Assembly (NCBI GenBank): GCA_016787295.1
Contig: JAEUUX010000032.1
Location: 1-64,000 of the forward strand
Source: Chitinophagales bacterium
GTDB lineage: Bacteria > Bacteroidota > Bacteroidia > Chitinophagales > UBA2359
DNA length: 64,000 nucleotides
Direction of reading: 5' to 3'
Of the stretch, positions 1-64,000 are shown one piece after another. The position numbers and the translations under genes were made by a program. The notes under the pieces were generated by a model. The model was not told the origin of the DNA. It saw only the letters and a program-made list of their open reading frames with translations, and did not search any database. Position 1 is the first letter of the stretch, and each line of letters starts with the position of its first letter.

Positions 1-297
1 AAAACTGCCATCGCATGACAAATAATTGTTATTTAATGACAAAAAACTGCCGCTTCATGACAAAAGATTGGCATTTCATGACAAAAAACTGCTGCTTCAT
101 GACAAAAAACTGCCATCGCATGACAAATAATCGTTATTTAATGACAAAAGATTGGCATTTCATGACAAAAAACTGCCGCTTCATGACAAAAGATTGGCAT
201 TTTGTGACAAAAGATAAATATTTTGCAATAAAAGATTGATATTTTGTGACAAAAGATAAATATTTTGCAATAAAAGGTTGATATTTTGTGACAAAAA
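1..297 (+). repeat. 21-bp tandem repeat array 1
   Basis: About 14 consecutive 21-bp units, cut by the left edge of the window. Each begins (C/A)ATGACAAA or TGTGACAAA and ends in one of a few variable halves (AACTGCCGCTT, GATTGGCATTT, TAATCGTTATTT). The unit is a multiple of three and contains no stop, so one frame (15-239) reads as heptads such as MTKNCRF and MTKDWHF, with a potential ATG in almost every unit. The last units decay to TGTGACAAAAGATAAATATTT and TGCAATAAAAG forms and run into the ~250-bp module. The same array with the same tail recurs at 4375-4697. I see no evidence that the open frame is a real protein. Confidence 0.9.
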
Positions 298-1025
298 TCG
301 AACAACAACCACATCAAAAAGTAAGTATTTGCAAAAATAAACCCTGAAAAGATGACAATTTTGTAGCATAAGGCGCAATATCGTGATAATCAAAACCATT
401 TTTTGCGGAATCATTTCACCCTTTCAGGGTTTGTGTTAAATTTTGTTTTGTTTGTTGTTGCTATAAACGTTTCACCCCTTTGGGGTTGGTTTCTTTAACC
501 TTATTATTTTGTGTTTGTTGTTTAATGCAGACCATTTTAGGACAAAAATCAAACATTTACATCGTACAAAAAACAGGCATTTAAAAAAATAAACCCTGAA
601 AGGCTGACAAGTTTGTAGCATAAGGCGCAATATTGTGATAATCAAAACCATTTTTTGCGGAATCATTTCACCCTTTCAGGGTTTTTGTTAAATTTTGTTT
701 GGTTTGTTGTTGCTATAAACGTTTCACCCCTTTGGGGTTGGTTTCTTTAACCTTATTATTTTGTGTTTGTTGTTTAATGCAGACCATTTTAGGACAAAAA
801 TCAAACATTTGCATCGTACAAAAAACAGGCATTTCAAAAAATAAACCCTGAAAGGCTGACAAGTTTATAGCATAAGGCACAATATTGTGATAATCAAAAC
901 CATTTTTTGCGGAATCATTTCACCCTTTCAGGGTTTGTGTTAAATTTTGTTTGGTTTGTTGTTGCTATAAACGTTTCACTCCGTCGGATATGTTCTCTTT
1001 GGTGGTGTTGTTTTGTGTTTGTTGT
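290..1025 (+). repeat. Three tandem copies of a ~250-bp repeat module
   Basis: Three near-identical copies start at about 290, 535 and 781. Each has a lead of degenerate 21-mers, then AAACCCTGAAA, about 70 bases containing a GCGCAATAT-type segment and TTTTTTGCGGAATCATTTC, then the inverse TTTCAGGGTTT, a T-rich stretch with TTGTTGCTATAAACGTTTC, and a short palindrome CACCCCTTTGGGGTTG. The AAACCCTGAAA/TTTCAGGGTTT arms are about 80 bases apart and could form a long hairpin. Further copies lie at 2105-2350 and 4692-5180. Short minus-strand frames inside the copies repeat with the DNA and look like by-products. From about 1026 to 1190 I see only A+T-rich sequence. Confidence 0.85.
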
Positions 1026-1190
1026 TGCATGGCGAAGAAAATACTTGGATAGCAGGGGAAGGGTATGACAAAAATCAATAGTTTTTAAGGCATAAACTTG
1101 GTAGTATTTGTGACTGACAACAATTTTTTAGATGAAAAAAGCAATTTATTGTACAAAATTCCAAAAAAAATCAAAAAAAATTACAAAAAA

Positions 1191-1222
1191 TTTGGAATTT
1201 TAAAAAATAAACAGTAACTTTG
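1191..1222 (+). promoter_or_regulatory. Bacteroidota-type promoter of the 241-aa gene
   Basis: TTTG at 1191-1194 and TAACTTTG at 1215-1222 are 20 bases apart. This matches the phylum's TTTG / TAnnTTTG consensus. The gene start follows 30 bases downstream. Confidence 0.7.
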
Positions 1223-1252
1223 CCGCATCTTTTTATCTAAATACTATTTACG

Positions 1253-1978
1253 ATGAATAATAACCAAGAAAATAAACGTAGTATGTACTTCAGTGTTCTG
1301 GGTACACTTAATGTTAACAAAAGTATATGGCAAGGTTTTTTGCCGTTCTCCAATGCTGTTGACCGTTTTCACATTGCCAATGAGCAAATTACGGAGCAAT
1401 CTATGCTACAGTCTACTCCCATCACGGGTGTAAGCGAAGATAAAAAGCAAGTACGCGAAGAAATAGAAGCAGGCTTGGAACATCTTTGCAGAAAACTGAC
1501 TGCTTTTGCCAATGTGACTAATAATATGACGCTTAGAGACAAAGTCAATTATAATTCTACCAGATTGAGTTTGCAAAGAGACACTTTGCTAATTGACTTA
1601 ACCCAAAATGTTATAGATCTTGCCGATTACAACCTAAATAAATTGGGTGACTACAATATAGATGCCAATATGCTATCCAATTTACAAGAAAAATTGAACG
1701 AATTTAACGACATCTTAAGCTCACCACGCCAGCAAATCATCAATCGCAAAGGAGCTACTAAGCAATTATCTTCTTTATTCAAAGAGGGAGATTCTATTCT
1801 GAAAAATGAAATGGATTTGTTGGTGATAGAGTTTGAAAAAACTCACCCCGACTTTGTTCGCAACTACAAAAACGCTCGAATTATTATAGATTTGAGGGGT
1901 CGCCGCCGTGCTACTAAAAGTAGTGCTGGCGATAATATGCCTATAGTTTTAAAAAACGCTCCTGATATGGAAGTGTAA
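1253..1978 (+). CDS. Hypothetical protein, 241 aa
   Basis: I do not recognise a family with a known function. The protein is soluble, largely helical and charged, with no signal peptide or membrane segment. It has a long middle region of polar helices (roughly residues 60-200) and a basic patch RGRRRATK near the C terminus. It resembles in style a group of roughly 200-240-aa Bacteroidota proteins of unknown role. The gene is a monocistron with a well-formed promoter 30 bases upstream and a strong terminator after it. It lies between repeat modules on both sides, upstream of the RNA-repair cassette but separated from it by a repeat copy. The ATG at 1253 is the first start after the promoter. 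Confidence 0.8.
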   Translation: MNNNQENKRSMYFSVLGTLNVNKSIWQGFLPFSNAVDRFHIANEQITEQSMLQSTPITGVSEDKKQVREEIEAGLEHLCRKLTAFANVTNNMTLRDKVNYNSTRLSLQRDTLLIDLTQNVIDLADYNLNKLGDYNIDANMLSNLQEKLNEFNDILSSPRQQIINRKGATKQLSSLFKEGDSILKNEMDLLVIEFEKTHPDFVRNYKNARIIIDLRGRRRATKSSAGDNMPIVLKNAPDMEV

Positions 1979-1993
1979 AACTAATTAGCGCAC

Positions 1994-2039
1994 AAAAATC
2001 CCCCTTTATCTTTACAAAGACAAAGGGGGATTTTTTTTT
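1994..2039 (+). terminator. Rho-independent terminator of the 241-aa gene
   Basis: Arms AAATCCCCCTTT and AAAGGGGGATTT close a short loop and are followed by a T run. Confidence 0.85.
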
Positions 2040-2104
2040 ATACAGAATGTTTTGGGAAAACGTTTTAGATAGCAAACATGAAAATGGTAAAAAAATGAAA
2101 ATTA

Positions 2105-2350
2105 AATATTTTAGAACAAAAACCCAATATTTGCATCGCACAAAAAACAAGCATTTGCAAAAATAAACCCTGAAAGGGCGGCAAGTTTATAGCACAAGGC
2201 GCAATATTGTGAGAATAAAAACCATTTTTTGCGGAATCATTTCACCCTTTCAGGGTTTTTGTTACATTTTATTTGGTTTGTTGTTGCTATAAACGTTTCG
2301 GCTCTTTGGGTTTGGTTTCTTTAACCTTATTATTTTGTGTTTGTTGTTTT
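2105..2350 (+). repeat. Solitary copy of the ~250-bp module
   Basis: This is the same module as at 290-1025, with the CCCTGAAAGG / CCCTTTCAGGG arms at about 2166 and 2245 and the CTATAAACGTTTC segment at about 2288. It lies directly after the terminator of the 241-aa gene and has no 21-bp array in front. Confidence 0.8.
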
Positions 2351-2574
2351 ATAATAAAAAAAATGCTGACTAAAAGGCTATTTGGGCATAAAATAACCGC
2401 TAATGCTCTAAAATAAATACCTTTTTTTTATTTAACTCCTGCTCCAAAATTAACAAAATCAGGTTTATCACAAAAATTATTAAAAACCAAAATCCTATTT
2501 ACATTTTTAAAAACACCAAATCACAAACAAAAGCAACCAACAACTGCTTTTAACTCCCTAAAAACAATAACATT
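2351..2574. other. A+T-rich leader before the RNA-repair cassette
   Basis: This is noncoding, strongly A+T-rich sequence between the solitary repeat module and the RNA ligase start. It probably holds the cassette's promoter, but I found no convincing TAnnTTTG box, terminator or operator. Confidence 0.4.
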
Positions 2575-3228
2575 ATGTCATCAACAAAATATAATCGTAC
2601 TTATCATTTTCCTTTTTCGGAAGGAGCTACAAATGACGACAAAATACAACACGACTGGCAAGGTATTTTGTCGCACGAAATAGTAATAACGGAAAAATTG
2701 GACGGTGAAAATACTTGTTTGAAGGCAAATGGCGTTTATGCCCGTTCTCATGCCGCTCCTACGCAAAGTCCTTGGTCAAAGAATATGCAACAAATCTGGG
2801 TGCAAGTGCATAATGACTTGGGCAATTTAGAAATATTTGGTGAAAATCTTTATGGTATCCATAGCATTGAGTATGAACGCCTGCCTGCTTATTTTTTTAT
2901 CTTTGCAATACGCGACGAAGGCTATTGGTTGTCGTGGGACGAGGTGATTTTTTATGCAAAACTGTTAGATTTGCCTACTGTACCTGTTGTGGCACGCGAT
3001 TATTTTACTGAAACCACCCTAAAACAACATATTGCAGGCAATATAGCTACTGGGAGTGCCTTTGGAAGCCATTGCGAGGGCTATGTTTGTCGCACCGCAA
3101 AGGGTTTTGAGAATGAATTGTTTCCTTATCATGTTTTAAAATATGTGAGAGCCAATCACGTGCAAACAGACCAGCATTGGACACGTAATTGGCAACGCGC
3201 AACTTTGTATAATCCTCCTATTGTATGA
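2575..3228 (+). CDS. RNA ligase (nucleotidyltransferase superfamily)
   Basis: ATP-dependent RNA ligase of 217 aa that would seal 5'-phosphate and 3'-OH RNA ends through a lysyl-AMP intermediate. The nucleotidyltransferase motifs are visible in order: motif I EKLDGEN with the nucleophile Lys41, the IFGENLYG region around residues 87-94, motif III-like FFIFAIRD (107-114), motif IV EGYV (168-171) and motif V LKYV with Lys189. The size fits a bare catalytic domain with little or no extra C-terminal domain. Its stop codon overlaps the ATG of the next gene (ATGA), so the two are translationally coupled. The partner is an HD-phosphoesterase/kinase, which fits an RNA end-healing and sealing cassette. 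A purely DNA role is unlikely given the motif spacing. Confidence 0.88.
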   Translation: MSSTKYNRTYHFPFSEGATNDDKIQHDWQGILSHEIVITEKLDGENTCLKANGVYARSHAAPTQSPWSKNMQQIWVQVHNDLGNLEIFGENLYGIHSIEYERLPAYFFIFAIRDEGYWLSWDEVIFYAKLLDLPTVPVVARDYFTETTLKQHIAGNIATGSAFGSHCEGYVCRTAKGFENELFPYHVLKYVRANHVQTDQHWTRNWQRATLYNPPIV

Positions 3229-4304
3229 AAAATTGGTTCATCGAACAGCAACTTAATTGGACTTTTTTAGACCAACAAGACTTTATTCAAGATCTTGCGG
3301 CATGTGAGCAAGATTCTATCTGGCACGCTGAAGGTAATGTCTATGTCCATACTAAAATGGTCATCGACGCGCTTTTGCAATTGCCCGAATACCAACAATG
3401 CACGCCCAACGACCAATATATTTTGCAGTTGGCTGCCCTTTTACACGATATTGCCAAACCACAATGCACTTTTGTTGAAGATGGACGCATTGTGTCGCCG
3501 CGTCATGCCAAAGTAGGCGAAAAGGTAACGCGCGATTATCTGTGGGATATGCCCTTCGGACAGCGTGAAACCGTGTGTAGTTTGGTTCGCTTGCATGGTT
3601 TGCCTTTGTGGAGCTTAGACAAACCTAATCCTAACCGTGAAGTTATTGCTTCGAGCTGGCGCGTTCGCAACGAATTGATATATATCATCGCCAAAGCCGA
3701 TGTGCTGGGGCGTATTTGCCAAGACCAAGCCGAATTGCTCGAACGTGCGGAGTATTTTAAGGAATTATGTCTTGAAAATGACTGTTATACTGCTCCCAGA
3801 ACGTTCTATAATGAGCATAGTCGCTTTAAATTTTTCCAAAATAACGATGCTTATCCTGCCGATCGCTTCGATGATACGGCTTTTGAGGTTATTATTTTGT
3901 CGGGTATCGCTGGTAGTGGCAAAGATACTTATGCTGCTACGCTGGATATGCCAATGGTTAGTTTAGATGACTTGCGAATTGCTATGAAAGTCAAACGTGG
4001 TGACACTACAGGCGAAGGTCATGTTGTACAACGTGCTTATCAAATGGCAAAAACGTATGCTGCTCACCAACAAAGTTTTGTTTGGAACAGTACCAACATT
4101 ACTGCTGATATGAGAGCCAAAATTATTAATGCTTTATTGCCCTATAATCCAAAATTTAAAATAGTTTACCTTGAAACAAGCGTTCAGAATGTTTTTAATC
4201 GCCGACAAGGTCAAATACCAAGGGCAGCTTTGCAAAAAATGTACCGTTCATTAGACCTTCCACAATATACCGAAGCTCATGAAGTTGTTTATATTCGCCA
4301 ATAA
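3225..4304 (+). CDS. HD-domain phosphoesterase / 5'-OH polynucleotide kinase (HD-Pnk)
   Basis: Bifunctional RNA end-healing enzyme of 359 aa. The N-terminal HD domain has His42, the His74-Asp75 pair (LLHDIAKP), His94 and Asp159. In characterised HD-Pnk proteins such as that of Runella slithyformis this domain removes 2',3'-cyclic or 2'-phosphate ends. The C-terminal P-loop kinase has Walker A GIAGSGKDT (227-235, Lys233), the acidic pair Asp248-Asp249 in SLDDLR, NSTN (288-291) and a basic lid segment RRQGQ (326-330). The kinase would phosphorylate 5'-OH ends using NTP. It overlaps the RNA ligase by four bases. Together they can convert cleaved RNA ends to 3'-OH and 5'-phosphate and join them. 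The RNA substrate is unknown; tRNA or rRNA cut by toxins is an inference. Confidence 0.87.
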   Translation: MKNWFIEQQLNWTFLDQQDFIQDLAACEQDSIWHAEGNVYVHTKMVIDALLQLPEYQQCTPNDQYILQLAALLHDIAKPQCTFVEDGRIVSPRHAKVGEKVTRDYLWDMPFGQRETVCSLVRLHGLPLWSLDKPNPNREVIASSWRVRNELIYIIAKADVLGRICQDQAELLERAEYFKELCLENDCYTAPRTFYNEHSRFKFFQNNDAYPADRFDDTAFEVIILSGIAGSGKDTYAATLDMPMVSLDDLRIAMKVKRGDTTGEGHVVQRAYQMAKTYAAHQQSFVWNSTNITADMRAKIINALLPYNPKFKIVYLETSVQNVFNRRQGQIPRAALQKMYRSLDLPQYTEAHEVVYIRQ

Positions 4305-4374
4305 GGTTTTGTGAACCATCATTTAGGATATTTAGTTTTTGGTGGTTGCTATTTGTTTTTATGTAATAAACATT

Positions 4375-4697
4375 TAAAGACAAAAAACTGCCGCTTCATG
4401 ACAAAAAACTGCCGTCGCATGACAAATAATCGTTATTTAATGACAAAAAACCGCCATCGCATGACAAATAATCGTTATTTCATGACAAAAAACTGCCGCT
4501 TCATGACAAAAGATTGGCATTTCATGACAAAAAACTGCTGCTTCATGACAAAAAACTGCCATCGCATGACAAATAATCGTTATTTAATAACAAAAGATTG
4601 GCATTTCATGACAAAAAACTGCCGCTTCATGACAAAAGATTGGCATTTTGTGACAAAAGATAAATGTTTTGCAATAAAAGATTGATATTTTGTGACA
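4375..4697 (+). repeat. 21-bp tandem repeat array 2
   Basis: Second array of about 15 units of the 21-bp repeat, in the same orientation and with the same halves and the same decayed tail (TGTGACAAAAGATAAA, then TTTTGCAATAAAAG) as array 1. One frame stays open (4311-4685) and reads MTKNCRF, MTNNRYL and MTKDWHF heptads, nearly all starting with ATG. It begins about 70 bases after the HD-Pnk stop and leads straight into two further copies of the ~250-bp module, so array plus module is a composite unit present on both sides of the 1.2-4.3 kb genes. Confidence 0.9.
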
Positions 4698-5180
4698 AAA
4701 ATCAAATAATTACATCGTACAAAAAACAGGTATTTGCAAAAATAAACCCTAAAAGTGTGACAATTTTATAGTGCAAGGCGCAATATCGTGATAATCAAAA
4801 CCATTTTTTGCGGTATCATTTCACCCTTTTAGGGTTTTTGTTACATTTTGTTTGGTTTGTTGTTGCTATAAACGTTTCACCCCATCGGGCTTGGTTTCTT
4901 TGGTGTTGGTGTTTTGTGTTTATTGTTGCGGATAGACCGTTTAAAGACGAAAATAAAATATTTGCATCGTACAAAAAACAGGTATTTACAAAAATAAACC
5001 CTGAAAAGGTGACAAGTTTGCAGAGCAAGGCACAATATTGTGAGAATAAAAACCATTTTTTGCGGAATCATTTCACCCTTTCAGGGTTTTTGTTACATTT
5101 TATTTGATTTGTTTTTGCTATAAACGTTTCACCCCGTCGGGCTTGGTTTCTTTGGTGGTGTTGTTTTGTGTTTGTACTGT
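4692..5180 (+). repeat. Two tandem copies of the ~250-bp module
   Basis: Copies start at about 4692 and 4930. They share the AAACCCT..AGGGTTT arms, the GCGCAATAT segment (ACAATAT in the second copy), TTTTTTGCGG and CTATAAACGTTTCACCCC. The palindrome reads CCCCATCGGGC or CCCCGTCGGGC instead of CCCCTTTGGGG, the same swap as in the last copy of the first cluster (near 980). The following 5181-5456 is A+T-rich leader to the ABC permease, with no box I would defend. Confidence 0.85.
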
Positions 5181-5456
5181 TTTTTCTTTACAATGATATA
5201 ACGGAATAACGATTTTTAGCGCCTTTATCAGATTATTGACAAAACAATAAAGGAAAATAATTAACTAATAGACCATTTTAAGACAAAAGACAAACATTTT
5301 GTGACCAAACAACCAGTATTATGCTGCATTAGAAAAGAAAACTACTGCCTCATACCAATTATGAACTATCACAACACAAATTAATTGTTTAATTAACAAC
5401 ATAGCAATAACACACCACCGCTATTTATCACCCATATTGTCCCCCCATTAAAGAAT

Positions 5457-6563
5457 ATGAAAGTTTTTTGGGCTTTTATCAAAAAAGAATTTTGGCATGT
5501 CTTGCGTGACCGTCGCAGTATGCTCATCCTATTGGGTTTACCAATAGCAATGATGCTCCTATATGGCTTTGCACTCTCCAATGAGGTCAAAAATTCTAAC
5601 ATTGCTATATTAGATATGGCACACGACGAAGCGAGTCAGTTGCTAATAGACCGTTTCGACCACAGTCAATACTTCTCTGTTATGCAAGAGCTGCATAATG
5701 AAAGGGAAATAGCGGAAATTTTTGAGCGTGGCGCGGCTCGCATGGTAGTGATATTTCCTCAAAACTTTGCTGCCGACTTGTCGCACCATCGTGCTGCACA
5801 AATCCGTTTTATTGGAGACGCATCAGACCCCAATACTGCTAATATTGTTATCAATTATGCGGCTGCTGTTGTGCGGGACTATCAAGCAGAATTGATTAAT
5901 CAAATGGAATTGCCGTATAGCATTGGTATAGAAACGCGAATGCTGTATAATCCTCAACTATTAAGCTCATTCAATTTTGTGCCGGGCGTGATGACTCTCA
6001 TTTTGATGCTTTTGGGTGCGATGATGACCTCTGTTTCTATTGTGAAAGAAAAAGAAGGCGGCACAATGGAGATTTTGTTAGTCTCACCAATGCGCCCCAT
6101 CTTCGTGGTCTTGAGTAAAGCTATTCCATACATGGTTTTGTGTTTTGTGGACGTATTGATAATTCTCGTGATGGCATATACTGTTCTCGGAATGCCTATG
6201 CGTGGTAGCCTGCCTTTGTTACTCGCCGAAAGTATGCTGTTTATTGTGACAACTCTCTCTTTGGGTTTGCTCATTTCTTCGTCGGTCAATTCGCAACAGG
6301 TGGCTATGTTTATCTCATTGGTGGGTTTGCTGATGCCAGCTTTGATTTTTAGTGGCTTTATGTTTCCTATCGAAAACATGCCGCTGCCGATGCAAATCAT
6401 TAGCAATATTGTGCCAACGAAATGGTTTTATAGTATTATCAAAAACATCATGGTCAAAGGCTTAGACTTTTCTTATGTTTATAAACAAACGGCTATTTTG
6501 GGCGGAATGACTTTGTTTTTTATGCTTTTGGCAACCAAAAAGTTTAAAGTTCGATTGGAATAA
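5457..6563 (+). CDS. ABC-2 type transporter permease (first of two)
   Basis: Integral membrane permease of 368 aa of the ABC-2 / YhhJ-YbhR type, probably exporting drugs or lipophilic substrates. One N-terminal membrane helix (about residues 22-40) is followed by a large extracytoplasmic domain to about residue 175. Five or more helices follow, with the family signature VKEKEGGTMEILLVSPM around residues 195-212. The ATG at 5457 starts a canonical cytoplasmic N terminus (KKEFWHVLRDRRS). The second permease follows 208 bases downstream, separated by a dispersed repeat. No ATPase or membrane-fusion partner is present in the window, although such pairs normally sit in one operon. Confidence 0.88.
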   Translation: MKVFWAFIKKEFWHVLRDRRSMLILLGLPIAMMLLYGFALSNEVKNSNIAILDMAHDEASQLLIDRFDHSQYFSVMQELHNEREIAEIFERGAARMVVIFPQNFAADLSHHRAAQIRFIGDASDPNTANIVINYAAAVVRDYQAELINQMELPYSIGIETRMLYNPQLLSSFNFVPGVMTLILMLLGAMMTSVSIVKEKEGGTMEILLVSPMRPIFVVLSKAIPYMVLCFVDVLIILVMAYTVLGMPMRGSLPLLLAESMLFIVTTLSLGLLISSSVNSQQVAMFISLVGLLMPALIFSGFMFPIENMPLPMQIISNIVPTKWFYSIIKNIMVKGLDFSYVYKQTAILGGMTLFFMLLATKKFKVRLE

Positions 6564-6644
6564 GGTAGAAACTGTTTGAAAAAGACTTTTTGAAGGTGTG
6601 AAAAGCCTGAAGGCTTGTGAAAAGAGCCGAATATCGTTCGCGGG

Positions 6645-6731
6645 GCGAAGCGCGTTAGGGATTGGAAGGGCAGCCGCAGGCTGGTGCTTGCACCAAAGCC
6701 CTGTAAAGCCCGACCCGCAGGGAAACGCCCA
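6645..6731 (+). repeat. Dispersed G+C-rich element, copy 1 (subtype A)
   Basis: Starts GGCGAAGCGCGTTAGGG, continues with CAGCCGCAGGCTGGTGCTTGC and ends CCCGACCCGCAGGGAAACGCCC. It is one of seven copies in the window and much more G+C rich than its surroundings. It contains internal short palindromes. It sits between the two ABC permease genes, inside what is probably one transcript. Confidence 0.88.
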
Positions 6732-6771
6732 AAAATAACACTATTTTAACACTCTCAAAACCATTATCAAC

Positions 6772-7893
6772 ATGAACAATTTAATTATTTTGTTGCGAAA
6801 AGAGTTTCGACAGATATTCCGTAACCCCACCATTTTGCGGATGATACTTGTGATGCCTATTATGCAGCTTATCTTGATACCTTTTGCGGCTGACTATGAA
6901 ATAAAAAACATTTTGGTGAGCGTAGTAGACATTGACCATAGCGATTATTCGCGCCGTTTGATACAAAAAATCACCGCTACCGACTATTTTAAGTTGGTGG
7001 AATATGGTACTTCCTATCAAAATAGTCTTGGCACGGTTGGCAATAGCCGAGCAGATATTATTTTGACTATTCCTGCCAATTTTGAGCGAGATTTGGTGCG
7101 CGAAAGTAAAGCAAATGTGCATTTGGCTGCCGATGCAGTCAATGGTGTTCGGGCAGGCTTGGGTAGTAGTTATCTTGCTCAAATCATTGTCGACTTCAAC
7201 CGCGAAATTCGCAGCGATTGGCTGCCTGTTAACCAAATTAGTGACCTTCCGCAGGTAGAAATTACCTCTGCCAATTGGTACAATCCTCATTTTGATTATC
7301 ATTTGTTTATGGTGCCGGGCATTTTAGCCATTTTGGTGACGATGGTAGGCAGTTTTATGGCTGCGCTAAACATTGTTGCCGAGAAAGAAGCAGGCACTAT
7401 CGAACAATTAAACGTTACGCCGCTCAAAAAACACGAGTTTATTCTTGGCAAACTCATTCCGTTTTGGATATTGGGCTTAGTGTCCATTTCTATAGGCATG
7501 GTGGTGGCATACATCGTGTTTGGCATTGTTCCGCTTGGACATTATTGGACGGTATATTGCTTTGCGGCGGTTTATTTATTGAGTGTGTTGGGCATAGGTC
7601 TGTTGTTGTCTACCTTCGCCGACACACAACAACAAGCAACCTTGTTTGCGTTTTTCTTTATGATGGTTTTTATTTTGATGGGAGGCTTATATACACCGAT
7701 AGAGAGTATGCCCACTTGGGCGCAATGGATAGCGACGTTTAATCCACCTGCTTATTTCATCAAAATCATTCGCGCGGTTTTCATCAAAGGTAGTAGTTTT
7801 GGCGATTTACTGCCCGATTTTTATAAACTAATCGGTTTTGCTATTGTTTTTAATGCTTTAGCCATTCTCAACTACCGCAAAAGAACGGCATAA
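6772..7893 (+). CDS. ABC-2 type transporter permease (second of two)
   Basis: Integral membrane protein of 373 aa with the same architecture as the permease upstream: an N-terminal helix after KEFRQIFRNP, a periplasmic domain of about 150 residues, then a C-terminal membrane bundle. The family motif EKEAGTIEQLNVTPL appears around residues 204-218. The two proteins probably form the heterodimeric membrane channel of a YhhJ/YbhSR-like exporter. Their ATP-binding and HlyD-like subunits must be encoded elsewhere, or left of the window's repeats. A rho-independent terminator follows, so the transcription unit ends here. Confidence 0.88.
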   Translation: MNNLIILLRKEFRQIFRNPTILRMILVMPIMQLILIPFAADYEIKNILVSVVDIDHSDYSRRLIQKITATDYFKLVEYGTSYQNSLGTVGNSRADIILTIPANFERDLVRESKANVHLAADAVNGVRAGLGSSYLAQIIVDFNREIRSDWLPVNQISDLPQVEITSANWYNPHFDYHLFMVPGILAILVTMVGSFMAALNIVAEKEAGTIEQLNVTPLKKHEFILGKLIPFWILGLVSISIGMVVAYIVFGIVPLGHYWTVYCFAAVYLLSVLGIGLLLSTFADTQQQATLFAFFFMMVFILMGGLYTPIESMPTWAQWIATFNPPAYFIKIIRAVFIKGSSFGDLLPDFYKLIGFAIVFNALAILNYRKRTA

Positions 7894-7913
7894 GTGCTTT
7901 AAAAGTACATCAA

Positions 7914-7950
7914 AAAAACGCTTGTCACAGTTGTGTGACAAGCGTTTTTG
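7914..7950 (+). terminator. Rho-independent terminator after the ABC permeases
   Basis: ACGCTTGTCACA and TGTGACAAGCGT form a 12-base stem with a very short loop, followed by TTTTT. Confidence 0.85.
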
Positions 7951-7981
7951 CTATTATTGTTCTATGTCAGGCGATAAAAGC

Positions 7982-8959
7982 CTATTGTTTGCCCATAAAA
8001 GGCATTTTTGTTACTTGATAACCAGCAGTGCTAAACATATCAGGGTTTGTTTTCCCTTTGACAATGTTTTTGATTTGAGTGAATATAGTTGAACCGTCTT
8101 TTAGGTCGGTGATAGTTGTTTCGAGGGCTACTCCTTGCAAATTAGTGGGAATTTGTTGAGCGGGAGTCGGTTTGCCAAAGTTCATGCCTTCTGTGAGGTC
8201 TATATCAAGGTCTTTGGTTATCCATGTAACCATTTTCATTTCTTCGTCTTCGGCAATATTTTCGTAACAAGTGTAGCCGTTAATGATTTTTGTTCTGCCT
8301 GTTGCCACATAGTTCGGAAAGTCTTTATTAGAATCCTGTCCTTTTTTGCTTTTAACGGTCACTTTGGGTTGTTTCATCACCATTGCACTTTTATTTTCGT
8401 CGTCAAAAATGGTGATAGTCCCTTCTTGGCGGTCAAAAATCATGCGAGTTGTTTCTGATTTCTTTTCACCTTTCATGAGCGTTGCATTTTGGTAGGTGTT
8501 AACATAGTATTGCATCAACATTTTCTCTTGTTTACCTTTTTTATCGGTCATGGTCATGTCGATATCAAACGAACCGATGAATTTGCTGGGTTGTACATTG
8601 ACAGGTTTTTCGTTATTTTCCTCGATGGTCACTTCGCTATCGGCGTTTTCGACCTTAATGGATTTGTCAGTAATAACGGTTTTGGAATCTTGGGTTTTTA
8701 TTTCCAAATTTCCGTCACCATTTTCGTTTATTTCCGCTTCGTTTTCGTCGGTATTCGTTTTTTGTTCTGTTTTATCAGATTTGTTTTGGTCTTTTTTTTG
8801 TTTAGCGTCTTCTTCGAAAGCTTTATCGACGGCTTCATCAATTTTTTTGTTGACATTTCGGTTAATAGCGTTTTCGAGCATTCGTCCAAACTGTGCTTGT
8901 GCAGGTATGCAATAAAACACGCCGAGTAGTAGGCAACTAAAAAGCAATAATTTTTTCAT
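7982..8959 (-). CDS. DUF4412-like exported protein
   Basis: Secreted protein of 325 aa. The start at 8959 is chosen because it opens a clear signal peptide (MKKLLLFSCLLLGVFYC, cleavage after AQA). The frame is open upstream to 9172, but only by reading through a dispersed repeat. A charged, low-complexity linker (about residues 40-120, rich in K, E, D, N) is followed by a beta-rich C-terminal domain with features of DUF4412: FDxxMTMTDKKGK, the central TKIINGYTCYE and WITKDL. DUF4412 proteins are exported and of unknown function. The gene is convergent with the ABC permeases. A promoter-like box at 9126-9133 would give a leader that contains the repeat. Confidence 0.75.
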   Translation of the reverse strand: MKKLLLFSCLLLGVFYCIPAQAQFGRMLENAINRNVNKKIDEAVDKAFEEDAKQKKDQNKSDKTEQKTNTDENEAEINENGDGNLEIKTQDSKTVITDKSIKVENADSEVTIEENNEKPVNVQPSKFIGSFDIDMTMTDKKGKQEKMLMQYYVNTYQNATLMKGEKKSETTRMIFDRQEGTITIFDDENKSAMVMKQPKVTVKSKKGQDSNKDFPNYVATGRTKIINGYTCYENIAEDEEMKMVTWITKDLDIDLTEGMNFGKPTPAQQIPTNLQGVALETTITDLKDGSTIFTQIKNIVKGKTNPDMFSTAGYQVTKMPFMGKQ

Positions 8960-9010
8960 GATAAGATGGTTGTTTTTAAAAGTAAATGATATAAAAAAAG
9001 AGATTTTTTT

Positions 9011-9118
9011 GGGCGTTTCCCCGTTGGGGTCGGGCTGTTCTGGGCTTCGCTTTGCTTCGGTGCTGCGTTGCTCTCCGCACTGGCTAACGCCACCCGCCAC
9101 ATCCCTAACGCAGCCTTG
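9011..9118 (-). repeat. Dispersed G+C-rich element, copy 2 (subtype B)
   Basis: On the plus strand it reads GGGCGTTTCCCCGTTGGGG at its left end and ATCCCTAACGCAG at its right end, with the subtype-B centre CTCTCCGCACTGGCTAACGCC. Subtype B replaces the CAGCCG..GGCTGGTGCTTGC core of subtype A. It lies within the probable 5' leader of the DUF4412 gene. Confidence 0.88.
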
Positions 9119-9125
9119 CGTAGGG

Positions 9126-9133
9126 CAAAGATA
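9126..9133 (-). promoter_or_regulatory. Candidate -7 box for the DUF4412 gene
   Basis: CAAAGATA here is TATCTTTG on the minus strand, a perfect TAnnTTTG box. The -33 position is weak. Transcription would pass through repeat copy 2 before the start at 8959. Confidence 0.45.
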
Positions 9134-9220
9134 CGGTTTTATTCCGAAAAAACAATAGATGTTACCTTGCAAAGGCTTTATTGTTTTCTTTTTGTGGATA
9201 AAAGAATGAGGTATTTCAAA

Positions 9221-9262
9221 AAAAACTCCGCAGAATCGTTCGATTCTGCGGAGTTTTATTTT
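9221..9262. terminator. Bidirectional-looking terminator after the E2 gene
   Basis: AAAACTCCGCAGAATC and GATTCTGCGGAGTTTT form a 16-base stem with a minimal loop. Runs of A before it and T after it allow termination on both strands. It closes the minus-strand acyltransferase gene. Confidence 0.85.
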
Positions 9263-9267
9263 TTGAC

Positions 9268-10605
9268 TTAAATCATCAAAGCCATAGGATTTTCCAACAT
9301 TTTTTTGAGACTTTGTAAAAATTTAGCGCCTGTTGCTCCATCAACTACACGATGGTCGCACGAAAGGGTAAGTTTCATCATTTGTTGTGCCTTAACTTCG
9401 CCGTTCACCACCACTGCTTGTGCTTTGATAGACCCAACAGCCAAGATGCACGCATCGGGTGGGTTGATGATAGCCGTAAACTCGTCAATATCAAACATGC
9501 CCAAATTTGAAATGGTGAAAGTATTGCCTTGCATTTCGGTGGTTTGCAGTTTGCGGTCGCGCGACTTGGTGCCTAATTCGCGGGCTTCGGTGGCGATTTG
9601 TCCGAGTGATTTATTGTCTGCAAATTTGATGACAGGCACCACCAATCCGTTTTCTACAGCCACAGCCATACCGATATGAATGTGGTGGTTTTGGCGAATG
9701 GTATCGCCGAGCCAAGAACTATTCACGGCAGGATGTTGGCGCAGTGCCATAGCGCTTGCTTTAATCACGATGTCGTTAAAAGAAATTTTGATGTCGCCCA
9801 TAGCGTTTAGTTCTTGACGAAAAGCGGTGGCGGCTTCCATATTTATGCTTATGGTGAGGTAGAAATGGGGCGCGGTATTTTTGCTTTCGGTCAATCGACG
9901 GGCAATCGTTTTGCGCATCGAGTTGATAGTGCTTTCTTGGTATTGTTCGTTGCCCACATAACTCCACGCTTGACGTTCGTTGTCGACTATTGTTGTTGTG
10001 GTAGCCGCGACGGTAGCCGTTATAAGCGGCAGTTCGACGGGTGGCGGCACAGGAAGGTGTTCTTGTGTTATTGGCTTGACTTCCACAATTTTGGTATCGA
10101 CAATAGGCACATTTTTTTGCAAATATGCCTCCACATCGCGCTTGACGATTCGTCCTTCATCGCCCGAACCGCTGATATTTGCCAAATCAATTCTGCCTAT
10201 TTCTGCCATTTTTTTAGCCAGTGGAGAGGCTTTTAGGCGGTCATTATCGTTTTGTATGCTTTGTTCTTCGGTTGGGGATATGGTGGTAGTTGTTGTGTCG
10301 GATTCTTGTGTTGTTTGGGCGATAGTTGTCACCGATGTTGGGTTGAGATAGGCGCTTATATCTTCTTTTTCTTGTCCAATAATGGCTAAAATACCTGTAT
10401 TTACTGGCACAGCTTTGCCTGCTTCGGCATGGTAGAGCAACACGCCTTTGGTTGTTGCCTCAAATTCCATGGTTGCCTTATCGCTTTCTATTTCTGCCAA
10501 TAAGTCACCCGATACTACTTTGTCTCCTACTTTTTTATGCCACACAGCCACAACACCCTCTTTCATCGTGTCGCTTAGGGCGGGCATATAAATTACTTCT
10601 GCCAT
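9268..10605 (-). CDS. pdhC: Dihydrolipoamide acetyltransferase, E2 of pyruvate dehydrogenase
   Basis: E2 core enzyme of 445 aa that transfers the acetyl group from lipoyl-lysine to CoA. There is a single N-terminal lipoyl domain (1-80) with lipoyl-Lys43 in EIESDKATME, then a T-rich linker. The peripheral-subunit-binding domain follows (about 123-160, ASPLAKKMAEIG ... GRIVKRDVEAYL), then a second linker rich in V, T and P. The catalytic domain runs from about 230 to the end, with the active-site motif DHRVVDG (His418, Asp422). KxAPHFYLT-like text at about 245 favours pyruvate over 2-oxoglutarate E2, but I cannot exclude a branched-chain complex. It is monocistronic here, with E1 and E3 elsewhere. 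A promoter box lies 40 bases upstream and a strong terminator follows. Confidence 0.9.
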   Translation of the reverse strand: MAEVIYMPALSDTMKEGVVAVWHKKVGDKVVSGDLLAEIESDKATMEFEATTKGVLLYHAEAGKAVPVNTGILAIIGQEKEDISAYLNPTSVTTIAQTTQESDTTTTTISPTEEQSIQNDNDRLKASPLAKKMAEIGRIDLANISGSGDEGRIVKRDVEAYLQKNVPIVDTKIVEVKPITQEHLPVPPPVELPLITATVAATTTTIVDNERQAWSYVGNEQYQESTINSMRKTIARRLTESKNTAPHFYLTISINMEAATAFRQELNAMGDIKISFNDIVIKASAMALRQHPAVNSSWLGDTIRQNHHIHIGMAVAVENGLVVPVIKFADNKSLGQIATEARELGTKSRDRKLQTTEMQGNTFTISNLGMFDIDEFTAIINPPDACILAVGSIKAQAVVVNGEVKAQQMMKLTLSCDHRVVDGATGAKFLQSLKKMLENPMALMI

Positions 10606-10644
10606 AAATTGAAATTATTTTTTTGCGGTGCTTTTTTATGGGTG

Positions 10645-10652
10645 CAAAGGTA
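10645..10652 (-). promoter_or_regulatory. Candidate -7 box of the E2 gene
   Basis: CAAAGGTA is TACCTTTG on the minus strand, 40 bases before the start. A second box (CAAAGATA, 10774-10781) lies further up on the same strand. Neither has a clear -33 TTTG. Confidence 0.5.
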
Positions 10653-10845
10653 GGTGTTTTAGCGTAAAAAACGAAATGTAAGGGCAATATTTTTGCGAGC
10701 TTTGTCATTAAAAGGTGCTGCCATGGGTTTTGTGGGTGGTGTTGGGGGTTTGGTTGTGGTTGCACATTGGCTGCAAAGATACCGCCTTTTTCACTAAATA
10801 CCATAATTACCCCTTCGGAAGCCTGAAACTTCCGTTACGTTATAA

Positions 10846-10880
10846 AAACGCAGACAGGGTTTTGAACCCTGTCTGCGTTC
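10846..10880 (-). terminator. Terminator of the decayed FGE-like gene
   Basis: AACGCAGACAGGGTT and AACCCTGTCTGCGTT pair around a 3-base loop. On the minus strand the stem runs into TTTTT, so it serves the pseudogene that ends at 10907. Confidence 0.8.
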
Positions 10881-10906
10881 AAGCCAAATAAGCGAAACTG
10901 CCCAAA

Positions 10907-11731
10907 CTATGGGACAAGGGTGAGGCGGAAGTTGTAGTTATTGTAGCGAATGTTGGGCGTGTTGTTGTTGCGATTAGCTACCCGACAGTCTCGTGCGTAG
11001 TTGAGCTAACCGCCGCCGCGCAAAACACGAAATGAATCCAAATCTGCTCCTGCTGGGTTATTAGCAGGACTGTTTTTGTAATAGTCAGCCGCATACCAGT
11101 CGCTGCACCATTCCCACACATTGCCACTCATGTCGTATAAACCCAATTCGTTAGGCTGTTTTGTCCTACAGGGTGCGTTTGTCGACCGCTATTGCTACCG
11201 TACCATGCCACTTGGTCTATATCATTGCCACCTGCATATTTGTACCCCTTGCTTTTTAGTCCGCCGCGCGTAGCATATTCCCATTGGGCTTCGGTGGGTA
11301 GCGCGTAGTTTTCGCCCGTTTGGGCGTTTAGTTTTCGCAAAAACTCCTGTACATCGTCCCAGCTTACATTCTCCACAGGGCATTGTGCGCAGCCGCTAAA
11401 ACTGCTGGGATTATTGCCCATTATGGCTTTGCCACTGCGCTTGGGTTATTTCGTATTTGCCTATATAAAAATCGTTTAGGGTTACGCTGTGTACCGGCTT
11501 TTCGCCACCCTCACCGCTTCCCATCGTAAAGGTGCTGCCTCGTACTAATGTCATTTGTAGGTTTATTCCTGTTACTGTTTCGGTATAGGTTTCGGTGACA
11601 TCGGTAGGAGTAGTAGATGTCGGTTCGGTTCCTTTTTGAGAAGTAATGCTGTCAACAAAATATACCCAACAGGCACTACTATCTTCATAAAAAACAACAA
11701 AAACAATAGGTGTGCAACAAAACATTTGCAC
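10907..11731 (-). pseudogene. Decayed formylglycine-generating-enzyme/SUMF1-like lipoprotein gene
   Basis: A recognisable FGE-sulfatase domain is spread over three frames. One frame gives LVRGSTFTMGSGEGGEKPVH and IGKYEITQAQWQ. A shift at the A run of 11428-11430 leads to MGNNPSSFSG, CPVENVSWDDVQEF and LPTEAQWEYATRGG. A second shift at the run of 11159-11163 leads to [20 protein letters not shown] and FRVLRGG. An in-frame TAG (11006-11008) then replaces the Trp expected in GGSW, before NYARDCRVANRNN and the final stop. A hydrophobic start (MKIVVPVGYILLTALLL, from 11688) lies out of frame with TSQKGTEP, suggesting a further indel in a lipoprotein signal. Homopolymer shifts might be sequencing errors, but the TAG is not of that kind. 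A terminator follows. Confidence 0.85.
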
Positions 11732-11748
11732 ACCTATTTAAGCTATAA

Positions 11749-13080
11749 CTAAACCCTAATCTCGCGCCAACGGTCGCTTTGGAGATAGAACCACGACGGC
11801 ACGAGCAATACTGTCCAATACACAAACTCGGCTGTCCAGATATAGGGCAGTCCCAACAACATGATTTTGGCAATCAGATAGGCATAGCCCAGATAAACCA
11901 CCATGCCACAGGCTTCGATAAGCAACGAAAGTCGCATGGCACCCGTTCCCATCAAGCCATTAAACACCACAACCGACATGGAACAAGAGAAAATGACAAA
12001 TATCAAAATCGGCAAAATGGTTTTGCTGCCTTGTACCACGCTCTCGGATTTGGTGAATATGTCGAGAAAGGTTTCGGGAAAAATGACCAATGTGGCACAA
12101 CATACCAGCGTCATCAAAAAACTTAAAAAACAAGTGCGGTAGATAGCCGTCATCACTTCTTCTTGTTTACCTTGTCCAATGAGGTTGCTCACCACCGAGT
12201 TGGCAGTTGAGGCATAGCCCCAAGCAGGTATGCTAAAAAAGGTATAAATCTGTTTGAGAACGGTGGATATGGCTAAGGAGCGTTCGCCCATGTTTTCTAT
12301 CAACACAAACAGCAAAAACCACCCGCCCAAGCCAATAAGGTATTGCAGCACCAAAGGCAGCGACAGTTGGCTAAGGCGCTTGAATATCGTTTTTTCTATG
12401 TGTGGCAGTTTCAGTAGACTATAGGTTCGGGTGTGTTTGTCCAACAACATATATGCCAAACTAACTAAGGTGGTCAACACTTCGGCGATGGAAGAGGCAA
12501 GTCCCGACCCACCGACTCCCATTTGGGGAAAACCATAGTAGCCAAAAACCAATAGATAGTTTAGTACTGCATTGACAACAAACAAAAAAATAGTCGTATA
12601 GGCAATCACACTCGTCCTGCCGATTCCCGTATAGAGCGCCATTAGCACAAAACCCAGAAAACTGAAAAATATGCCAAATGATCGATAATATAGGTATTCT
12701 AAGGAGGCTTGGTACACGGCTTGCGAACTGATGAACAAACCGATGATGTAGGGTGCTGCCAATTGCATAAACAAAAACAACACACTCGCCACCATCAACT
12801 GTAGCACCGTGAGGTTGCCCACAATGTTGCCAATGGCATCGTATCGCCCTTCGCCTGCTCGCCGTGCGATGAGGATTTGTCCGCCGCGCGAAATCCCAAA
12901 TCCCATCATCACCATCACGGTATAAAAAATAGACATCAATCCCGATGCTCCCAAAGCCACCTCTCCTACCCTACCCAAAAAAATCACATCGGTCACGCCA
13001 ATGAGATTTTGAGCCAAACTGCCGAGCATAATAGGGTATGATATTTTCCAAATGTCCTTATAAGAAGCACTAATTTGCAT
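11749..13080 (-). CDS. MATE family efflux transporter
   Basis: Multidrug and toxin extrusion protein of 443 aa with twelve predicted membrane helices, driving cation-coupled export of organic compounds. The N-terminal lobe carries the family pattern (SYPIMLGSLAQNLIGVTDVIFLGRVG, residues 14-39; then GFGISRGGQILIARRAGEG), and the second lobe repeats the fold from about residue 240. The length is normal. It is monocistronic; its start is 97 bases from a dispersed repeat and it reads towards the decayed FGE gene with only 17 bases between them. I cannot infer the substrate. Confidence 0.93.
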   Translation of the reverse strand: MQISASYKDIWKISYPIMLGSLAQNLIGVTDVIFLGRVGEVALGASGLMSIFYTVMVMMGFGISRGGQILIARRAGEGRYDAIGNIVGNLTVLQLMVASVLFLFMQLAAPYIIGLFISSQAVYQASLEYLYYRSFGIFFSFLGFVLMALYTGIGRTSVIAYTTIFLFVVNAVLNYLLVFGYYGFPQMGVGGSGLASSIAEVLTTLVSLAYMLLDKHTRTYSLLKLPHIEKTIFKRLSQLSLPLVLQYLIGLGGWFLLFVLIENMGERSLAISTVLKQIYTFFSIPAWGYASTANSVVSNLIGQGKQEEVMTAIYRTCFLSFLMTLVCCATLVIFPETFLDIFTKSESVVQGSKTILPILIFVIFSCSMSVVVFNGLMGTGAMRLSLLIEACGMVVYLGYAYLIAKIMLLGLPYIWTAEFVYWTVLLVPSWFYLQSDRWREIRV

Positions 13081-13176
13081 ATTCGATAAGAAAAGTTTGT
13101 GTAAATTTTTTGTGTTCGTTGTATTTGTTTTGCTTGCTGCTAATTTGTTTATTGGCTTAGAGAATGCTATTTTTTT

Positions 13177-13273
13177 GGGCGTTTCCCTGCGGGTCGGGCT
13201 TTACAGGGCTTCGCTTTGCTACGGTGCAAGCACCTGCCTGCGGCAGCCCTTACAATCCCTAACGCGCTTCGCC
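13177..13273 (-). repeat. Dispersed G+C-rich element, copy 3 (subtype A)
   Basis: Runs GGGCGTTTCCCTGCGGG to CCCTAACGCGCTTCGCC on the plus strand, the inverse orientation of copy 1, with the CAAGCACC and GGCAGCC core. The following 150 bases to the DUF4286 stop are noncoding. They hold a short open stretch (SRTLPTFEATPSEKKTL) that may be a gene scrap. Confidence 0.88.
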
Positions 13274-13425
13274 ATTCGGAAAAGTGTCCGTTGTTAGCCG
13301 AACTTTACCAACGTTTGAAGCCACGCCATCTGAAAAAAAGACGCTAAAAACTATCATGAACTTAGGCGACTTATGTGGTTCAATGTAACACACAGTTTGA
13401 AAAAAACCGCAAAAAATTTGGAGGT

Positions 13426-13731
13426 TTAGTTCAAAACCTCCAAAACAGTTCTAAAAGCCACAAAATAGGGAGCAAATTTGTCGGCATGTTCTTTCTGCAA
13501 CTGTGGAGCATATTGGGCTTGATATTTTTGCAGCGTTGCCAAATCGGAGCATTCGTACTGAATGCTATAAGTAATCCCATCACTTTCGTCTTGCAGCAAT
13601 AGGTGTGACATTCGGCTACTCAAAAACATTCCCGTTGCCATCACAGCAGGAATATGGTCTTCTCGCATCCATTGTAGCCATGTTCCCGCAATAGGAAGTT
13701 CTACTTTTACAGTAACATTATACAAAATCAT
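13426..13731 (-). CDS. DUF4286 family protein
   Basis: Small cytoplasmic protein of 101 aa matching the DUF4286 pattern common in Bacteroidota: N-terminal YNVTVKVE strand, WLQWMREDHIPAVMATGMF, then YSIQYECSDLATLQKYQAQYAPQLQ and KFAPYFVAFRT. The fold is probably a ferredoxin-like alpha/beta (dimeric barrel). No biochemical role is established for the family. It stands alone between a repeat and the hexapeptide acyltransferase, on the same strand, so co-transcription with the genes upstream (13830-15777) is possible. Confidence 0.82.
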   Translation of the reverse strand: MILYNVTVKVELPIAGTWLQWMREDHIPAVMATGMFLSSRMSHLLLQDESDGITYSIQYECSDLATLQKYQAQYAPQLQKEHADKFAPYFVAFRTVLEVLN

Positions 13732-13829
13732 GATGTTAACTTTTACTTGATTTGTTTTTGTGTTTGTCTAAATTGGCTGATACGCATAGCGTTTTACTTA
13801 TTTGTTTGCTCCCATAAAGCAATGTGCTT

Positions 13830-14624
13830 CTATGGCAAAATATAGGGTGTAAATTTGGCTTTTTCGGGCAGCAAATAGCGCATAAACGCAATTTCTTCGG
13901 GTGTATTTTGTTTAATATATTGTCGGTCGGCGACTGCAAAATAGGTTTTGCCATCGGCTTTGCAATCGGCGAGGCTTTCCACAATGCGAATCGTTTGGGG
14001 GTTTACGCCCGAATTTTGAAGGTGTTGGTGCATCTGTTGCATTTTTTGGTCTATTGGTACGGTCATAAATTGTTGTCCCAAAGCATCGGTTACAGGGCGA
14101 GCAGGCACACCTGCATAAATGGTATTGTATGCCATATCAACCGTCACCACGGAACCCAACATCGCCATTGAGCGGTCTGCTGCCACAATCGGCGACACCA
14201 AACAATGTCCCACAAACCACACATCTTTGCCAATTTGCAGGTGTTTTTCGCTATTGAAGCGACAGCCGTCCAAGGTATCACCATATTTGATATGGCTCCA
14301 AAGTTGCGAATATGCCCCAATACCACAATTATCTCCAATCGTCACACCACCAATACTATCTATAACAACGTGTTGTCCGCACCACAAATTATGCCCAATT
14401 TGGCAAGGCAAATAACCATGTATATTAGTATGGTGATGGATTTTGCCATAATCACCCACCGAGAAATTATCGCAAATAATTTGCACATGGTGTCCGATAT
14501 AGGTATTATCGCCTATATGAATAGTGTTGGCGTTTCCGTGCAAGCCTCTGATAACAGCAGTAGGTTCAATGACAACATTTTTCCCAATGCTTATTTGGTG
14601 GGCAAAAACATTTCTTAGTTCCAT
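13830..14624 (-). CDS. Hexapeptide-repeat (left-handed beta-helix) acyltransferase-like protein
   Basis: Protein of 264 aa whose first ~190 residues are hexapeptide repeats ([LIV]GxxxxI type: IHIGDNTYIGHHVQII, VTIGDNCGIGAYSQLW, IGKDVWFVGHCLVSP). This is the coil of a trimeric left-handed beta-helix. YAGVPARPVT near residue 175 is the usual end of the helix in CoA- or ACP-dependent acyltransferases. About 75 residues with a mixed fold follow. The substrate is not evident; sugar or amino-sugar O-acetylation is typical. It is 24 bases downstream of the peptidoglycan-binding lipoprotein and probably in one operon with it, which hints at envelope work. Confidence 0.8.
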   Translation of the reverse strand: MELRNVFAHQISIGKNVVIEPTAVIRGLHGNANTIHIGDNTYIGHHVQIICDNFSVGDYGKIHHHTNIHGYLPCQIGHNLWCGQHVVIDSIGGVTIGDNCGIGAYSQLWSHIKYGDTLDGCRFNSEKHLQIGKDVWFVGHCLVSPIVAADRSMAMLGSVVTVDMAYNTIYAGVPARPVTDALGQQFMTVPIDQKMQQMHQHLQNSGVNPQTIRIVESLADCKADGKTYFAVADRQYIKQNTPEEIAFMRYLLPEKAKFTPYILP

Positions 14625-14648
14625 TCAATAGGGATAATTTTAAGGGAG

Positions 14649-15485
14649 TCATCTGAACCCCAAGGCTTTCAAAGTTTCGGTATTAAACTCGCCGATGGGC
14701 AGTTTTTTGTCGAACTGAAACTGAAACAAAGCATCTTCTAAGGGTGGTGTAACAGCATCGCTCATTTCGCCTGTGTCATAGCCTTGTGCGTTGAGGGCAT
14801 AGCGAATATCACGTATGGTTACGTTTTCTATGCTTACCTTAGTTGCATAAAATGCACCATTGTCCAGAGGTGTCGAGGTGTCGTATTTCAGTAAGTTTTC
14901 AGTTGGTTTGTCGTATTGGTAAGTCAAAGCAAAAACGGCATCGCGACTTTCTTTGGTGAGATGCGTTGATGAAAAATTGTTTTGCTTCAAAAAATCTTTC
15001 CAAGCGCCACGCGTCATCGGTCCCAACAGCCCATCGATGGGTCCTGGGTCATAGCCTTTTTTGCTCAAAGCCATTTGTAGGGAATCGAGGCTAAAATCAA
15101 ACCATTGCAGACCCAAGGTTTCTAAACTTTTAGTGCTTCGGTCGCCCGCCTCTATTTGGTTGCTCGTCTGAAACACCCGCAAGGCAGCCACTGTTTGGTC
15201 TTTGAGTGTGCTGTCGGCTTTTCCGGGGTCATAGCCAAAAAGGTTAAGCAACAATTGGGTTTTTGCTATGGTGGTTTTGTCTTCAAAACTACCAATGTTA
15301 TTAGAGACAGGAGTAGGTTTGATAGGTTCGACAATGGTGGGTGTTTTGTCGGGTGTTGGTGGTGTTTTTTGCGCTACTTTTTTGCTTGAATGACAGGCTG
15401 TCAAACAAGTGAATAATAGACAAACACCCATGTATCTGGCTATTTGGTCAAGAGCAAACACCCTAAAATTGCTATTTAGTATCAT
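14649..15485 (-). CDS. Peptidoglycan-binding-repeat lipoprotein
   Basis: Exported lipoprotein of up to 278 aa with a lipobox around LLFTCLTAC (Cys31 from the first start). Three peptidoglycan-binding-like repeats share the LxxxGYDPG..D.......A...FQ pattern: LLNLFGYDPGKADSTLKDQTVAALRVFQ in pieces at about 80-107, ALSKKGYDPGPIDGLLGP at about 139-156, and ALNAQGYDTGEMSDAVTP at about 232-249. It may anchor the outer membrane to the wall or act as a carrier of a lost enzyme domain; no catalytic domain is present. The ATG at 15431 would give a shorter signal and is a possible alternative start. It is in tandem with the hexapeptide protein and the CcmD-like gene. Confidence 0.75.
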   Translation of the reverse strand: MILNSNFRVFALDQIARYMGVCLLFTCLTACHSSKKVAQKTPPTPDKTPTIVEPIKPTPVSNNIGSFEDKTTIAKTQLLLNLFGYDPGKADSTLKDQTVAALRVFQTSNQIEAGDRSTKSLETLGLQWFDFSLDSLQMALSKKGYDPGPIDGLLGPMTRGAWKDFLKQNNFSSTHLTKESRDAVFALTYQYDKPTENLLKYDTSTPLDNGAFYATKVSIENVTIRDIRYALNAQGYDTGEMSDAVTPPLEDALFQFQFDKKLPIGEFNTETLKALGFR

Positions 15486-15513
15486 ACAAAAATGGGTATT
15501 ATCAGCAAATTGG

Positions 15514-15777
15514 TTAGAAAGAATCTAACTGTCTTTTGTCGGATAGCAAACTCGTTTTTTGAGCATCTTCCACTCGTTTCAACCTGCGTTCCATATAGAT
15601 AAGCAAAACTATCATACCCGCAAAAATGGCCAAAATAACCGCCAAGAGGACATATATTTTACCCGACGAACGCATAGCATCTGCCATCTCAACTTGCGAG
15701 CCATTTTGCGCCCACAATTTTTGTGTACCATAGAAAAGTACTAAAGCAAATTGCAAGATTCTTTTTAGTTTAAACAT
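15514..15777 (-). CDS. CcmD-like small membrane protein
   Basis: Protein of 87 aa with an N-terminal signal (cleavage near LWAQ), then VEMADAMRSSGKIYVLLAVILAIFAG, one membrane helix (about 40-60) and a short basic coiled tail. The MADxxRSSGKIYV pattern is that of the Bacteroidota CcmD-like family. That family belongs to cytochrome c maturation, where CcmD-type proteins help heme release from CcmE. No other ccm gene lies nearby, but the window encodes multiheme cytochromes (actA, actE) that need that pathway. Assignment rests on one motif and the topology. Confidence 0.65.
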   Translation of the reverse strand: MFKLKRILQFALVLFYGTQKLWAQNGSQVEMADAMRSSGKIYVLLAVILAIFAGMIVLLIYMERRLKRVEDAQKTSLLSDKRQLDSF

Positions 15778-15922
15778 GTGATAGCATTATTTTTAGAAAA
15801 GGAAAGGTAAATTGAGGCTGCAAAGTACGGCAAAAAAGCCCATATTTCGAGGCTTTTTTCATTTTTTATCTTATCTTGTCACAAAAATAATGCGTTAACT
15901 ATAGTATTTGCCCAAAATGCCC

Positions 15923-15930
15923 TAACTTTG
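15923..15930 (+). promoter_or_regulatory. Candidate -7 box of the MBL-fold gene
   Basis: TAACTTTG, a perfect TAnnTTTG box, lies 21 bases before the ATG at 15951. No good -33 element is seen. Confidence 0.5.
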
Positions 15931-15950
15931 GGCGTGAAAAAACGTGAAAC

Positions 15951-16634
15951 ATGAAAATAACCTATTACGGACACGCTTGCGTGGGAGTAGAAACACCTAC
16001 CGCCCACCTACTTTTCGACCCTTTTATTACACCTAATCCTTTGGCGAGTCATATTGATATTTCGACTATTCCTGCCGATTATATTCTTTTGTCACACGGT
16101 CATGGCGACCATGTTGCCGATGCTTTGGCTATTGCACAACGAACAAAAGCCAAAATTGTGAGTAACTATGAAATCGTGACTTGGTACGAAACCCAACACC
16201 AATATAGCAACATACACCCAATGAATCATGGTGGTTCGTGGAGCTTTGGGTTTGGTAAGGTGCGCTATGTCAATGCGATACATTCGAGCGTTTTGCCCGA
16301 TGGCACATACGGTGGCAATCCGGGTGGGTTTGTGGTGGAGACCGAAGTAGGCAATTGTTATTTTGCAGGTGATACTGCCCTCACCATGGATATGCAACTC
16401 ATTCCGCGTTTCACACGCTTAGATGTTGCCCTGTTGCCTATTGGTAGCAATTTCACAATGGGCATCGAAGAAGCCGTTGTGGCAGCCGAATTTGTGCAAT
16501 GCAAAACCATTATTGGTATTCATTATGATACTTTTGGCTTTATTAAAGTCGACCATGAGGCTGCAAAAGCAGCGTTTGCCGCCGCTGGTTGCGAACTGAT
16601 TTTGTTAGATATTGGCGAAAGTTGGATGCGTTAA
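15951..16634 (+). CDS. UPF0173-type metal-dependent hydrolase (MBL fold)
   Basis: Metallo-beta-lactamase-fold hydrolase of 227 aa, cytoplasmic. It starts with ITYYGHACVGVE and LLFDPF. The metal-binding HxHxDH motif is at 49-54 (HGHGDH). NPGGFVVE is at about 123-130, followed by YFAGDTALTMDM, which supplies the bridging Asp (139), and a final IGIHYDTF His (201). The length and motif order match the UPF0173 family, whose substrate is not settled. Its stop is 21 bases before the nuclease gene. Confidence 0.85.
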   Translation: MKITYYGHACVGVETPTAHLLFDPFITPNPLASHIDISTIPADYILLSHGHGDHVADALAIAQRTKAKIVSNYEIVTWYETQHQYSNIHPMNHGGSWSFGFGKVRYVNAIHSSVLPDGTYGGNPGGFVVETEVGNCYFAGDTALTMDMQLIPRFTRLDVALLPIGSNFTMGIEEAVVAAEFVQCKTIIGIHYDTFGFIKVDHEAAKAAFAAAGCELILLDIGESWMR

Positions 16635-16655
16635 GTGTCTCTTTGTTGAACTATT

Positions 16656-17597
16656 TTGATTACAATAGCCAAAAACGTTTATCTCCATCATTATCTCCCC
16701 CAAACACCCCAAGCCAATCCACTCTACGACACCGTTTTTAAATATCTAATGGAAGACTTAGATATTGCTCGCGAACTGCTGTCACTCATCCTAAACACAG
16801 AAATTATTTCGTTGAGCGTTAAGCCACAAGAGATAACGATGGAGTATACTACTTCCGATAAAACAACCATCAATATATATAGGTTGGACTTCGTTGCTGT
16901 GTTTAAACAACCCAACGGAAAAACAAAAAAAGCGCTCATAGAACTTCAAAAATCTAAACGCACTACCGACATTATGCGGTTTAGACGTTATTTGGGCGAA
17001 AACTATCAGCGCGAAGATGTGGTAACAGAAAATGGTCTTGAAGTGCCAAAACCCTTAGAGATTATTACAATTTATCTTTTGGGTTTCATATTAGACGACG
17101 TACCTGTAGCCATTATGCAGGTCAAAAACAAGTTTGTTAATGCTGTGACGGGAGAGGCATTGCTTTACGAACCACGCGACCAATTTGTCCGTTTGCTCAA
17201 CCATGAAAGCTATACGATACAAATTCCGTTGCTCACCCCCAACACAAAAAACAAAGTAGAACTGACCTTAGACATCTTTAATCAGCGCTACAAAACGGCA
17301 GATAGACACATTTTGGATTACGGAGGTACTCAAGAAACACCTTTGTTAAACAAAATCGTGCATCGCTTGACACGAGCCATAGCCGACGAACAAATGCGCA
17401 AAAAAATGGACATAGAAGACGACTTAGATTCTAAATTTCAGGATTTAGACTCTCAAATTCAAAAGTATAGACAAGAACTGCAAAGCCAAAAACAGGAGTT
17501 GCAAAGCCAAAAACAGGAGTTGCAAAGCCAAAAACAGGAGTTGCAAGACAAAGACAAAGAAATAGCAGCACTCAAAAAGTTACTTTCAAAAAAGTAA
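16656..17597 (+). CDS. PD-(D/E)XK nuclease family transposase (Rpn-like) with coiled-coil tail
   Basis: Protein of 313 aa. Residues 20-220 match the PD-(D/E)XK transposase/Rpn group: NPLYDTVFKYLMED (21-34), then the catalytic YRLDF (Asp78) and IELQK (Glu96, Gln98, Lys99). Rpn relatives make RecA-independent DNA breaks; many Bacteroidota genomes hold dozens of copies. The tail (about 240-313) is a highly charged coiled coil with three perfect copies of heptad LQSQKQE and an AALKKLLSKK end. An in-frame stop at 16647 leaves only TTG (16656) or ATT (16653) as starts, since the next ATG would cut conserved residues. A partial copy of the tail follows at 17653. Confidence 0.8.
   Translation: MITIAKNVYLHHYLPQTPQANPLYDTVFKYLMEDLDIARELLSLILNTEIISLSVKPQEITMEYTTSDKTTINIYRLDFVAVFKQPNGKTKKALIELQKSKRTTDIMRFRRYLGENYQREDVVTENGLEVPKPLEIITIYLLGFILDDVPVAIMQVKNKFVNAVTGEALLYEPRDQFVRLLNHESYTIQIPLLTPNTKNKVELTLDIFNQRYKTADRHILDYGGTQETPLLNKIVHRLTRAIADEQMRKKMDIEDDLDSKFQDLDSQIQKYRQELQSQKQELQSQKQELQSQKQELQDKDKEIAALKKLLSKK
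17481..17543 (+). repeat. Three perfect 21-bp repeats in the nuclease tail
   Basis: Three identical 21-base units coding LQSQKQE-type heptads, at 17481-17501, 17502-17522 and 17523-17543. The perfect identity suggests recent slippage expansion. Confidence 0.9.
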
Positions 17598-17652
17598 GCT
17601 TTATAATTTTTATTTCCTTTATCCCAAATTCACAAAAAAAACAACCTATCTC

Positions 17653-17952
17653 ATGTTAGCAAACAATCACGAAATTACGCATTTGGCACAGGTTATATCC
17701 GACGAACAAATGCGCAAACAAATGGACATAAAAAAATTTTTAGATTCTAAATTTCAAGATTTAGAATCTCAAATTCAAAAGTATAAGCAGGAAATACAGC
17801 GTATAGACGAAGAAATACAGCGTGTAGACGAAGAAATAGCAGCGAAAGACAAAGAAATACAGCGTATGGACGAAATACAGCGTATGGGCGAAGAAATAGC
17901 AGCGAAAGACGAAGAAATAGCAGCACTCAAAAAGTTACTTTCAAAAAAGTAA
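17653..17952 (+). pseudogene. Truncated copy of the nuclease-transposase C-terminal tail
   Basis: Frame of 99 aa starting with ATG. Residues 12-46 parallel the end of the preceding protein (SDEQMRKQMDI, LDSKFQDLESQIQKYKQE against ADEQMRKKMDI, LDSKFQDLDSQIQKYRQE), and it ends in the identical AALKKLLSKK followed by the same GTAAGCTTTA. The nuclease domain is missing. The middle is a coiled coil of EIQRxDEE and EIAAKDKE heptads. It is either a relic of a tandem duplication whose 5' part was lost or a small expressed coiled-coil partner of the full protein. The frame is intact, so expression is possible. Confidence 0.65.
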
Positions 17953-18029
17953 GCTTTAATAGGTTACGATTCTGCAATCAGTTTCTCTTTTTCTAATTAT
18001 TTTTTCAACGAAAAGCAAGATTATTTACT

Positions 18030-18441
18030 ATGCCAGATTTTCACATCAAAAAACTGAAATATGATATAGACGAGATATTGCGGCGTTTTGATTTGCGGGT
18101 AAGTATGCATTGTACTATTTTGGACGAATGGTTATCGGTTGCCATTCCACTCGGACTATATATTGCCTCAACAGTTGCAACGAAAACAACAACGTTTATT
18201 AACAGAAGGAATGATGTGGAACGAAGAGGAGCTAAAAATGCACTTTTTGTCCTTGATATTTGACCATGCAGACATCGAATTACCTGACAAAATCAAACTT
18301 TTTTATGAACGTCCTTTGTCTGCTACTGTCCCAAATACACCTTTGAACGGTTTTAGCAAAACCTACGATGCTACACGCACTGACGAACTTATACAAATCA
18401 TACATATCTTGCGTCATCTAAAATACCGTATTCAATACTAA
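18030..18441 (+). pseudogene. Frameshifted, internally deleted PD-(D/E)XK-type hypothetical gene
   Basis: The frame from 18030 gives MPDFHIKKLKYDIDEIL, RFDLRVSMH and LDEWLS, then leaves the conserved course. The frame one base over, from about 18139, carries on with LPFHSDYILPQQLQRKQQ, WNEEELKMHFLSLIF, DKIKLFYERPLSATV, and ends YDATRTDELIQIIHILRHLKY. These pieces belong in one order to a family of roughly 200-aa Bacteroidota proteins in which FFERPLSA is normally followed by about 90 residues (a restriction-nuclease-like core) before the YDA...L..I..IL end. That core is absent here. I infer a single-base shift near 18136 plus an internal deletion near 18340. Family recall is from memory. Confidence 0.65.
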
Positions 18442-18494
18442 ACCTTCGCCAACTACTTCTCTACTCCATTTCTAGAAAACAGCAAATAACCATC

Positions 18495-19280
18495 ATGGGA
18501 AAAATTATTGCTATCGCCAACCAAAAAGGCGGTGTAGGCAAAACCACCACAGCCGTTAATCTTTCGGCTGCTTTGGGTTTATTGGACTACAAAGTACTCC
18601 TCGTTGATGTTGACCCACAAGCCAATGCCACTTCGGGCGTGGGAGTTAATCCACGCCAAATCGCCATTAGCATGTATGAGTGCTTGATTGGTCATGCAAG
18701 TATCATGGAAGGCATGAAAAAAGTAGATGGACCTAACCTCTACCTACTGCCTTCCCACACCGACTTGGTGGGTGCCGAAATAGAGTTGGTCAATCACCCG
18801 AATCGCGAAGTTTTGATGAAAAATGTGTTGGAGACGGTCAAAGACCAATTTGATTTCATTATTGTCGACTGTTCGCCATCTCTGGGTTTGATTACTCTCA
18901 ATGCGCTAACCACTGCCGATTCGGTCATTATTCCTGTTCAGTGCGAATACTTTGCATTGGAAGGTTTGGCAAAATTGCTCAATACCATCAAAATTGTCCA
19001 AACGCGCTTTAATCCAACTTTGGCAATTGAAAGCATTTTGTTAACGATGTATGACTCACGCCTCTCTTTAGCCAAACAAATTGTTTTGGAAGTGAAAGAA
19101 CGTTTCAAAGGCATGGTTTTTAACACTATCATACACCGAAACACAAAATTGGGCGAGGCACCAAGTTTGGGTAAATCGGTGATTATGTATGACATTCAGT
19201 CGACAGGCTCGGTCAATTATGTCAATTTGGCAAAAGAATTGTTAGCTAAAAACAACCTACCAGCAATGAAAGGAAAATAG
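18495..19280 (+). CDS. parA: ParA/Soj chromosome-partitioning ATPase
   Basis: Walker-type ATPase of 261 aa with the deviant P loop KGGVGKT (11-17), switch I region VDVDPQANAT (38-47) and IIVDCSPSLG at about 123-132. It binds ATP and nonspecific DNA and is driven by ParB to move origin regions apart. The short form lacks an N-terminal DNA-binding domain, as in chromosomal Soj. It starts 53 bases after the broken gene and is followed by parB after a 148-base gap. I see no full parS site in this region. Confidence 0.95.
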   Translation: MGKIIAIANQKGGVGKTTTAVNLSAALGLLDYKVLLVDVDPQANATSGVGVNPRQIAISMYECLIGHASIMEGMKKVDGPNLYLLPSHTDLVGAEIELVNHPNREVLMKNVLETVKDQFDFIIVDCSPSLGLITLNALTTADSVIIPVQCEYFALEGLAKLLNTIKIVQTRFNPTLAIESILLTMYDSRLSLAKQIVLEVKERFKGMVFNTIIHRNTKLGEAPSLGKSVIMYDIQSTGSVNYVNLAKELLAKNNLPAMKGK

Positions 19281-19428
19281 ACAAGCGATACGAGCTATTT
19301 TTTTTGTTTGTTGCAGATTTGTATCAAAAATAAGTATGGCTGTGTATTGATGACGCATTGTTGTCGATAAAGCAGTGTAATGCTTACATTTTTTCATTTT
19401 TAGTTTTTTTATTTTTCGCTATTCAATA

Positions 19429-20346
19429 ATGGCAAAAACCTCTAAAAAAGACGCACTTGGACAAGGTATCAAAGCCTTGTTGGGCAATATCGATATAGAA
19501 TCGGATATCAATCCTGCTCGCAGTTTGCCTACTGTTACAACAGGAAGTATTACAGAAATTCCTGTTGAGCAAATCACCCCTAATCCATTCCAACCACGCA
19601 TCGAATTTGATGTAGAAAAACTGCAAGAGTTGGCAGATTCTATCTATATTCATGGTGTTATTCAGCCGATTACGGTGCGTTTGTTGGGGCACAACGAATA
19701 CCAACTTATTGCGGGCGAACGGCGTTGGCGAGCTACACAATTGGCGGGTATGGAGCAAATTCCGGCTTATATCCGAACTGCCGACGACCAACAAATGCTC
19801 GAAATGGCATTGATAGAGAATATTCAGCGCGAAGACCTCAACCCTATGGAGGTGGCTCTGAACTATCAGCGTTTGATTTCGGAGTGTAGTCTTACTCAAA
19901 ACGATTTGGCGGTGCGCCTCGGTAAGGGACGCACTACTATCACCAATTTTTTGCGTTTACTGAAATTACCACCTGATATTCAGGCAGGTTTGAAATCGCA
20001 AAAAATAGCTATGGGTCATGCTCGCGCACTGATAGAAATTGCTGAAGTAGATGTGCAGTTGAGCATTTATCAACAGGCTATTGCCCAAGAATGGTCGGTT
20101 CGACAGGTGGAGAATGCCGTGCGACTATGGCGCGAAAGTCAACAACGTAGCCTTGTTGCACCTATTGTAGGAAATGCGCCCGAACTGTCGGTGCATTTGC
20201 GAAAAGTGCAGAACAATTTGGAACAACACTTTGGTACTAAGGTACAACTTCGGCAGTCTTCGGACGGAAAAGGGCAGATTAATATCAATTTTGCGTCGAA
20301 CGAAGAATTGAACCGCATTTTGGACATGATGAACTATGAGTCATAG
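19429..20346 (+). CDS. parB: ParB/Spo0J chromosome-partitioning protein
   Basis: Protein of 305 aa that binds parS, slides as a CTP-dependent clamp and stimulates ParA. The N-terminal tail is followed by the ParB/Srx domain with IPVEQITPNPFQPR (about 43-56), GVIQPITVR, the CTP-binding GERRWRA (97-103) and ENIQREDLNP (125-134). A helix-turn-helix region follows (LTQNDLAVRLGKGRTTITNFLRLL in pieces, about 153-176), then GHARAL and a C-terminal dimerisation domain. Length and order are standard. It forms a pair with parA on the same strand. Confidence 0.95.
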   Translation: MAKTSKKDALGQGIKALLGNIDIESDINPARSLPTVTTGSITEIPVEQITPNPFQPRIEFDVEKLQELADSIYIHGVIQPITVRLLGHNEYQLIAGERRWRATQLAGMEQIPAYIRTADDQQMLEMALIENIQREDLNPMEVALNYQRLISECSLTQNDLAVRLGKGRTTITNFLRLLKLPPDIQAGLKSQKIAMGHARALIEIAEVDVQLSIYQQAIAQEWSVRQVENAVRLWRESQQRSLVAPIVGNAPELSVHLRKVQNNLEQHFGTKVQLRQSSDGKGQININFASNEELNRILDMMNYES

Positions 20347-20439
20347 TTTTTGAGTGTATGGAAAGTTATGTTGGTGGCAAAATTTGTTTTTCATTGACCA
20401 TTTTTTGCCCATCTATGAACATTTTGTCGAAAAAAGCCG

Positions 20440-20447
20440 TATCTTTG
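20440..20447 (+). promoter_or_regulatory. Candidate -7 box of the tRNA-Arg gene
   Basis: TATCTTTG lies 13 bases before the mature tRNA 5' end, the usual place in this phylum. Confidence 0.55.
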
Positions 20448-20460
20448 CGCCACAAAAATC

Positions 20461-20534
20461 GACTTCGTAGTTCAATTGGATAGAATATCAGATTTCGGCT
20501 CTGAGGGTTGGGGGTTCGAATCCCTCCGAGGTCA
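20461..20534 (+). tRNA. tRNA-Arg, anticodon TCG
   Basis: A full cloverleaf can be drawn. The acceptor arms are GACTTCG and CGAGGTC, with one G-T pair. The anticodon stem TCAGA/TCTGA encloses the loop TTTCGGC with anticodon TCG, which reads CGA (and other CGN by wobble). The T arm has GGGGG, loop TTCGAAT, then CCCTC. CCA is not encoded. A terminator follows directly. Confidence 0.92.
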
Positions 20535-20540
20535 CACAAA

Positions 20541-20588
20541 ACCGTCATAAATGCCTGATTGTCAGTATTTTATGACGGTTTTTTTGTT
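20541..20588 (+). terminator. Terminator after tRNA-Arg
   Basis: AACCGTCATAAA and TTTATGACGGTT pair around a 20-base loop and are followed by TTTTT. Confidence 0.8.
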
Positions 20589-20691
20589 ACAATGTTTCGA
20601 TTTCTACGTCAAACAAGCGTTTGCTAAAAACAGCTTTTGAGAATTTTAGGATTGCTGAAAAGTTGGAAACAACAATGAATTTTGTTCGAAT

Positions 20692-20791
20692 GGCGAAGCG
20701 CGTTAGGGATTGTAAGGGCAGCCGTTAGGCTGGTGCTTGCACCGAAGCAAAGCGAAGCCCTGTAAAGCCCGACCCCAACGGGGAAACGCCC
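20692..20791 (+). repeat. Dispersed G+C-rich element, copy 4 (subtype A)
   Basis: GGCGAAGCGCGTTAGGG to CCCCAACGGGGAAACGCCC, with the core CAGCCGTTAGGCTGGTGC. The CCCC-AAC-GGGG end is itself a small hairpin. It lies between the tRNA and the first KAS III gene. Confidence 0.9.
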
Positions 20792-20931
20792 AGAAAAATA
20801 ATCATGACACATTTAGTATGGGGTGTTTATGTATGTTTTTTCAGGTATTGAGCTTGGATAGTCATTTTTGTTTGTTGTGATAGCATATTTTTTATTTGTT
20901 TGTCCATTTTTTCTCCATTTTGTTTGTCAAT

Positions 20932-21942
20932 ATGCCTGCTAAAATACAAGCTATCAGCTACTATTTGCCCGAAGCAATAGTGACCAATGAAGACCTCGCC
21001 GCCCGCTTTCCTGAATGGACAGCCGACGAAATTGAACACCAAACAGGCATTCGAAACAGACATTATAGTGCCTATAATGAAATTGCATCGGACTGTGCCC
21101 AAAAAGCTGCCGAACAATTGTTTGTCGAGCATAATATTCTGCCACAGGATATCGATTTTGTGTTGTTTTGCGCACAAGGTTCGGATTATCATAGTCCAAC
21201 AACGGCTTGTTTATTACAGCACCATTTGGGCATTCCCAAGTCGGCGGGAGCTATGGACATCAACTTGGGTTGTTCGGGCTTTGTGTATAGCCTTGCCATA
21301 GCCAAAGGTTTGGTGGAAACGCTGCACCGCAAAAATGTGTTGTTGCTTACGGGCGAAACGATTACCAAATCGCTGCACCCCGAAGACAAAGCAACACTGG
21401 CACTTTTTGGTGATGCGGGTGCAGCAGCATTGGTGAGCCACACAACCGAAGCGGGACACATCGGTGATTTTGTTTTGGGTAGCGACGGTAGTGGTGCCGA
21501 TATTATGATGAAACGTAATGGCGGTTTTCGCAACCCTCTCCACTTGGTTTGGGGATTGGACTATGTGAACGACTACGACCAAGTTGCGAATGACAACTGT
21601 TTTCAGATGAACGGATTAGCTGTTTTTTCTTTTTCTATGCGTCAAGCGCCGCAGTTGGTCAAATCGGTTTTGGAGTTGCACAATGCTACGTTTGACGACA
21701 TCGATTGTTTTATTTTCCACCAAGCCAACGGTTTTATGCTGGAAATGTTGCGAAAAAAAATGCGCATTCCGAGCGAAAAATTCTTTGTGTATATTGCAGA
21801 ATGTGGCAATACAGTGTCGTCTACCATTCCGATTGCTCTGTGTGAAGCACTCCAGCAGGGCAGAGTCAAAGCTGGTGACCGTGTGCTGTTGGCTGCTTTT
21901 GGTGTGGGTTTGTCTTGGGCAGGCACTATTATTACGGTATAA
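20932..21942 (+). CDS. 3-oxoacyl-ACP synthase III (KAS III family), paralogue 1
   Basis: Thiolase-fold condensing enzyme of 336 aa joining an acyl-CoA starter with malonyl-ACP, or a related acyl transfer. The catalytic triad is complete: Cys114 in DINLGCSGF, His263 in FHQAN and Asn293 in CGNT. The start at 20932 (MPAKIQAISYYLPE) fits the family; the frame is open a further 12 codons upstream, with no support. It resembles the 351-aa paralogue at 23880 around the active site. The two genes are separated by a methyltransferase, an HNH nuclease and an acyl carrier protein. A specialised lipid or pigment role is more likely than the housekeeping FabH, but that is inference. Confidence 0.88.
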   Translation: MPAKIQAISYYLPEAIVTNEDLAARFPEWTADEIEHQTGIRNRHYSAYNEIASDCAQKAAEQLFVEHNILPQDIDFVLFCAQGSDYHSPTTACLLQHHLGIPKSAGAMDINLGCSGFVYSLAIAKGLVETLHRKNVLLLTGETITKSLHPEDKATLALFGDAGAAALVSHTTEAGHIGDFVLGSDGSGADIMMKRNGGFRNPLHLVWGLDYVNDYDQVANDNCFQMNGLAVFSFSMRQAPQLVKSVLELHNATFDDIDCFIFHQANGFMLEMLRKKMRIPSEKFFVYIAECGNTVSSTIPIALCEALQQGRVKAGDRVLLAAFGVGLSWAGTIITV

Positions 21943-21991
21943 TTGAATGTTTTTTTTGCCTAAAACTGCTGTTAATATCAAGTATTCATTC

Positions 21992-22768
21992 ATGGAAATC
22001 AACAAAATATATAACGAAAATTGTTTGCAAACAATGGCTGCCATGCCCACCAATTTTGTGGATATGGTGCTGACAAGCCCGCCATACGACGACTTGCGAG
22101 AGTATGATGGCTATCATTTTGATTTTGAGCCTATCGCGCAAGCTTTGTTTCGGGTGGTCAAAGATGGTGGTGTGGTGATTTGGGTGGTTGCCGACCGCAC
22201 TATCAACGGTAGTGAAACGGGTAGTAGTTTTCGCCAAGCCTTGTATTTCAAACAAATTGGTTTTAATATCCACGACACGATGATTTATGCCAAAAACAAT
22301 CCTATTCCGAGCGATTGTGGAAAGCGGTATAGACAGGCGTTTGAGTATATTTTTTGTTTTAGCAAAGGACAACCCAAAACTTTTAACCCTATTACACAAG
22401 CAATTAAACAAGAAAAAGCGTTCAAATCTTTTCGGATTACGAAAGATGGCAGAAACGACCTGTCGCACGACCACGTGGCACCGAAAGAACGCAAGGTGAA
22501 CAATATTTTTAGCTATAATGTGGGAACATCGTCGTCGCGCGACAAAATTGCGTTCCAACATCCCGCCATTTTTCCTGAACAACTCGCCCACGACCAAATT
22601 CTGACATGGAGCAAGGAAGGAGACTTGGTGTATGACTGCTTTATGGGTAGCGGCACAACGGCAAAAATGGCTCAACAACTGAACAGAAACTGGCTTGGGT
22701 CTGAACTTTCGGCGGATTATGTGGGGATTGCTTTGGAGCGGTTGGGAATTGCTAAGAGTATGCTGTGA
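21992..22768 (+). CDS. Site-specific DNA methyltransferase (beta-class order)
   Basis: DNA methyltransferase of 258 aa using S-adenosylmethionine. The catalytic motif TSPPY is at 28-32, before the AdoMet-binding motif DCFMGSGTTAKMA (about 215-227), which is the beta-class order. The SPPY core is seen in N4-cytosine and some N6-adenine enzymes, so the base modified is uncertain. The start at 21992 (MEINKIYNENCLQTM) is chosen over an in-frame one at 21947 because homologues open in this way. The short target-recognition region lies between the motifs. An HNH nuclease follows after 33 bases, forming a compact type II-like restriction-modification pair. Confidence 0.88.
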   Translation: MEINKIYNENCLQTMAAMPTNFVDMVLTSPPYDDLREYDGYHFDFEPIAQALFRVVKDGGVVIWVVADRTINGSETGSSFRQALYFKQIGFNIHDTMIYAKNNPIPSDCGKRYRQAFEYIFCFSKGQPKTFNPITQAIKQEKAFKSFRITKDGRNDLSHDHVAPKERKVNNIFSYNVGTSSSRDKIAFQHPAIFPEQLAHDQILTWSKEGDLVYDCFMGSGTTAKMAQQLNRNWLGSELSADYVGIALERLGIAKSML

Positions 22769-22801
22769 TATGAAATAGTATAAAACACAAACCTCTCGAC
22801 C

Positions 22802-23497
22802 ATGACCAACAACAAATTTACTATCATTTTTCCTATTATTGCCGACGCTATTACCCAAATTTGTACACACAAAATTTGGGCAAATAGAGACGAAATTGCG
22901 CAATATATCCTCGACAATTTGGCGAAATACAATGCTGCCTCACCGCCTGTTTTTGATGCTTCCATCGACACGCACCAAGGTGTTGCTAATTTCGTGGATT
23001 GGTTTAGTGCTTGGTTTACGCAACAAAATGAAGCTGTTCTGCCTTATATAGCAACGTTTGAACGCATAAAACTGAATGTACCCACAGAAAAACAAGCACA
23101 GCGGGAGGTTTGGGCGTATAGACCTTTGGTAGAAAAAATACCTGAAGAAATAAGCCCAGAGGAATTAAGTCCTAATATATATACAGAAGGATTAATTACG
23201 CGAATAGCAGTTAATCAATATGAGCGAAATTTGCAAGCAAAAAAGCATTGCATTGATCATTATGGAGCTGTTTGTCTAGTGTGTGGTTTCGACTTCGAAA
23301 AAGTATATGGTGATATAGGCAAAGGTTTTATACACGTCCATCACCTAATTCCGATACATACCATTAAACAAACCTACCAAATCAATCCCATAACCGATCT
23401 TGTCCCTGTTTGCCCCAATTGTCATGCTATGTTGCACAAGAAAAAACCTCAACCATATACCATAGAGGAATTAAAAGCAATTACAACAAAATCATAA
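22802..23497 (+). CDS. HNH endonuclease, probable restriction partner
   Basis: Protein of 231 aa with a C-terminal HNH (beta-beta-alpha metal) domain: CLVCGF (Cys158, Cys161), VHHLIPI (His180, His181) and VCPNCHAMLH (Cys204, Cys207, His208). The cysteines form a zinc knuckle and the histidines the catalytic site, as in McrA-type enzymes. The N-terminal 145 residues show no known domain and may recognise the target. It sits 33 bases after the methyltransferase on the same strand, which supports a restriction-modification pair. It could instead be a modification-dependent nuclease. The promoter is not evident. Confidence 0.82.
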   Translation: MTNNKFTIIFPIIADAITQICTHKIWANRDEIAQYILDNLAKYNAASPPVFDASIDTHQGVANFVDWFSAWFTQQNEAVLPYIATFERIKLNVPTEKQAQREVWAYRPLVEKIPEEISPEELSPNIYTEGLITRIAVNQYERNLQAKKHCIDHYGAVCLVCGFDFEKVYGDIGKGFIHVHHLIPIHTIKQTYQINPITDLVPVCPNCHAMLHKKKPQPYTIEELKAITTKS

Positions 23498-23633
23498 CCC
23501 CCTCCCTCCATCAACCCCCTGAACGGAAGCAACCGTAAATACTAACAGAGGACAGTACAAGCGATGACAAAGGGAGAAACCACATACCGTTCATTTTTAT
23601 TATTCATTTCTAAAAAAACAAACCAGCGTACTA

Positions 23634-23876
23634 ATGATTACCGATAGCGTAGAAGAATTTGTACAAAAAGTAGAGGCAGAATTTGATGACCTCGAACCCG
23701 GCACCCTTTTGCCCGACACCAACTACCGCGAACTCGAAGACTGGAGTTCTATGCACGCCTTAGTCGTCATAGCTTTCATCGATATTGAGTATGGTGTGAC
23801 TGTTAAAGGCGAAGACCTGCGCAGCACCGAAACCATGCGCGATATTTACCACATTGTTCAAAGCAAATCTAATTAA
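23634..23876 (+). CDS. Acyl carrier protein-like
   Basis: Acidic four-helix carrier of 80 aa. The segment LEDWSSMHALVVIAFIDIEYGV (in the middle, 34-55) aligns with the usual xxWDSLxALxLIAxIDEEYGV, so Ser39 would carry 4'-phosphopantetheine. The common DSL triad reads SSM here. Its stop is 3 bases before the GTG of the KAS III paralogue, so it is almost certainly the dedicated carrier of that enzyme. It differs from the fatty-acid ACP pattern and belongs to the type found beside specialised ketosynthases in surface-glycan or lipid clusters. Confidence 0.8.
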   Translation: MITDSVEEFVQKVEAEFDDLEPGTLLPDTNYRELEDWSSMHALVVIAFIDIEYGVTVKGEDLRSTETMRDIYHIVQSKSN

Positions 23877-23879
23877 ACA

Positions 23880-24935
23880 GTGGCAATATTTACCATACAA
23901 GGCGTAAAAATCAGCGGTATGGCTGCCTGCGCGCCTAAACAAAAAGTGTCTAATATGGACTACGAATGGATTCCTGAAAAAGAACGCAAAATGTTCGTCA
24001 AAACAGTAGGAATCGAGTTCCGCCATATTGGCCCCGATGAGCATACCACCTCCGACTGGTGTACCGTTGCCGCCGACCGCTTGCTCAACGACTTAGGTTG
24101 GCAGCGCGACGAAATCCCTTTGCTCCTTTTCGTTTCTCAATCACCCGACTACTACCTGCCCGCCACCAGCCTCTTGGTGCAGCACCGCCTCGGCTTGTCT
24201 ATGAACTGTATGGCGTTTGACATCAACCTTGGCTGCTCGGGCTTCGTCTATGGCTTATCCGTTGCCACCAGCATGATGCGCTCCACAGGCTTCAAAAAAG
24301 CCCTCCTCTTGGCAGGTGACAAGTCGAGCGCCTCCACCAACTACAAAGACAAAAGCACCTACCCACTCTTTGGTGACGCAGGCATCGCCACCGCCCTCGA
24401 ACTCGACGACACAGCAGAACCCATGCTCTTCAACCTCCAAAGCGACGGCTCGCGCGCCGAGGCTATCATGATCCCCGACTGCGCCACCCGCAATCCAATG
24501 AGCCCCGAAACCTACCTCGAACAACAATACGAAGGCGGACTCATCAGACATCGCCGAAACCTCGCCCTCGACGGACTATCGGTCTTTAACTTCTCCATCA
24601 ACGAAGTTCCCGAAAACATCAAAGCCACCGCCGAAGCCGCAGGCAACCCGCTGGAGTTCTACGACTACCTCGTCCTCCACCAAGCCAACCGCCTTATGAC
24701 CGAACAAATCCGCCGCAAACTCAAATTCCCACCCGAAAAAGTCCCCTACTCTATCCAAGAATTTGGTAACACAAGCTCCGCCTCCGTGCCGCTCACCATT
24801 TGCTGGGACACCAACGAAGCCGTCCGAACCAGCAAAAAATGGTTCCTCATGTCAGGCTTTGGCGTAGGACTCTCTTGGGCAACAGCCTCCATTTGTTTAG
24901 ACCACATCGTTTGTCCCGAAGTAATGTATCTATAA
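23880..24935 (+). CDS. 3-oxoacyl-ACP synthase III (KAS III family), paralogue 2
   Basis: Condensing enzyme of 351 aa with the complete triad: Cys119 in DINLGCSGF, His267 in LHQAN and Asn297 in FGNTSS. It starts with GTG 3 bases after the acyl carrier gene and is translationally linked to it. Compared with paralogue 1 it has a longer loop around residues 200-225. The coding sequence is noticeably richer in C-ending codons (ctc, gcc, cgc, acc) than most other genes in the window, which may reflect strong expression or a different origin. It ends before two hairpins, of which the second is a convincing terminator. Confidence 0.87.
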   Translation: MAIFTIQGVKISGMAACAPKQKVSNMDYEWIPEKERKMFVKTVGIEFRHIGPDEHTTSDWCTVAADRLLNDLGWQRDEIPLLLFVSQSPDYYLPATSLLVQHRLGLSMNCMAFDINLGCSGFVYGLSVATSMMRSTGFKKALLLAGDKSSASTNYKDKSTYPLFGDAGIATALELDDTAEPMLFNLQSDGSRAEAIMIPDCATRNPMSPETYLEQQYEGGLIRHRRNLALDGLSVFNFSINEVPENIKATAEAAGNPLEFYDYLVLHQANRLMTEQIRRKLKFPPEKVPYSIQEFGNTSSASVPLTICWDTNEAVRTSKKWFLMSGFGVGLSWATASICLDHIVCPEVMYL

Positions 24936-24985
24936 TTGATAGCGTACTCCACAAGGAAACACCCCAAATACCACACCCCCGAACT

Positions 24986-25016
24986 GCTATTTCGCTTGCT
25001 TCGTGAGCGAAATAGC
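24986..25016. repeat. Perfect 11-bp inverted repeat after KAS III
   Basis: GCTATTTCGCT and AGCGAAATAGC are separated by nine bases. There is no T run, so it is not a textbook terminator. A third partial copy (TTTCGCTCC) follows. Confidence 0.6.
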
Positions 25017-25083
25017 TTGTTTCGCTCCTATTCGATAGCTACAGCAATAGCCATTTGCTACACCACCAACAACCAACCACTCC

Positions 25084-25136
25084 CGCGCACGGAATCTTTT
25101 TTATGACAAATCATAAGAATCCGTGCGCTTTTTTAG
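25084..25136 (+). terminator. Terminator of the ACP-KAS III unit
   Basis: GCGCACGGAATCTT and AAGAATCCGTGCGC (one mispair in the stem) enclose a loop of about 20 bases and run into TTTTTT. Confidence 0.75.
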
Positions 25137-25166
25137 ACAAAATATTATTTTTTCTTAAAAAAAACT

Positions 25167-25174
25167 TACTTTTG
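25167..25174 (+). promoter_or_regulatory. Isolated -7 box upstream of repeat copy 5
   Basis: TACTTTTG fits TAnnTTTG. It is about 500 bases before porP, so a transcript would carry the dispersed element at 25328 in its leader. I see no gene in 25175-25680. Confidence 0.35.
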
Positions 25175-25327
25175 CACAATAATTCTACCAAGTTTGGCGT
25201 TTCTATTGTCCATCATCACACCACTCACAGCATAACCTGTTATTTTTTTTATTTTTTTTTATTTAACACACAATAAACAACACACACATTGCGTTAAAGC
25301 ATTCACCCAACATTTTCTTATCTATTT

Positions 25328-25430
25328 GGGCGTTCCCCCGTTGGGGTCGGGCTATTACGGGCTTCGCTTCGCTACGGTGCTTCGACAAGCTACGCACTGG
25401 CTAACGCCACCCTCCATATCCCTAACGCAG
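25328..25430 (-). repeat. Dispersed G+C-rich element, copy 5 (subtype B)
   Basis: GGGCGTTCCCCCGTTGGGG to ATCCCTAACGCAG on the plus strand, with the subtype-B core GCACTGGCTAACGCCACCC. The following 250 bases to the porP start are A+T-rich and noncoding. Confidence 0.88.
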
Positions 25431-25680
25431 TTTACACCCAATCAAAATAGGCAAGCTAAAAAAATAATTACAACAACACACAATAAAAAAATACCCACAG
25501 CGTTAACACATCTAAACACAAGCAAGCCAAACAACTGTCAAAATAATAGGTAGAAAAACATGGATTAACTTCGTTTTTGTAGACTTTTTATGTCTTCGAA
25601 CGTTTTTTTTCCAAAATTTTTAAAAAAAATGAAAAAAAATTTCTCCATACACAATAAATCTACCACCCAAACGTTTTGGC

Positions 25681-26676
25681 ATGAAAACATCCTTTCTACT
25701 CCGAATACTATATAATAAAATTGTATTGACTTTATTTTTTGTAGGAAATACAATTTTTGCCCAACAAATCCCACAACTCACACAATACTTTTTTAATCCC
25801 ATCGTTTACAATCCGGCTGCTGTTGCTACCCGCAATAATATTAACTTCGATTTAGCTATTCGCAACCAGTGGCTACGTATCGAAGGCTTACCACTCACCC
25901 AAACCCTCTGTGCCGACCTGCCCGTTCCTTTGTTCAAAGGTGGTGTGGGTTTATCCATCACCAACGACATACTAGGAGCCGAACGCACCTCTACCCTCAA
26001 CCTCTCTTATAGCTATCATCAGCCCATTGCTCGCCGCTCCATTATAGCTATAGGTATACAAGCAGGCATATTGCAAAAAGCCCTCTATGGTGATCAACTC
26101 ATCACACCCAACGGCACCTACACCAACACTACCATCAACCACAACGACAATATCTTATCAAGCAACAACCGCAACGCCTTAAGTCCCAACTTTGGCATGG
26201 GTCTCTATTATGGTTCGCCCAAATTGCAAATCGGAGTAGCCGCCCAACAACTCCTCACTCCTGCTTCCAAAATAAATTTAGGTAGCGTCGACGTGACTTT
26301 TAAGCACCAATTACATCTTATAATAAATGCCGCCTATCAAATTCCGCTCAACAATTGGACACTTACTCCCACCTGCCTTTTCAAATCCGATTTCAACCAA
26401 CACCAACTCGATGCCACACTCCTTGCCGATTGGAACAAAAAATACTACATCGCCACCACCTTTCGCGGCTATAGCTCTCAAACCATAGAATCGGCAGCCA
26501 TCACCTTGGCATGGCAAATAAACTCCCGTTGGCGCATTGCACAATCCTACGACATCAACCTTTCGCCCCTCAAAACCTATAATAGTGGCACCCTCGAAAC
26601 CACCCTCCACTACCAACTACCGCCCATCAACAACACTCGTAAAGGCAAAACTATCTATAATTCCCGCTATTTATAA
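25681..26676 (+). CDS. PorP/SprF family type IX secretion membrane protein
   Basis: Outer-membrane beta-barrel-like protein of 331 aa. The signal peptide ends near NTIFAQQ. The family opening follows: QIPQLTQYFFNPIVYNPAA (about 29-47), then IRNQWLRIEG and GGVGLSI, with alternating hydrophobic strands to the end. PorP/SprF proteins support secretion or attachment of type IX cargo such as gliding adhesins. The gene is directly upstream of gldK, which matches the usual porP-gldKLMN order. PorP/SprF paralogues are numerous, so I do not assign a specific symbol. Confidence 0.87.
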   Translation: MKTSFLLRILYNKIVLTLFFVGNTIFAQQIPQLTQYFFNPIVYNPAAVATRNNINFDLAIRNQWLRIEGLPLTQTLCADLPVPLFKGGVGLSITNDILGAERTSTLNLSYSYHQPIARRSIIAIGIQAGILQKALYGDQLITPNGTYTNTTINHNDNILSSNNRNALSPNFGMGLYYGSPKLQIGVAAQQLLTPASKINLGSVDVTFKHQLHLIINAAYQIPLNNWTLTPTCLFKSDFNQHQLDATLLADWNKKYYIATTFRGYSSQTIESAAITLAWQINSRWRIAQSYDINLSPLKTYNSGTLETTLHYQLPPINNTRKGKTIYNSRYL

Positions 26677-26828
26677 GGCATAAGTTTATTTTTTGTCTTT
26701 TTTTGTATGTAATTGCCAAAAAAATAAGCGCGCATTATTACAATACATAAAAAAACCGTACTTTTACACGCCAAAAATCAACAAACAATATAGTATTTAA
26801 ACCATAAAAAAATCTTAAAAATTATACC

Positions 26829-28109
26829 ATGAAGAGACTTGCATTTGGCTATTGCTTTCTGCTCGTTTTGGCAGCTGCTGTGGGTTGCAAAAAAGCACCC
26901 GGCGGACCACAAGGACAAGTGGTAGGTGTTGAAGACCGTCCTATGTGGGATCACATTAACCCGTATGGTATGGTATATATCCCATCGGGTACATTCCAAA
27001 CAGGACCAGGCGACCAAGATGTCAACAACGCCCTTGTTCAACGTACCAAAGAAAAATCTATCCAAGGTTTTTATATGGACGAGACCGAAATCACGAATAA
27101 CGAATACCGTCAATTCGTCCATTATGTACGTGACTCTATTGCCCATACCATCTTAGGTCACTTTGTAGAAAGCGAAGATGGTTCAGGAACACAAAAAATC
27201 GACTGGAGCTATGACCTAGATTGGGGTGCTGGCTCAGAAGACGTAGCGGGCGTACAACAAATGTTCTATGCTGGCGATGATAAGTTTGAAGGCAAAAATG
27301 AATTGGACGTAAACCAACTCAAATACTCACGTGAATGGTACGACTGGAAAACGGCGGCAGCAAAAGGCGAACGAGGACAGGCTTCTCGTAGCAAATACAT
27401 CAAAAAAGAAGAAGTAACCGTCTATCCTGATACCCTCACTTGGGTACACGATTACGCTTACTCTTACAACGAACCTATGACACGTAACTATTTCTGGCAT
27501 CCGTCTTTTGACGACTATCCGGTCGTAGGTGTAAACTGGAACCAAGCCAACGCCTTCTGCTCTTGGAGAAGCCGTCTTTGGAACGATTATGCCATGCAAA
27601 ACGGCGAAACCATGAACGAAGAATTCCGTATTCCGTTCGAAGGAGAGTGGGAATACGCCGCTCGTGGTGGCTTAGAAAATGCACCTTACCCTTGGGGAGG
27701 TCCTTATATTCGCAACCGCAAAGGCTGTTTGTTAGCCAACTTTAAACCCGGTCGCGGTAATTATCCCGAAGATGGAGGTTTCTATACCGTGCGCGCCGAC
27801 TCCTATCACCCCAACGAATATGGTCTATATAACATGGCTGGAAACGTAGCAGAATGGACTTCTACGGCTTTCTATGAAAACTCTTATGCTTTTGACCATG
27901 ACATGAACCCTGATATTCGCAAAGATGCAGGAGCCGAAGCGTCACAAACCGACCGTCGTAAAGTAATTCGTGGCGGCTCTTGGAAAGACATCGCATACCA
28001 GTTACAAACAGGTACACGTGAATGGGAATACCAAGATACTGCAAAATGTTATATCGGTTTCCGTTGTGCTTTGACGTTCTTGGGACGCTCCATAGACGAC
28101 AAGTATTAA
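26829..28109 (+). CDS. gldK: GldK, type IX secretion/gliding lipoprotein
   Basis: Lipoprotein of 426 aa with lipobox AAVGC (Cys20). A formylglycine-generating-enzyme fold follows: MVYIPSGTFQTGPGDQD at about 48-64, MDETEITNNEYRQF at about 81-94, and VVGVNWNQANAFCSW, FRIPFEGEWEYAARGG, MAGNVAEWTSTAFYE and VIRGGSWKD in the C-terminal half. In type IX secretion GldK forms the periplasmic ring with GldN under the outer membrane; the fold is structural, not catalytic. Placement before gldL, gldM and gldN identifies it. A 17-bp inverted repeat follows in the gap to gldL. Confidence 0.93.
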   Translation: MKRLAFGYCFLLVLAAAVGCKKAPGGPQGQVVGVEDRPMWDHINPYGMVYIPSGTFQTGPGDQDVNNALVQRTKEKSIQGFYMDETEITNNEYRQFVHYVRDSIAHTILGHFVESEDGSGTQKIDWSYDLDWGAGSEDVAGVQQMFYAGDDKFEGKNELDVNQLKYSREWYDWKTAAAKGERGQASRSKYIKKEEVTVYPDTLTWVHDYAYSYNEPMTRNYFWHPSFDDYPVVGVNWNQANAFCSWRSRLWNDYAMQNGETMNEEFRIPFEGEWEYAARGGLENAPYPWGGPYIRNRKGCLLANFKPGRGNYPEDGGFYTVRADSYHPNEYGLYNMAGNVAEWTSTAFYENSYAFDHDMNPDIRKDAGAEASQTDRRKVIRGGSWKDIAYQLQTGTREWEYQDTAKCYIGFRCALTFLGRSIDDKY

Positions 28110-28125
28110 TCAACAACCAAACACC

Positions 28126-28202
28126 GAATAAAAACTATATAGGGTTTTCGGCTGATACACAACACTTCAATATGGCACGAAGATGCTATATAGTTTTTAT
28201 TC
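28126..28202. terminator. 17-bp inverted repeat between gldK and gldL
   Basis: GAATAAAAACTATATAG (28126-28142) and its exact complement (28186-28202) are about 43 bases apart. The stem includes TTTTT. It could stop part of the gldK transcripts or protect an mRNA end. The rest of the 326-base gap (28203-28435) is A+T-rich with no gene; a weak promoter for gldL may lie there. Confidence 0.5.
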
Positions 28203-28435
28203 CTTTAATACAAACAAAACACACTTAATCGGATAAACAAAAAAAAAATATATTGACAATAGACCAAAATATATAAAAAATCCAAAAAAAGGTCGTATTG
28301 TTGCACCGTTTTTCAGACACTCCTTTTTTTTAAACACACCTAAGTCTTATTCAAACTGCTGTTAACAAACATTAGCTAAAAAAACATTAACAAATTATAT
28401 TTTTTTATTAACTGCTAAAAAAAATCTAAGTTACT

Positions 28436-29242
28436 ATGGCTTTTTATGAAACCTCATGGTTTTTGCGTGCCAAAAACTTTTTAATCGGTGTTGGTGCAGC
28501 CTTCATTATCTATGGTGCTTTATTAAAAATTCAGCACGACCCACTTGGTAATACGGTGTTACCAATTGCGATGACGTTTGAAGCAATTATATTCTTGCTT
28601 CAAGCTATCATTCCTCCTCACAGAGAGTATCACTGGGAAAAATTATATCCCGGTTTGGACAATGTAAATGCAAAAATACAACCTATTTCAGCAGCAGAAC
28701 TAACAGGTGGTGGTACAACTGCCCAGTTAGATGATGCTTTGGCAAAAGCTGGTGTAAATCAAGACCTTATTAAACGCCTGGGTTCTCACTTAAATACTTT
28801 GGGTGACAATTTGGGTAAATTAAGCGATGTGACAGGAACGACCAGCGCTACAAGTCAATTGAACGCCAACGCAAAAGCTGCTGCTGATGCTTTGGGTAAA
28901 GTAAAATTGGCTTATGATGGAGCTGCTTCGGTAGCAACAGACTTAGCTTCTGCTACTGAAGGTACTAAGAAATATTCTGAGCAAGTAAAATTAGTTTCTA
29001 AAAACTTAGCTGCGTTGAATGCGGTGTATGAATTGGAGTTGCAAGACACCAATAATCACCTTAAAGCATTGAACCAATTCTACAGCAACTTAACTGGTGC
29101 CATCAACAACTTGAACGCTTCTGTAAAAGATACAGAAGAATACAAAAAACAAATGGCTAACTTGGCGGGTAATTTGACATCACTCAATACCATCTATGGC
29201 AATATGTTGTCTGCTATGGCTATGGGTGCTACCAAAAAATAA
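28436..29242 (+). CDS. gldL: GldL, inner-membrane motor protein of type IX secretion
   Basis: Protein of 268 aa with two N-terminal membrane helices (about 14-32, VGAAFIIYGALLKI; and about 42-60, IAMTFEAIIFLLQAI). A conserved glutamate in the second helix couples proton flow to GldM rotation in the family. After HREYHWEKLYPGLD there is a long cytoplasmic, Ala/Asn/Leu-rich region (about 95-268) with coiled-coil character. Length and context between gldK and gldM are standard. It is 61 bases upstream of gldM. Confidence 0.92.
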   Translation: MAFYETSWFLRAKNFLIGVGAAFIIYGALLKIQHDPLGNTVLPIAMTFEAIIFLLQAIIPPHREYHWEKLYPGLDNVNAKIQPISAAELTGGGTTAQLDDALAKAGVNQDLIKRLGSHLNTLGDNLGKLSDVTGTTSATSQLNANAKAAADALGKVKLAYDGAASVATDLASATEGTKKYSEQVKLVSKNLAALNAVYELELQDTNNHLKALNQFYSNLTGAINNLNASVKDTEEYKKQMANLAGNLTSLNTIYGNMLSAMAMGATKK

Positions 29243-29303
29243 TTCAGCTAAACACATTTATTAACTAATTTTAATTAACGCTTAAAAAATATTTCTTTAA
29301 GAT

Positions 29304-30842
29304 ATGTCTATTCCAAAGGAGCCTCGGCAGCAGATGATTAACATCATGTACTTGGTGTTGACCGCGCTGCTTGCCCTCAACGTATCTGCCGAAATCTTGA
29401 ACGCTTTCCGTATCCTCAAACGTGGTATTGATAATTCTAACGCCTCTATTAACGAAAAAATTAGCAATACTATGGGAGCGTTTGAGGCAAAAGTCAATAA
29501 AGAAAAACGTGGACAAAATTGGCTTACGTCAGCCAAAGAAGTTCGTAATATGTCGGCAGAGTTTCAAAAATATATCGACGGCTTAGACCAAAAATTAATG
29601 GAAGCTGTAGGTACAGATCCTGAAACAGGTGATTTACTCAAAGCAGACGATTTGGATACTCCTACTCGTTTGTTTGTAGATGAAGGTCTGGGTAAAGAAT
29701 TGTATGACAAAATCGCCCAATACCGTACTAAATATGCCTCTTTCTTACCCACAGAAGAAGAAAGAAAAGCATTATTAGCAGGTATGTCGCTCAAAACGGA
29801 CAGTATTCCACCAGGGAGCGACAAAAAAAGTTGGGAAGAATATACTTTTCATAGTATGCCTGCTCAAGCGGTGCGTACTTTGTTGACCAAATTTAAAAAT
29901 GACGGCATCTCTACCGAAGCGGCTGTTGTTGATGAATTGTTTGCAAAAGTGAGTGAAAAAACCATCTTATACGACCGCTTTAAAGCTGCCGTTATCCCAA
30001 GTTCTACTTATTTGTTGGTAGGTGAAAAATATTCTGCTGAAATCTATTTGGCAGCTTCAAGTTCAATGGCACGTCCTAGCATTGTAGCAGGTGGTCGTTC
30101 ATTGCCCTTAGATGCTGATGGTATGGCAAAATATGAAGCTACCGCAAGTGCTCCCGGTGAGTTCTCTTTAACAGGTACAGTGTCTACCACTACCTCTACA
30201 GGTGAGAAAAAATCTTATCCTTTCACCACTAAATATACCGTGGCTACCCGCGCCGAACACGTTCCTGTAGTATCAGCCGATAAAATGAACGTATTCTATA
30301 TTGGTGTGGATAACCCTATTACTTGTACTATTTCGGGTATCCGTTCCGATGCGATTAGTACTTCTATTAGTGGTGGTGGTGGTTCTGCTAAACCAAATGG
30401 TGCAGGTAAATTCGATGTTCGTGTTACCTCTCCTGGTAAAGCAACTGTTAACCTTAGTGCAAAAGACAAAGATGGCAAAGCTGTCAGTGGTGCAAAAGAA
30501 TTCCGTGTTAAATACATTCCAGATCCCATTCCTACTCTTGGTGGTAAAAATGGTGGTGTGATGGGTACAGGTGAATTTAAGGCACAACTTGGTATGATTG
30601 CCGAATTGAAAGACTTTGACTTTGATGCCAAATTCCGTGTTGATGGTTTTGAAATGACCCTTTCTCAAAAAGGTCAGGACTTGCAAGTATGTTCTAACTC
30701 TGGTGCTAAATTTAGCGGTTCTTGCTCTGCTTTGCAACAGCAAGCTAAAGTAAATAGCGTATATTACTTTGATAATATCAAAGCAACAGGACCTGATGGG
30801 CGTACTCGTAACCTTGGAACTATCGCATTCAAAATTAAATAG
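29304..30842 (+). CDS. gldM: GldM, periplasmic shaft of the type IX secretion motor
   Basis: Protein of 512 aa with a single N-terminal membrane helix in the conserved opening MSIPKEPRQQMINIMYLVLT, LLALNVSAEILNAF. A helical bundle domain (about 35-220) and three or four beta-rich domains to the C terminus follow. GldM dimers cross the periplasm and connect the GldL motor to the GldKN ring. VMGTGEFKAQLGMIAEL and YYFDNIKATGPDGRTRNLG mark the C-terminal domain. A terminator and a dispersed repeat separate it from gldN. Confidence 0.93.
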   Translation: MSIPKEPRQQMINIMYLVLTALLALNVSAEILNAFRILKRGIDNSNASINEKISNTMGAFEAKVNKEKRGQNWLTSAKEVRNMSAEFQKYIDGLDQKLMEAVGTDPETGDLLKADDLDTPTRLFVDEGLGKELYDKIAQYRTKYASFLPTEEERKALLAGMSLKTDSIPPGSDKKSWEEYTFHSMPAQAVRTLLTKFKNDGISTEAAVVDELFAKVSEKTILYDRFKAAVIPSSTYLLVGEKYSAEIYLAASSSMARPSIVAGGRSLPLDADGMAKYEATASAPGEFSLTGTVSTTTSTGEKKSYPFTTKYTVATRAEHVPVVSADKMNVFYIGVDNPITCTISGIRSDAISTSISGGGGSAKPNGAGKFDVRVTSPGKATVNLSAKDKDGKAVSGAKEFRVKYIPDPIPTLGGKNGGVMGTGEFKAQLGMIAELKDFDFDAKFRVDGFEMTLSQKGQDLQVCSNSGAKFSGSCSALQQQAKVNSVYYFDNIKATGPDGRTRNLGTIAFKIK

Positions 30843-30872
30843 TTGGGGAGAGAGAAAATCCCAAATTAACCA

Positions 30873-30905
30873 CAATAAAGGGTGAAGCAATTCACCCTTT
30901 ATTTA
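30873..30905 (+). terminator. Terminator after gldM
   Basis: AATAAAGGGTGAA and TTCACCCTTTATT form a 13-base stem with a 4-base loop, ending in TTT. Confidence 0.7.
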
Positions 30906-30970
30906 CCTTATAGACAAAGCTACTTTTGTAGCCAATTAAAAATTATTCCTAATAGACCACGCGTGCGAAT

Positions 30971-31070
30971 GGCGAAGCGCGTTAGGGATTGTAGGGGCAG
31001 CCGTTAGGCTGGTGCTTGCACCGAAGCGTAGCGAAGCCTCGCAAAGCCCGACCCCATCGGGGAAACGCCC
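30971..31070 (+). repeat. Dispersed G+C-rich element, copy 6 (subtype A)
   Basis: GGCGAAGCGCGTTAGGG to CCCCATCGGGGAAACGCCC with the CAGCCGTTAGGCTGGTGC core. It lies inside the gldM-gldN interval. The remaining bases to the gldN start (31071-31362) are A+T-rich without another feature. Confidence 0.9.
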
Positions 31071-31362
31071 AAAATAATTACTAAAAATGATGTTTTTTTA
31101 TTGGAGTTGCATTTTTTTTAGAAGGGAACTTTTATTTGATTATTCATAATTTACATTTATAAAATCCTGATTATCAACAGTTTATGCCTTACAGTAAAGG
31201 TTATTCTATTGGTCTGAACCTTTGTGTAGTGGATACTAAATTAAAAAATTTTGTTTTTTTTTAAAAAAAAATTGCCTATCACACAATAATATTCGCACTA
31301 TGGCGTTTTATAGGCAGTTTTCTATTATTTTCCACCTTTTTAAAATTAAAAAACATAAAGCA

Positions 31363-32256
31363 ATGAAGCGAATTAACCTGATATTAAGCTTTTTGTGTTT
31401 GGCAATGTTGTTGAGTGTAAACACATTTGCACAAAAAAAAGAAAGCTACGCAGACGATAAAGGCGGTGGCAACCCTAATGACCCCTCTTCGTCTAATGCT
31501 GTTGCAGCGGCACGCGATGGTTCGTATGATAGAGTAACGATTAACGAAAAACAACAGCTCACCTACGACCACATTCGCGAAGCTGACGTATTTTGGGAAA
31601 AACGTGTTTGGCGTGTTATCGACACGCGTCAAAAAATGAACCAAAATTTTGGTTACGCCAAAGAGCCATTTATTGGCATTTTGTTGGGTTTGATAAAAGA
31701 ACATGGCAAAGAAATTCGCGTTTATACAGACGACGAATTTAAAATCCCTACTTCTTTTGATGAAGTTAATAAACAATTGGGCGGAACAGACTCTACCTTT
31801 GTGGTTGACCCTGATACTGGTGAAGGCATTTGGAAAGTGGTTCAAAATGACTTTGACTGGGCAACTGTGAATCGTTTTCGTGTAAAGGAAGACTGGATTT
31901 TTGACCAAGAGGCTTCTCGTATGGTAGTTCGCATCATGGGCGTAAGTCCTATCCGTGATGTAGTAGACAAAAATACGGGTGATATTCGTGGTACTCAAGC
32001 GATGTTTTGGGCATATTATCCTGACCTTCGCCCCCACCTTATCAAAAAAGAAGTGTTTAATACAGGCAACGACTCCAATCGTTTGACTTGGGACGACTTG
32101 TTCGAAATGCGTTTGTTTAGCAGTTTCATTATGAAAGAGTCTAACTTGCAAGACCGTCGTATTGCTGATTACAAAAATGGTCGTGACCAATTGTTGGAGT
32201 CTGACAAGGTGAAAAAAGAAATTTTTGAAAAAGAACATAATTTGTGGACATACTAA
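31363..32256 (+). CDS. gldN: GldN, type IX secretion ring protein
   Basis: Secreted periplasmic protein of 297 aa. The start at 31363 gives a proper signal peptide (MKRINLILSFLCLAMLLSVN, cleavage after TFAQ); the frame is open to 31300 without support. Family marks are IREADVFWEKRVWRVIDTRQ, FGYAKEPFIGILL, VKEDWIFD and MFWAYYPDLR. GldN binds GldK in the ring beneath the outer membrane and is needed for secretion. It is separated from gldM by a terminator and a repeat, so it may have its own promoter. Confidence 0.92.
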   Translation: MKRINLILSFLCLAMLLSVNTFAQKKESYADDKGGGNPNDPSSSNAVAAARDGSYDRVTINEKQQLTYDHIREADVFWEKRVWRVIDTRQKMNQNFGYAKEPFIGILLGLIKEHGKEIRVYTDDEFKIPTSFDEVNKQLGGTDSTFVVDPDTGEGIWKVVQNDFDWATVNRFRVKEDWIFDQEASRMVVRIMGVSPIRDVVDKNTGDIRGTQAMFWAYYPDLRPHLIKKEVFNTGNDSNRLTWDDLFEMRLFSSFIMKESNLQDRRIADYKNGRDQLLESDKVKKEIFEKEHNLWTY

Positions 32257-32288
32257 AATCCACTGCTTAATGTTCGTTTGTTCATAAG

Positions 32289-32325
32289 CCAAACGGCTAC
32301 TTCGGTATGGAAGTAGCCGTTTTGT
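32289..32325 (+). terminator. Terminator of the gld operon
   Basis: AAACGGCTACTTC and GAAGTAGCCGTTT form a 13-base stem, followed by TTGTTG. Confidence 0.75.
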
Positions 32326-32409
32326 TGTGTATGTAGTGGTTATACAAAAATAGTTCAAGAATATCGCACATTTTACAGTTTAAACATCAAAGAAACAAGT
32401 AAAAATTCG

Positions 32410-32417
32410 TATCTTTG
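32410..32417 (+). promoter_or_regulatory. Candidate -7 box of the RND efflux operon
   Basis: TATCTTTG lies about 150 bases before the adaptor start, downstream of the gldN terminator. The -33 is not clear. No gene is seen in 32326-32564. Confidence 0.5.
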
Positions 32418-32564
32418 CAGGCTGATTCGCCATTCGTTGTTTGTTTAATCTTTTTCCGATTTCTTTAATCATTATTCATGGTTTGAGGTTTGGGTATTGT
32501 TGAAACAAACAGCGTTTTTGTGTGTTCATTGGCGTTCTATCCTGTAAAAAATCTAAATTCGCAG

Positions 32565-33686
32565 ATGAGATTCCAATATTTTCTATTTTTATTGGGTTTG
32601 TTCGCAGTACTTTCTTGTCAAAAAGCCCCTCAAGACAAAGCCGCACAACTGCAAGACCTCAAAAATCAACAACGCACCCTTTCTGATGAAATAAAGACAT
32701 TGGAGAAAGAGATGGGTGTGAAAGACACTAATCGCGTAGCCAAACAAACAGCAGTGGAAGTGCAAGAATTGCGCCCACAGGTGTTTAATCATTATCTTGA
32801 GTTGCAAGGCGGTGTCGAAGCTGCCGATAACATTGCTGTTAGTCCGCAACAACCTGGTATTATCAAATCGGTGTTGGTGATGGAGGGTCAAAATGTGAAG
32901 AAAGGGCAATTGCTGGCTACTTTGGACGATGCTGTTTTCCAGCAAGGTGTGCAGGAATTGCAAACACAAATAGATTTTGCTAATATCATGTATCAAAAGC
33001 AAAAACAGTTGTGGGATCAAAAAATTGGCACCGAAGTGCAGTTTTTACAAGCGAAAACCAACAAAGAAGCACTTGAACGCAAATTAGCTACTTTGCGCCA
33101 ACAAGCAGATTTGTATAATATCTATTCGCCGATATCTGGCACGGTGGAAGAGGTGAATGTAAAGGTGGGCGAAGGTGCTGCGATTGGTGTTCCTATTCCG
33201 CCGTTTAGAATCATCAACCTAAACACCCTCACGGTGAAAGCCGATGTGGCAGAAACTTATGTCACTAATGTTCGCAAAGGCGATGTGGCAGAGATATTTT
33301 TTCCTGATTTAGATAAGACAATTAGCGCGAAAATCACTAATATCGGAACAATTATTAATAATATCGGACGCACTTTTCCTATTGAATTGCGCATTCCCAG
33401 TTCGGTTGGCATTCGTCCAAATATGATTGCGATGGTGAAAATTAAGGATTATGCTGCTAATAGTGCCATTACTGTGCCGCTTAACACGATTCAAAACTCC
33501 GAAGAAGGACAATATGTCTTTGTGGCTGAAGAACAAAGTGGCAAATCGGTGGTAGTTAAGCGCAATGTGGCGGTGGGTTTGAGTTTTGGTGATATAGCCG
33601 AAATTAAGAACGGTTTGCGCAGCGGTGATAAGTTGATTGTAACGGGTTATCAAGATGTTGCTCCCGGACAAACCATCAAATTCTAA
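32565..33686 (+). CDS. RND efflux periplasmic adaptor (membrane fusion) lipoprotein
   Basis: HlyD/AcrA-type adaptor of 373 aa. The start at 32565 gives a lipoprotein signal with lipobox AVLSC (Cys18), which is why I prefer it to the upstream TTG at 32490. A short coiled coil (about 25-55) precedes the lipoyl-like half domain (SPQQPGIIKSVLVMEGQNVKKGQLLATLDD in pieces, about 95-125). The helical hairpin, the second half YSPISGTVEEVNVKVGEG, the beta-barrel and the membrane-proximal domain follow. It links the RND pump downstream with an outer-membrane TolC-like channel, which is not encoded here. The pump gene follows after 52 bases. Confidence 0.9.
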   Translation: MRFQYFLFLLGLFAVLSCQKAPQDKAAQLQDLKNQQRTLSDEIKTLEKEMGVKDTNRVAKQTAVEVQELRPQVFNHYLELQGGVEAADNIAVSPQQPGIIKSVLVMEGQNVKKGQLLATLDDAVFQQGVQELQTQIDFANIMYQKQKQLWDQKIGTEVQFLQAKTNKEALERKLATLRQQADLYNIYSPISGTVEEVNVKVGEGAAIGVPIPPFRIINLNTLTVKADVAETYVTNVRKGDVAEIFFPDLDKTISAKITNIGTIINNIGRTFPIELRIPSSVGIRPNMIAMVKIKDYAANSAITVPLNTIQNSEEGQYVFVAEEQSGKSVVVKRNVAVGLSFGDIAEIKNGLRSGDKLIVTGYQDVAPGQTIKF

Positions 33687-33738
33687 CAAATCCCCCTCTC
33701 CTACTGTTCTCTCGCTTCGTAAATTTCTTTATTGAACC

Positions 33739-36700
33739 ATGAATAATTCTCCTTTCAAAGAATTTAAACCCACCAGTTGGTCTATTGATAACAAAACGAG
33801 TATATATGTTATTACGTTTATTATCACCGTTTTTGGGATATTGACCTATTTTAGTCTTCCCAAAACCAACTTTCCTGATATTGTCATTCCTACTATCTAT
33901 GTCAGTACTATTTATCCTGGCACTTCGCCCCAAGACATGGAAAACCTCGTAACACGCCCTATCGAAAAACAATGTAAGTCGATAGTGGGTGTAAAAAAAA
34001 TTACGAGCAACTCGATTCAGGATTTTTCGAACGTGGTCATTGAGTTTAATACCGATGTGAACGTTCCCGAAGCCAAACAACGGATTAAAGATGCCGTAGA
34101 TAAGGCTGCCTCTGATTTGCCCAAAGACCTGCCCGCCGCTCCAAATGTGCTGGAGGTGGATTTTTCGGAAATACCTATTATGAACATCAATATTTCGGGC
34201 GATTATGACCTGAATAAATTGAAAAAATATGCCGAAGATATTCAAGACGAGGTCGAAGGGTTGAAAGAAATCACGCGAGCCGATATGGTGGGGGCTTTGG
34301 AGCGCGAAATCCAAATCAATGTCGATATGTACAAAATGCAGGCTGCTCGCCTTAGTTTTGGCGATATTGAGCGGGCTGTTGCCTACGAAAATATGACTAT
34401 TTCGGGTGGTTTGGTGGATATTGGCAATATGAAACGAGCTTTGCGCGTCAAAGGTGAGTTCACAAATCCGTTGCAAATCCAAAATATTGTGGTCAAAAAC
34501 TCATCAGGTGCGCCTATCTACCTTAAAGACGTTGCAGAAATCAAAGATACCTATAAAGAAAAAGAAAGTTATGCCCGATATGATGGCAAAAATGTGATAA
34601 CGCTTAACGTCATCAAACGAACAGGTGAAAATCTAATTGCTGCGTCTGATAAGATACATGAGGTAGTGGAACAGATGAAAACCGAACGTTTGCCCGCAGA
34701 TTTGCATGTTGAAATTACCGCCGACCAGTCGGAACAGACACGCACCACCCTTAACGACCTTATTAACTCCATCATCATCGGTTTTTTGTTGGTGACGGTA
34801 GTGTTGATGTTCTTTATGGGTGTGACCAACGCTTTTTTTGTGGCTTTATCGGTACCTTTGTCCACTTTCATCGGCTTTATGATAATGCCTTGGATAGATT
34901 TTGAACTTAACATGATTGTGTTGTTCGGCTTGTTGTTTGCCTTGGGCATTATTGTCGACGATGCTATTGTGGTTATCGAAAACACCTATCGTTTGTTTGA
35001 CAACGGCAAAATGTCGGTAGGCGAGGCTGCCAAGCGGGCGGCGGGCGAGATTTTTGTGCCTGTTTTTGCAGGAACACTCACCACCCTTGCTCCTTTTGTA
35101 CCCTTAGCTTTTTGGCAGGGCATTATCGGAAAATTCATGTTTTTTCTGCCCGTAACGCTCATCATCACTCTTTTGGCATCGTTGATAGTGGCATTTGTCA
35201 TCAATCCTGTGTTTGCGGCATCGTTCATGAGCCCCGAAAACACTAATCCGACCGCCGAAGAAAAGAAAAAAATATGGAAAAAACGCATTCGCATAGGTAT
35301 TAGCTTGCTTGTCAGTAGCCTCACAAGTTATGGCGTGGGGCGCGGTTTGGGCAATTTTATGTTGTTTTGCTTCCTAATGTACGTGGCTTATTATCTATTC
35401 ATCAAGCGCCTATTACATGCTTTTGAATATGGTCTATTACCCAAATTGATGGACTTGTACGAAGCCATTTTGTCTGCTTTGATGAACCGTTTTTATCCCT
35501 ATTTGGTAGTTGCCTTCACGCTTTTTCTATTGTTTTTTTCGTTCCTATTGTTCTCGGCACGCACGCCACCTGTCGAATTTTTTCCGCAAGGCGACCCCAA
35601 TTTCATCTATGCCTATCTGACGCTACCTGTCGGAACAAATACGGCATACACGGACTCGATAACCCATTTGGTGGAGCAAAAAGTGGAGCAAATTGTGGGC
35701 AAAGACAACCCTATTGTCGAATCTATTGGCAGTAATGTGGCTATTGGCGCGGTTGACCCCAATTCGGGCGACCGTAGCACCGCCTCGAACAAGGGGAAAG
35801 TAACGGTTACTTTCGTCAAATTTGCCGACCGACAAGGACAGTCCACACGCACTTATTTGGAGAAAATTCGTGCCGAAGTGAAAGATATTCCGGGTGTTCA
35901 AGTGACCGTAGCGCAAGAATCAAACGGACCTCCTGTGGGTGCGCCAATTAATTTGGAGATTAGTGGCGAAAATATTGACGAGTTAGTAAACATTACTGAC
36001 GATATTAAATATTTTTTGCAAGATTCGTTGCAAATCAATGGTATAGAAGAACTAAAATCGGATTTTGTGAGCAACAATCCCGAAATTATTGTGGGTATTA
36101 ACCGCGACAAAGCCAATCGCGAAGGCGTTTCGACGGCTTTTATCGGCAGCGAATTGCGGACAGCCGTGTTTGGTAAAGAAATTTCGAAGTTCAAAGACCA
36201 AGAAGACGAATATCCTATTCAGTTGCGCTACCGTGCTGACCAGCGCAACAGTGTTGATGCACTGCTGAACACCAAACTGACGTTCCGCAACGAAATGGGT
36301 ATGATGAAATCGCTGCCTTTGTCTGCCGTTGCCGATGTGAAATATACGAGTACGTATGGCGGTATTAAGCGAAAAAACCTGAAAAGGGTGATAACTTTGG
36401 CATCGAACGTCACAGGAACACGCACCGCCAACGAAGTCAACGACGATATTCGTCTTGCTTTAGCCGACTATCAGCTACCCAAAGGGGTGGAAGTGAGTAT
36501 GACTGGGGAGCAAGAGGAACAAGCCGAAACGAGTGCTTTCTTGGGTAAAGCCTTGTTGATTTCGCTCTTGTTGATATTCCTGATATTGGTGACGCAGTTT
36601 AATTCGTTGAGCAAAACTATCATCATTCTCACCGAAATTGTGTTTAGTATTATTGGTGTTATGTTGGGTTTTGCCATCTTTGGCATGAAGTTTTCTATTG

Positions 36701-37137
36701 TCATGGTAGGTATTGGCATTGTGGGTTTGGCGGGTATTGTGGTCAAAAATGGTATCCTCATTGTGGAATTTGCCGATGTGTTGCTCGAACGCGGCTATAC
36801 GCTGCACGATGCAGTGGTGCTGGCAGGTAAAACACGTATCAAACCTGTATTGCTCACCGCTTCTGCCACGACACTTGGTTTGGTGCCTTTGGCTTTGGGT
36901 ATGAACATTAATTTTTATACCCTTTTCACCGAACTTAATCCGCAATTTTTCTTAGGTGGTGACAGTGTGGTTTTCTGGGGACCGCTATCTTGGACTATCA
37001 TCTTTGGACTTTTGTTTGCCACTTTTCTTACCCTCGTGTTTGTGCCTGCTCTCTATATGATACGCTACAGTTTTAGCAAAAAAATCAAAAAAACATACGC
37101 CATCGGCGAAGAACGCCCCGCTGGTGTGGAAGGCTAA
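33739..37137 (+). CDS. RND family efflux pump (AcrB/HAE1 type)
   Basis: Inner-membrane proton-driven pump of 1132 aa with the AcrB layout: TM1 at about 12-32 (SWSIDNKTSIYVITF), a first periplasmic domain with TIYPGTSPQDMENLVTRPIE (56-75), a central membrane bundle with GIIVDDAIVVIENTYR (about 400-415) and RAAGEIFVPVFAGTLTT, a second periplasmic domain and a second membrane bundle with GLAGIVVKNGILIVEFAD. The acidic pair in VDDAI is the usual proton relay. It is slightly longer than AcrB, with an insert near 510-570 containing an extra hydrophobic stretch. Substrates cannot be told from sequence. It forms an operon with the adaptor and ends at a terminator. Confidence 0.93.
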   Translation: MNNSPFKEFKPTSWSIDNKTSIYVITFIITVFGILTYFSLPKTNFPDIVIPTIYVSTIYPGTSPQDMENLVTRPIEKQCKSIVGVKKITSNSIQDFSNVVIEFNTDVNVPEAKQRIKDAVDKAASDLPKDLPAAPNVLEVDFSEIPIMNINISGDYDLNKLKKYAEDIQDEVEGLKEITRADMVGALEREIQINVDMYKMQAARLSFGDIERAVAYENMTISGGLVDIGNMKRALRVKGEFTNPLQIQNIVVKNSSGAPIYLKDVAEIKDTYKEKESYARYDGKNVITLNVIKRTGENLIAASDKIHEVVEQMKTERLPADLHVEITADQSEQTRTTLNDLINSIIIGFLLVTVVLMFFMGVTNAFFVALSVPLSTFIGFMIMPWIDFELNMIVLFGLLFALGIIVDDAIVVIENTYRLFDNGKMSVGEAAKRAAGEIFVPVFAGTLTTLAPFVPLAFWQGIIGKFMFFLPVTLIITLLASLIVAFVINPVFAASFMSPENTNPTAEEKKKIWKKRIRIGISLLVSSLTSYGVGRGLGNFMLFCFLMYVAYYLFIKRLLHAFEYGLLPKLMDLYEAILSALMNRFYPYLVVAFTLFLLFFSFLLFSARTPPVEFFPQGDPNFIYAYLTLPVGTNTAYTDSITHLVEQKVEQIVGKDNPIVESIGSNVAIGAVDPNSGDRSTASNKGKVTVTFVKFADRQGQSTRTYLEKIRAEVKDIPGVQVTVAQESNGPPVGAPINLEISGENIDELVNITDDIKYFLQDSLQINGIEELKSDFVSNNPEIIVGINRDKANREGVSTAFIGSELRTAVFGKEISKFKDQEDEYPIQLRYRADQRNSVDALLNTKLTFRNEMGMMKSLPLSAVADVKYTSTYGGIKRKNLKRVITLASNVTGTRTANEVNDDIRLALADYQLPKGVEVSMTGEQEEQAETSAFLGKALLISLLLIFLILVTQFNSLSKTIIILTEIVFSIIGVMLGFAIFGMKFSIVMVGIGIVGLAGIVVKNGILIVEFADVLLERGYTLHDAVVLAGKTRIKPVLLTASATTLGLVPLALGMNINFYTLFTELNPQFFLGGDSVVFWGPLSWTIIFGLLFATFLTLVFVPALYMIRYSFSKKIKKTYAIGEERPAGVEG

Positions 37138-37162
37138 ATAGACCCAAACACCAAAAATATGG

Positions 37163-37204
37163 AACACTCGGATAGCCTTTGGAGGCTGTCCGAGTGTTTT
37201 TTTG
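37163..37204 (+). terminator. Terminator of the RND operon
   Basis: ACACTCGGATAGCCT and AGGCTGTCCGAGTGT (one G-T pair) form a 15-base stem and lead into TTTTTT. Confidence 0.85.
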
Positions 37205-37285
37205 GGGGGATATAACATTAAAACAACACACAAAGTATTCTGTCAAATTGCCATTGTTTTAATAAACTGTTTGTATGGTTTTTAG

Positions 37286-37660
37286 CTACTTATGAATATT
37301 CTTGAGTTTTTTATCAGTTGTTCTTTTAGCATCGGAGGTTTGATGATAAATACTGTCAAGAATATTGTAAATATTTTGATTAGTCAAAATTTGTTGCTGT
37401 AGCAGCTCTTTTTGTTGTTTTGATTGTAATGATATTTCTTCCTTTATTTGTTTCTGAGTTCCATCAGTAACTGATATAATACTTATAATAGCTGATATAA
37501 TACTTATAATAAGAGAAAGAAGTGCTATAATTAAAGAGCACATCGAAATTTTATAAGATTTTGATGATTCTTTTTTAGCATCTTCGGCATTTTTATAAAG
37601 AAGTTCAATAATTTGCTTTTCTTCTTCTTTCATATCCAAGCGTTGAATAAGCGGAATCAT
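37286..37660 (-). CDS. Small membrane coiled-coil protein, unknown
   Basis: Protein of 124 aa (or 115 from the second Met). An acidic/basic helix (10-38) is followed by one strongly hydrophobic Ile/Ser-rich helix (about 40-65) and a Gln/Lys-rich coiled coil to the end. I recognise no family. The membrane segment contains a duplicated ISIISAI/ISIISVT heptad caused by a 21-bp tandem duplication (37471-37512). It lies on the same strand as the cold-shock/zinc protein, about 220 bases after it, and could belong with it. A+T content is high. Confidence 0.6.
   Translation of the reverse strand: MIPLIQRLDMKEEEKQIIELLYKNAEDAKKESSKSYKISMCSLIIALLSLIISIISAIISIISVTDGTQKQIKEEISLQSKQQKELLQQQILTNQNIYNILDSIYHQTSDAKRTTDKKLKNIHK
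37471..37512 (-). repeat. 21-bp tandem duplication in the small membrane protein
   Basis: Two adjacent 21-base copies beginning CTGATATAATACTTATAATA encode ISIIS heptads in the membrane helix. Confidence 0.85.
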
Positions 37661-37884
37661 TTATATTGTTTTTAATAAAGCATGGTTACTAATATTGTTT
37701 TCCATACTTAGGTGAGAAAATATTGTTTACGGTTTGAGTACGATGAGCGGTGATAGCCATAATCCTAAATTTCGCTACGAAAGTACGATTTTTTATTACG
37801 TAGCCAAGAATTAGATATTAAAAAACGTTTTATTTTATAAAGATAGCAATAAGATATATCTACATAATCGCAAGTATTTATATT

Positions 37885-40119
37885 CTATTTGGCAAATACT
37901 TTCTTATGAATATGATAAATTGTGTCATACTTATCTTTATTGCTTCTTAAATCTATCACATGATTGCAATTAGAACAAGTAAAAACTTTTGCTGAATCTA
38001 TATTTGGAACTATAGATGGTTCAACAACCAATTGTGAAAAATTATCTTCTTTTTGATAATTTGGAATATTAAACCCAATGGATATTAGTTTCGATATTTT
38101 TTTTCTGTATTCGTCAACTGATAACTTTTTTTTCACAAATATAAACCACCACTTTCCGTATTCTCTCTGGCCACTTTTTAAAATATAAGGATTTGTATCT
38201 TTATTTTCGATAAACCAATTCAATACTTTAGGGAATTCATTGGTCAATTGATTATTATTACTCATAACTTCTCCACACTTGTTACAACATAACTGACCCA
38301 AATCTTTATGTCCAACCAAATGACAAGGATAAGGTCTATCAAGTATATTTTCATAGACCCATTGTCGTTTTTGAAGTTGAGGGCTATTACAACAAGCGTT
38401 ACAGTAGTTACAAACATACCAACCACAATCTGGGTGTCCTCCTTCCGGATTACATTTTATATTATCGCGACTGTCAATAATTTCATTACATTTTCCATTC
38501 AAACAATGAGAGATGTAAATAGATTTTTCTTTTGCTTTGCAATTATCGTTTGTGCAACAAAAATCCGAGACTCCCCAAAATGAATATAATGTCTTGCCTA
38601 TAGGTCTTAAAATTTCGTTACAACCCCTGCACTTTAAATGTTCTAAAAAACGATTTACCTTATTTATGACATTTAGCAAAATTTCATAGTGAGTTTCATC
38701 GAATTTAATTTTAAGAATATATAAACAATCCCAAAGTGAATACTGTTCCCATTGTTCTTTGTTATGTAATTTTCTCGATAAACTATAACATTTATCATTC
38801 TCGCACCACCAATATTCAAGCCCTGTTTTTTTGCATAATTGTTCTACTTTTCTACCATCACATATCACAGCAAACCGTGGTTTCTTGTCGGCTAGTTTTA
38901 ACTGAAATTTCGTAGAATCTTCATTATCGCTATTATCATTTTGATTAACAATTGCTCTATATCTACCATTGCATTTATCAAAAAAATCTTTAATCTGAAG
39001 CAATTCATTTGGGTTTTTTACTTGTTTAGCAATTATTTCAAAGATTGTTTTCTTTTCTGTAACTCTTGCTTTAGCCAAATCATTAATTGCTTGAATAACA
39101 ATACTCAAACTATAATCTATATTATCGCCTTGTATTCTTACCAAATCGACAGCATTTAAAACAATTAAACCTTCATGAATTAGTTTAATTGTTCTCTTAA
39201 AAAATTTTACCTGTTTTTCTACATTTAAATCGTTCACAAAAACAACAAATTCATCAAAATTAAAGTAATTGGAATATAGGTCAAGCCATAATTCCAATCT
39301 ATAATTTGATGAGCAATTTTTTACAGTTGACGCAATAATTTCTTCGTAATTTTCAATCAAATACTGCTTGGCATATCTTAAAAAGAATATTATTTTTTTA
39401 TATTTATTTAAATCATTGATATATCCTAAACTTGATAGCGTTTTTAAAATCAAATCGTTTTTTTCTGTTTCTTTGCAGCGTTTAAAAATTTGGGCAACTG
39501 TTTTTTCAGAAGGATTATTTAGTATTTTGAAAATTGCGTATTCAATATCAATATATTCATTTGTCCCTTCAAGCCAAAATTGAAAAAGCAGTTCTCTATC
39601 TAGTTTTGAAAATATTAAAGTGGTAAAATATAAATAATCACTAGGGAACAACGATTTCGCAAGAGAAATCATTGTTTTTGCTTTATCAAAAGTAAAACTG
39701 GTATTTTCTATTAGATCCGAAAATAATCTTTTAAGTTTGCTATTTATTATTTCATCTATATTAATATTAAGTTTTTGAATTGAATTAAATACCCTTTTTT
39801 GAACAAGGTTATAATCTGAATAAATTCCTTTTTCTGCGAATAGGCTTAAAAATTCAGAAAAAAGGAATATAATATTTTCTTCATTTTCTACTAGTTTAAC
39901 ATTATATGCTTCTAAACTATTTTCCATGCGGCTTGATTTTTTTTCAAAAACTACTACTTCATTTTCAATAAATTTTTGCATAGATTGTCCAACAGCAATA
40001 CCTCTTGAGTTAAAATAAATATCACCCAATTTAGAATGCTGAATGAAACCATAATAGGCATCTCGTTGTTGGTCATGAAACCATTTTATTACACCTATAT
40101 GTTTATTACCTAGTTCCAT
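37885..40119 (-). CDS. Cold-shock-domain protein with multiple C-terminal zinc ribbons, 744 aa
   Basis: Large protein of unknown role. Residues 7-70 resemble a cold-shock (OB) fold: GVIKWFHDQQ, then YYGFIQHSKLGDIYFNSRGI, with the aromatic positions used for single-stranded nucleic-acid binding. Residues 75-430 are helical with no recognised domain. From about 425 on there are many Cys pairs: VICDGRKVEQLC and WWCENDKC, then KCRGC, FCCTNDNC, HCLNGKC, GWYVCNYCNACC, LCCNKCG and FTCSNCNH, enough for about five zinc sites. The pattern suggests a nucleic-acid-binding scaffold. I see no helicase, nuclease or kinase motif. It is very A+T rich and monocistronic or paired with the small membrane gene. 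It has a good promoter at 40215-40246. Confidence 0.8.
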   Translation of the reverse strand: MELGNKHIGVIKWFHDQQRDAYYGFIQHSKLGDIYFNSRGIAVGQSMQKFIENEVVVFEKKSSRMENSLEAYNVKLVENEENIIFLFSEFLSLFAEKGIYSDYNLVQKRVFNSIQKLNINIDEIINSKLKRLFSDLIENTSFTFDKAKTMISLAKSLFPSDYLYFTTLIFSKLDRELLFQFWLEGTNEYIDIEYAIFKILNNPSEKTVAQIFKRCKETEKNDLILKTLSSLGYINDLNKYKKIIFFLRYAKQYLIENYEEIIASTVKNCSSNYRLELWLDLYSNYFNFDEFVVFVNDLNVEKQVKFFKRTIKLIHEGLIVLNAVDLVRIQGDNIDYSLSIVIQAINDLAKARVTEKKTIFEIIAKQVKNPNELLQIKDFFDKCNGRYRAIVNQNDNSDNEDSTKFQLKLADKKPRFAVICDGRKVEQLCKKTGLEYWWCENDKCYSLSRKLHNKEQWEQYSLWDCLYILKIKFDETHYEILLNVINKVNRFLEHLKCRGCNEILRPIGKTLYSFWGVSDFCCTNDNCKAKEKSIYISHCLNGKCNEIIDSRDNIKCNPEGGHPDCGWYVCNYCNACCNSPQLQKRQWVYENILDRPYPCHLVGHKDLGQLCCNKCGEVMSNNNQLTNEFPKVLNWFIENKDTNPYILKSGQREYGKWWFIFVKKKLSVDEYRKKISKLISIGFNIPNYQKEDNFSQLVVEPSIVPNIDSAKVFTCSNCNHVIDLRSNKDKYDTIYHIHKKVFAK

Positions 40120-40214
40120 TATTTATTTTTATTTATTACCAAACAAAAAGTTTAAGTTTGTTAAAAACAAATTAACATCCCCCTCTCGCAACAAGCAGAG
40201 CAATAATTTCGGCG

Positions 40215-40246
40215 CAAAGATACATTTTTCCCACCACATAAGCAAA
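40215..40246 (-). promoter_or_regulatory. Promoter of the cold-shock/zinc gene
   Basis: On the minus strand TTTG (40246-40243), 20 bases, then TATCTTTG (40222-40215), matching the phylum consensus. The gene starts about 95 bases on. Confidence 0.65.
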
Positions 40247-40287
40247 CACAAAGCAAAAAAAACAATTTTACCACAAATCCCCTATGA

Positions 40288-40407
40288 ATCCTATCTCTTT
40301 CTGGAACAAAACCCAATTATATCGCTTTTAGGCATACCTTGTTCGCGCAATCCATCTGCTACCACAGCAAACATCAATTCGTATAGTCTTCTTTCGTTGG
40401 TTCTTCA
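40288..40407 (-). pseudogene. Possible 3' remnant of a lost gene
   Basis: A minus-strand frame of 37 codons without an ATG near its beginning reads RRLYELMFAVVADGLREQG, then MPKSDIIGFC, and ends SRKR at a TAG. It has protein-like composition, unlike the surrounding A+T-rich noncoding DNA, but is too short to name. The rest of 40120-40528 holds the promoter above and nothing else I can see. Confidence 0.3.
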
Positions 40408-40528
40408 TCTCAGATATAAAAATATAAGAATGGGTTTTATTTGTTATTTTAAAAACAGAAATACTTTATCTTGCAAGATATTAATTGAAAATAAATTTAC
40501 TTTCGATTTGGTATAAACAGAAATTGTC

Positions 40529-40957
40529 CTACATTTTCTTACCCTTTTCCACCACATTTCCATCACTGTCAAAACTTATGGAATAGTCATCAATGTAGTC
40601 TTTATTTGCGACATTAATTTTTTCTAATAAAGTATTTGCTATCTGTCTCAAAGCAGTCCAGATAGGGTCGGTATCTATGGCACTCCATTGCCACTTATTA
40701 CTTTCTATACTTAATGCACCTTGTTTAAAGTTCATTAATTCCTCCTTAATGGCATTGTCCAGCAATTGATACTTGAAAATAGTATCTATACAAAGGTCTG
40801 ATAACGAATAATCAAGCCCATCTTGCATTTCGTATATAGGCTCAAATGTGGGTTTTTCTAACGCTTTTAGTTCAGCCGCATTTTTAGCAAACAGAATCAA
40901 AGTGTTTTTTAGATTCGTTAGAAATATGTCAGCATCTCTTTCGGTTAATTCTTGCAT
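40529..40957 (-). CDS. Hypothetical protein, 142 aa
   Basis: Acidic soluble protein, mostly helical, with an aromatic-rich middle (WQWSAIDTDPIWTALRQIAN). It ends with a strand-like YSISFDSDGNVVEKGKK. I do not recognise a family. Size, acidity and position in a run of three same-strand unknown genes (spacings 35 and 27 bases) are like those of immunity or accessory proteins in contact-dependent systems, but no toxin is seen, so this is only a suggestion. Confidence 0.65.
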   Translation of the reverse strand: MQELTERDADIFLTNLKNTLILFAKNAAELKALEKPTFEPIYEMQDGLDYSLSDLCIDTIFKYQLLDNAIKEELMNFKQGALSIESNKWQWSAIDTDPIWTALRQIANTLLEKINVANKDYIDDYSISFDSDGNVVEKGKKM

Positions 40958-40992
40958 ATTTTTAAAAGTTTATATTGTTGATTAACGTTTTC

Positions 40993-41409
40993 TTACCAGC
41001 CCATTAATCTCCAAGAGTCGTCTCGTGGTAGCGCTTGTTTTTTTTCTTCTTCGGTTATATGAATTTCAGGATTTTTTTGAAAGTACAGACAAAGTGTTCC
41101 ACCTTCGGGATGTTCTATTGCTAATAGGTATGTTCCTGTTACATACTCGATAGTATCAATTAACATTTGTCTTCCACCGCTTATTGCATTAGAAATAAGG
41201 TTCGACTCTATAAGCGTTTGTGTATCTTGTTTTATTATTTGATAGTTGCCATAATCTGTATTTAAGTAGTTGGATTTAGGCAACCACACTTGCAGTTGTT
41301 GGCAATCGGGATAATGCACAAATTGTACGATGAGCAAACCTATTTTATCTGCATTATGACCCTGATTTTCAATTTTTTTTATTTCGATGATGCCGTTATG
41401 TATTGTCAT
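40993..41409 (-). CDS. Hypothetical protein, 138 aa
   Basis: Soluble mixed alpha/beta protein, unknown. Features: IGLLIVQFVHYPDCQQLQVWLPKS, a long segment IDTIEYVTGTYLLAIEHPEGGTLCLYF (in the C-terminal half) and a charged end HITEEEKKQALPRDDSW. No signal or membrane helix. It is the middle gene of the three-gene run 42474-40529. Confidence 0.65.
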   Translation of the reverse strand: MTIHNGIIEIKKIENQGHNADKIGLLIVQFVHYPDCQQLQVWLPKSNYLNTDYGNYQIIKQDTQTLIESNLISNAISGGRQMLIDTIEYVTGTYLLAIEHPEGGTLCLYFQKNPEIHITEEEKKQALPRDDSWRLMGW

Positions 41410-41436
41410 TTTTGTTTGAAAATTTTGTATTTATTG

Positions 41437-42474
41437 TTAATTTGCCTCTAACCATTTTTTTACAGCCGCCCTGTATTTGTTTCTAATTTCCAAAAAATTA
41501 GGTTTTGGCTCTTTGTCTAACTCTGCTTGAATTTTCAGCATATTCGGGCGAAATTCGCTGGAGTATGCTTTGAATTGTACCTCTAACATAGTGCAAATGC
41601 CCTCCACATCTAGCATTTTTAAGTAATCCTCTTCTGCTCCAAAACTTTGTAAGCGATATTTAAGTTCTTCGGCGAGCATTTCGAGTGTTTTATTCAGTGG
41701 CTGGACAAATTCTTTGACTTGCACTACTTTGTTTTTCCTTAAGTAAACTAATGCGCTTACAAATTCCCGATTCGCACCCCAATCACTCAACATAACTTGC
41801 AGTTCCTTTTCTAGGTTTTCATTTTTTTTCAATTTAGCTAAAGCGACTTCTGTAAGGCGTTCATCTTTTCCATCATATAGGTATATTAACAAATCAGTGG
41901 TCTTATTTGTAAAGCCAATGTGGTTCAATTCTTGTTGCAATTTTTGTGCATTATATGCTTCATGGTTAGTAAGTATATGTTTCAATTGTTCTCTACCAAA
42001 ATGAAATATAAGTCCAATAAGACAAGCAAGAAATAAAGGTGCTTTATACACCATCTGCGAAAGTCCGTTTTGCCATTCTGGTTTTAATAAGATAGCATAA
42101 GGTACTAACATCAGTAAAGGTATCCAAAACACTGCATAAGGTATCATCAGTTTTCCCAAGACATTTAAGGTAGAGATGTTGTGGTGGTCGCCATTGATGA
42201 AAGTAAAATAGACACATCCTGCCATTTGACATAGAAAGCCAAATCCTATTATTACATTTCTAGTAGTGGCTGACTCACTAATCCAATCAAACTTGTGGTG
42301 ATAGCAAAGATTTAAAGTAAGGAGCGAACTATTAATAACGTATGCTCCCAAAAATGCCAATTGCACAAATCCCCAACCTACCATTTGGTCGCCTGTACCT
42401 CTGGGTTTATATAAATTAATGTATAATAAACCAATGTATGAGATGCAAGTTAGTCCGAAAAAAAGATTACCCAT
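41437..42474 (-). CDS. Hypothetical membrane protein with cytoplasmic helical domain, 345 aa
   Basis: The N-terminal half (1-165) has about five membrane helices (GLTCISYIGLLYINLY, FVQLAFLGAYVINSSLLTL, GFGFLCQMAGCVYFTF, VFWIPLLMLVPYAIL, PLFLACLIGLIFHF). The second half (170-345) is helical, charged and cytoplasmic. No known family or catalytic motif is visible. It leads the three-gene minus-strand run and has a -7 box about 175 bases upstream. A receptor or sensor-like role is possible but unsupported. Confidence 0.7.
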   Translation of the reverse strand: MGNLFFGLTCISYIGLLYINLYKPRGTGDQMVGWGFVQLAFLGAYVINSSLLTLNLCYHHKFDWISESATTRNVIIGFGFLCQMAGCVYFTFINGDHHNISTLNVLGKLMIPYAVFWIPLLMLVPYAILLKPEWQNGLSQMVYKAPLFLACLIGLIFHFGREQLKHILTNHEAYNAQKLQQELNHIGFTNKTTDLLIYLYDGKDERLTEVALAKLKKNENLEKELQVMLSDWGANREFVSALVYLRKNKVVQVKEFVQPLNKTLEMLAEELKYRLQSFGAEEDYLKMLDVEGICTMLEVQFKAYSSEFRPNMLKIQAELDKEPKPNFLEIRNKYRAAVKKWLEAN

Positions 42475-42649
42475 TTTTATTTTTTTGAAACTTTTAAGTC
42501 TTGATTTGTCTCCCGACTCCTCTCTGTATAACTCCTTCCATAAAACCCCAGTTATCAGTGAAATGTTTGCCAGCGCAAAATGTGTGTATATAGTAATTTT
42601 CTTACCTTAATCACTCCCATTTGCGAAAACAGAACAATCATTCCAAAGG

Positions 42650-42657
42650 CAAAGATA
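42650..42657 (-). promoter_or_regulatory. Candidate -7 box of the three-gene unknown operon
   Basis: CAAAGATA is TATCTTTG on the minus strand. The -33 is poor. Confidence 0.45.
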
Positions 42658-42728
42658 CAGATTTTTCAAAACACAATCAGGTTTTGAGTAATTTTCCCTT
42701 TCATACTCACCCCAAATCAAACCTCTAT

Positions 42729-42768
42729 TAACAACCATCAAACGCCTATTCTCTTTGATGGTTGTTAG
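42729..42768. repeat. Perfect 14-bp inverted repeat before the hxlR gene end
   Basis: TAACAACCATCAAA and TTTGATGGTTGTTA with a 12-base loop. There is no T run on either side, so it is at best a weak terminator for the HxlR gene. It lies in the otherwise empty gap 42475-42874. Confidence 0.5.
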
Positions 42769-42874
42769 ATTTTGGAGGAAAGAAGGAATTTGGGATTGAT
42801 ATCAGAGAACAACACCGCCATTAACAAATCTGTCACCCGTCTTTGGCTTTGTAGGTTGTGCGTTTGGTGTTCGG

Positions 42875-43231
42875 CTATGGAGTTATATTTTTATTAACTA
42901 TTTCATTTCTAAAAAAGACACCCCAATTCAGCAGCTCCTCCAACAATTTATGTAAAGATTGTCCCAAAGTTGTGAGGGAATACTCGACGTTCGACACCCG
43001 CTCACGATCGTAATGTGTACGACTAATTATTTTGTAGGCTTCTAATGCCTTTAATTCTTGCGACAACATTTTGGGCGAAATGTCTGTAATATCCCGCTGT
43101 ATTTCGCCAAAACGCTTGTTACCATACGTCAGGGATATAATAATAGGAATGCGCCATTTTCCTTGAATCACCTCTAAAGCATCTCTTGATGCCATGAGTT
43201 TGAATTGGCAAAGTTGTTCTTTTTGTTTCAT
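42875..43231 (-). CDS. HxlR-family transcriptional regulator
   Basis: Winged-helix regulator of 118 aa. It has an N-terminal CQF segment (Cys8) and the family core ALEVIQGKWRIPIIISLTYGNKRFGEI (about 18-44), then DISPKMLSQELKALEAYKII and YSLTTLGQSLHKLLEELLNWG. HxlR proteins often sense quinones, aldehydes or other electrophiles through the N-terminal Cys. The gene is divergent from a flavin reductase and pirin pair, its likely targets. Promoter boxes for both directions lie within about 20 bases of each other in the 225-base gap. Confidence 0.9.
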   Translation of the reverse strand: MKQKEQLCQFKLMASRDALEVIQGKWRIPIIISLTYGNKRFGEIQRDITDISPKMLSQELKALEAYKIISRTHYDRERVSNVEYSLTTLGQSLHKLLEELLNWGVFFRNEIVNKNITP

Positions 43232-43248
43232 AACTATTTGATTATCAA

Positions 43249-43322
43249 TATACTTACTTGGAGGTAATTGGTTACGTATAGGTAACTACTATACTTTCGT
43301 AAGCAAAGATACCGTAATTTTG
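43249..43322. promoter_or_regulatory. Divergent promoter and operator region of the hxlR cassette
   Basis: CAAAGATA at 43304-43311 is TATCTTTG for hxlR. TAATTTTG at 43315-43322 is a -7 box for the reductase. Inside the hxlR leader, GGTTAC and GTAACTA around GTATAG (about 43269-43288) form a short inverted repeat, and outer TACTTAC / GTAAG pieces flank it. This layout suggests HxlR autoregulation and control of the divergent genes. Confidence 0.45.
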
Positions 43323-43456
43323 CGGCATAAATCAAGTTTTTCGATAATTTTTTTTATCAAGCCAATAAAACATTTTTCAATTGTGTCAAAATTGGGTCAA
43401 TAATTTAGGTTTTATACATTAAAAATAGGTATTTTATCATCAAATAAAAAATAAGC

Positions 43457-43987
43457 ATGAAAATTTTAGTCATAGGTGGCAGCAATAGTCGAAACTCTAT
43501 CAATCGTAAGTTTGCCGAGTTTACAGCATCTCTATTCGGAAGCACATCAAGAGAATTGGTGGATATTAGCCAATTAGCCGTGCCTTTATACAGCGTGGAT
43601 AGAGAAAATGAAAACGGATTTCCAGATGTTGTGCTTGAATTTGCCAACAAAATAGACAATACCGATATAATTGTATTGTCGCTTGCCGAAAACAATGGCT
43701 CATATAATGCTGGGTTTAAAAATCTGATGGACTGGACATCACGCATCAAAAATCGCAAAATGTGGGGCAACAAAGCGATGTTGTTGCTATCTACTTCGCC
43801 CGGTGCGCGAGGCGGAGCAACGGTTTTAGAAGCAGCTAAAAACTATTTCCCGTACATAGGAGCAGACATTAAAGGCAGTTTCTCATTACCCAAATTTTAT
43901 GAAAATTTTGATTCAGAAAAAGGTATTACCAATCCTGAATGGTTGCAAAATCTAAAAAATATTGTTAACTCTATCAAAAATGCTTAA
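43457..43987 (+). CDS. NAD(P)H-dependent FMN reductase-like protein
   Basis: Flavodoxin-fold reductase of 176 aa. The phosphate-binding loop is IGGSNSRNSINRKFAEF (6-22), the second flavin contact LSLAENNGSYNAGFKNLMDW (about 75-94), and LLLSTSPGARGG is at about 114-125. Relatives reduce quinones, azo dyes or flavins. The gene is divergent from hxlR and its stop is 2 bases before the pirin ATG, so it forms an operon with pirin. The cassette probably answers electrophile or quinone stress. Confidence 0.87.
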   Translation: MKILVIGGSNSRNSINRKFAEFTASLFGSTSRELVDISQLAVPLYSVDRENENGFPDVVLEFANKIDNTDIIVLSLAENNGSYNAGFKNLMDWTSRIKNRKMWGNKAMLLLSTSPGARGGATVLEAAKNYFPYIGADIKGSFSLPKFYENFDSEKGITNPEWLQNLKNIVNSIKNA

Positions 43988-43989
43988 AA

Positions 43990-44844
43990 ATGTCTGGTTT
44001 TATCCCTTTTTTCAACAAACGTAGAGACTTTCTTAAAAGTGTCGTGGCAGGTACTGCCTTAACTATTATTCATCCGTTCAAAATTTTTGCGAACATTAAA
44101 AAAGAAAATCAAGCAATGATACGTGTCATAAAAAAATCCGAACAGTTCAATGATGTCATATTTGGCGGACGCTTTCATGCCAATAAACCTGTTTTCCAAG
44201 GAAAAACAACCGTAAAACCCTATTCTTCCTTGTTTTATTGGAGCAATGGTTATGTGCATGAAAAATGCGAATTTGGCTTACATCCGCATCAAGGTTTTGA
44301 AATTATGACCTTTTTATTTGAAGGTAAAATTTCACATTTTGATACACAAACGCAGGTTTGGACAGATTTGGAAGCAGGTGGTTTTCAAGTAATTCAATCC
44401 AATAGTGGCATCCAACATCAAGAACGCATTACCGAAGGCTCACGAGCTTTTCAAATTTGGTTTGACCCAAATTTTAAGCAAGCAGTTCAGCAAAAACCCG
44501 CTTATGTTGATTATCACAGCAACGACTTTCAGCCTACTATGGAGGCAGGTGTAGCAACGATTAGTTATATAGGAAGCGGCAGTAAAGTCCAAGCCCTAAC
44601 TCCTGATTTGACGATAAAAAAGTTAATTTTCCAGCAAAAAACGAAAAAGTCAATTGCGTTGAATGAACAATGCAGCTATACCTTTTATGTATTGAAAGGA
44701 GACGGAATTGTTGAGAACAGTCCAATTGCACAAGATGATGCCATAAGGGTTTCAGGAAGTTCGAGTCTAAACATTGACTTCGAAGGCGAATTGTTTTATA
44801 TCGAATTACCTACTGTTTTGCCCTACAAAGCAGTTTGGGAATAA
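43990..44844 (+). CDS. Pirin family protein with Tat-like N terminus
   Basis: Bicupin of 284 aa; metal-binding residues lie in FGLHPHQGFEIMTFLFEG (His98, His100) and NSGIQHQERI. Some pirins are quercetinases or redox sensors using Fe(II). The usual pirin start (MIRVIKKSEQ) is at residue 43. This gene begins 42 residues earlier with a KRRDFLK motif (10-16), a hydrophobic stretch (VVAGTALTIIH) and a possible cut near KIFAN, which together look like a Tat signal. Such targeting would be unusual, since pirins are cytoplasmic or nuclear. The ATG at 43990 is 2 bases after the reductase stop. A terminator follows. Confidence 0.82.
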   Translation: MSGFIPFFNKRRDFLKSVVAGTALTIIHPFKIFANIKKENQAMIRVIKKSEQFNDVIFGGRFHANKPVFQGKTTVKPYSSLFYWSNGYVHEKCEFGLHPHQGFEIMTFLFEGKISHFDTQTQVWTDLEAGGFQVIQSNSGIQHQERITEGSRAFQIWFDPNFKQAVQQKPAYVDYHSNDFQPTMEAGVATISYIGSGSKVQALTPDLTIKKLIFQQKTKKSIALNEQCSYTFYVLKGDGIVENSPIAQDDAIRVSGSSSLNIDFEGELFYIELPTVLPYKAVWE

Positions 44845-44969
44845 TCGAACAGTGTGTTCTTGTAGGGCAGAAGGTCATGCCAAGTAATCTCTCCCTGCAT
44901 AAAACTTTCATTTTCTGTGTTTGTGATGCTCCCTTCGAGGTGTTGGTTTTATAAAACACAAAGGTATAG

Positions 44970-45008
44970 AAAAACGGTCACTTGCCAAAGAGTGACCGTT
45001 TTTTTTTG
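44970..45008 (+). terminator. Terminator of the reductase-pirin operon
   Basis: AAAACGGTCACT and AGTGACCGTTTT form the stem, loop TGCCAAAG, then a T run. Confidence 0.85.
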
Positions 45009-45049
45009 AGATGATACTTGAAAAAAATCATGTTAAGTTTTTGGCTTAA

Positions 45050-45172
45050 ATGCTGAAATATCTACTTTTAGTGTTTTGTATTTTATCTATGTTTGTCGAA
45101 AAAAAACTGTTCTTGTGGTATGGGTATATGGACTATAGCATTGCATCAACAATCGGGTTCTATGGCTAAAAA
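45050..45172 (+). CDS. Possible 40-aa hydrophobic peptide or gene fragment
   Basis: An ATG opens MLKYLLLVFCILSMFVEKKL, then WYGYMDYSIASTIGFYG and a stop. The first part resembles a signal or anchor sequence. It could be the 5' end of a gene cut by the dispersed element just downstream, or chance. No promoter is seen. Confidence 0.25.
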
Positions 45173-45194
45173 AATAACGATATTTTTTTCGAAT

Positions 45195-45299
45195 GGCGAA
45201 GCGCGTTAGGATGCGGAGGGTGGCGTTAGCCAGTGCGGAGAGCAACGCAGCACCAAGCGTAGCGAAGCCCGTAGCAGCCCGACCCGCAGGGAAACGCCC
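45195..45299 (+). repeat. Dispersed G+C-rich element, copy 7 (subtype B)
   Basis: GGCGAAGCGCGTTAGG to CCCGACCCGCAGGGAAACGCC with the subtype-B core GTGGCGTTAGCCAGTGCGG. It is opposite in orientation to the other two subtype-B copies. Confidence 0.88.
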
Positions 45300-45354
45300 A
45301 AAAAAATCAATGCGTTATCGAACTTAACCCAAATGGAGGTAGTGTCAATACCAT

Positions 45355-45909
45355 TCAATTAGCTGCTATTTTTCTAAAATACGCAGCAACATTCAAAAAA
45401 TTAGGTTCTGTAGGGTTATTATACCAAACGCTATAAAAACGCCCATCTTGATTCATCTCAATTTGATACCTACTTGGGTCAAGCCATTCTTCCTGTTCTG
45501 TTTACCGAAAAAAAGTATGGGTTAGCATTTGTCGTAAAGTATCTACATACGGCATAATTATTTCTTTTTCTGCTACAGTATTCTTGCCTTTTTTGCCTTC
45601 AGCATAATTTTTTAATATCCTATCTTCTCGCAGTTCATTGGTCAAGATGTACTTAATCCTAACCTTTGCCTTTTGTATATCCAAAGGAAAAATTGAAATA
45701 ACAACAGCCGAATCAAAAGAAGGCTGATAAATCATTCTATAATAATTGTCACATTCATTACTTTCATCAAAACATGGTTCGTCAAAAGTATATAATAGTA
45801 TACAACGAGCAGTGTCCTGGCTATAGCATTTTTTTTGCGTCTGTGTTTGGTTATTACAAGCAAAGAAAATCATTATAATAACAAACATTAATATTTTTAA
45901 AAAATTCAT
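45355..45909 (-). pseudogene. Lipoprotein gene interrupted by a stop codon
   Basis: A 135-aa frame from 45909 begins with a lipoprotein signal (LKILMFVIIMIFFAC, Cys18) and ends at a TAA (45502-45504) after LTHTFFR. The same frame continues past that stop for 48 protein-like codons (TEQEEWLDPSRYQIEMNQD, RFYSVWYNNPTEPNFLN, VAAYFRKIAAN) to a TGA at 45355. Full length would be about 184 aa. A CAA to TAA change is the simplest explanation. The shorter product could still be made. I recognise no family; it is an exported, Cys-containing hypothetical. Confidence 0.7.
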
Positions 45910-45942
45910 TTATTTTATAGTATTTTTAATTTATTAGTCTTC

Positions 45943-46105
45943 TATAGACCCAAATCGGTGTGTTTCTGAAAACACGCATTTCCGTTGGACAGTTTGAGGT
46001 AGAATACTGACAATATCAGGTTAAATAGCATCATTTTGTCACAATATTAGCATCATTTTTGCTTTTTTCTGTCCAACGAATTAAAGAACACGCCCCCAAA
46101 TCTAT
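45943..46105. mobile_element. MITE-like element with IS3-type ends
   Basis: A ~160-base stretch has related inverted ends. The left reads ATAGACCCAAATCGG, then CGTTGGACAG. The right, inverted, reads ATAGATTTGGGGGCG, then TTCGTTGGACAG. The CCCCCAAA and GTTGGACAG text recalls termini of IS3-family elements. The middle is noncoding and contains a doubled TAGCATCATTTT. No transposase is present. The arms are imperfect, so I rate this a decayed nonautonomous element. Confidence 0.4.
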
Positions 46106-46249
46106 TATTGTTCTATGAAAAAATTAAGTTTTACAATAAATTAGCGATATTTAATCAAAAATGCGTATTTTTGTTGCGAAAATGTTCTTATGGTCAAAAA
46201 CTACACAAAAAGCACACTTTATAAACAATTGTTTAAAATAAAAATAACT

Positions 46250-47032
46250 ATGAGTGCAACCAATTTACAAAGTATCGTTCCCGTTTTACCCTCGGCAGAC
46301 ATCGAGCGCGATCTTGCTTGGTATGAAGACCAAATAGGTTTTAAAGCTATCTATGCCGACAAAATGTATGCCGTTTTACAACGCGACAATTTGACCCTCC
46401 ACCTCCAATGGCACGCCGACACAACAGAAGACCCTCTGTTGGGTGGGTCAGTTATTCGCCTAATGGTGTCGAATATCAAACCTATTTTTGAAGAACTTGT
46501 CACCAGAAAAATTGTGGATAGCCAACAACTTAAGTTGCACACACCTTGGAACACCCACGAATTTGGTTTGTATGACCTCAACAAAAATGGTATTTTCTGG
46601 GTAGAAAACTTAGATAAACCAACTAAACCTGATATACAAGTGGGGTTAGGTGGTGTGTTTTTCAAATCCCACAACCCGAAACAATTGATGGAGTGGTATG
46701 CCGAACATCTCGGTTTTAAGGTAGATGACTATGGGGCAAGTTTTTTGCTGTATTCCGAAAACCGCACACCCGAACATCTTGTTTGGAGTGTTTTCAAGCA
46801 ACAAACCAATTATTTTCAGCCTTCTGACAAAGATTTTATGATAAACTATAGAGTAAAGGGACTGGAGGCATTATTGGCACAGCTAAAAGCAAAAGGTGTG
46901 ACCATTGTGGGGGAGTTGCAGCAGTATGAATACGGCACATTTGCTCATATCCTCGACATCGAAAACAATAAAATAGAACTTTGGGAGGCGGTAGAAGAAG
47001 CATTTGCAGCTCTTGTCGAAAAGGAAAGTTGA
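46250..47032 (+). CDS. Tandem VOC (glyoxalase/dioxygenase-fold) protein
   Basis: Protein of 260 aa with two vicinal-oxygen-chelate modules (about 1-125 and 130-255). The first carries VPVLPSADIERDLAWYEDQIGF. The second carries GGVFFKSHNPKQLMEWYAEHLGF and ends HILDIENNKIELWE, where the Glu is a common metal ligand. The start at 46250 (MSATNLQSIV) is chosen because the frame upstream to 46190 has no family support. Substrate is unknown; resistance proteins and lyases share the fold. Convergent with the respiratory locus across a shared terminator. Confidence 0.78.
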   Translation: MSATNLQSIVPVLPSADIERDLAWYEDQIGFKAIYADKMYAVLQRDNLTLHLQWHADTTEDPLLGGSVIRLMVSNIKPIFEELVTRKIVDSQQLKLHTPWNTHEFGLYDLNKNGIFWVENLDKPTKPDIQVGLGGVFFKSHNPKQLMEWYAEHLGFKVDDYGASFLLYSENRTPEHLVWSVFKQQTNYFQPSDKDFMINYRVKGLEALLAQLKAKGVTIVGELQQYEYGTFAHILDIENNKIELWEAVEEAFAALVEKES

Positions 47033-47049
47033 GTTTTTGTAAAAAAAAC

Positions 47050-47085
47050 AACACCCTCATCAGGGAAAACTGATGGGGGTGTTTT
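47050..47085. terminator. Bidirectional terminator, VOC gene and respiratory locus
   Basis: AACACCCTCATCAG and CTGATGGGGGTGTT pair with a GGAAAA loop. T or A runs flank both sides, so it can serve both convergent units. Confidence 0.8.
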
Positions 47086-47092
47086 ATGCACA

Positions 47093-47350
47093 CTATTCGC
47101 CTTCGACCTGAACATTGGTCTCCAGCGTATTGGCTTTTTTATTGTTCCGCCACCAAATATAGCCGATAATAGCGACAATGAGGTAAGGCGTAAAAAATAA
47201 ATATAATATCCCTGTATTTAAGCCCAAAGCTGCCGTACCACCATCTTTCAAGTTAGATTCAGCGGCGGCTTTACACATCGGGCATTGTGCTACGGCTATG
47301 ACAGTAGAAGACAACATAGCCAAAATTATTGCGAAAATATTTTTTTTCAT
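47093..47350 (-). CDS. Small exported membrane protein with CPMC motif
   Basis: Protein of 85 aa. The signal peptide is followed by a CPMCKAAAES motif (Cys23, Cys26) at the mature N terminus, LGLNTGILYLFFTPYLIVAIIGYIWW (one membrane helix) and a short acidic tail. I know no named family, but proteins of this shape sit at the end of cytochrome oxidase loci in Bacteroidota. The CxxC could bind copper or heme, or be a redox pair. It is the last gene of the minus-strand respiratory locus and is followed by a terminator. Confidence 0.65.
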   Translation of the reverse strand: MKKNIFAIILAMLSSTVIAVAQCPMCKAAAESNLKDGGTAALGLNTGILYLFFTPYLIVAIIGYIWWRNNKKANTLETNVQVEGE

Positions 47351-47438
47351 GTTCGTTTTTTTACAAGCTTGGTGTGAATTTTGCGAAAATTAAGGTTTTT
47401 CGGGACAAAACTACGGCATTTATGGCAAAAAACAAGGC

Positions 47439-47993
47439 TTAGTGTTGATAATAGGGCGAAATCATCAAATAAACAATAACACCCGTCACCGAAACATAGA
47501 GCCAAAGTGGAAAAGTCCAGCGCGCTATTTTGCGGTGTTGTTCAAATTTGTTGGCAAAAGCATAGAGAAAGGTGAACAAAATAATAGGCAAAATAATGGC
47601 AGCTAAAACAATGTGGGTTAGCAATAAGAAATAGTATATGTAGCGTATTGCTCCCTCACCACCAAATTTGGTCGATTCTGTAAAAGTATGGTACGTTACA
47701 TACGAAACTAAAAAGGTGGCAGATAATACCAAAGCAGTCAAATTACAGATTTTGTGGGCTTGTACGTTTTTGTTTTTGATAAAATAGAAACTTAACACCA
47801 ACAAAACAGCTACACTGCCATTGAGGAAAGCATGGAAAGGAGGCAGCACAGAAAAATCGAAACTATTCGCCATTTGTGGAGGCTGCACATAGAACAGCAA
47901 AGTCACCAAAACAGGCACAAGAATAGAAACAATGACGATAATTTTTGCCCACAATTGTTCGTTGTTGGCAAAGAAATTGGTAGGTTGGTTCAT
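47439..47993 (-). CDS. DUF420 membrane protein
   Basis: Membrane protein of 184 aa with five hydrophobic helices. The pattern matches DUF420: LPPFHAFLNGSVAVLLVLSFYFIKNKN, YVTYHTFTEST, IRYIYYFLLLTHIVLAAI and ARWTFPLWLYVSVTGVIVYLM. Conserved histidines (His54, His75, His106, His134) may bind heme or copper. DUF420 (CtaM-like) proteins are tied to heme-copper oxidase assembly; CtaM of Gram-positives is needed for aa3 activity. It starts 2 bases after the Sco-like stop. Confidence 0.82.
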   Translation of the reverse strand: MNQPTNFFANNEQLWAKIIVIVSILVPVLVTLLFYVQPPQMANSFDFSVLPPFHAFLNGSVAVLLVLSFYFIKNKNVQAHKICNLTALVLSATFLVSYVTYHTFTESTKFGGEGAIRYIYYFLLLTHIVLAAIILPIILFTFLYAFANKFEQHRKIARWTFPLWLYVSVTGVIVYLMISPYYQH

Positions 47994-47995
47994 GG

Positions 47996-48697
47996 TTACA
48001 AATCACTTTTGCGTTTAATAGTCGGGCGTTCTTCAGGATATTCGAGCATCAATATCAACAAATCACTAATGAGGCGATGCGGAAAATCGGCATCTTGTAC
48101 CCTATAATGCCCTCTAATGGTTTGATTTTTGTCTATCAAAACAATAGGTGGATTGTTAATCAAATCGCTGCTGCTTGTTGTTGCTACATTGTTGTTCGCC
48201 TTAAACTGCTCAACTGCTGTTTTATATATGCTCAAAGAATCCGCACTTGCAAACAAACATCGACTCGAATCTACCTCAAAACGGTCGGCATAGTTGCGCA
48301 AATCTGGCATTGGGTCTGCTTGCGGACTTAGTGTAGCAACAAGGAAAAACACATCGCGACGGTCTTTGAATTTTTCGTACAATACTTGATAGGCTTTTAT
48401 CACCAATTCGCTGTTAGGATTTTTAGTGGATAAAAAACTTGTCACACAAACTTTGTTTTCCAAAGTTTTTTGTGTGATTTTTTTATTATGATAGCCTTCC
48501 CATTCAAATGAACCGATGGTGTGCCATGTTGTATCTTTGAGGGTTATTTTATTGTTTTGGGTATCAGTATTGCTAAGAGCGTGGAAATGAGGTAGGCGCG
48601 GTTTTGTAGGCAGCCCGCGTCCGCCTTCGAATAGCATAAAGAATAGCACTGGCACCCCTACTGCCACCAAAATTGCTAAAATGGTGTTGCGTTTCAT
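47996..48697 (-). CDS. Sco1/SenC-like protein lacking the copper-binding motif
   Basis: Thioredoxin-fold membrane-anchored protein of 233 aa with an N-terminal helix (7-23). The Sco outline is visible: TWHTIGSFEWEGY, the strand NKVCVTSFLSTKNPNSE (81-97), VFFLVATLSPQADPMPDLRNYADRF and PPIVLIDKNQTIRGHYR. In Sco proteins the strand at 84-96 carries CxxxCP, which loads copper into CuA. Here only Cys84 remains, outside the motif, and the later His before the VLID strand reads Asn. It should not bind copper in the usual way and may have become a scaffold or a thiol-independent chaperone. A genuine Sco could be elsewhere. It lies between coxIV and DUF420. Confidence 0.78.
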   Translation of the reverse strand: MKRNTILAILVAVGVPVLFFMLFEGGRGLPTKPRLPHFHALSNTDTQNNKITLKDTTWHTIGSFEWEGYHNKKITQKTLENKVCVTSFLSTKNPNSELVIKAYQVLYEKFKDRRDVFFLVATLSPQADPMPDLRNYADRFEVDSSRCLFASADSLSIYKTAVEQFKANNNVATTSSSDLINNPPIVLIDKNQTIRGHYRVQDADFPHRLISDLLILMLEYPEERPTIKRKSDL

Positions 48698-48875
48698 ATA
48701 TTGTTTTTATCTACAAAGGCACAAAACGCCGTTTTTCGTAACAACAGAAAAACAGCGTTTTATGAAAATATAAAAAGTAGAACGACGTTCTTTGCTTTAA
48801 GCAGTGTTCAATTCAGAAAAACAGATGTCTGGCGTACTATATTTTTGAGTCGCCATATAGGTTGTCTTAGCTGAT

Positions 48876-49322
48876 TTAGTGTCCTTTGTGTTCTTCGGCA
48901 GGTTTAGCATGAGTGTCACCCTGTCCATGACCTTCCGCGCCATGTCCTTGCATCGGAGTTCGGTGTTCTTCGACCTCTACGCCCCAAAAAGTACGGTTAT
49001 TTTGCCATTCTGCACCTTCCCAAAGAAATGCAATAATGAACCAAATCAAGAAGAACAAAGGAGCTAAGATGGTAATAATCAAGGCGCGGGTTTCATAGCG
49101 CAAGTGCATAAACTCACCTACAATGAAATAAGCTTTGAGCAAACTCATCATGATGAAACCGACATTGAGCAACATACGGGGACCGTCACCATTTGGATAG
49201 GCTTGCATATAGAACAAAGCTATAGCTACCTCTACAATAGTAACGATAGATAAAATGATAGTAGCGCGCCAAACCGCACTTACTTGACTATTATATTGTT
49301 CAACACTAAAATCGTGTGCCAT
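48876..49322 (-). CDS. Cytochrome c oxidase subunit IV-like membrane protein
   Basis: Protein of 148 aa with three membrane helices (about 18-38, 49-68 with the conserved MMSLLKAYFIVGEFMHLR segment, and 79-100). The tail from about 105 is rich in His, Gly and Glu (VEVEEHRTPMQGHGAEGHG and on to EEHKGH). The core matches the small subunit IV / CtaF-type family, which stabilises subunits I and III. The His-rich tail is unusual and could hold metal. It is downstream of coxIII and 178 bases upstream of the Sco-like gene. Confidence 0.8.
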   Translation of the reverse strand: MAHDFSVEQYNSQVSAVWRATIILSIVTIVEVAIALFYMQAYPNGDGPRMLLNVGFIMMSLLKAYFIVGEFMHLRYETRALIITILAPLFFLIWFIIAFLWEGAEWQNNRTFWGVEVEEHRTPMQGHGAEGHGQGDTHAKPAEEHKGH

Positions 49323-49346
49323 ATAGATTTAATTTTTGTGTGTGGT

Positions 49347-50009
49347 TTATAAAAGATAAAAAGCAAGGAATACGAATACCCAAACCAAGTCTACAAAGTG
49401 CCAATAAAGACCTACTTTTTCGATAAGTTCGTAGTGTCCGCGACGTTCCAGAGAGCCTGTGGCTGCTAAAGAACAAGCAATAACGTTCAGCACCACTCCA
49501 CTAAATACGTGGAAGCCGTGAAAACCTGTAATTAAGAAGAATAGTTGTCCAAAAGCGGGTGGGCCAAAAGGATTACCGGATAGTGTTTGTCCTTGATGAA
49601 TAAGGTGTGACCACTCCCAAGCTTGGCAACCCAAGAATGCCAAACCGCCCAATATGCCAAGCAACATCCACTTGACCACACCCTTGCGGTTCATCATATG
49701 CCCTTCTTGTACGGCACGCACCACAAATACACTACTCAAAATCAAGATAAAGGTCATTACACTCACAAACCCAAGCGGAATGTTGTAGCCTTCCAAAAGC
49801 GGGAAAGAGTTAAACACTTTGTTCGGGTCTGCCCATGTAGGACTACTAAAGCGGATAGTACCGTAGGTGATTAGTAAGGCAGAGAAAGTAAAGGCATCTG
49901 ATACCAAAAAGTACCACATCATTAGCTTTCCATAACTGACTGAAAAGGGCGATTTACCACCCGACCAATCTTGTTGCCCTACATTTCCGGCTGTTAATTC
50001 TGTAGCCAT
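49347..50009 (-). CDS. ctaE: Cytochrome c oxidase subunit III (second copy)
   Basis: Seven-helix subunit of 220 aa: KLMMWYFLVSDAFTFSALL, FVSVMTFILILSSVFVV, VKWMLLGILGGLAFLGCQAWEW, GQLFFLITGFHGFHVFSGVV and VGLYWHFVDLVWVFVFLAFYLL. The HGFHV and GLYWHFVDLVW segments are typical of subunit III. It helps keep proton uptake in subunit I stable. This copy is the longer one and is separated from the 190-aa subunit III gene by 170 A+T-rich bases. Confidence 0.9.
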   Translation of the reverse strand: MATELTAGNVGQQDWSGGKSPFSVSYGKLMMWYFLVSDAFTFSALLITYGTIRFSSPTWADPNKVFNSFPLLEGYNIPLGFVSVMTFILILSSVFVVRAVQEGHMMNRKGVVKWMLLGILGGLAFLGCQAWEWSHLIHQGQTLSGNPFGPPAFGQLFFLITGFHGFHVFSGVVLNVIACSLAATGSLERRGHYELIEKVGLYWHFVDLVWVFVFLAFYLL

Positions 50010-50179
50010 GCAGTATACTATATGTTTTAATTAGTTACAAAAATGAAGGTTGTTGGTTGTGCGTAGATAATTTTTATTTAACTACTACTATTTAATAACT
50101 AAAGTAATATTATTTTATTACATTTATTTTTACAATCTCATAGATTTCCGAATCATTACACCATGATTTTTTTAACAAA

Positions 50180-50752
50180 TTATTGATAATACATAAAAAA
50201 TCCAAATAAATACAGCCACAAAATGCCAATAAAGTGCCAATAAGTTGACAAAATATCAATCCCCAGATTAGGATATTCTTGTGGATAAGGCAATTTGAAG
50301 CTTTTTATCCAAAAAATCAGCAAAAAAACTATGCCTCCCAAAACGTGAGTAGCATGTAAACCCGATATGACGTATAAGAAAGCGCCCGACGGTGTTTGAT
50401 CGCTCAACAAAATTCCCACATTCATTAGCGCCTGCCAGCCTTTGTATTGTAACACGCAAAACACTATGCCCAACAGTAGGGTAATACCCAAAAAATTTCT
50501 GTAGGTCGAATAGTTATTTCGTTTATAGTTGGCAGATGCCACAAAAAGGCAAATACTGCTTAATATAAGCACACCACTACTTATCCAAAAAATAGTAGGT
50601 AATTGATACGCCTCCCAATTGCCTTGCATACGCCGCACAATGTAGGCGCTTGTCAAGCCAGCAAACATCATAATGATGCTACCTATGGCTATCCATAGCA
50701 AGAACATTTTGGGGTGTATACGTTTAGTAGGTTTTGCAGGTATTGTAGACAT
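50180..50752 (-). CDS. Heme-copper oxidase subunit III (first copy)
   Basis: Subunit III-like protein of 190 aa with five helices. It begins with KRIHPKMFLLWIAIGSIIMMFAGLTSAYIVRR, then LGITLLLGIVFCVLQYKGW, FLYVISGLHATHVLGGIVFLLI and LSTYWHFIGILWLYLFGFF. It has the HATHV and YWHFIGILW marks but lacks two N-terminal helices. Two subunit III genes in tandem are common in this locus type, and one may replace the missing helices of the other. It lies between heme O synthase and the longer subunit III. Confidence 0.88.
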   Translation of the reverse strand: MSTIPAKPTKRIHPKMFLLWIAIGSIIMMFAGLTSAYIVRRMQGNWEAYQLPTIFWISSGVLILSSICLFVASANYKRNNYSTYRNFLGITLLLGIVFCVLQYKGWQALMNVGILLSDQTPSGAFLYVISGLHATHVLGGIVFLLIFWIKSFKLPYPQEYPNLGIDILSTYWHFIGILWLYLFGFFMYYQ

Positions 50753-50815
50753 AAAGTAAAACCAAAGATTAACAATTAAGAAAACACATCAAAAAAAACA
50801 ATATGCAATGATGTT

Positions 50816-51718
50816 TTATTTTATCCAAACATGGTCAACTACCATAAGAATTTGTAACAAAGGTAGGTAGATAATAGAAGCAAACATCAATTTCAGGGCG
50901 GCAGCATTATCACATTTTTGAAACAGATGAATACCGGCTCCCAAGAAAAACAAACCCAACAATAGGGCAAATACTGCATATAAATAAGATGTTTGTCCGA
51001 TTAAGGTAGGGAATAAAGAAACAACCATCAGAATCAGAATATAGGATATGACATGTATGGCTGTTCTTTGATTGCGTTCTTCGGGGGTTGGCACCAATTT
51101 AAAACCAGCTTTGGCATATTCTTCGGCACCAAGCCAGCCAATTGCCCAAAAGTGTGGGAACTGCCACAAGAATTGGATAGCAAACAACACATAAGCTTCG
51201 TAACTCAACACCGATGTAGCCGCTACCCAACCAATAGTGGGCGGTAACGCTCCCGGAATCGCTCCTACCAAGATAGCAATAGGGCTAATGCGTTTTAGGG
51301 GTGTATATACAAAGGCATACGACAACATAGAAATAGCTCCTATGAGTGCTGCCAAATCATTGAACCAATACCAAAGAATAAGTAAACCCGCAATACCACA
51401 CAAACCCGCTATTAATACGCCTTCGGTAGTTGTCATACGTCCTGCCGCAATAGGTCTATTGGCAGTACGTTTCATTAACTTATCATAATCTTTTTCCAAT
51501 ACTTGGTTAAAACCATTGGCGGCACCAGTTATAAGGAATCCTGCAAGGCTTAACAAAAGTATTTTTACCCATTCAATTTGTCCATTATAAGCCATCAAAT
51601 ATCCCAAAACTGACGAAAAAACAACGGTCAAGTTCAGTCGATATTTGGTCAAAATGGCGTAATCATTTAGCTTAAGTATAAGGTTAGATGATGTTGTTGT
51701 TTGAGTTGTTGATAACAT
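50816..51718 (-). CDS. ctaB: Protoheme IX farnesyltransferase (heme O synthase)
   Basis: UbiA-superfamily prenyltransferase of 300 aa with about nine helices. It adds farnesyl to heme b, making heme O, the precursor of heme a. The first aspartate-rich motif is NGFNQVLEKDYDKLMKRTANRP (about 88-109), followed by YTPLKRISPIAILVGAIPGALPP and the second polar region ATSVLSYEAYVLFAIQFLWQFPHFW. It is located between coxI and coxIII, as in many aa3 loci. Heme A synthase is not in the window. Confidence 0.93.
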   Translation of the reverse strand: MLSTTQTTTSSNLILKLNDYAILTKYRLNLTVVFSSVLGYLMAYNGQIEWVKILLLSLAGFLITGAANGFNQVLEKDYDKLMKRTANRPIAAGRMTTTEGVLIAGLCGIAGLLILWYWFNDLAALIGAISMLSYAFVYTPLKRISPIAILVGAIPGALPPTIGWVAATSVLSYEAYVLFAIQFLWQFPHFWAIGWLGAEEYAKAGFKLVPTPEERNQRTAIHVISYILILMVVSLFPTLIGQTSYLYAVFALLLGLFFLGAGIHLFQKCDNAAALKLMFASIIYLPLLQILMVVDHVWIK

Positions 51719-51859
51719 TTGGTTGATAGGTACTTTTTAAATGGTCAATTAACAACAGCATAAAGTTCAAGCAAAACAACTCTATGAGAGGCATTAGGTA
51801 TTTGCGAATTGCGCCAATACCTAATGCTGTTCTTTTAGATATAGAGTAGAAATAATTAC

Positions 51860-53704
51860 TTATTTCAAGGCACTATCAGGAGTAGTTTGCGGAATAAAAT
51901 CGTGTCCGTCTTTGTAGTACTCATAAGGACCACGATGCACAGCAGGTATAGCACCTTCCCAGTTACCATGTCCGGGTTCGATAGGTGTTGTCCATTCCAA
52001 GGTATTGTAATTGAACGGGTTTTCGGTAGTCATTTTTTTACCTTTGAAAGCACTATAGAAAAAGTTGATGACAAACAACAACTGTGCTGCAAATACAATA
52101 ATAGCAGAAACACTAATAAATACATTTAGGTTTTCATACATATTAAATGTATTAAAGTACTCATCAGTGTAGTATCGACGTGGAACACCAGTCATACCCA
52201 AATAGTGCATAGGCCAAAATATGCAATAACTTCCCACAAAAGTCACCCAAAAGTGAATAGCTCCCATGGTATCGTTCATCTGGCGACCTTTCCACATTTT
52301 TGGGAACCAGTGATAAATACCTGCCAACATACCAAAACCACCTGCCATCGCCATAACAATATGGAAGTGTGCCGTAACAAAATAAGTATCGTGCAATGGA
52401 ATATCAAGAGTAGAATTACCCAAGAAAATACCGGTCAAACCACCTGAAATAAACATCGAAACGAAACCTACTGCAAACAAAGTAGCAGGTGTATAGTTGA
52501 TATTAGCACGCCACATTGTTCCTATCCAATTGAATACTTTGATAGCAGAAGGCACTGCAATCAACAAAGTAAACAATACGAAAATAGAACCAACAAACGG
52601 ATTCATACCCGACATAAACATGTGGTGCGCCCACACTAAGAAAGCCAATACGGTGATGGCTAATATAGACAACACCATTGCCGAATAACCAAAGATAGGT
52701 TTGCGACAGTTGGCAGCCAAAATTTCAGATACCATACCCATCGCAGGCAAGATGATGATGTATACTTCGGGGTGTCCGAGAAACCAGAACAAGTGCTGGA
52801 ACAAAATTGGGCTACCACCTTGTACCAATTCGCCTGCGCTATTAGTGAATTGCTGACCTGCAATGTAGATGTCTGACAAATAGAAGTTTGTACCTAAGCT
52901 ACGGTCAAAAATCAACAGCAAAGCACCCGACAAAAGCACGGGGAAAGATAATACACCTAAGATAGCGGTAAAGAAAAATGCCCACATGGTCAAAGGCATA
53001 CGCATCATGGTCATACCTTTGGTGCGCATATTCAAGATAGTGGCAATATAGTTGAGACTTCCCAACAAAGAGGAAACCACAAACACTGCCATACTCAACA
53101 ACCATAGGGTCATACCGGTACCTGAACCTATATTAGCTTGGGGCAAGGCACTCAAGGGCGGATATACTGTCCAACCACCTGCTGCAGGACCCGTTTGTAA
53201 GAAGAGCGAGATGAACAACAGTACACTCGCCGTAAAAAAGAACCAATATGAAAGCATATTGAGGAATGGTGCTGCCATATCGCGAGCACCAATCTGCAAT
53301 GGAATTAGCAAATTACTGAAAGTACCACTCAAGCCTGCCGTCAATACAAAGAATACCATGATAGTACCGTGCATTGTCACCAAAGCATAGTAAAATTGAG
53401 GATCTAATTTACCACCTTTTGCCCAACCACCCAAGAACATTTCCAATAACGGAAAACTTTCATCGGGCCAACCTAATTGAAAGCGGAACAAAACAGAGAA
53501 AAATACGCCTATTAATGACCAAACAATACCTGTGATAAGGAATTGTTTTGAAATCATTTTATGGTCTTGACTAAATATATATTTGGTGATAAAAGACTCT
53601 TTGTGGTGTCCATGTCCTTCTTCATGATGGTCTGCATCATGGTGAATAACGTCATGGCTCAAGTCATTATGTAATGTATCTTGGTGCATGTTAGCCATAT
53701 ACAA
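51860..53704 (-). CDS. ctaD: Cytochrome c oxidase subunit I
   Basis: Catalytic subunit of 614 aa with twelve helices, holding heme a and the heme a3-CuB centre. The low-spin heme ligand is in ALVTMHGTIMVFF. CuB ligands are in WFLGHPEVYIIILPAMG (with the cross-linked Tyr), VWAHHMFMSG, and the heme a3 and low-spin ligands in HDTYFVTAHFHIVM. The N terminus is His-rich (HHDADHHEEGHGHHKES) and may bind copper or zinc. It is 16 bases downstream of subunit II. The alternative start at Met4 would change little. The motifs fit an A-type aa3 oxidase. Confidence 0.95.
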   Translation of the reverse strand: MYMANMHQDTLHNDLSHDVIHHDADHHEEGHGHHKESFITKYIFSQDHKMISKQFLITGIVWSLIGVFFSVLFRFQLGWPDESFPLLEMFLGGWAKGGKLDPQFYYALVTMHGTIMVFFVLTAGLSGTFSNLLIPLQIGARDMAAPFLNMLSYWFFFTASVLLFISLFLQTGPAAGGWTVYPPLSALPQANIGSGTGMTLWLLSMAVFVVSSLLGSLNYIATILNMRTKGMTMMRMPLTMWAFFFTAILGVLSFPVLLSGALLLIFDRSLGTNFYLSDIYIAGQQFTNSAGELVQGGSPILFQHLFWFLGHPEVYIIILPAMGMVSEILAANCRKPIFGYSAMVLSILAITVLAFLVWAHHMFMSGMNPFVGSIFVLFTLLIAVPSAIKVFNWIGTMWRANINYTPATLFAVGFVSMFISGGLTGIFLGNSTLDIPLHDTYFVTAHFHIVMAMAGGFGMLAGIYHWFPKMWKGRQMNDTMGAIHFWVTFVGSYCIFWPMHYLGMTGVPRRYYTDEYFNTFNMYENLNVFISVSAIIVFAAQLLFVINFFYSAFKGKKMTTENPFNYNTLEWTTPIEPGHGNWEGAIPAVHRGPYEYYKDGHDFIPQTTPDSALK

Positions 53705-53720
53705 TATGTTTTGGGTGTTA

Positions 53721-54788
53721 TTATTTTAAAGATACCTTTTTAGAGGTCGTTGCACTACTATTTTCTTCTGTTTGTTGCGAAGCCGTAGTGGGTGTTGTAT
53801 TGCTTTCTTTGGCAGCCACATTTTGTTTTTTGTAGAGTGACTCTTGCGAAGCCAACCATTTTTTGAATTTGGCTTCTTCTTCCACTACCACAACACGGCG
53901 CATATTGAAGTGTGATACACCACACAATTCGGCACATGCCAATTCGTATTCAAATTTGGGGTTGTTCAAATCTTGGCGCATTTGCTCAGTAGTTTTGGTA
54001 GGAATAAACCAAAACTGTGTAGGAATGCCCGGAACAGCGTCCATTTTCACTTTGAAATGTGGCAAATAAAAATTGTGCAACACATCTAAAGCATTGATTT
54101 TCACCAATACAGCTTTGTTCAAAGGCAAGTGCAAGGTATCTGCCTGAAAATCATCTTTGTTATTGGCATCTTTCCAATCCTGACCAAAGGCGTTTTCCGA
54201 TGAGATATATTTAATTTGTTTGTTGCCTAATTTGTTGTCTAAACCCGAATAGCGAAAATCCCACGCAAATTGTTTAGCAGTTGCTTCAATAATGTATGCA
54301 TCAGCAGGAGCATCACCCATAATTCGATACCACGAACTAATTCCTTGGTATACTAACAATATCATCACAAAAGCGGGAATCATGGTCCATATCATCTCCA
54401 ATTTGTTAGAGCCGGGGAAATAGTATGATTTTTTTGTCGCAGAACCGCTATATATGTAAGAAAAAACAAACAAAACGATGTGTGTCAATACAAATACAGG
54501 AACAGTTGCCACCAATGTCCAGAAGAACATACTTTCGATTTCGGCTCCGTGTACAGAGGATGCCGGTGGCAAAAACCAGTCCTTATAATACCAAGTTGCC
54601 CAGAATGAAAGGGGCAAACCAACTATCATAAATATCAAAAACAGCATACCGTGTATTTTGTTGTTGCGTTCTTGGCTTGTCATGTTGTTGCCGCGCAACA
54701 CACCAATTAGCTCGCCTGCTCTCGATATTTGAAATAAAATAATGAGTACCAATAGGACAATAATTAATCCTAATAAGGTCGTATTCAT
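53721..54788 (-). CDS. ctaC: Cytochrome c oxidase subunit II
   Basis: CuA subunit of 355 aa. The start at 54788 gives a proper first helix (NTTLLGLIIVLLVLIILF); the frame is open to 54863 but overlaps the actF end. There are three hydrophobic segments in the first ~150 residues, then the cupredoxin domain with LLVYQGISSWY, FAWDFRYSG, VLVKINALDVLHNFYLPHFKVK (the first CuA His) and CAELCGVSHFNM (the two Cys, His and Met of CuA). There is no fused cytochrome c domain, so the oxidase is aa3, not caa3. The tail (about 310-355) is low-complexity S/T/K/E. Electrons probably come from ActE or ActA of the adjacent complex. Confidence 0.93.
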   Translation of the reverse strand: MNTTLLGLIIVLLVLIILFQISRAGELIGVLRGNNMTSQERNNKIHGMLFLIFMIVGLPLSFWATWYYKDWFLPPASSVHGAEIESMFFWTLVATVPVFVLTHIVLFVFSYIYSGSATKKSYYFPGSNKLEMIWTMIPAFVMILLVYQGISSWYRIMGDAPADAYIIEATAKQFAWDFRYSGLDNKLGNKQIKYISSENAFGQDWKDANNKDDFQADTLHLPLNKAVLVKINALDVLHNFYLPHFKVKMDAVPGIPTQFWFIPTKTTEQMRQDLNNPKFEYELACAELCGVSHFNMRRVVVVEEEAKFKKWLASQESLYKKQNVAAKESNTTPTTASQQTEENSSATTSKKVSLK

Positions 54789-54846
54789 AGCTAGATGTTT
54801 TACGATGAGAAAATAAGTGGCGCGTATGCCAAAGACCTGCAAAGGT

Positions 54847-56073
54847 CTATGTATGATGCACAAAACTTTCTTTCACAAATGGGTGATTGACAGGCAACAT
54901 AGGTGCCGCTGCCAAATTGCGGAAGAAGACAAACAGAAACAAACCAATATAGAAACAGAAAATCCCAATTTCTAACAAACCAATGCCGCTAAAATGAACT
55001 TCATGACCACCATGAGACATATTTGCCAAAGCACCGGGCATTGACATTTGGAAAAAATCCATCCAGTGTCCAAAGATAATAACAGCGCCCAAAGTACAAG
55101 CTACTTTAAAGTTGCGTTTTGCACCTCTTGTTACCAAGATAAGGAAAGGCGTAATGAAGTTAAGGATAAACGTAAACCACATTAATATAGGATAATGTGC
55201 ATTACGAATCTCATAATACTTTGTTTCTTCGGGCATATTGCTATACCAAATCAACATAAATTGCGAAAAATACAGATAAGTCCAAGCAATGCTAAAGCCA
55301 AACATGAACTTACCAATATCATGGAAGTGTTCGTCGGTCATATAGGGCAAATAGCCGCGTGTCTTGAGATAGGCACACAACAAATAGGTCACAGACATGC
55401 CTGTCACAAAATAACTAATGAAGTTATACCAACCCCACAAAGTACTGTACCAATGTGGTTGAATGGACATAAACAAATCCCAAGATGCCATCGACTCCGA
55501 TACCGCAAAAAATACGATAAAGAATGCAGCGATGTATTTGCTGTTTTGATACAATTTTTGGTTATATCCCTTGTCTCCTTCCAAAGAATTGCGACGCAAG
55601 AACCAAGCAAAGGCACTCCAAGCCACTACATACAGCACGATACGTCCTAAGAAGAAAGGTTTATTTAAATAGGCACTTTTTCCTGCCAAAATTTTATCAT
55701 AGTGCGGACTTGCTGGGTCGGTCAAAGATGGGTCTAACCAGTGATAGATATGTCCCATGCCCAAAAAGACAACTACTAACAACAATATGCCACCCACAGG
55801 CAAGTACAAGGACATAGCTTCCATCACACGACGAAACATGATGTACCAACCGCCATAACCTTGCGTATTAGCGGCAATAAAAAAGGTAGCAGCTAAGGCA
55901 ATGCCAACTGTAAAAAAAGTATTGTATAACAACGCCGTCCAAATGCGCGTTGGATTATCTATATTTAAGAATACACCTACCAAAGCCAAGACCAAACCCA
56001 CCACCATAAGTATCATGATGTTGCGTTGTTCTTTGCCCGTAGCGACAAATTGTAAGTGGTCAATATTAGCCAT
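54847..56073 (-). CDS. actF: Alternative complex III subunit ActF (quinol-oxidoreductase membrane subunit 2)
   Basis: Membrane protein of 408 aa with about ten helices, related to NrfD-type quinone subunits. The start at 56073 (MANIDHLQFVATGKEQ) is chosen over an upstream extension to 56223, which has no family support. Helices include IMILMVVGLVLALVGVFL, TFFVGIALAATFFIAAN-like text and FAWFLRRNSL. MASWDLFMSIQPHWYSTLWGWYNF and YFSQFMLIWYSNMPEE are conserved in ActF. It lies between actE and coxII. ACIII replaces the bc1 complex, oxidising menaquinol. Confidence 0.92.
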   Translation of the reverse strand: MANIDHLQFVATGKEQRNIMILMVVGLVLALVGVFLNIDNPTRIWTALLYNTFFTVGIALAATFFIAANTQGYGGWYIMFRRVMEAMSLYLPVGGILLLVVVFLGMGHIYHWLDPSLTDPASPHYDKILAGKSAYLNKPFFLGRIVLYVVAWSAFAWFLRRNSLEGDKGYNQKLYQNSKYIAAFFIVFFAVSESMASWDLFMSIQPHWYSTLWGWYNFISYFVTGMSVTYLLCAYLKTRGYLPYMTDEHFHDIGKFMFGFSIAWTYLYFSQFMLIWYSNMPEETKYYEIRNAHYPILMWFTFILNFITPFLILVTRGAKRNFKVACTLGAVIIFGHWMDFFQMSMPGALANMSHGGHEVHFSGIGLLEIGIFCFYIGLFLFVFFRNLAAAPMLPVNHPFVKESFVHHT

Positions 56074-56234
56074 TATTGGAAATAGATTTCTTAGATTAAA
56101 CAGATACCAAACAACTTCCATACCACACAGACATGGCAATTTATTTGGGATATAAGGGATATGTGGAAAACAAACAACGTTGGCAGCAAAATCGCCCCAA
56201 ACAGTATACTTCATTTCACACACATAATTACTAA

Positions 56235-57074
56235 CTACTTAGTTTTTTTAACTGTAGATTTAGTGGTGGTGGTAGTAGTGGTAGTAACTCCTTCCACTTT
56301 GGTAGTAGTAGTGGTAGTGGTTTTGGAGGCAGTACTATCAGCAGTGGCTGTGGTCGTAGCCGCCGCCGCAGGTACAGCGCCTTTTGATGAATAGGTTGCT
56401 GCATCTTTGTAGGTCAAGCGACCCGTAATGAGCGCCAAAGCTTCGTTTTTGGTCAATTTTTTGTTAGAGGCAATATGAGCTGCTTGTAAGTCTTTAATAT
56501 AAGACACTACTTTCCAGCGTTCTTCTTTGCTCATCTGCCCTGCATAAGAACCCATGTTGTTTTTGCCATATTGGATAGAATGAAACATTTTTCCTTCGGG
56601 CATTTCCAACAAACGGTCAATAAAATATGAGGGAGGTCCGCCGGGATATTTACCACTTTTCACAATTTCGCCTTGTCCGTCTCCTTTGTCACCATGACAA
56701 ATAGCACAATTTGTGGCATATAACGCTTTTCCGTCTCCCAATACGCCACTATGTTGGGCGTTCATGGGATTAAACAATTCTACTCCCGCTCTTTCATAGT
56801 CTTCGGGAGTATCAGCAAAAGGATAAGGTGTATAGCCTTGCGGAATAGTACCTTTAACTGGTAAGCGGGCAGACTGTCCTGTTGCCGATAAACGAATAGT
56901 GTCCCCTTCGGGGCTTATTATATCGCGACTCGGAGAATAGTATTCGTAGGCTTGTGAATGTACCATATCGGGCATATACTCACGTCCCGTATAGTCACCT
57001 TCGGCTTTGCAGCCTGTGAAATAAATGGCAACACCCACCAATAACAACAAATAAATTTGAGTATGCTTCAACAT
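56235..57074 (-). CDS. actE: ActE, monoheme cytochrome c lipoprotein of alternative complex III
   Basis: Lipoprotein cytochrome c of 279 aa with lipobox FTGC (Cys22). The heme site is CAICH (about residue 126) in LYATNCAICHGDKGDGQG. The Met ligand is probably in the KNNMGSYAGQMSKEERW segment (about 182-198). The last ~50 residues are almost only Thr, Ser, Ala, Val and Lys (TTTATADSTASK, then TTTTTTTK, EGVTTTTTTTTK), far from the domain and likely disordered. ActE passes electrons from ActA towards the oxidase. It is 22 bases downstream of actD. Confidence 0.9.
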   Translation of the reverse strand: MLKHTQIYLLLLVGVAIYFTGCKAEGDYTGREYMPDMVHSQAYEYYSPSRDIISPEGDTIRLSATGQSARLPVKGTIPQGYTPYPFADTPEDYERAGVELFNPMNAQHSGVLGDGKALYATNCAICHGDKGDGQGEIVKSGKYPGGPPSYFIDRLLEMPEGKMFHSIQYGKNNMGSYAGQMSKEERWKVVSYIKDLQAAHIASNKKLTKNEALALITGRLTYKDAATYSSKGAVPAAAATTTATADSTASKTTTTTTTKVEGVTTTTTTTTKSTVKKTK

Positions 57075-57096
57075 CGTAGTATTTTTTTACAGTCAA

Positions 57097-57684
57097 TTAA
57101 TGGTGTGCGGCATGAGCATGCTCGTCGCCATGTTTATACAAATTGGGTAATAATTCATTGTTGAGTAGGCGGTCGTTCACCTCTTCCGCGCCAGTTTCGC
57201 GCATCAATTGGCGAATGGCTTGTTGCTCGTCATCTTTGTTGTATTGTTTGCAACACATCACCAAAGCGAATTTACAATCCGTAGTGCGACGGTCAACAAT
57301 TTCTACAGGTTTGAAAATAGAGAAACCATTGCGCAAATAGTAAGTAACAGTCATACCAACAGCAGCAAACAAAACTGTTAACTCAAACGTAATTGGCACA
57401 AATGAAGGAAGGGCAAAGAAAGGTTTACCACCTACAATAAGAGGCCAATCCATCACCTGAATAAGTGTCATTGTTATGACCGCAGTAAGTGTTCCTGTTG
57501 CGCCATACACAAAACCTGCTGTATGCAAGCGGGTATCTTGCAAGTTCATAGCTATATCCAAGCCATGCACCGGAAAAGGAGTATAACATTCATGAACACG
57601 ATAACCTTCTTGGGCAAAACGCTTTACGGCATCTACCAATTTGTCATCATCATCATAAATACCGACAATATATTTATGTTTCAT
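57097..57684 (-). CDS. actD: ActD, DUF3341 membrane subunit of alternative complex III
   Basis: Protein of 195 aa. The cytoplasmic N terminus KYIVGIYDDDDKLVDAVKRF, VHECYTPFPVHGLD (about 35-48) is the DUF3341 signature. Two membrane helices follow (about 72-95 and 108-128), then a polar C-terminal domain ending HAHAAHH. ActD is a small stabilising subunit with no cofactor. It sits between actC and actE at the standard place. Confidence 0.92.
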   Translation of the reverse strand: MKHKYIVGIYDDDDKLVDAVKRFAQEGYRVHECYTPFPVHGLDIAMNLQDTRLHTAGFVYGATGTLTAVITMTLIQVMDWPLIVGGKPFFALPSFVPITFELTVLFAAVGMTVTYYLRNGFSIFKPVEIVDRRTTDCKFALVMCCKQYNKDDEQQAIRQLMRETGAEEVNDRLLNNELLPNLYKHGDEHAHAAHH

Positions 57685-57734
57685 TGTTTTATTGATTTTG
57701 AATTTACAAATCCGATTAGCGATATTTAAAATTA

Positions 57735-59267
57735 CTAATCTTTGTGGTGCAAAGCACCTGCCAAATGTCCGCCATGTCCATGATGTTCAACATCATGAAT
57801 TGCTTTGTCTGCCAAAGAAACGCCTCTGTTGTGCAAATCGGTTTCTTCTTGTCCAATTTTGGCAATGTATTGGTCTCCCGATGTTTTAAGGATACTTTTC
57901 ACCTCTGCAATTGCCACTACGGGTAGTGTCCGACAGAATATCAAGAAAAATGTCATGAATATACCCATCGTACCGACATAAATACCCACCTCAACCCAAG
58001 TTGGGGAATAGTATGCCCAACTGGAGGGCAAGAAGTCGCGGTGAAGCGAAGTAACGATAATCACAAAACGCTCAAACCACATACCAACATTAATGACGAG
58101 GGACAATATAAATGTCACCCACAAGTTGCGGCGCAAAGCTTTTATCCAGAAAAATTGCGGAGAGATTACGTTACAAGTCATCATAGACCAATATGCCCAC
58201 CAATAAGGGGCTGGTTCAACACCAAACAAAGGTCCAAAGATATAGGGGTCGGCAACACGGTTGCGGATAAACACCCAACGCTCGAACGTATTGACCGAAT
58301 ACCAAGCCGTAAAAAACTCGGTGATATAGGCAATACCGACTATAGACCCTGTTAATACGATGATTTTGTTCATCGACTCAACGTGGGCTATGGTGATATA
58401 GTTTTCTAAACTCATTACTTTACGGGCAATCAACATCAGTGTTAACACCATCGCAAAACCCGAGAAAATCGCACCCGCTACGAAGTAGGGAGGAAATATC
58501 GTGGTATGCCAACCCGGAATGACAGACGTAGCAAAGTCAAAACTTACTATTGAGTGAACAGAAAGTACCAAGGGTGTGGATAAACCTGCCAAAATCAAAC
58601 TCAACGACTCGAAACGTTGCCATTGTTTGGCGGTACCCGTCCAGCCGAAGCTCAAAATTTGGTAAACACGCTCACGGAAAGACCCTTCTTTGGTACGGTC
58701 GCGGACGGTGGCAATGTCAGGTAACAAACCTGTATACCAGAACAATAGGGATACCGTAAAATAGGTACTAATCGCAAATACGTCCCACAACAAAGGGGAG
58801 TTGAAATTGACCCAAAGGGGACCACGTGTGTTGGGATAAGGGAAAATGAAAAAACCTATCCACACACGTCCCATATGGAACACGGGGAACAAACCCGCAC
58901 AAATTACGGCAAAGATAGTCATCGCTTCGGCGGCGCGGTTTACTCCTGTACGCCATTTCTGGCGGAACAATAACAAAATCGCTGAAATAAGCGTACCTGC
59001 GTGACCAATACCAATCCACCATACAAAGTTGGTAATATCCCATGCCCAGTCTACGGTTCGGTTGGCACCCCAAACACCTATACCTTTCCAAACGGTATAA
59101 GCAATACTCAATACCCCAATAAGGGCAACAACGGCAGAAATGGCAGTAGCCACAACCCAAATCATGCCTACTTTTCCTTCTGTACCTTTGGCTATATCTT
59201 CGGTAATATCTGCATACGTGCGATTACCCTGAATTAGCGGCTCTCTTATAGGCGAACTATAATGCAT
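57735..59267 (-). CDS. actC: ActC, NrfD/PsrC-like quinol-binding subunit
   Basis: Integral membrane subunit of about 510 aa with ten helices. The start at 59267 (MHYSSPIREPLIQGN) matches the family opening; an extra eight codons up to 59291 are less likely. Conserved parts are VWWIGIGHAGTLISAILLLFRQKWR, ICAGLFPVFHMGRVW, SFDFATSVIPGWHTTIFPPYFVAGAIFSG and RNLWVTFILSLVINVGMWFERFVII. It holds the quinol site and a proposed proton path. The C terminus (about 475-510) is charged and His-rich. It lies between actB and actD. Confidence 0.93.
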   Translation of the reverse strand: MHYSSPIREPLIQGNRTYADITEDIAKGTEGKVGMIWVVATAISAVVALIGVLSIAYTVWKGIGVWGANRTVDWAWDITNFVWWIGIGHAGTLISAILLLFRQKWRTGVNRAAEAMTIFAVICAGLFPVFHMGRVWIGFFIFPYPNTRGPLWVNFNSPLLWDVFAISTYFTVSLLFWYTGLLPDIATVRDRTKEGSFRERVYQILSFGWTGTAKQWQRFESLSLILAGLSTPLVLSVHSIVSFDFATSVIPGWHTTIFPPYFVAGAIFSGFAMVLTLMLIARKVMSLENYITIAHVESMNKIIVLTGSIVGIAYITEFFTAWYSVNTFERWVFIRNRVADPYIFGPLFGVEPAPYWWAYWSMMTCNVISPQFFWIKALRRNLWVTFILSLVINVGMWFERFVIIVTSLHRDFLPSSWAYYSPTWVEVGIYVGTMGIFMTFFLIFCRTLPVVAIAEVKSILKTSGDQYIAKIGQEETDLHNRGVSLADKAIHDVEHHGHGGHLAGALHHKD

Positions 59268-59400
59268 ATATGAGGAGTTGTAAATTAACAAATTTTAGAA
59301 AGACGCATTTCCTCACAAAAAGGACATTGCGCTATGAATGCTATGTAAAGCTGGGTGTATATTATATTTGTAATAATGCAAACTTACTTAACAAACAACC

Positions 59401-62400
59401 TTAGTGACTACCACCATGAACTGTGGTGGTATCAGCGGCAGCTCCATGTCCTTCAGCAGGTTGCTGGTGCGCACCGTGTCCTGCATCGGCAGTATGTTCT
59501 TTGGGTGTTGGCGTATCAATACCGGGGCGTTCTTCGCGATTCTTGATTTTGGTCATATAACCCACACCTGGCACAACGTGCAATTCTTCTAAAGAATAGT
59601 AATTGCGTTCGTTGGTATGTAATTTTGCCACTTTGGTTTCAGGATTATTGAAGTCGCCAAAAATAATTGCTTCGGTAGGACAAGCTGTTTGGCACGCTGT
59701 TTTGATTTCGCCGTCTTTCAATTGGCGATTTTCGCGTTTAGCAGCCAATTTGCCTTCTTGAATACGTTGCACACAGAAAGAACATTTTTCGATAACCCCT
59801 CTTGAACGTACCGTAACATCAGGATTCAATACCATGCGTGTTAAATCGTTGAACATCGCATATTCATCATTATCAAAAACAGTATCTTTGTAGAAGCTAT
59901 CCGCAGAATGATAGTCGAACCAATTGAAACGACGCACTTTGTAGGGACAGTTGTTAGCGCAATAACGCGTACCAATACAACGGTTGTAGGTCATTTGGTT
60001 CAAACCTTCACCGCTGTGGTTGGTGGCTGCCACCGGGCATACATTTTCGCAAGGTGCGTTTTCGCAGTGCTGACACATCATTGGCATAAACACTACTTCT
60101 GGATTTTCGGTATCAGCCCCCATATAGTAGCGGTCGATACGCATCCAGTGCATTTCATGAACACGCACCACTTCGTTTTGTCCAACAACAGGTACATTGT
60201 TTTCAATATGACAAGCAGGCACACAAGCACCACAACCTATACAAGAGTTAAGGTCAACCGACAAAGCCCAACGGTGTCCGCGACGATATGATTCGCCATG
60301 CGGACCATAGTCTATATCAGGACCGTAAAGGGTAAAATATTCACCCTCTTCTCGTTTTTCGTCCCACTCTTTGGAATAGGCATTTCCTGCAAATTTATCT
60401 TTTTTGTAGGTATCCAACGATGCCAAACCGACAATAAAGCGTTCGTCATCAATAGTACTGTGTGTTTGTGTACGGGCTAAAGCATAGTTCACACCGACTT
60501 TGGTTAGACTAACACCACCACGAACATAGTTAAATGTTCCGTCGGCATTGGTGCTAACGAAAGGATAGGCATTTTTACCCACATTAAACTCTTTGGCACC
60601 CGCTTTTGTGCGACCATAGCCAATAGCTAAGGCACATGAACCGTCAGCTTGTCCGGGTTGGAAAATCACAGGTACTTCTACTTTGTAGTTACCTGCTTTT
60701 ACTTCGATAATATCTCTTTCTTTCCAGCCTTGTTCTTTGCCATATTTGGGCGATACCAACAACACATTATCCCAGCAAACTTTGCTAATGGGTTCGGGAG
60801 ATTCTTGCAAGAATGGATTGGCACTATAGCTACCATCACCCATCATTACATTTTCATAAATCAACAACTCCATACCATTTGCTTTGCCCGCTGCACCAAT
60901 GGCGCTGATAGCATTTGCCGCATTAACGGTCACATATTTGGGTGTTACAGCTTCTTCGGTGACGGTTTCTACTACGGCTGCCGCTACCTGCTGACGTGTG
61001 GTATCGGAACTTGCCGTAACAGGTGTACTTTCGCCTGCCATAAGCATTGTGCCTTTGGTTTTGTTGGGATTATCGGTCTCAAAAATACCATCATGCAAGG
61101 CTGCTTCCCAGAAAGCATTGAAACTGCCAAACTTATTTTGGCGACCAAAAACGTTGGCTTGCCAATAAGCTCGGATATAATTATAGAAATTGCTTGTATT
61201 GCCTGCCCATGTCAATAAAGATTCTTGGGCTTGACGTGTGTCGAAAAGCGGAGCGATGGCAGGTTGCGCCAAGCTATAGTAACCACTTTTAGGTTCAGCA
61301 TCGTTCCAAGACTCCAAGTAATGATTATCGGGACAAAGGTATTTAACATTGGTAGCTGTTTCGTCTTCACGGTCGTTGAACGAAATAGAAACGGGTACTT
61401 TTTTCAAGCCAGCTACAAATTTATCGGCTTCGGGGTAGCTATAAGCAGGATTAACACCGTAAAAAATAACAGCACCCACACTGCCAGCATTCATATCGTT
61501 CACCAAAGCAGTCATAGCTTTATCATCGCCTTGACCAACATTGTAGGTACGCTCGATGCTAAGGGTGTTGCCATAGTTGCCCAACATGCCATTGATAGCA
61601 TTCACTACCATTTGCACATTGCTATCGTTAGAACCAGCTACAACCAAAGATTTACCTGCATTGGCTTTGAGTTCCATTGCCAATTGCTCGATACCTTTTT
61701 GGGCGTTGGCATCTGATAGACCACCACCGCTGCCAGATAGCGCATTATATAGTGCTACAACGGCTGCTCCTTCTTGTGAAGGAAGGATAGTGTAGCGTTT
61801 ATCGGCATTGGCACCGGTCAAAGACATAGTGCCTTCAAATTGCCAGTGTTTTGACATAACGGGGTTTTCGCGGCTCACTTTTCTGCCTTTGGCATACTGC
61901 GAGGCAAATTCTATGGGCGAAACCCACGTACCCAAGAAGTCGGCACCAAAACTGGCAATAATGCTGGCTTTGTCAAAACGGTAAGAAGCAATGGCTTTTG
62001 TACCGAATTGCTGTTCGTTGGCATACAACATACCAGCGTTCGACATGGGTTCATAAACAACATGGCGTGTATTTGGGTATCTATTTCTAAATTCGGCGAT
62101 AGCGGCGCGCGTAGAGGGGCTAATGACCGAGCTGGTGACCAGCGCAATGCTACCACTCACGCCCGACAATTTGCCTGCGATTTCGCCATCGATGATTTTC
62201 CAAGTGGTTTTTTTACCGTCTTTTTTGGGATAACGCAAGCGGTGCATATCATACAAAGACATGATAGAGGCTTGTGTGCGGGCAGATGTGCCACCATGCG
62301 TAAGTCCCGAGGCGGTGTTACCTTCTATTTTGATAGGACGACCTTCGCGGGTTTTGACCAACACGCTGCAATAATCACTACCATTGATGAAAGAGGAAGC

Positions 62401-62652
62401 ATAATAGTTGGCGATTCCCGGAACGATTTCTTCTGGTTTAAAAACGTAGGGGATAGCTTTGCGGACAGGCATCTCGCAACTTGCTGCAATAGCCGCCGCC
62501 GAAACACTAAAGCCTAATACTTTGAGGAAGTCGCGGCGCGATGTCTCGATAGTGGCATCACCCAATAGCGGCAATTCCTCGTTAAACTCTTGGTGTTTGT
62601 TGGTGTTTTCGTTATTGAGTTGTTCAAACCCTTGCCAAATTTGTTGTTTCAT
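59401..62652 (-). CDS. actB: ActB, iron-sulfur/molybdopterin-like subunit of alternative complex III
   Basis: Large periplasmic subunit of 1083 aa. The N terminus has the Tat-type SRRDFLKVLGFSVSAAAIAAS (about 34-54). The body is a molybdopterin-oxidoreductase-like fold without cofactor ligands in ACIII. The C-terminal part (about 800-1015) is a ferredoxin-like domain with four Cys groups: CIGCGACVPAC, CQHCENAPCENVC, CIGTRYCANNC and CSFCVQ with CQTACP, for up to four Fe-S clusters. A His/Ala-rich low-complexity tail ends HGGSH. It receives electrons from quinol at ActC and passes them to ActA. Confidence 0.93.
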   Translation of the reverse strand: MKQQIWQGFEQLNNENTNKHQEFNEELPLLGDATIETSRRDFLKVLGFSVSAAAIAASCEMPVRKAIPYVFKPEEIVPGIANYYASSFINGSDYCSVLVKTREGRPIKIEGNTASGLTHGGTSARTQASIMSLYDMHRLRYPKKDGKKTTWKIIDGEIAGKLSGVSGSIALVTSSVISPSTRAAIAEFRNRYPNTRHVVYEPMSNAGMLYANEQQFGTKAIASYRFDKASIIASFGADFLGTWVSPIEFASQYAKGRKVSRENPVMSKHWQFEGTMSLTGANADKRYTILPSQEGAAVVALYNALSGSGGGLSDANAQKGIEQLAMELKANAGKSLVVAGSNDSNVQMVVNAINGMLGNYGNTLSIERTYNVGQGDDKAMTALVNDMNAGSVGAVIFYGVNPAYSYPEADKFVAGLKKVPVSISFNDREDETATNVKYLCPDNHYLESWNDAEPKSGYYSLAQPAIAPLFDTRQAQESLLTWAGNTSNFYNYIRAYWQANVFGRQNKFGSFNAFWEAALHDGIFETDNPNKTKGTMLMAGESTPVTASSDTTRQQVAAAVVETVTEEAVTPKYVTVNAANAISAIGAAGKANGMELLIYENVMMGDGSYSANPFLQESPEPISKVCWDNVLLVSPKYGKEQGWKERDIIEVKAGNYKVEVPVIFQPGQADGSCALAIGYGRTKAGAKEFNVGKNAYPFVSTNADGTFNYVRGGVSLTKVGVNYALARTQTHSTIDDERFIVGLASLDTYKKDKFAGNAYSKEWDEKREEGEYFTLYGPDIDYGPHGESYRRGHRWALSVDLNSCIGCGACVPACHIENNVPVVGQNEVVRVHEMHWMRIDRYYMGADTENPEVVFMPMMCQHCENAPCENVCPVAATNHSGEGLNQMTYNRCIGTRYCANNCPYKVRRFNWFDYHSADSFYKDTVFDNDEYAMFNDLTRMVLNPDVTVRSRGVIEKCSFCVQRIQEGKLAAKRENRQLKDGEIKTACQTACPTEAIIFGDFNNPETKVAKLHTNERNYYSLEELHVVPGVGYMTKIKNREERPGIDTPTPKEHTADAGHGAHQQPAEGHGAAADTTTVHGGSH

Positions 62653-62804
62653 GGCTATATTATGGAGAACTTTTTTTATGAATTGGAAATGGCTTTTCTA
62701 TAATTAGAAAAGTGATAGACAATAGAACACAGCTAAGACACACTATCAATAAATGGCAGACACTGATGTTTACCTAATTTATTAATAATCAGAGATAAAC
62801 TCGA

Positions 62805-64000
62805 TTAATAGTGGCATTTCTGGCATTCCAAACCACCGATGTCACTCACAGTAACTTTCGAAATGTCGTCATTTTTTAATTTATCGTGCAATATTTCGTA
62901 GTCTTTATAGAAATTATTGCCACTAAAATTGACTTCGGTTTGGCGGTGACAGTTAACACACCAGCCCATACCAAGGGTAGCATGTTGTTTCAACAAGTCC
63001 ATTTCTTGCACTTCGCCGTGGCAGGTTTGACATTTGACGTTACCTGCTTTAACGTGTTGGGAGTGGTTAAAATAAACGTGGTCGGGAAGGTTGTGGATGC
63101 GCACCCACTCTATTGGTTGAGGTGGGTTAAGGTATTTCATGCTATCGGGATTCCAACCGGTGGCGGCATAGATTTTACCAATTTCTTCTTTGCCATATAC
63201 AGGTCCTTCTTTGATGGCTTTGTGGCAATTCATACATAGGCTTGGACCAGGTATGACCGCAGATTTACCTTTGGAAGCACCAGAGTGGCAGTATTGGCAA
63301 TCTATTTTATTGATTCCTGCGTGAATTTTGTGGGAGAACTTAATGGGCTGCACAGGGGCATAATTTTGCTGACGACCCAAAGATTGGGCTTGTTCTACTG
63401 TGGCATAGCCCAATAAAATAAAAGCAACTAAGGTAAGAAATGCCAAGGCTTTTTTGCTGAACAAAATACTCATCCAAGAGTATGAGTCTGGCACCAATTG
63501 TCCCGCTTTTTCTTTGACCAATTTGTTCAAAGAACCTGTTACACGTGACAAAACCAACATTACTGCCAATAAGATAAAAGTAATGATGGCTAAAAAGAGG
63601 GTCATGTTGTTGCTCACACCACCACCTTCGGCAGGAGCAGCGGCAGCAGGAGCGGCGGCTACAGGGTTTTCTACCTCTACTTTTACATAGGTAAGGATGT
63701 TGTCAATCTGTTTATCAGACAAATTGAAAGCGGGCATGATAGATTTGTTGAATTTGTTAAACAATTCAACAGCATAAGGGTCGCCCGATTTAACTACGGC
63801 TTGTGAGTTTTTCACCCAATTGTTTATCCAAGCAGCATCGCGGCGGTCTTGTATGCCTGCCAAAGCGGGACCAACTACTTGTTTCGACACAGCGTGGCAA
63901 CTTGCACATTGCCCTTTGAAGGTAGCTTCTCCTTCTTTATAGGCAGCATCGGCACGCGGGTCTTGGGCAGAGACTGACCAAACATTGCTCACCAGCAATA
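62805..64000 (-). CDS. actA: ActA, multiheme cytochrome c subunit of alternative complex III (partial)
   Basis: The reading frame is open to the right edge of the window, so the true start lies outside; the first visible residues (VWSVSAQD) look like the end of a signal peptide. An N-terminal cytochrome c domain contains CASCH. After an Ala/Pro-rich linker come two membrane helices (about 132-152 and 186-204). A pentaheme module follows with CQYCH, CMNCH, CQTCH, CVNCH and a terminal CQKCHY. Six CxxCH motifs in all. ActA is the pentaheme electron wire in ACIII; here an extra monoheme domain is fused in front. It is the first known gene of the locus, 152 bases upstream of actB. Confidence 0.92.
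   Translation of the reverse strand, partial: LLVSNVWSVSAQDPRADAAYKEGEATFKGQCASCHAVSKQVVGPALAGIQDRRDAAWINNWVKNSQAVVKSGDPYAVELFNKFNKSIMPAFNLSDKQIDNILTYVKVEVENPVAAAPAAAAPAEGGGVSNNMTLFLAIITFILLAVMLVLSRVTGSLNKLVKEKAGQLVPDSYSWMSILFSKKALAFLTLVAFILLGYATVEQAQSLGRQQNYAPVQPIKFSHKIHAGINKIDCQYCHSGASKGKSAVIPGPSLCMNCHKAIKEGPVYGKEEIGKIYAATGWNPDSMKYLNPPQPIEWVRIHNLPDHVYFNHSQHVKAGNVKCQTCHGEVQEMDLLKQHATLGMGWCVNCHRQTEVNFSGNNFYKDYEILHDKLKNDDISKVTVSDIGGLECQKCHY

Follow-up and report, generated by a model that had tools for sequence, protein, structure and literature searches.

The stretch of DNA analysed here (64,000 nucleotides; hereafter the window) encodes on its reverse strand a protein of 744 residues, bounded by an ATG start and an ordinary stop in the ORF list and its translation, that joins an N-terminal cold-shock domain to a long helical-repeat body and a Cys-rich C-terminal region (Table 1). 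The gene is foreign by composition: its G+C content is 27.9%, the window as a whole having 40.0% and most neighbouring genes 34-44%, in agreement with the high A+T content recorded in the initial annotation. The promoter claimed there corresponds to a putative site of the Bacteroidota-type consensus, TTG-N20-TATCTTTG, a single match situated 96-126 bases 5' of the ATG. Just downstream, on the same strand, is a low-GC ORF of 124 aa, possibly a part of the same transferred unit; no relative of it was seen beside the other members of the family described below. The flanks comprise an RND pump operon on one side and HxlR, FMN-reductase and pirin genes on the other, and the wider setting is one of core genes, e.g. 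those for GldN and GldK/PorK (gliding/type IX secretion), the RND pump and cytochrome oxidase. There is no defence gene within about five genes on either side, and core metabolism or secretion accounts for the parts of the window that were scanned. Thus, of the earlier placement of the gene in an accessory stretch, the foreign composition stands, whereas the surroundings are those of core genes. The window copy may be a single-gene insertion; in an attempted empty-site comparison, near relatives were found to lack the gene flanking it.

Table 1. The gene studied, its predicted domains and the adjacent features, in coordinates of the window
Feature	Coordinates	Strand	Basis
Gene for the 744-aa cold-shock domain/helical-repeat/Cys-rich protein	37885..40119	-	ORF, translation, family alignments
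Bacteroidota-type promoter-like site (putative), TTG-N20-TATCTTTG	40215..40245	-	Pattern match to consensus
Cold-shock (OB) domain, residues 6-76	39892..40104	-	phmmer, AlphaFold, Foldseek, Pfam cold-shock domain in 19/23 members
Helical-repeat (alpha-solenoid) body, residues 80-383	38971..39882	-	AlphaFold; generic solenoid matches
Conserved Cys-rich core, C420 to C577	38389..38862	-	Alignments
C-terminal zinc ribbon (predicted), C612/C615 and C715/C718	37966..38286	-	Alignment; sequence of the L078 protein
Predicted small membrane/coiled-coil ORF, 124 aa, low GC (27%)	37286..37660	-	ORF list; membrane/coiled-coil character judged by eye

The cold-shock or OB-type N-terminus proposed in the initial annotation was recovered by several routes. 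In a phmmer search against solved structures a Thermotoga Csp matched residues 9-78 of the window protein (E 2.9e-4), and the AlphaFold model (mean pLDDT 63) shows a predicted five-stranded OB barrel at residues 6-76, as in the Cold-shock domain (PF00313), for which the best Foldseek matches are the cold-shock domains of UNR, CspB and CspA (probability 1.00, E ~0.01). By itself, the window protein does not reach the Pfam gathering threshold for PF00313, and its match to the PADLOC CSD_V profile is likewise sub-threshold (E 0.29, residues 8-76). Of 23 family members, 19 match the same Pfam domain at E 0.05 or below, and the best match, at E 1.7e-9 and over the Pfam cut-off, is that of the paralogue encoded in the genome of the window; hence, the cold-shock domain of the family is not a chance resemblance. 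It bears KWF and GFI/GFG motifs. Structure comparison of a canonical 1156-aa relative (mean pLDDT 79) placed its first 67 residues with the cold-shock proteins (Z 9.4, 1.6 A over 65 residues), and the remainder of that model displays a long alpha-solenoid after the cold-shock domain. The long helical body, claimed earlier, thus has its counterpart both in this solenoid and in the predicted helices at residues 80-366 of the window protein. The resemblance of the solenoid to karyopherins, TSC and spliceosomal proteins was set aside as the generic likeness of helical repeats, and the absence of a family from the structure match list was given no weight as evidence.

In the alignment of 23 members, conservation is highest in the Cys core, which contains the motifs C-x4-C, CxxC...C-x4-C, HC-x4-C...DSR and CxxCG.CC. 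C420, C444, N486, C497, C500, C522, C539, D549, R551, C570 and C573 are invariant in all 23, and S550, H538 and most of the other Cys are nearly so. Eighteen Cys of the window protein (420, 439, 444, 497, 500, 522, 527, 539, 544, 556, 570, 573, 576, 577, 612, 615, 715 and 718) are shared by some 90% or more of the relatives in the alignment. As judged from this spacing and conservation they fit four to five predicted zinc sites, which makes the about five zinc ribbons of the initial annotation a reasonable but unproven estimate. The Cys-rich end is modelled poorly and with low confidence, and by sequence the core had no relative among solved structures (best E 0.35). Between them, the Pfam, NCBIfam and PADLOC searches returned no meaningful match for the window protein (none from NCBIfam, sub-threshold ones from Pfam and PADLOC), and matches to AcrIIC3 (E 0.02), HypA (0.02), Kindlin_2_N (0.2) and ribosomal eS26 (0.35) were judged to be due to chance. 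No enzyme motif emerged in the window protein from family, sequence or fold searches, just as had been read from the sequence at the outset. Seven of the 23 relatives further display an insert with a weak match to the HARP domain (PF07443; best E 3e-5). The window protein has no match to it, and the corresponding stretch is missing from it in the alignment. Its nearest-type relative, a 770-aa protein with the same domain order (L078), is also without the insert, and these two alone share an insertion in the last zinc ribbon.

Relatives of the window protein, 600-1260 aa in length, were traced to about 24 distinct loci, mainly in Bacteroidota/Chlorobi-type genomes and Enterobacteria. A scan of genome contigs with the window protein as sole query recovered no relatives and an alignment of the first seven relatives gave no usable pattern; four closer relatives yielded one, and the scan with it added loci from Flavobacterium, Psychroserpens, Taibaiella, Symbiothrix, Saprospiraceae and Weeksellaceae, together with Chlorobiaceae-type and Ignavibacteriales MAGs and one Gallicola MAG, which may be mis-binned. 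Since a profile that included the cold-shock domain matched about 300 genomes via ordinary CspA-like proteins, later surveys were restricted to the Cys core. The family is present in about 2% of the genomes of a Bacteroidota sample, in 1 of 398 from Pseudomonadota and in 1 of 199 from Bacillota, the last being the Gallicola MAG itself. With a canonical member as the tblastn query a Prevotella plasmid and 128 Klebsiella plasmids were recovered, and with the Klebsiella protein 131 plasmid records, 127 being of conjugative type; phage records and IMG/VR viral contigs contained no family match. Members from two different bacterial families (L076 and L077) are closely related and have the same hsd operon linked to them. 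The dN/dS of 0.14-0.19 between the Klebsiella, E. coli and G933 copies indicates that the protein is maintained by purifying selection. One Ignavibacteriales member (L027:10001-13140) is split into two overlapping reading frames by a frameshift, reflecting a pseudogene or an assembly error. The genome of the window itself encodes a second, longer copy (G000:C41, L010:7177-10290 with 10391-13175), of canonical length; the genes directly downstream of it encode a NACHT protein and a PDDEXK nuclease of the YhcG type. In sequence the window copy has diverged from the canonical members, and long branches make its position in the tree unsure.

The family is thus sparse, horizontally spread and undescribed. 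No description of it was found in the literature searched, including PMC11090510, PMC13092281, PMC12839542 and PMC7159879; a cold-shock domain goes unmentioned in the DefensePredictor and BREX surveys (main texts), whose supplements could hold the family as an unnamed entry. The E. coli and Klebsiella members are annotated only as 'cold shock domain-containing protein'.

The survey of gene neighbours by way of the Cys pattern, a check proposed in the initial annotation, indicates that known defence systems adjoin or enclose the gene in at least 12 of the about 20 loci with readable neighbours (L018 and L022 being too short to judge and the neighbours of L065 left out). These include type I restriction-modification (RM), BREX, Wadjet, Septu, a Septu-like pair, GmrSD, YhcG/AbiE and NACHT. 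Associations with type I RM take several forms: HsdR is encoded 2 bp upstream of the member on the Prevotella plasmid (L009), and an HsdR C-terminus lies upstream in L025. In a Klebsiella plasmid and E. coli chromosomes the member is placed between hsdS-YecA and hsdR, and in the Pseudomonadota genome G933 between YecA-like and HsdR-like genes. In L076 and L077 it is divergent from an hsdM-like gene and its operon, hsdS and hsdR of which are assigned from gene order and length. One BREX operon, which also has BrxL and an Eco57I methylase, holds the member between PglZ and a Schlafen gene; another locus combines methylase/HsdS-like genes, an AAA gene, DndE-HerA and GmrSD, with the member 19 bp after GmrSD. 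Elsewhere the member follows JetC-JetD of Wadjet, PtuA-PtuB of Septu (with a restriction helicase) or a PDC-M62A/B pair, a Septu-like candidate. YhcG, FRG, RhuM and AbiE genes also adjoin members, YhcG being accompanied by NACHT beside the own-genome paralogue, and a HEPN-like gene is found about 400 bp downstream of the member in L028. No known defence gene was present among the scanned neighbours in L012, L027, L029 and L063.

We quantified this tendency with the N6_Mtase domain in 15 member-bearing genomes, counting all matches and assuming uniform placement: five member loci have one within 10 kb against 0.74 expected (P 3e-4) and three within 5 kb against 0.43 expected (P 0.007), and in one genome (G461) the sole N6_Mtase is about 2 kb from the member. 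Because defence islands cluster, the test points to a defence-island gene and not to dependence on restriction. Location in defence islands hence holds for the family across unrelated genomes, but not for the window copy. That copy stands alone among core genes and is divergent from the canonical members, so its role in defence is one that we infer from the family.

Some further neighbours deserve mention in their own right. Small proteins that by eye resemble PD-(D/E)xK resolvase-type nucleases are encoded immediately upstream of the member at two unrelated loci (L014:7731-8174 and L021:9401-9892) and had no Pfam match. One uncharacterised protein is encoded near members both on the Prevotella plasmid (334 aa, L009:703-1707) and in a Symbiothrix MAG (at least 285 aa, L020:1-858). 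In G590, TIR-like sequences, again judged by eye, are situated within about 8 kb of the window-type relative (L078:1552-3015 and 16729-17718).

E. coli offers natural presence and absence of the gene. The 9.3-kb Klebsiella operon is matched in 648 of 5426 complete E. coli genomes, and in 195 of these the match covers at least 80% of the operon; the gene for the cold-shock domain protein is full length (at least 80% covered) in 198, always on the chromosome. The same island also occurs with hsdM-hsdS-YecA-hsdR operons devoid of this gene, or with hsdM-hsdS-hsdR alone, and the operons without it keep an annotated full-length hsdR. In some genomes just the last 210 bases of the gene are left before hsdR, with an IS1 copy upstream, a sign of its loss; in E. 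coli p10A (L084:6001-6210) this remnant lies behind the IS1 copy and a TIR-domain gene. Hhe, DUF262 proteins and an anti-phage dCTP deaminase are also encoded in the island. Within the hsd operon of enterobacteria the YecA gene is 5' of the gene for the cold-shock domain protein and overlaps it (L066:10125-10808, L081:8716-9399); YecA occupies the same operon position in other E. coli that are without that gene, and may be a partner of the protein or a separate module.

The changing partners, the natural absence from intact RM operons and the solitary copies together suggest that the protein acts on its own or via a general partner. This leads to the proposal, which we rank first and regard as probable, that it is an optional immune sensor or scaffold of an undescribed, horizontally spread family associated with defence islands. 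The combination of a cold-shock domain, a solenoid, a zinc core and at times a HARP-like module is, by analogy with the known properties of cold-shock, zinc-ribbon and HARP domains, most consistent with a nucleic-acid-binding scaffold. The family is accordingly predicted to bind nucleic acid and zinc and to have an anti-phage effect. The N-terminal cold-shock domain would contact single-stranded RNA or DNA, the long alpha-solenoid would offer a protein-binding surface, and to these some members would add the HARP-like module, ahead of a presumptive zinc core with the conserved DSR motif. The protein may thereby capture phage RNA or ssDNA intermediates and either block their use or pass them on to a resident nuclease. 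It would form an optional second layer where type I RM, BREX, Septu or Wadjet is present, and would also be able to act alone, as in the window. The choice of nucleic acid and any coupling to HsdR or other partners are more speculative elements of this proposal; as partners vary between loci, no single mechanism is implied. The large, transferred nucleic-acid-binding scaffold, possibly for defence, that the initial annotation had suspected as an undescribed component is supported on these grounds: relatives lie beside or inside defence loci, and neither a confident match to a characterised family nor a conserved housekeeping context was found. Its other option, stress, gained no support.

Next in rank, though unlikely, is an accessory subunit or regulator dedicated to type I-like restriction, which would recruit HsdR, control expression or alleviate self-restriction. 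Members do lie in or beside hsd operons in L009, L025, L066, L076, L077, L080 and E. coli, overlapping or closely spaced with the genes of the operon. Against such dedication, others adjoin BREX, Wadjet, Septu or NACHT/YhcG, the window copy is alone, and the E. coli hsd operons that are without the gene retain their annotated full-length hsdR. Less probable still, and on a par with each other, are two further readings. Cold-shock domains are classic RNA chaperones, and a general RNA chaperone or stress protein might have reached defence islands by hitch-hiking on mobile elements, consistent with its spread on conjugative plasmids and its solitary state in the window; such a role is hard to square with the sparse distribution (about 2% of the sampled Bacteroidota genomes), the tight operonic embedding in different defence systems and the presence-absence pattern at a defence hotspot of E. 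coli that also harbours Hhe and DUF262 genes. Alternatively, the Cys-rich core might conceal an unrecognised enzyme acting as the effector, e.g. a nuclease using the conserved DSR and His, as could be read from the invariant D549, R551 and N486 and the nearly invariant S550 and H538; these residues are set among likely zinc ligands and may be structural, and no family, sequence or fold match to any enzyme was obtained. A plasmid- or island-borne counter-defence or element-maintenance protein guarding mobile DNA, suggested by the about 130 mostly conjugative Klebsiella-type plasmids, is highly improbable given that phage records and IMG/VR contigs hold no relative and that most distinct copies are chromosomal, beside restriction genes.

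Returning to the optional immune sensor or scaffold, we tentatively raise the stronger possibility, itself rather doubtful, that the family constitutes a new single-gene anti-phage class, in which phage RNA or ssDNA would be bound by the cold-shock domain and by a zinc core borne on a solenoid arm, with no catalytic domain; as a modular back-up, it would have entered type I RM, BREX, Septu and Wadjet loci on independent occasions. Tractable organisms carry the family: it is optional in the type I RM operon of a defence hotspot in E. coli and is also found on common Klebsiella plasmids, and closely related natural operons with and without the gene allow an immediate test of its contribution to immunity. 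Should it prove active, immune components would gain a non-catalytic type that binds RNA/ssDNA, and the extra genes in some restriction operons would be explained.

Several known systems provide points of comparison. The N-terminal OB barrel is shared with cold-shock domain proteins (PF00313; CspA, CspB, UNR and YB-1), whereas here it is a single domain of a 600-1260-aa protein and, in the window protein, a divergent one. The weak HARP match (PF07443, SMARCAL1/HepA-related) in seven of 23 relatives recalls a module that binds branched DNA; these proteins have no helicase, and the window-type proteins are without the module. None of the type I RM subunit domains (N6 methylase, target-recognition, helicase-nuclease) is present in the window protein, and separate hsdM, hsdS and hsdR genes flank the member in the Klebsiella plasmid and E. 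coli operons. In lying within hsd or BREX operons as an optional addition, the member resembles accessory genes such as PrrC, Schlafen and GmrSD, but its product is without a recognised nuclease or toxin domain. There is also a parallel in domain content with the CoCoNuT type IV restriction systems, McrBC relatives with cold-shock, coiled-coil and zinc-ribbon domains and predicted RNA targeting (PMC11090510), which likewise place cold-shock domains and zinc ribbons on long helical parts in defence loci. The architecture is nevertheless a different one, with no McrB GTPase, McrC or PD-(D/E)xK domain in the family protein, and neither McrB nor McrC was found among the scanned neighbours of family members. 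As it is without the CoCoNuT GTPase and nuclease, the family is not a member of that group, which stands instead as a published precedent for sensors combining cold-shock domains and zinc ribbons in restriction loci.
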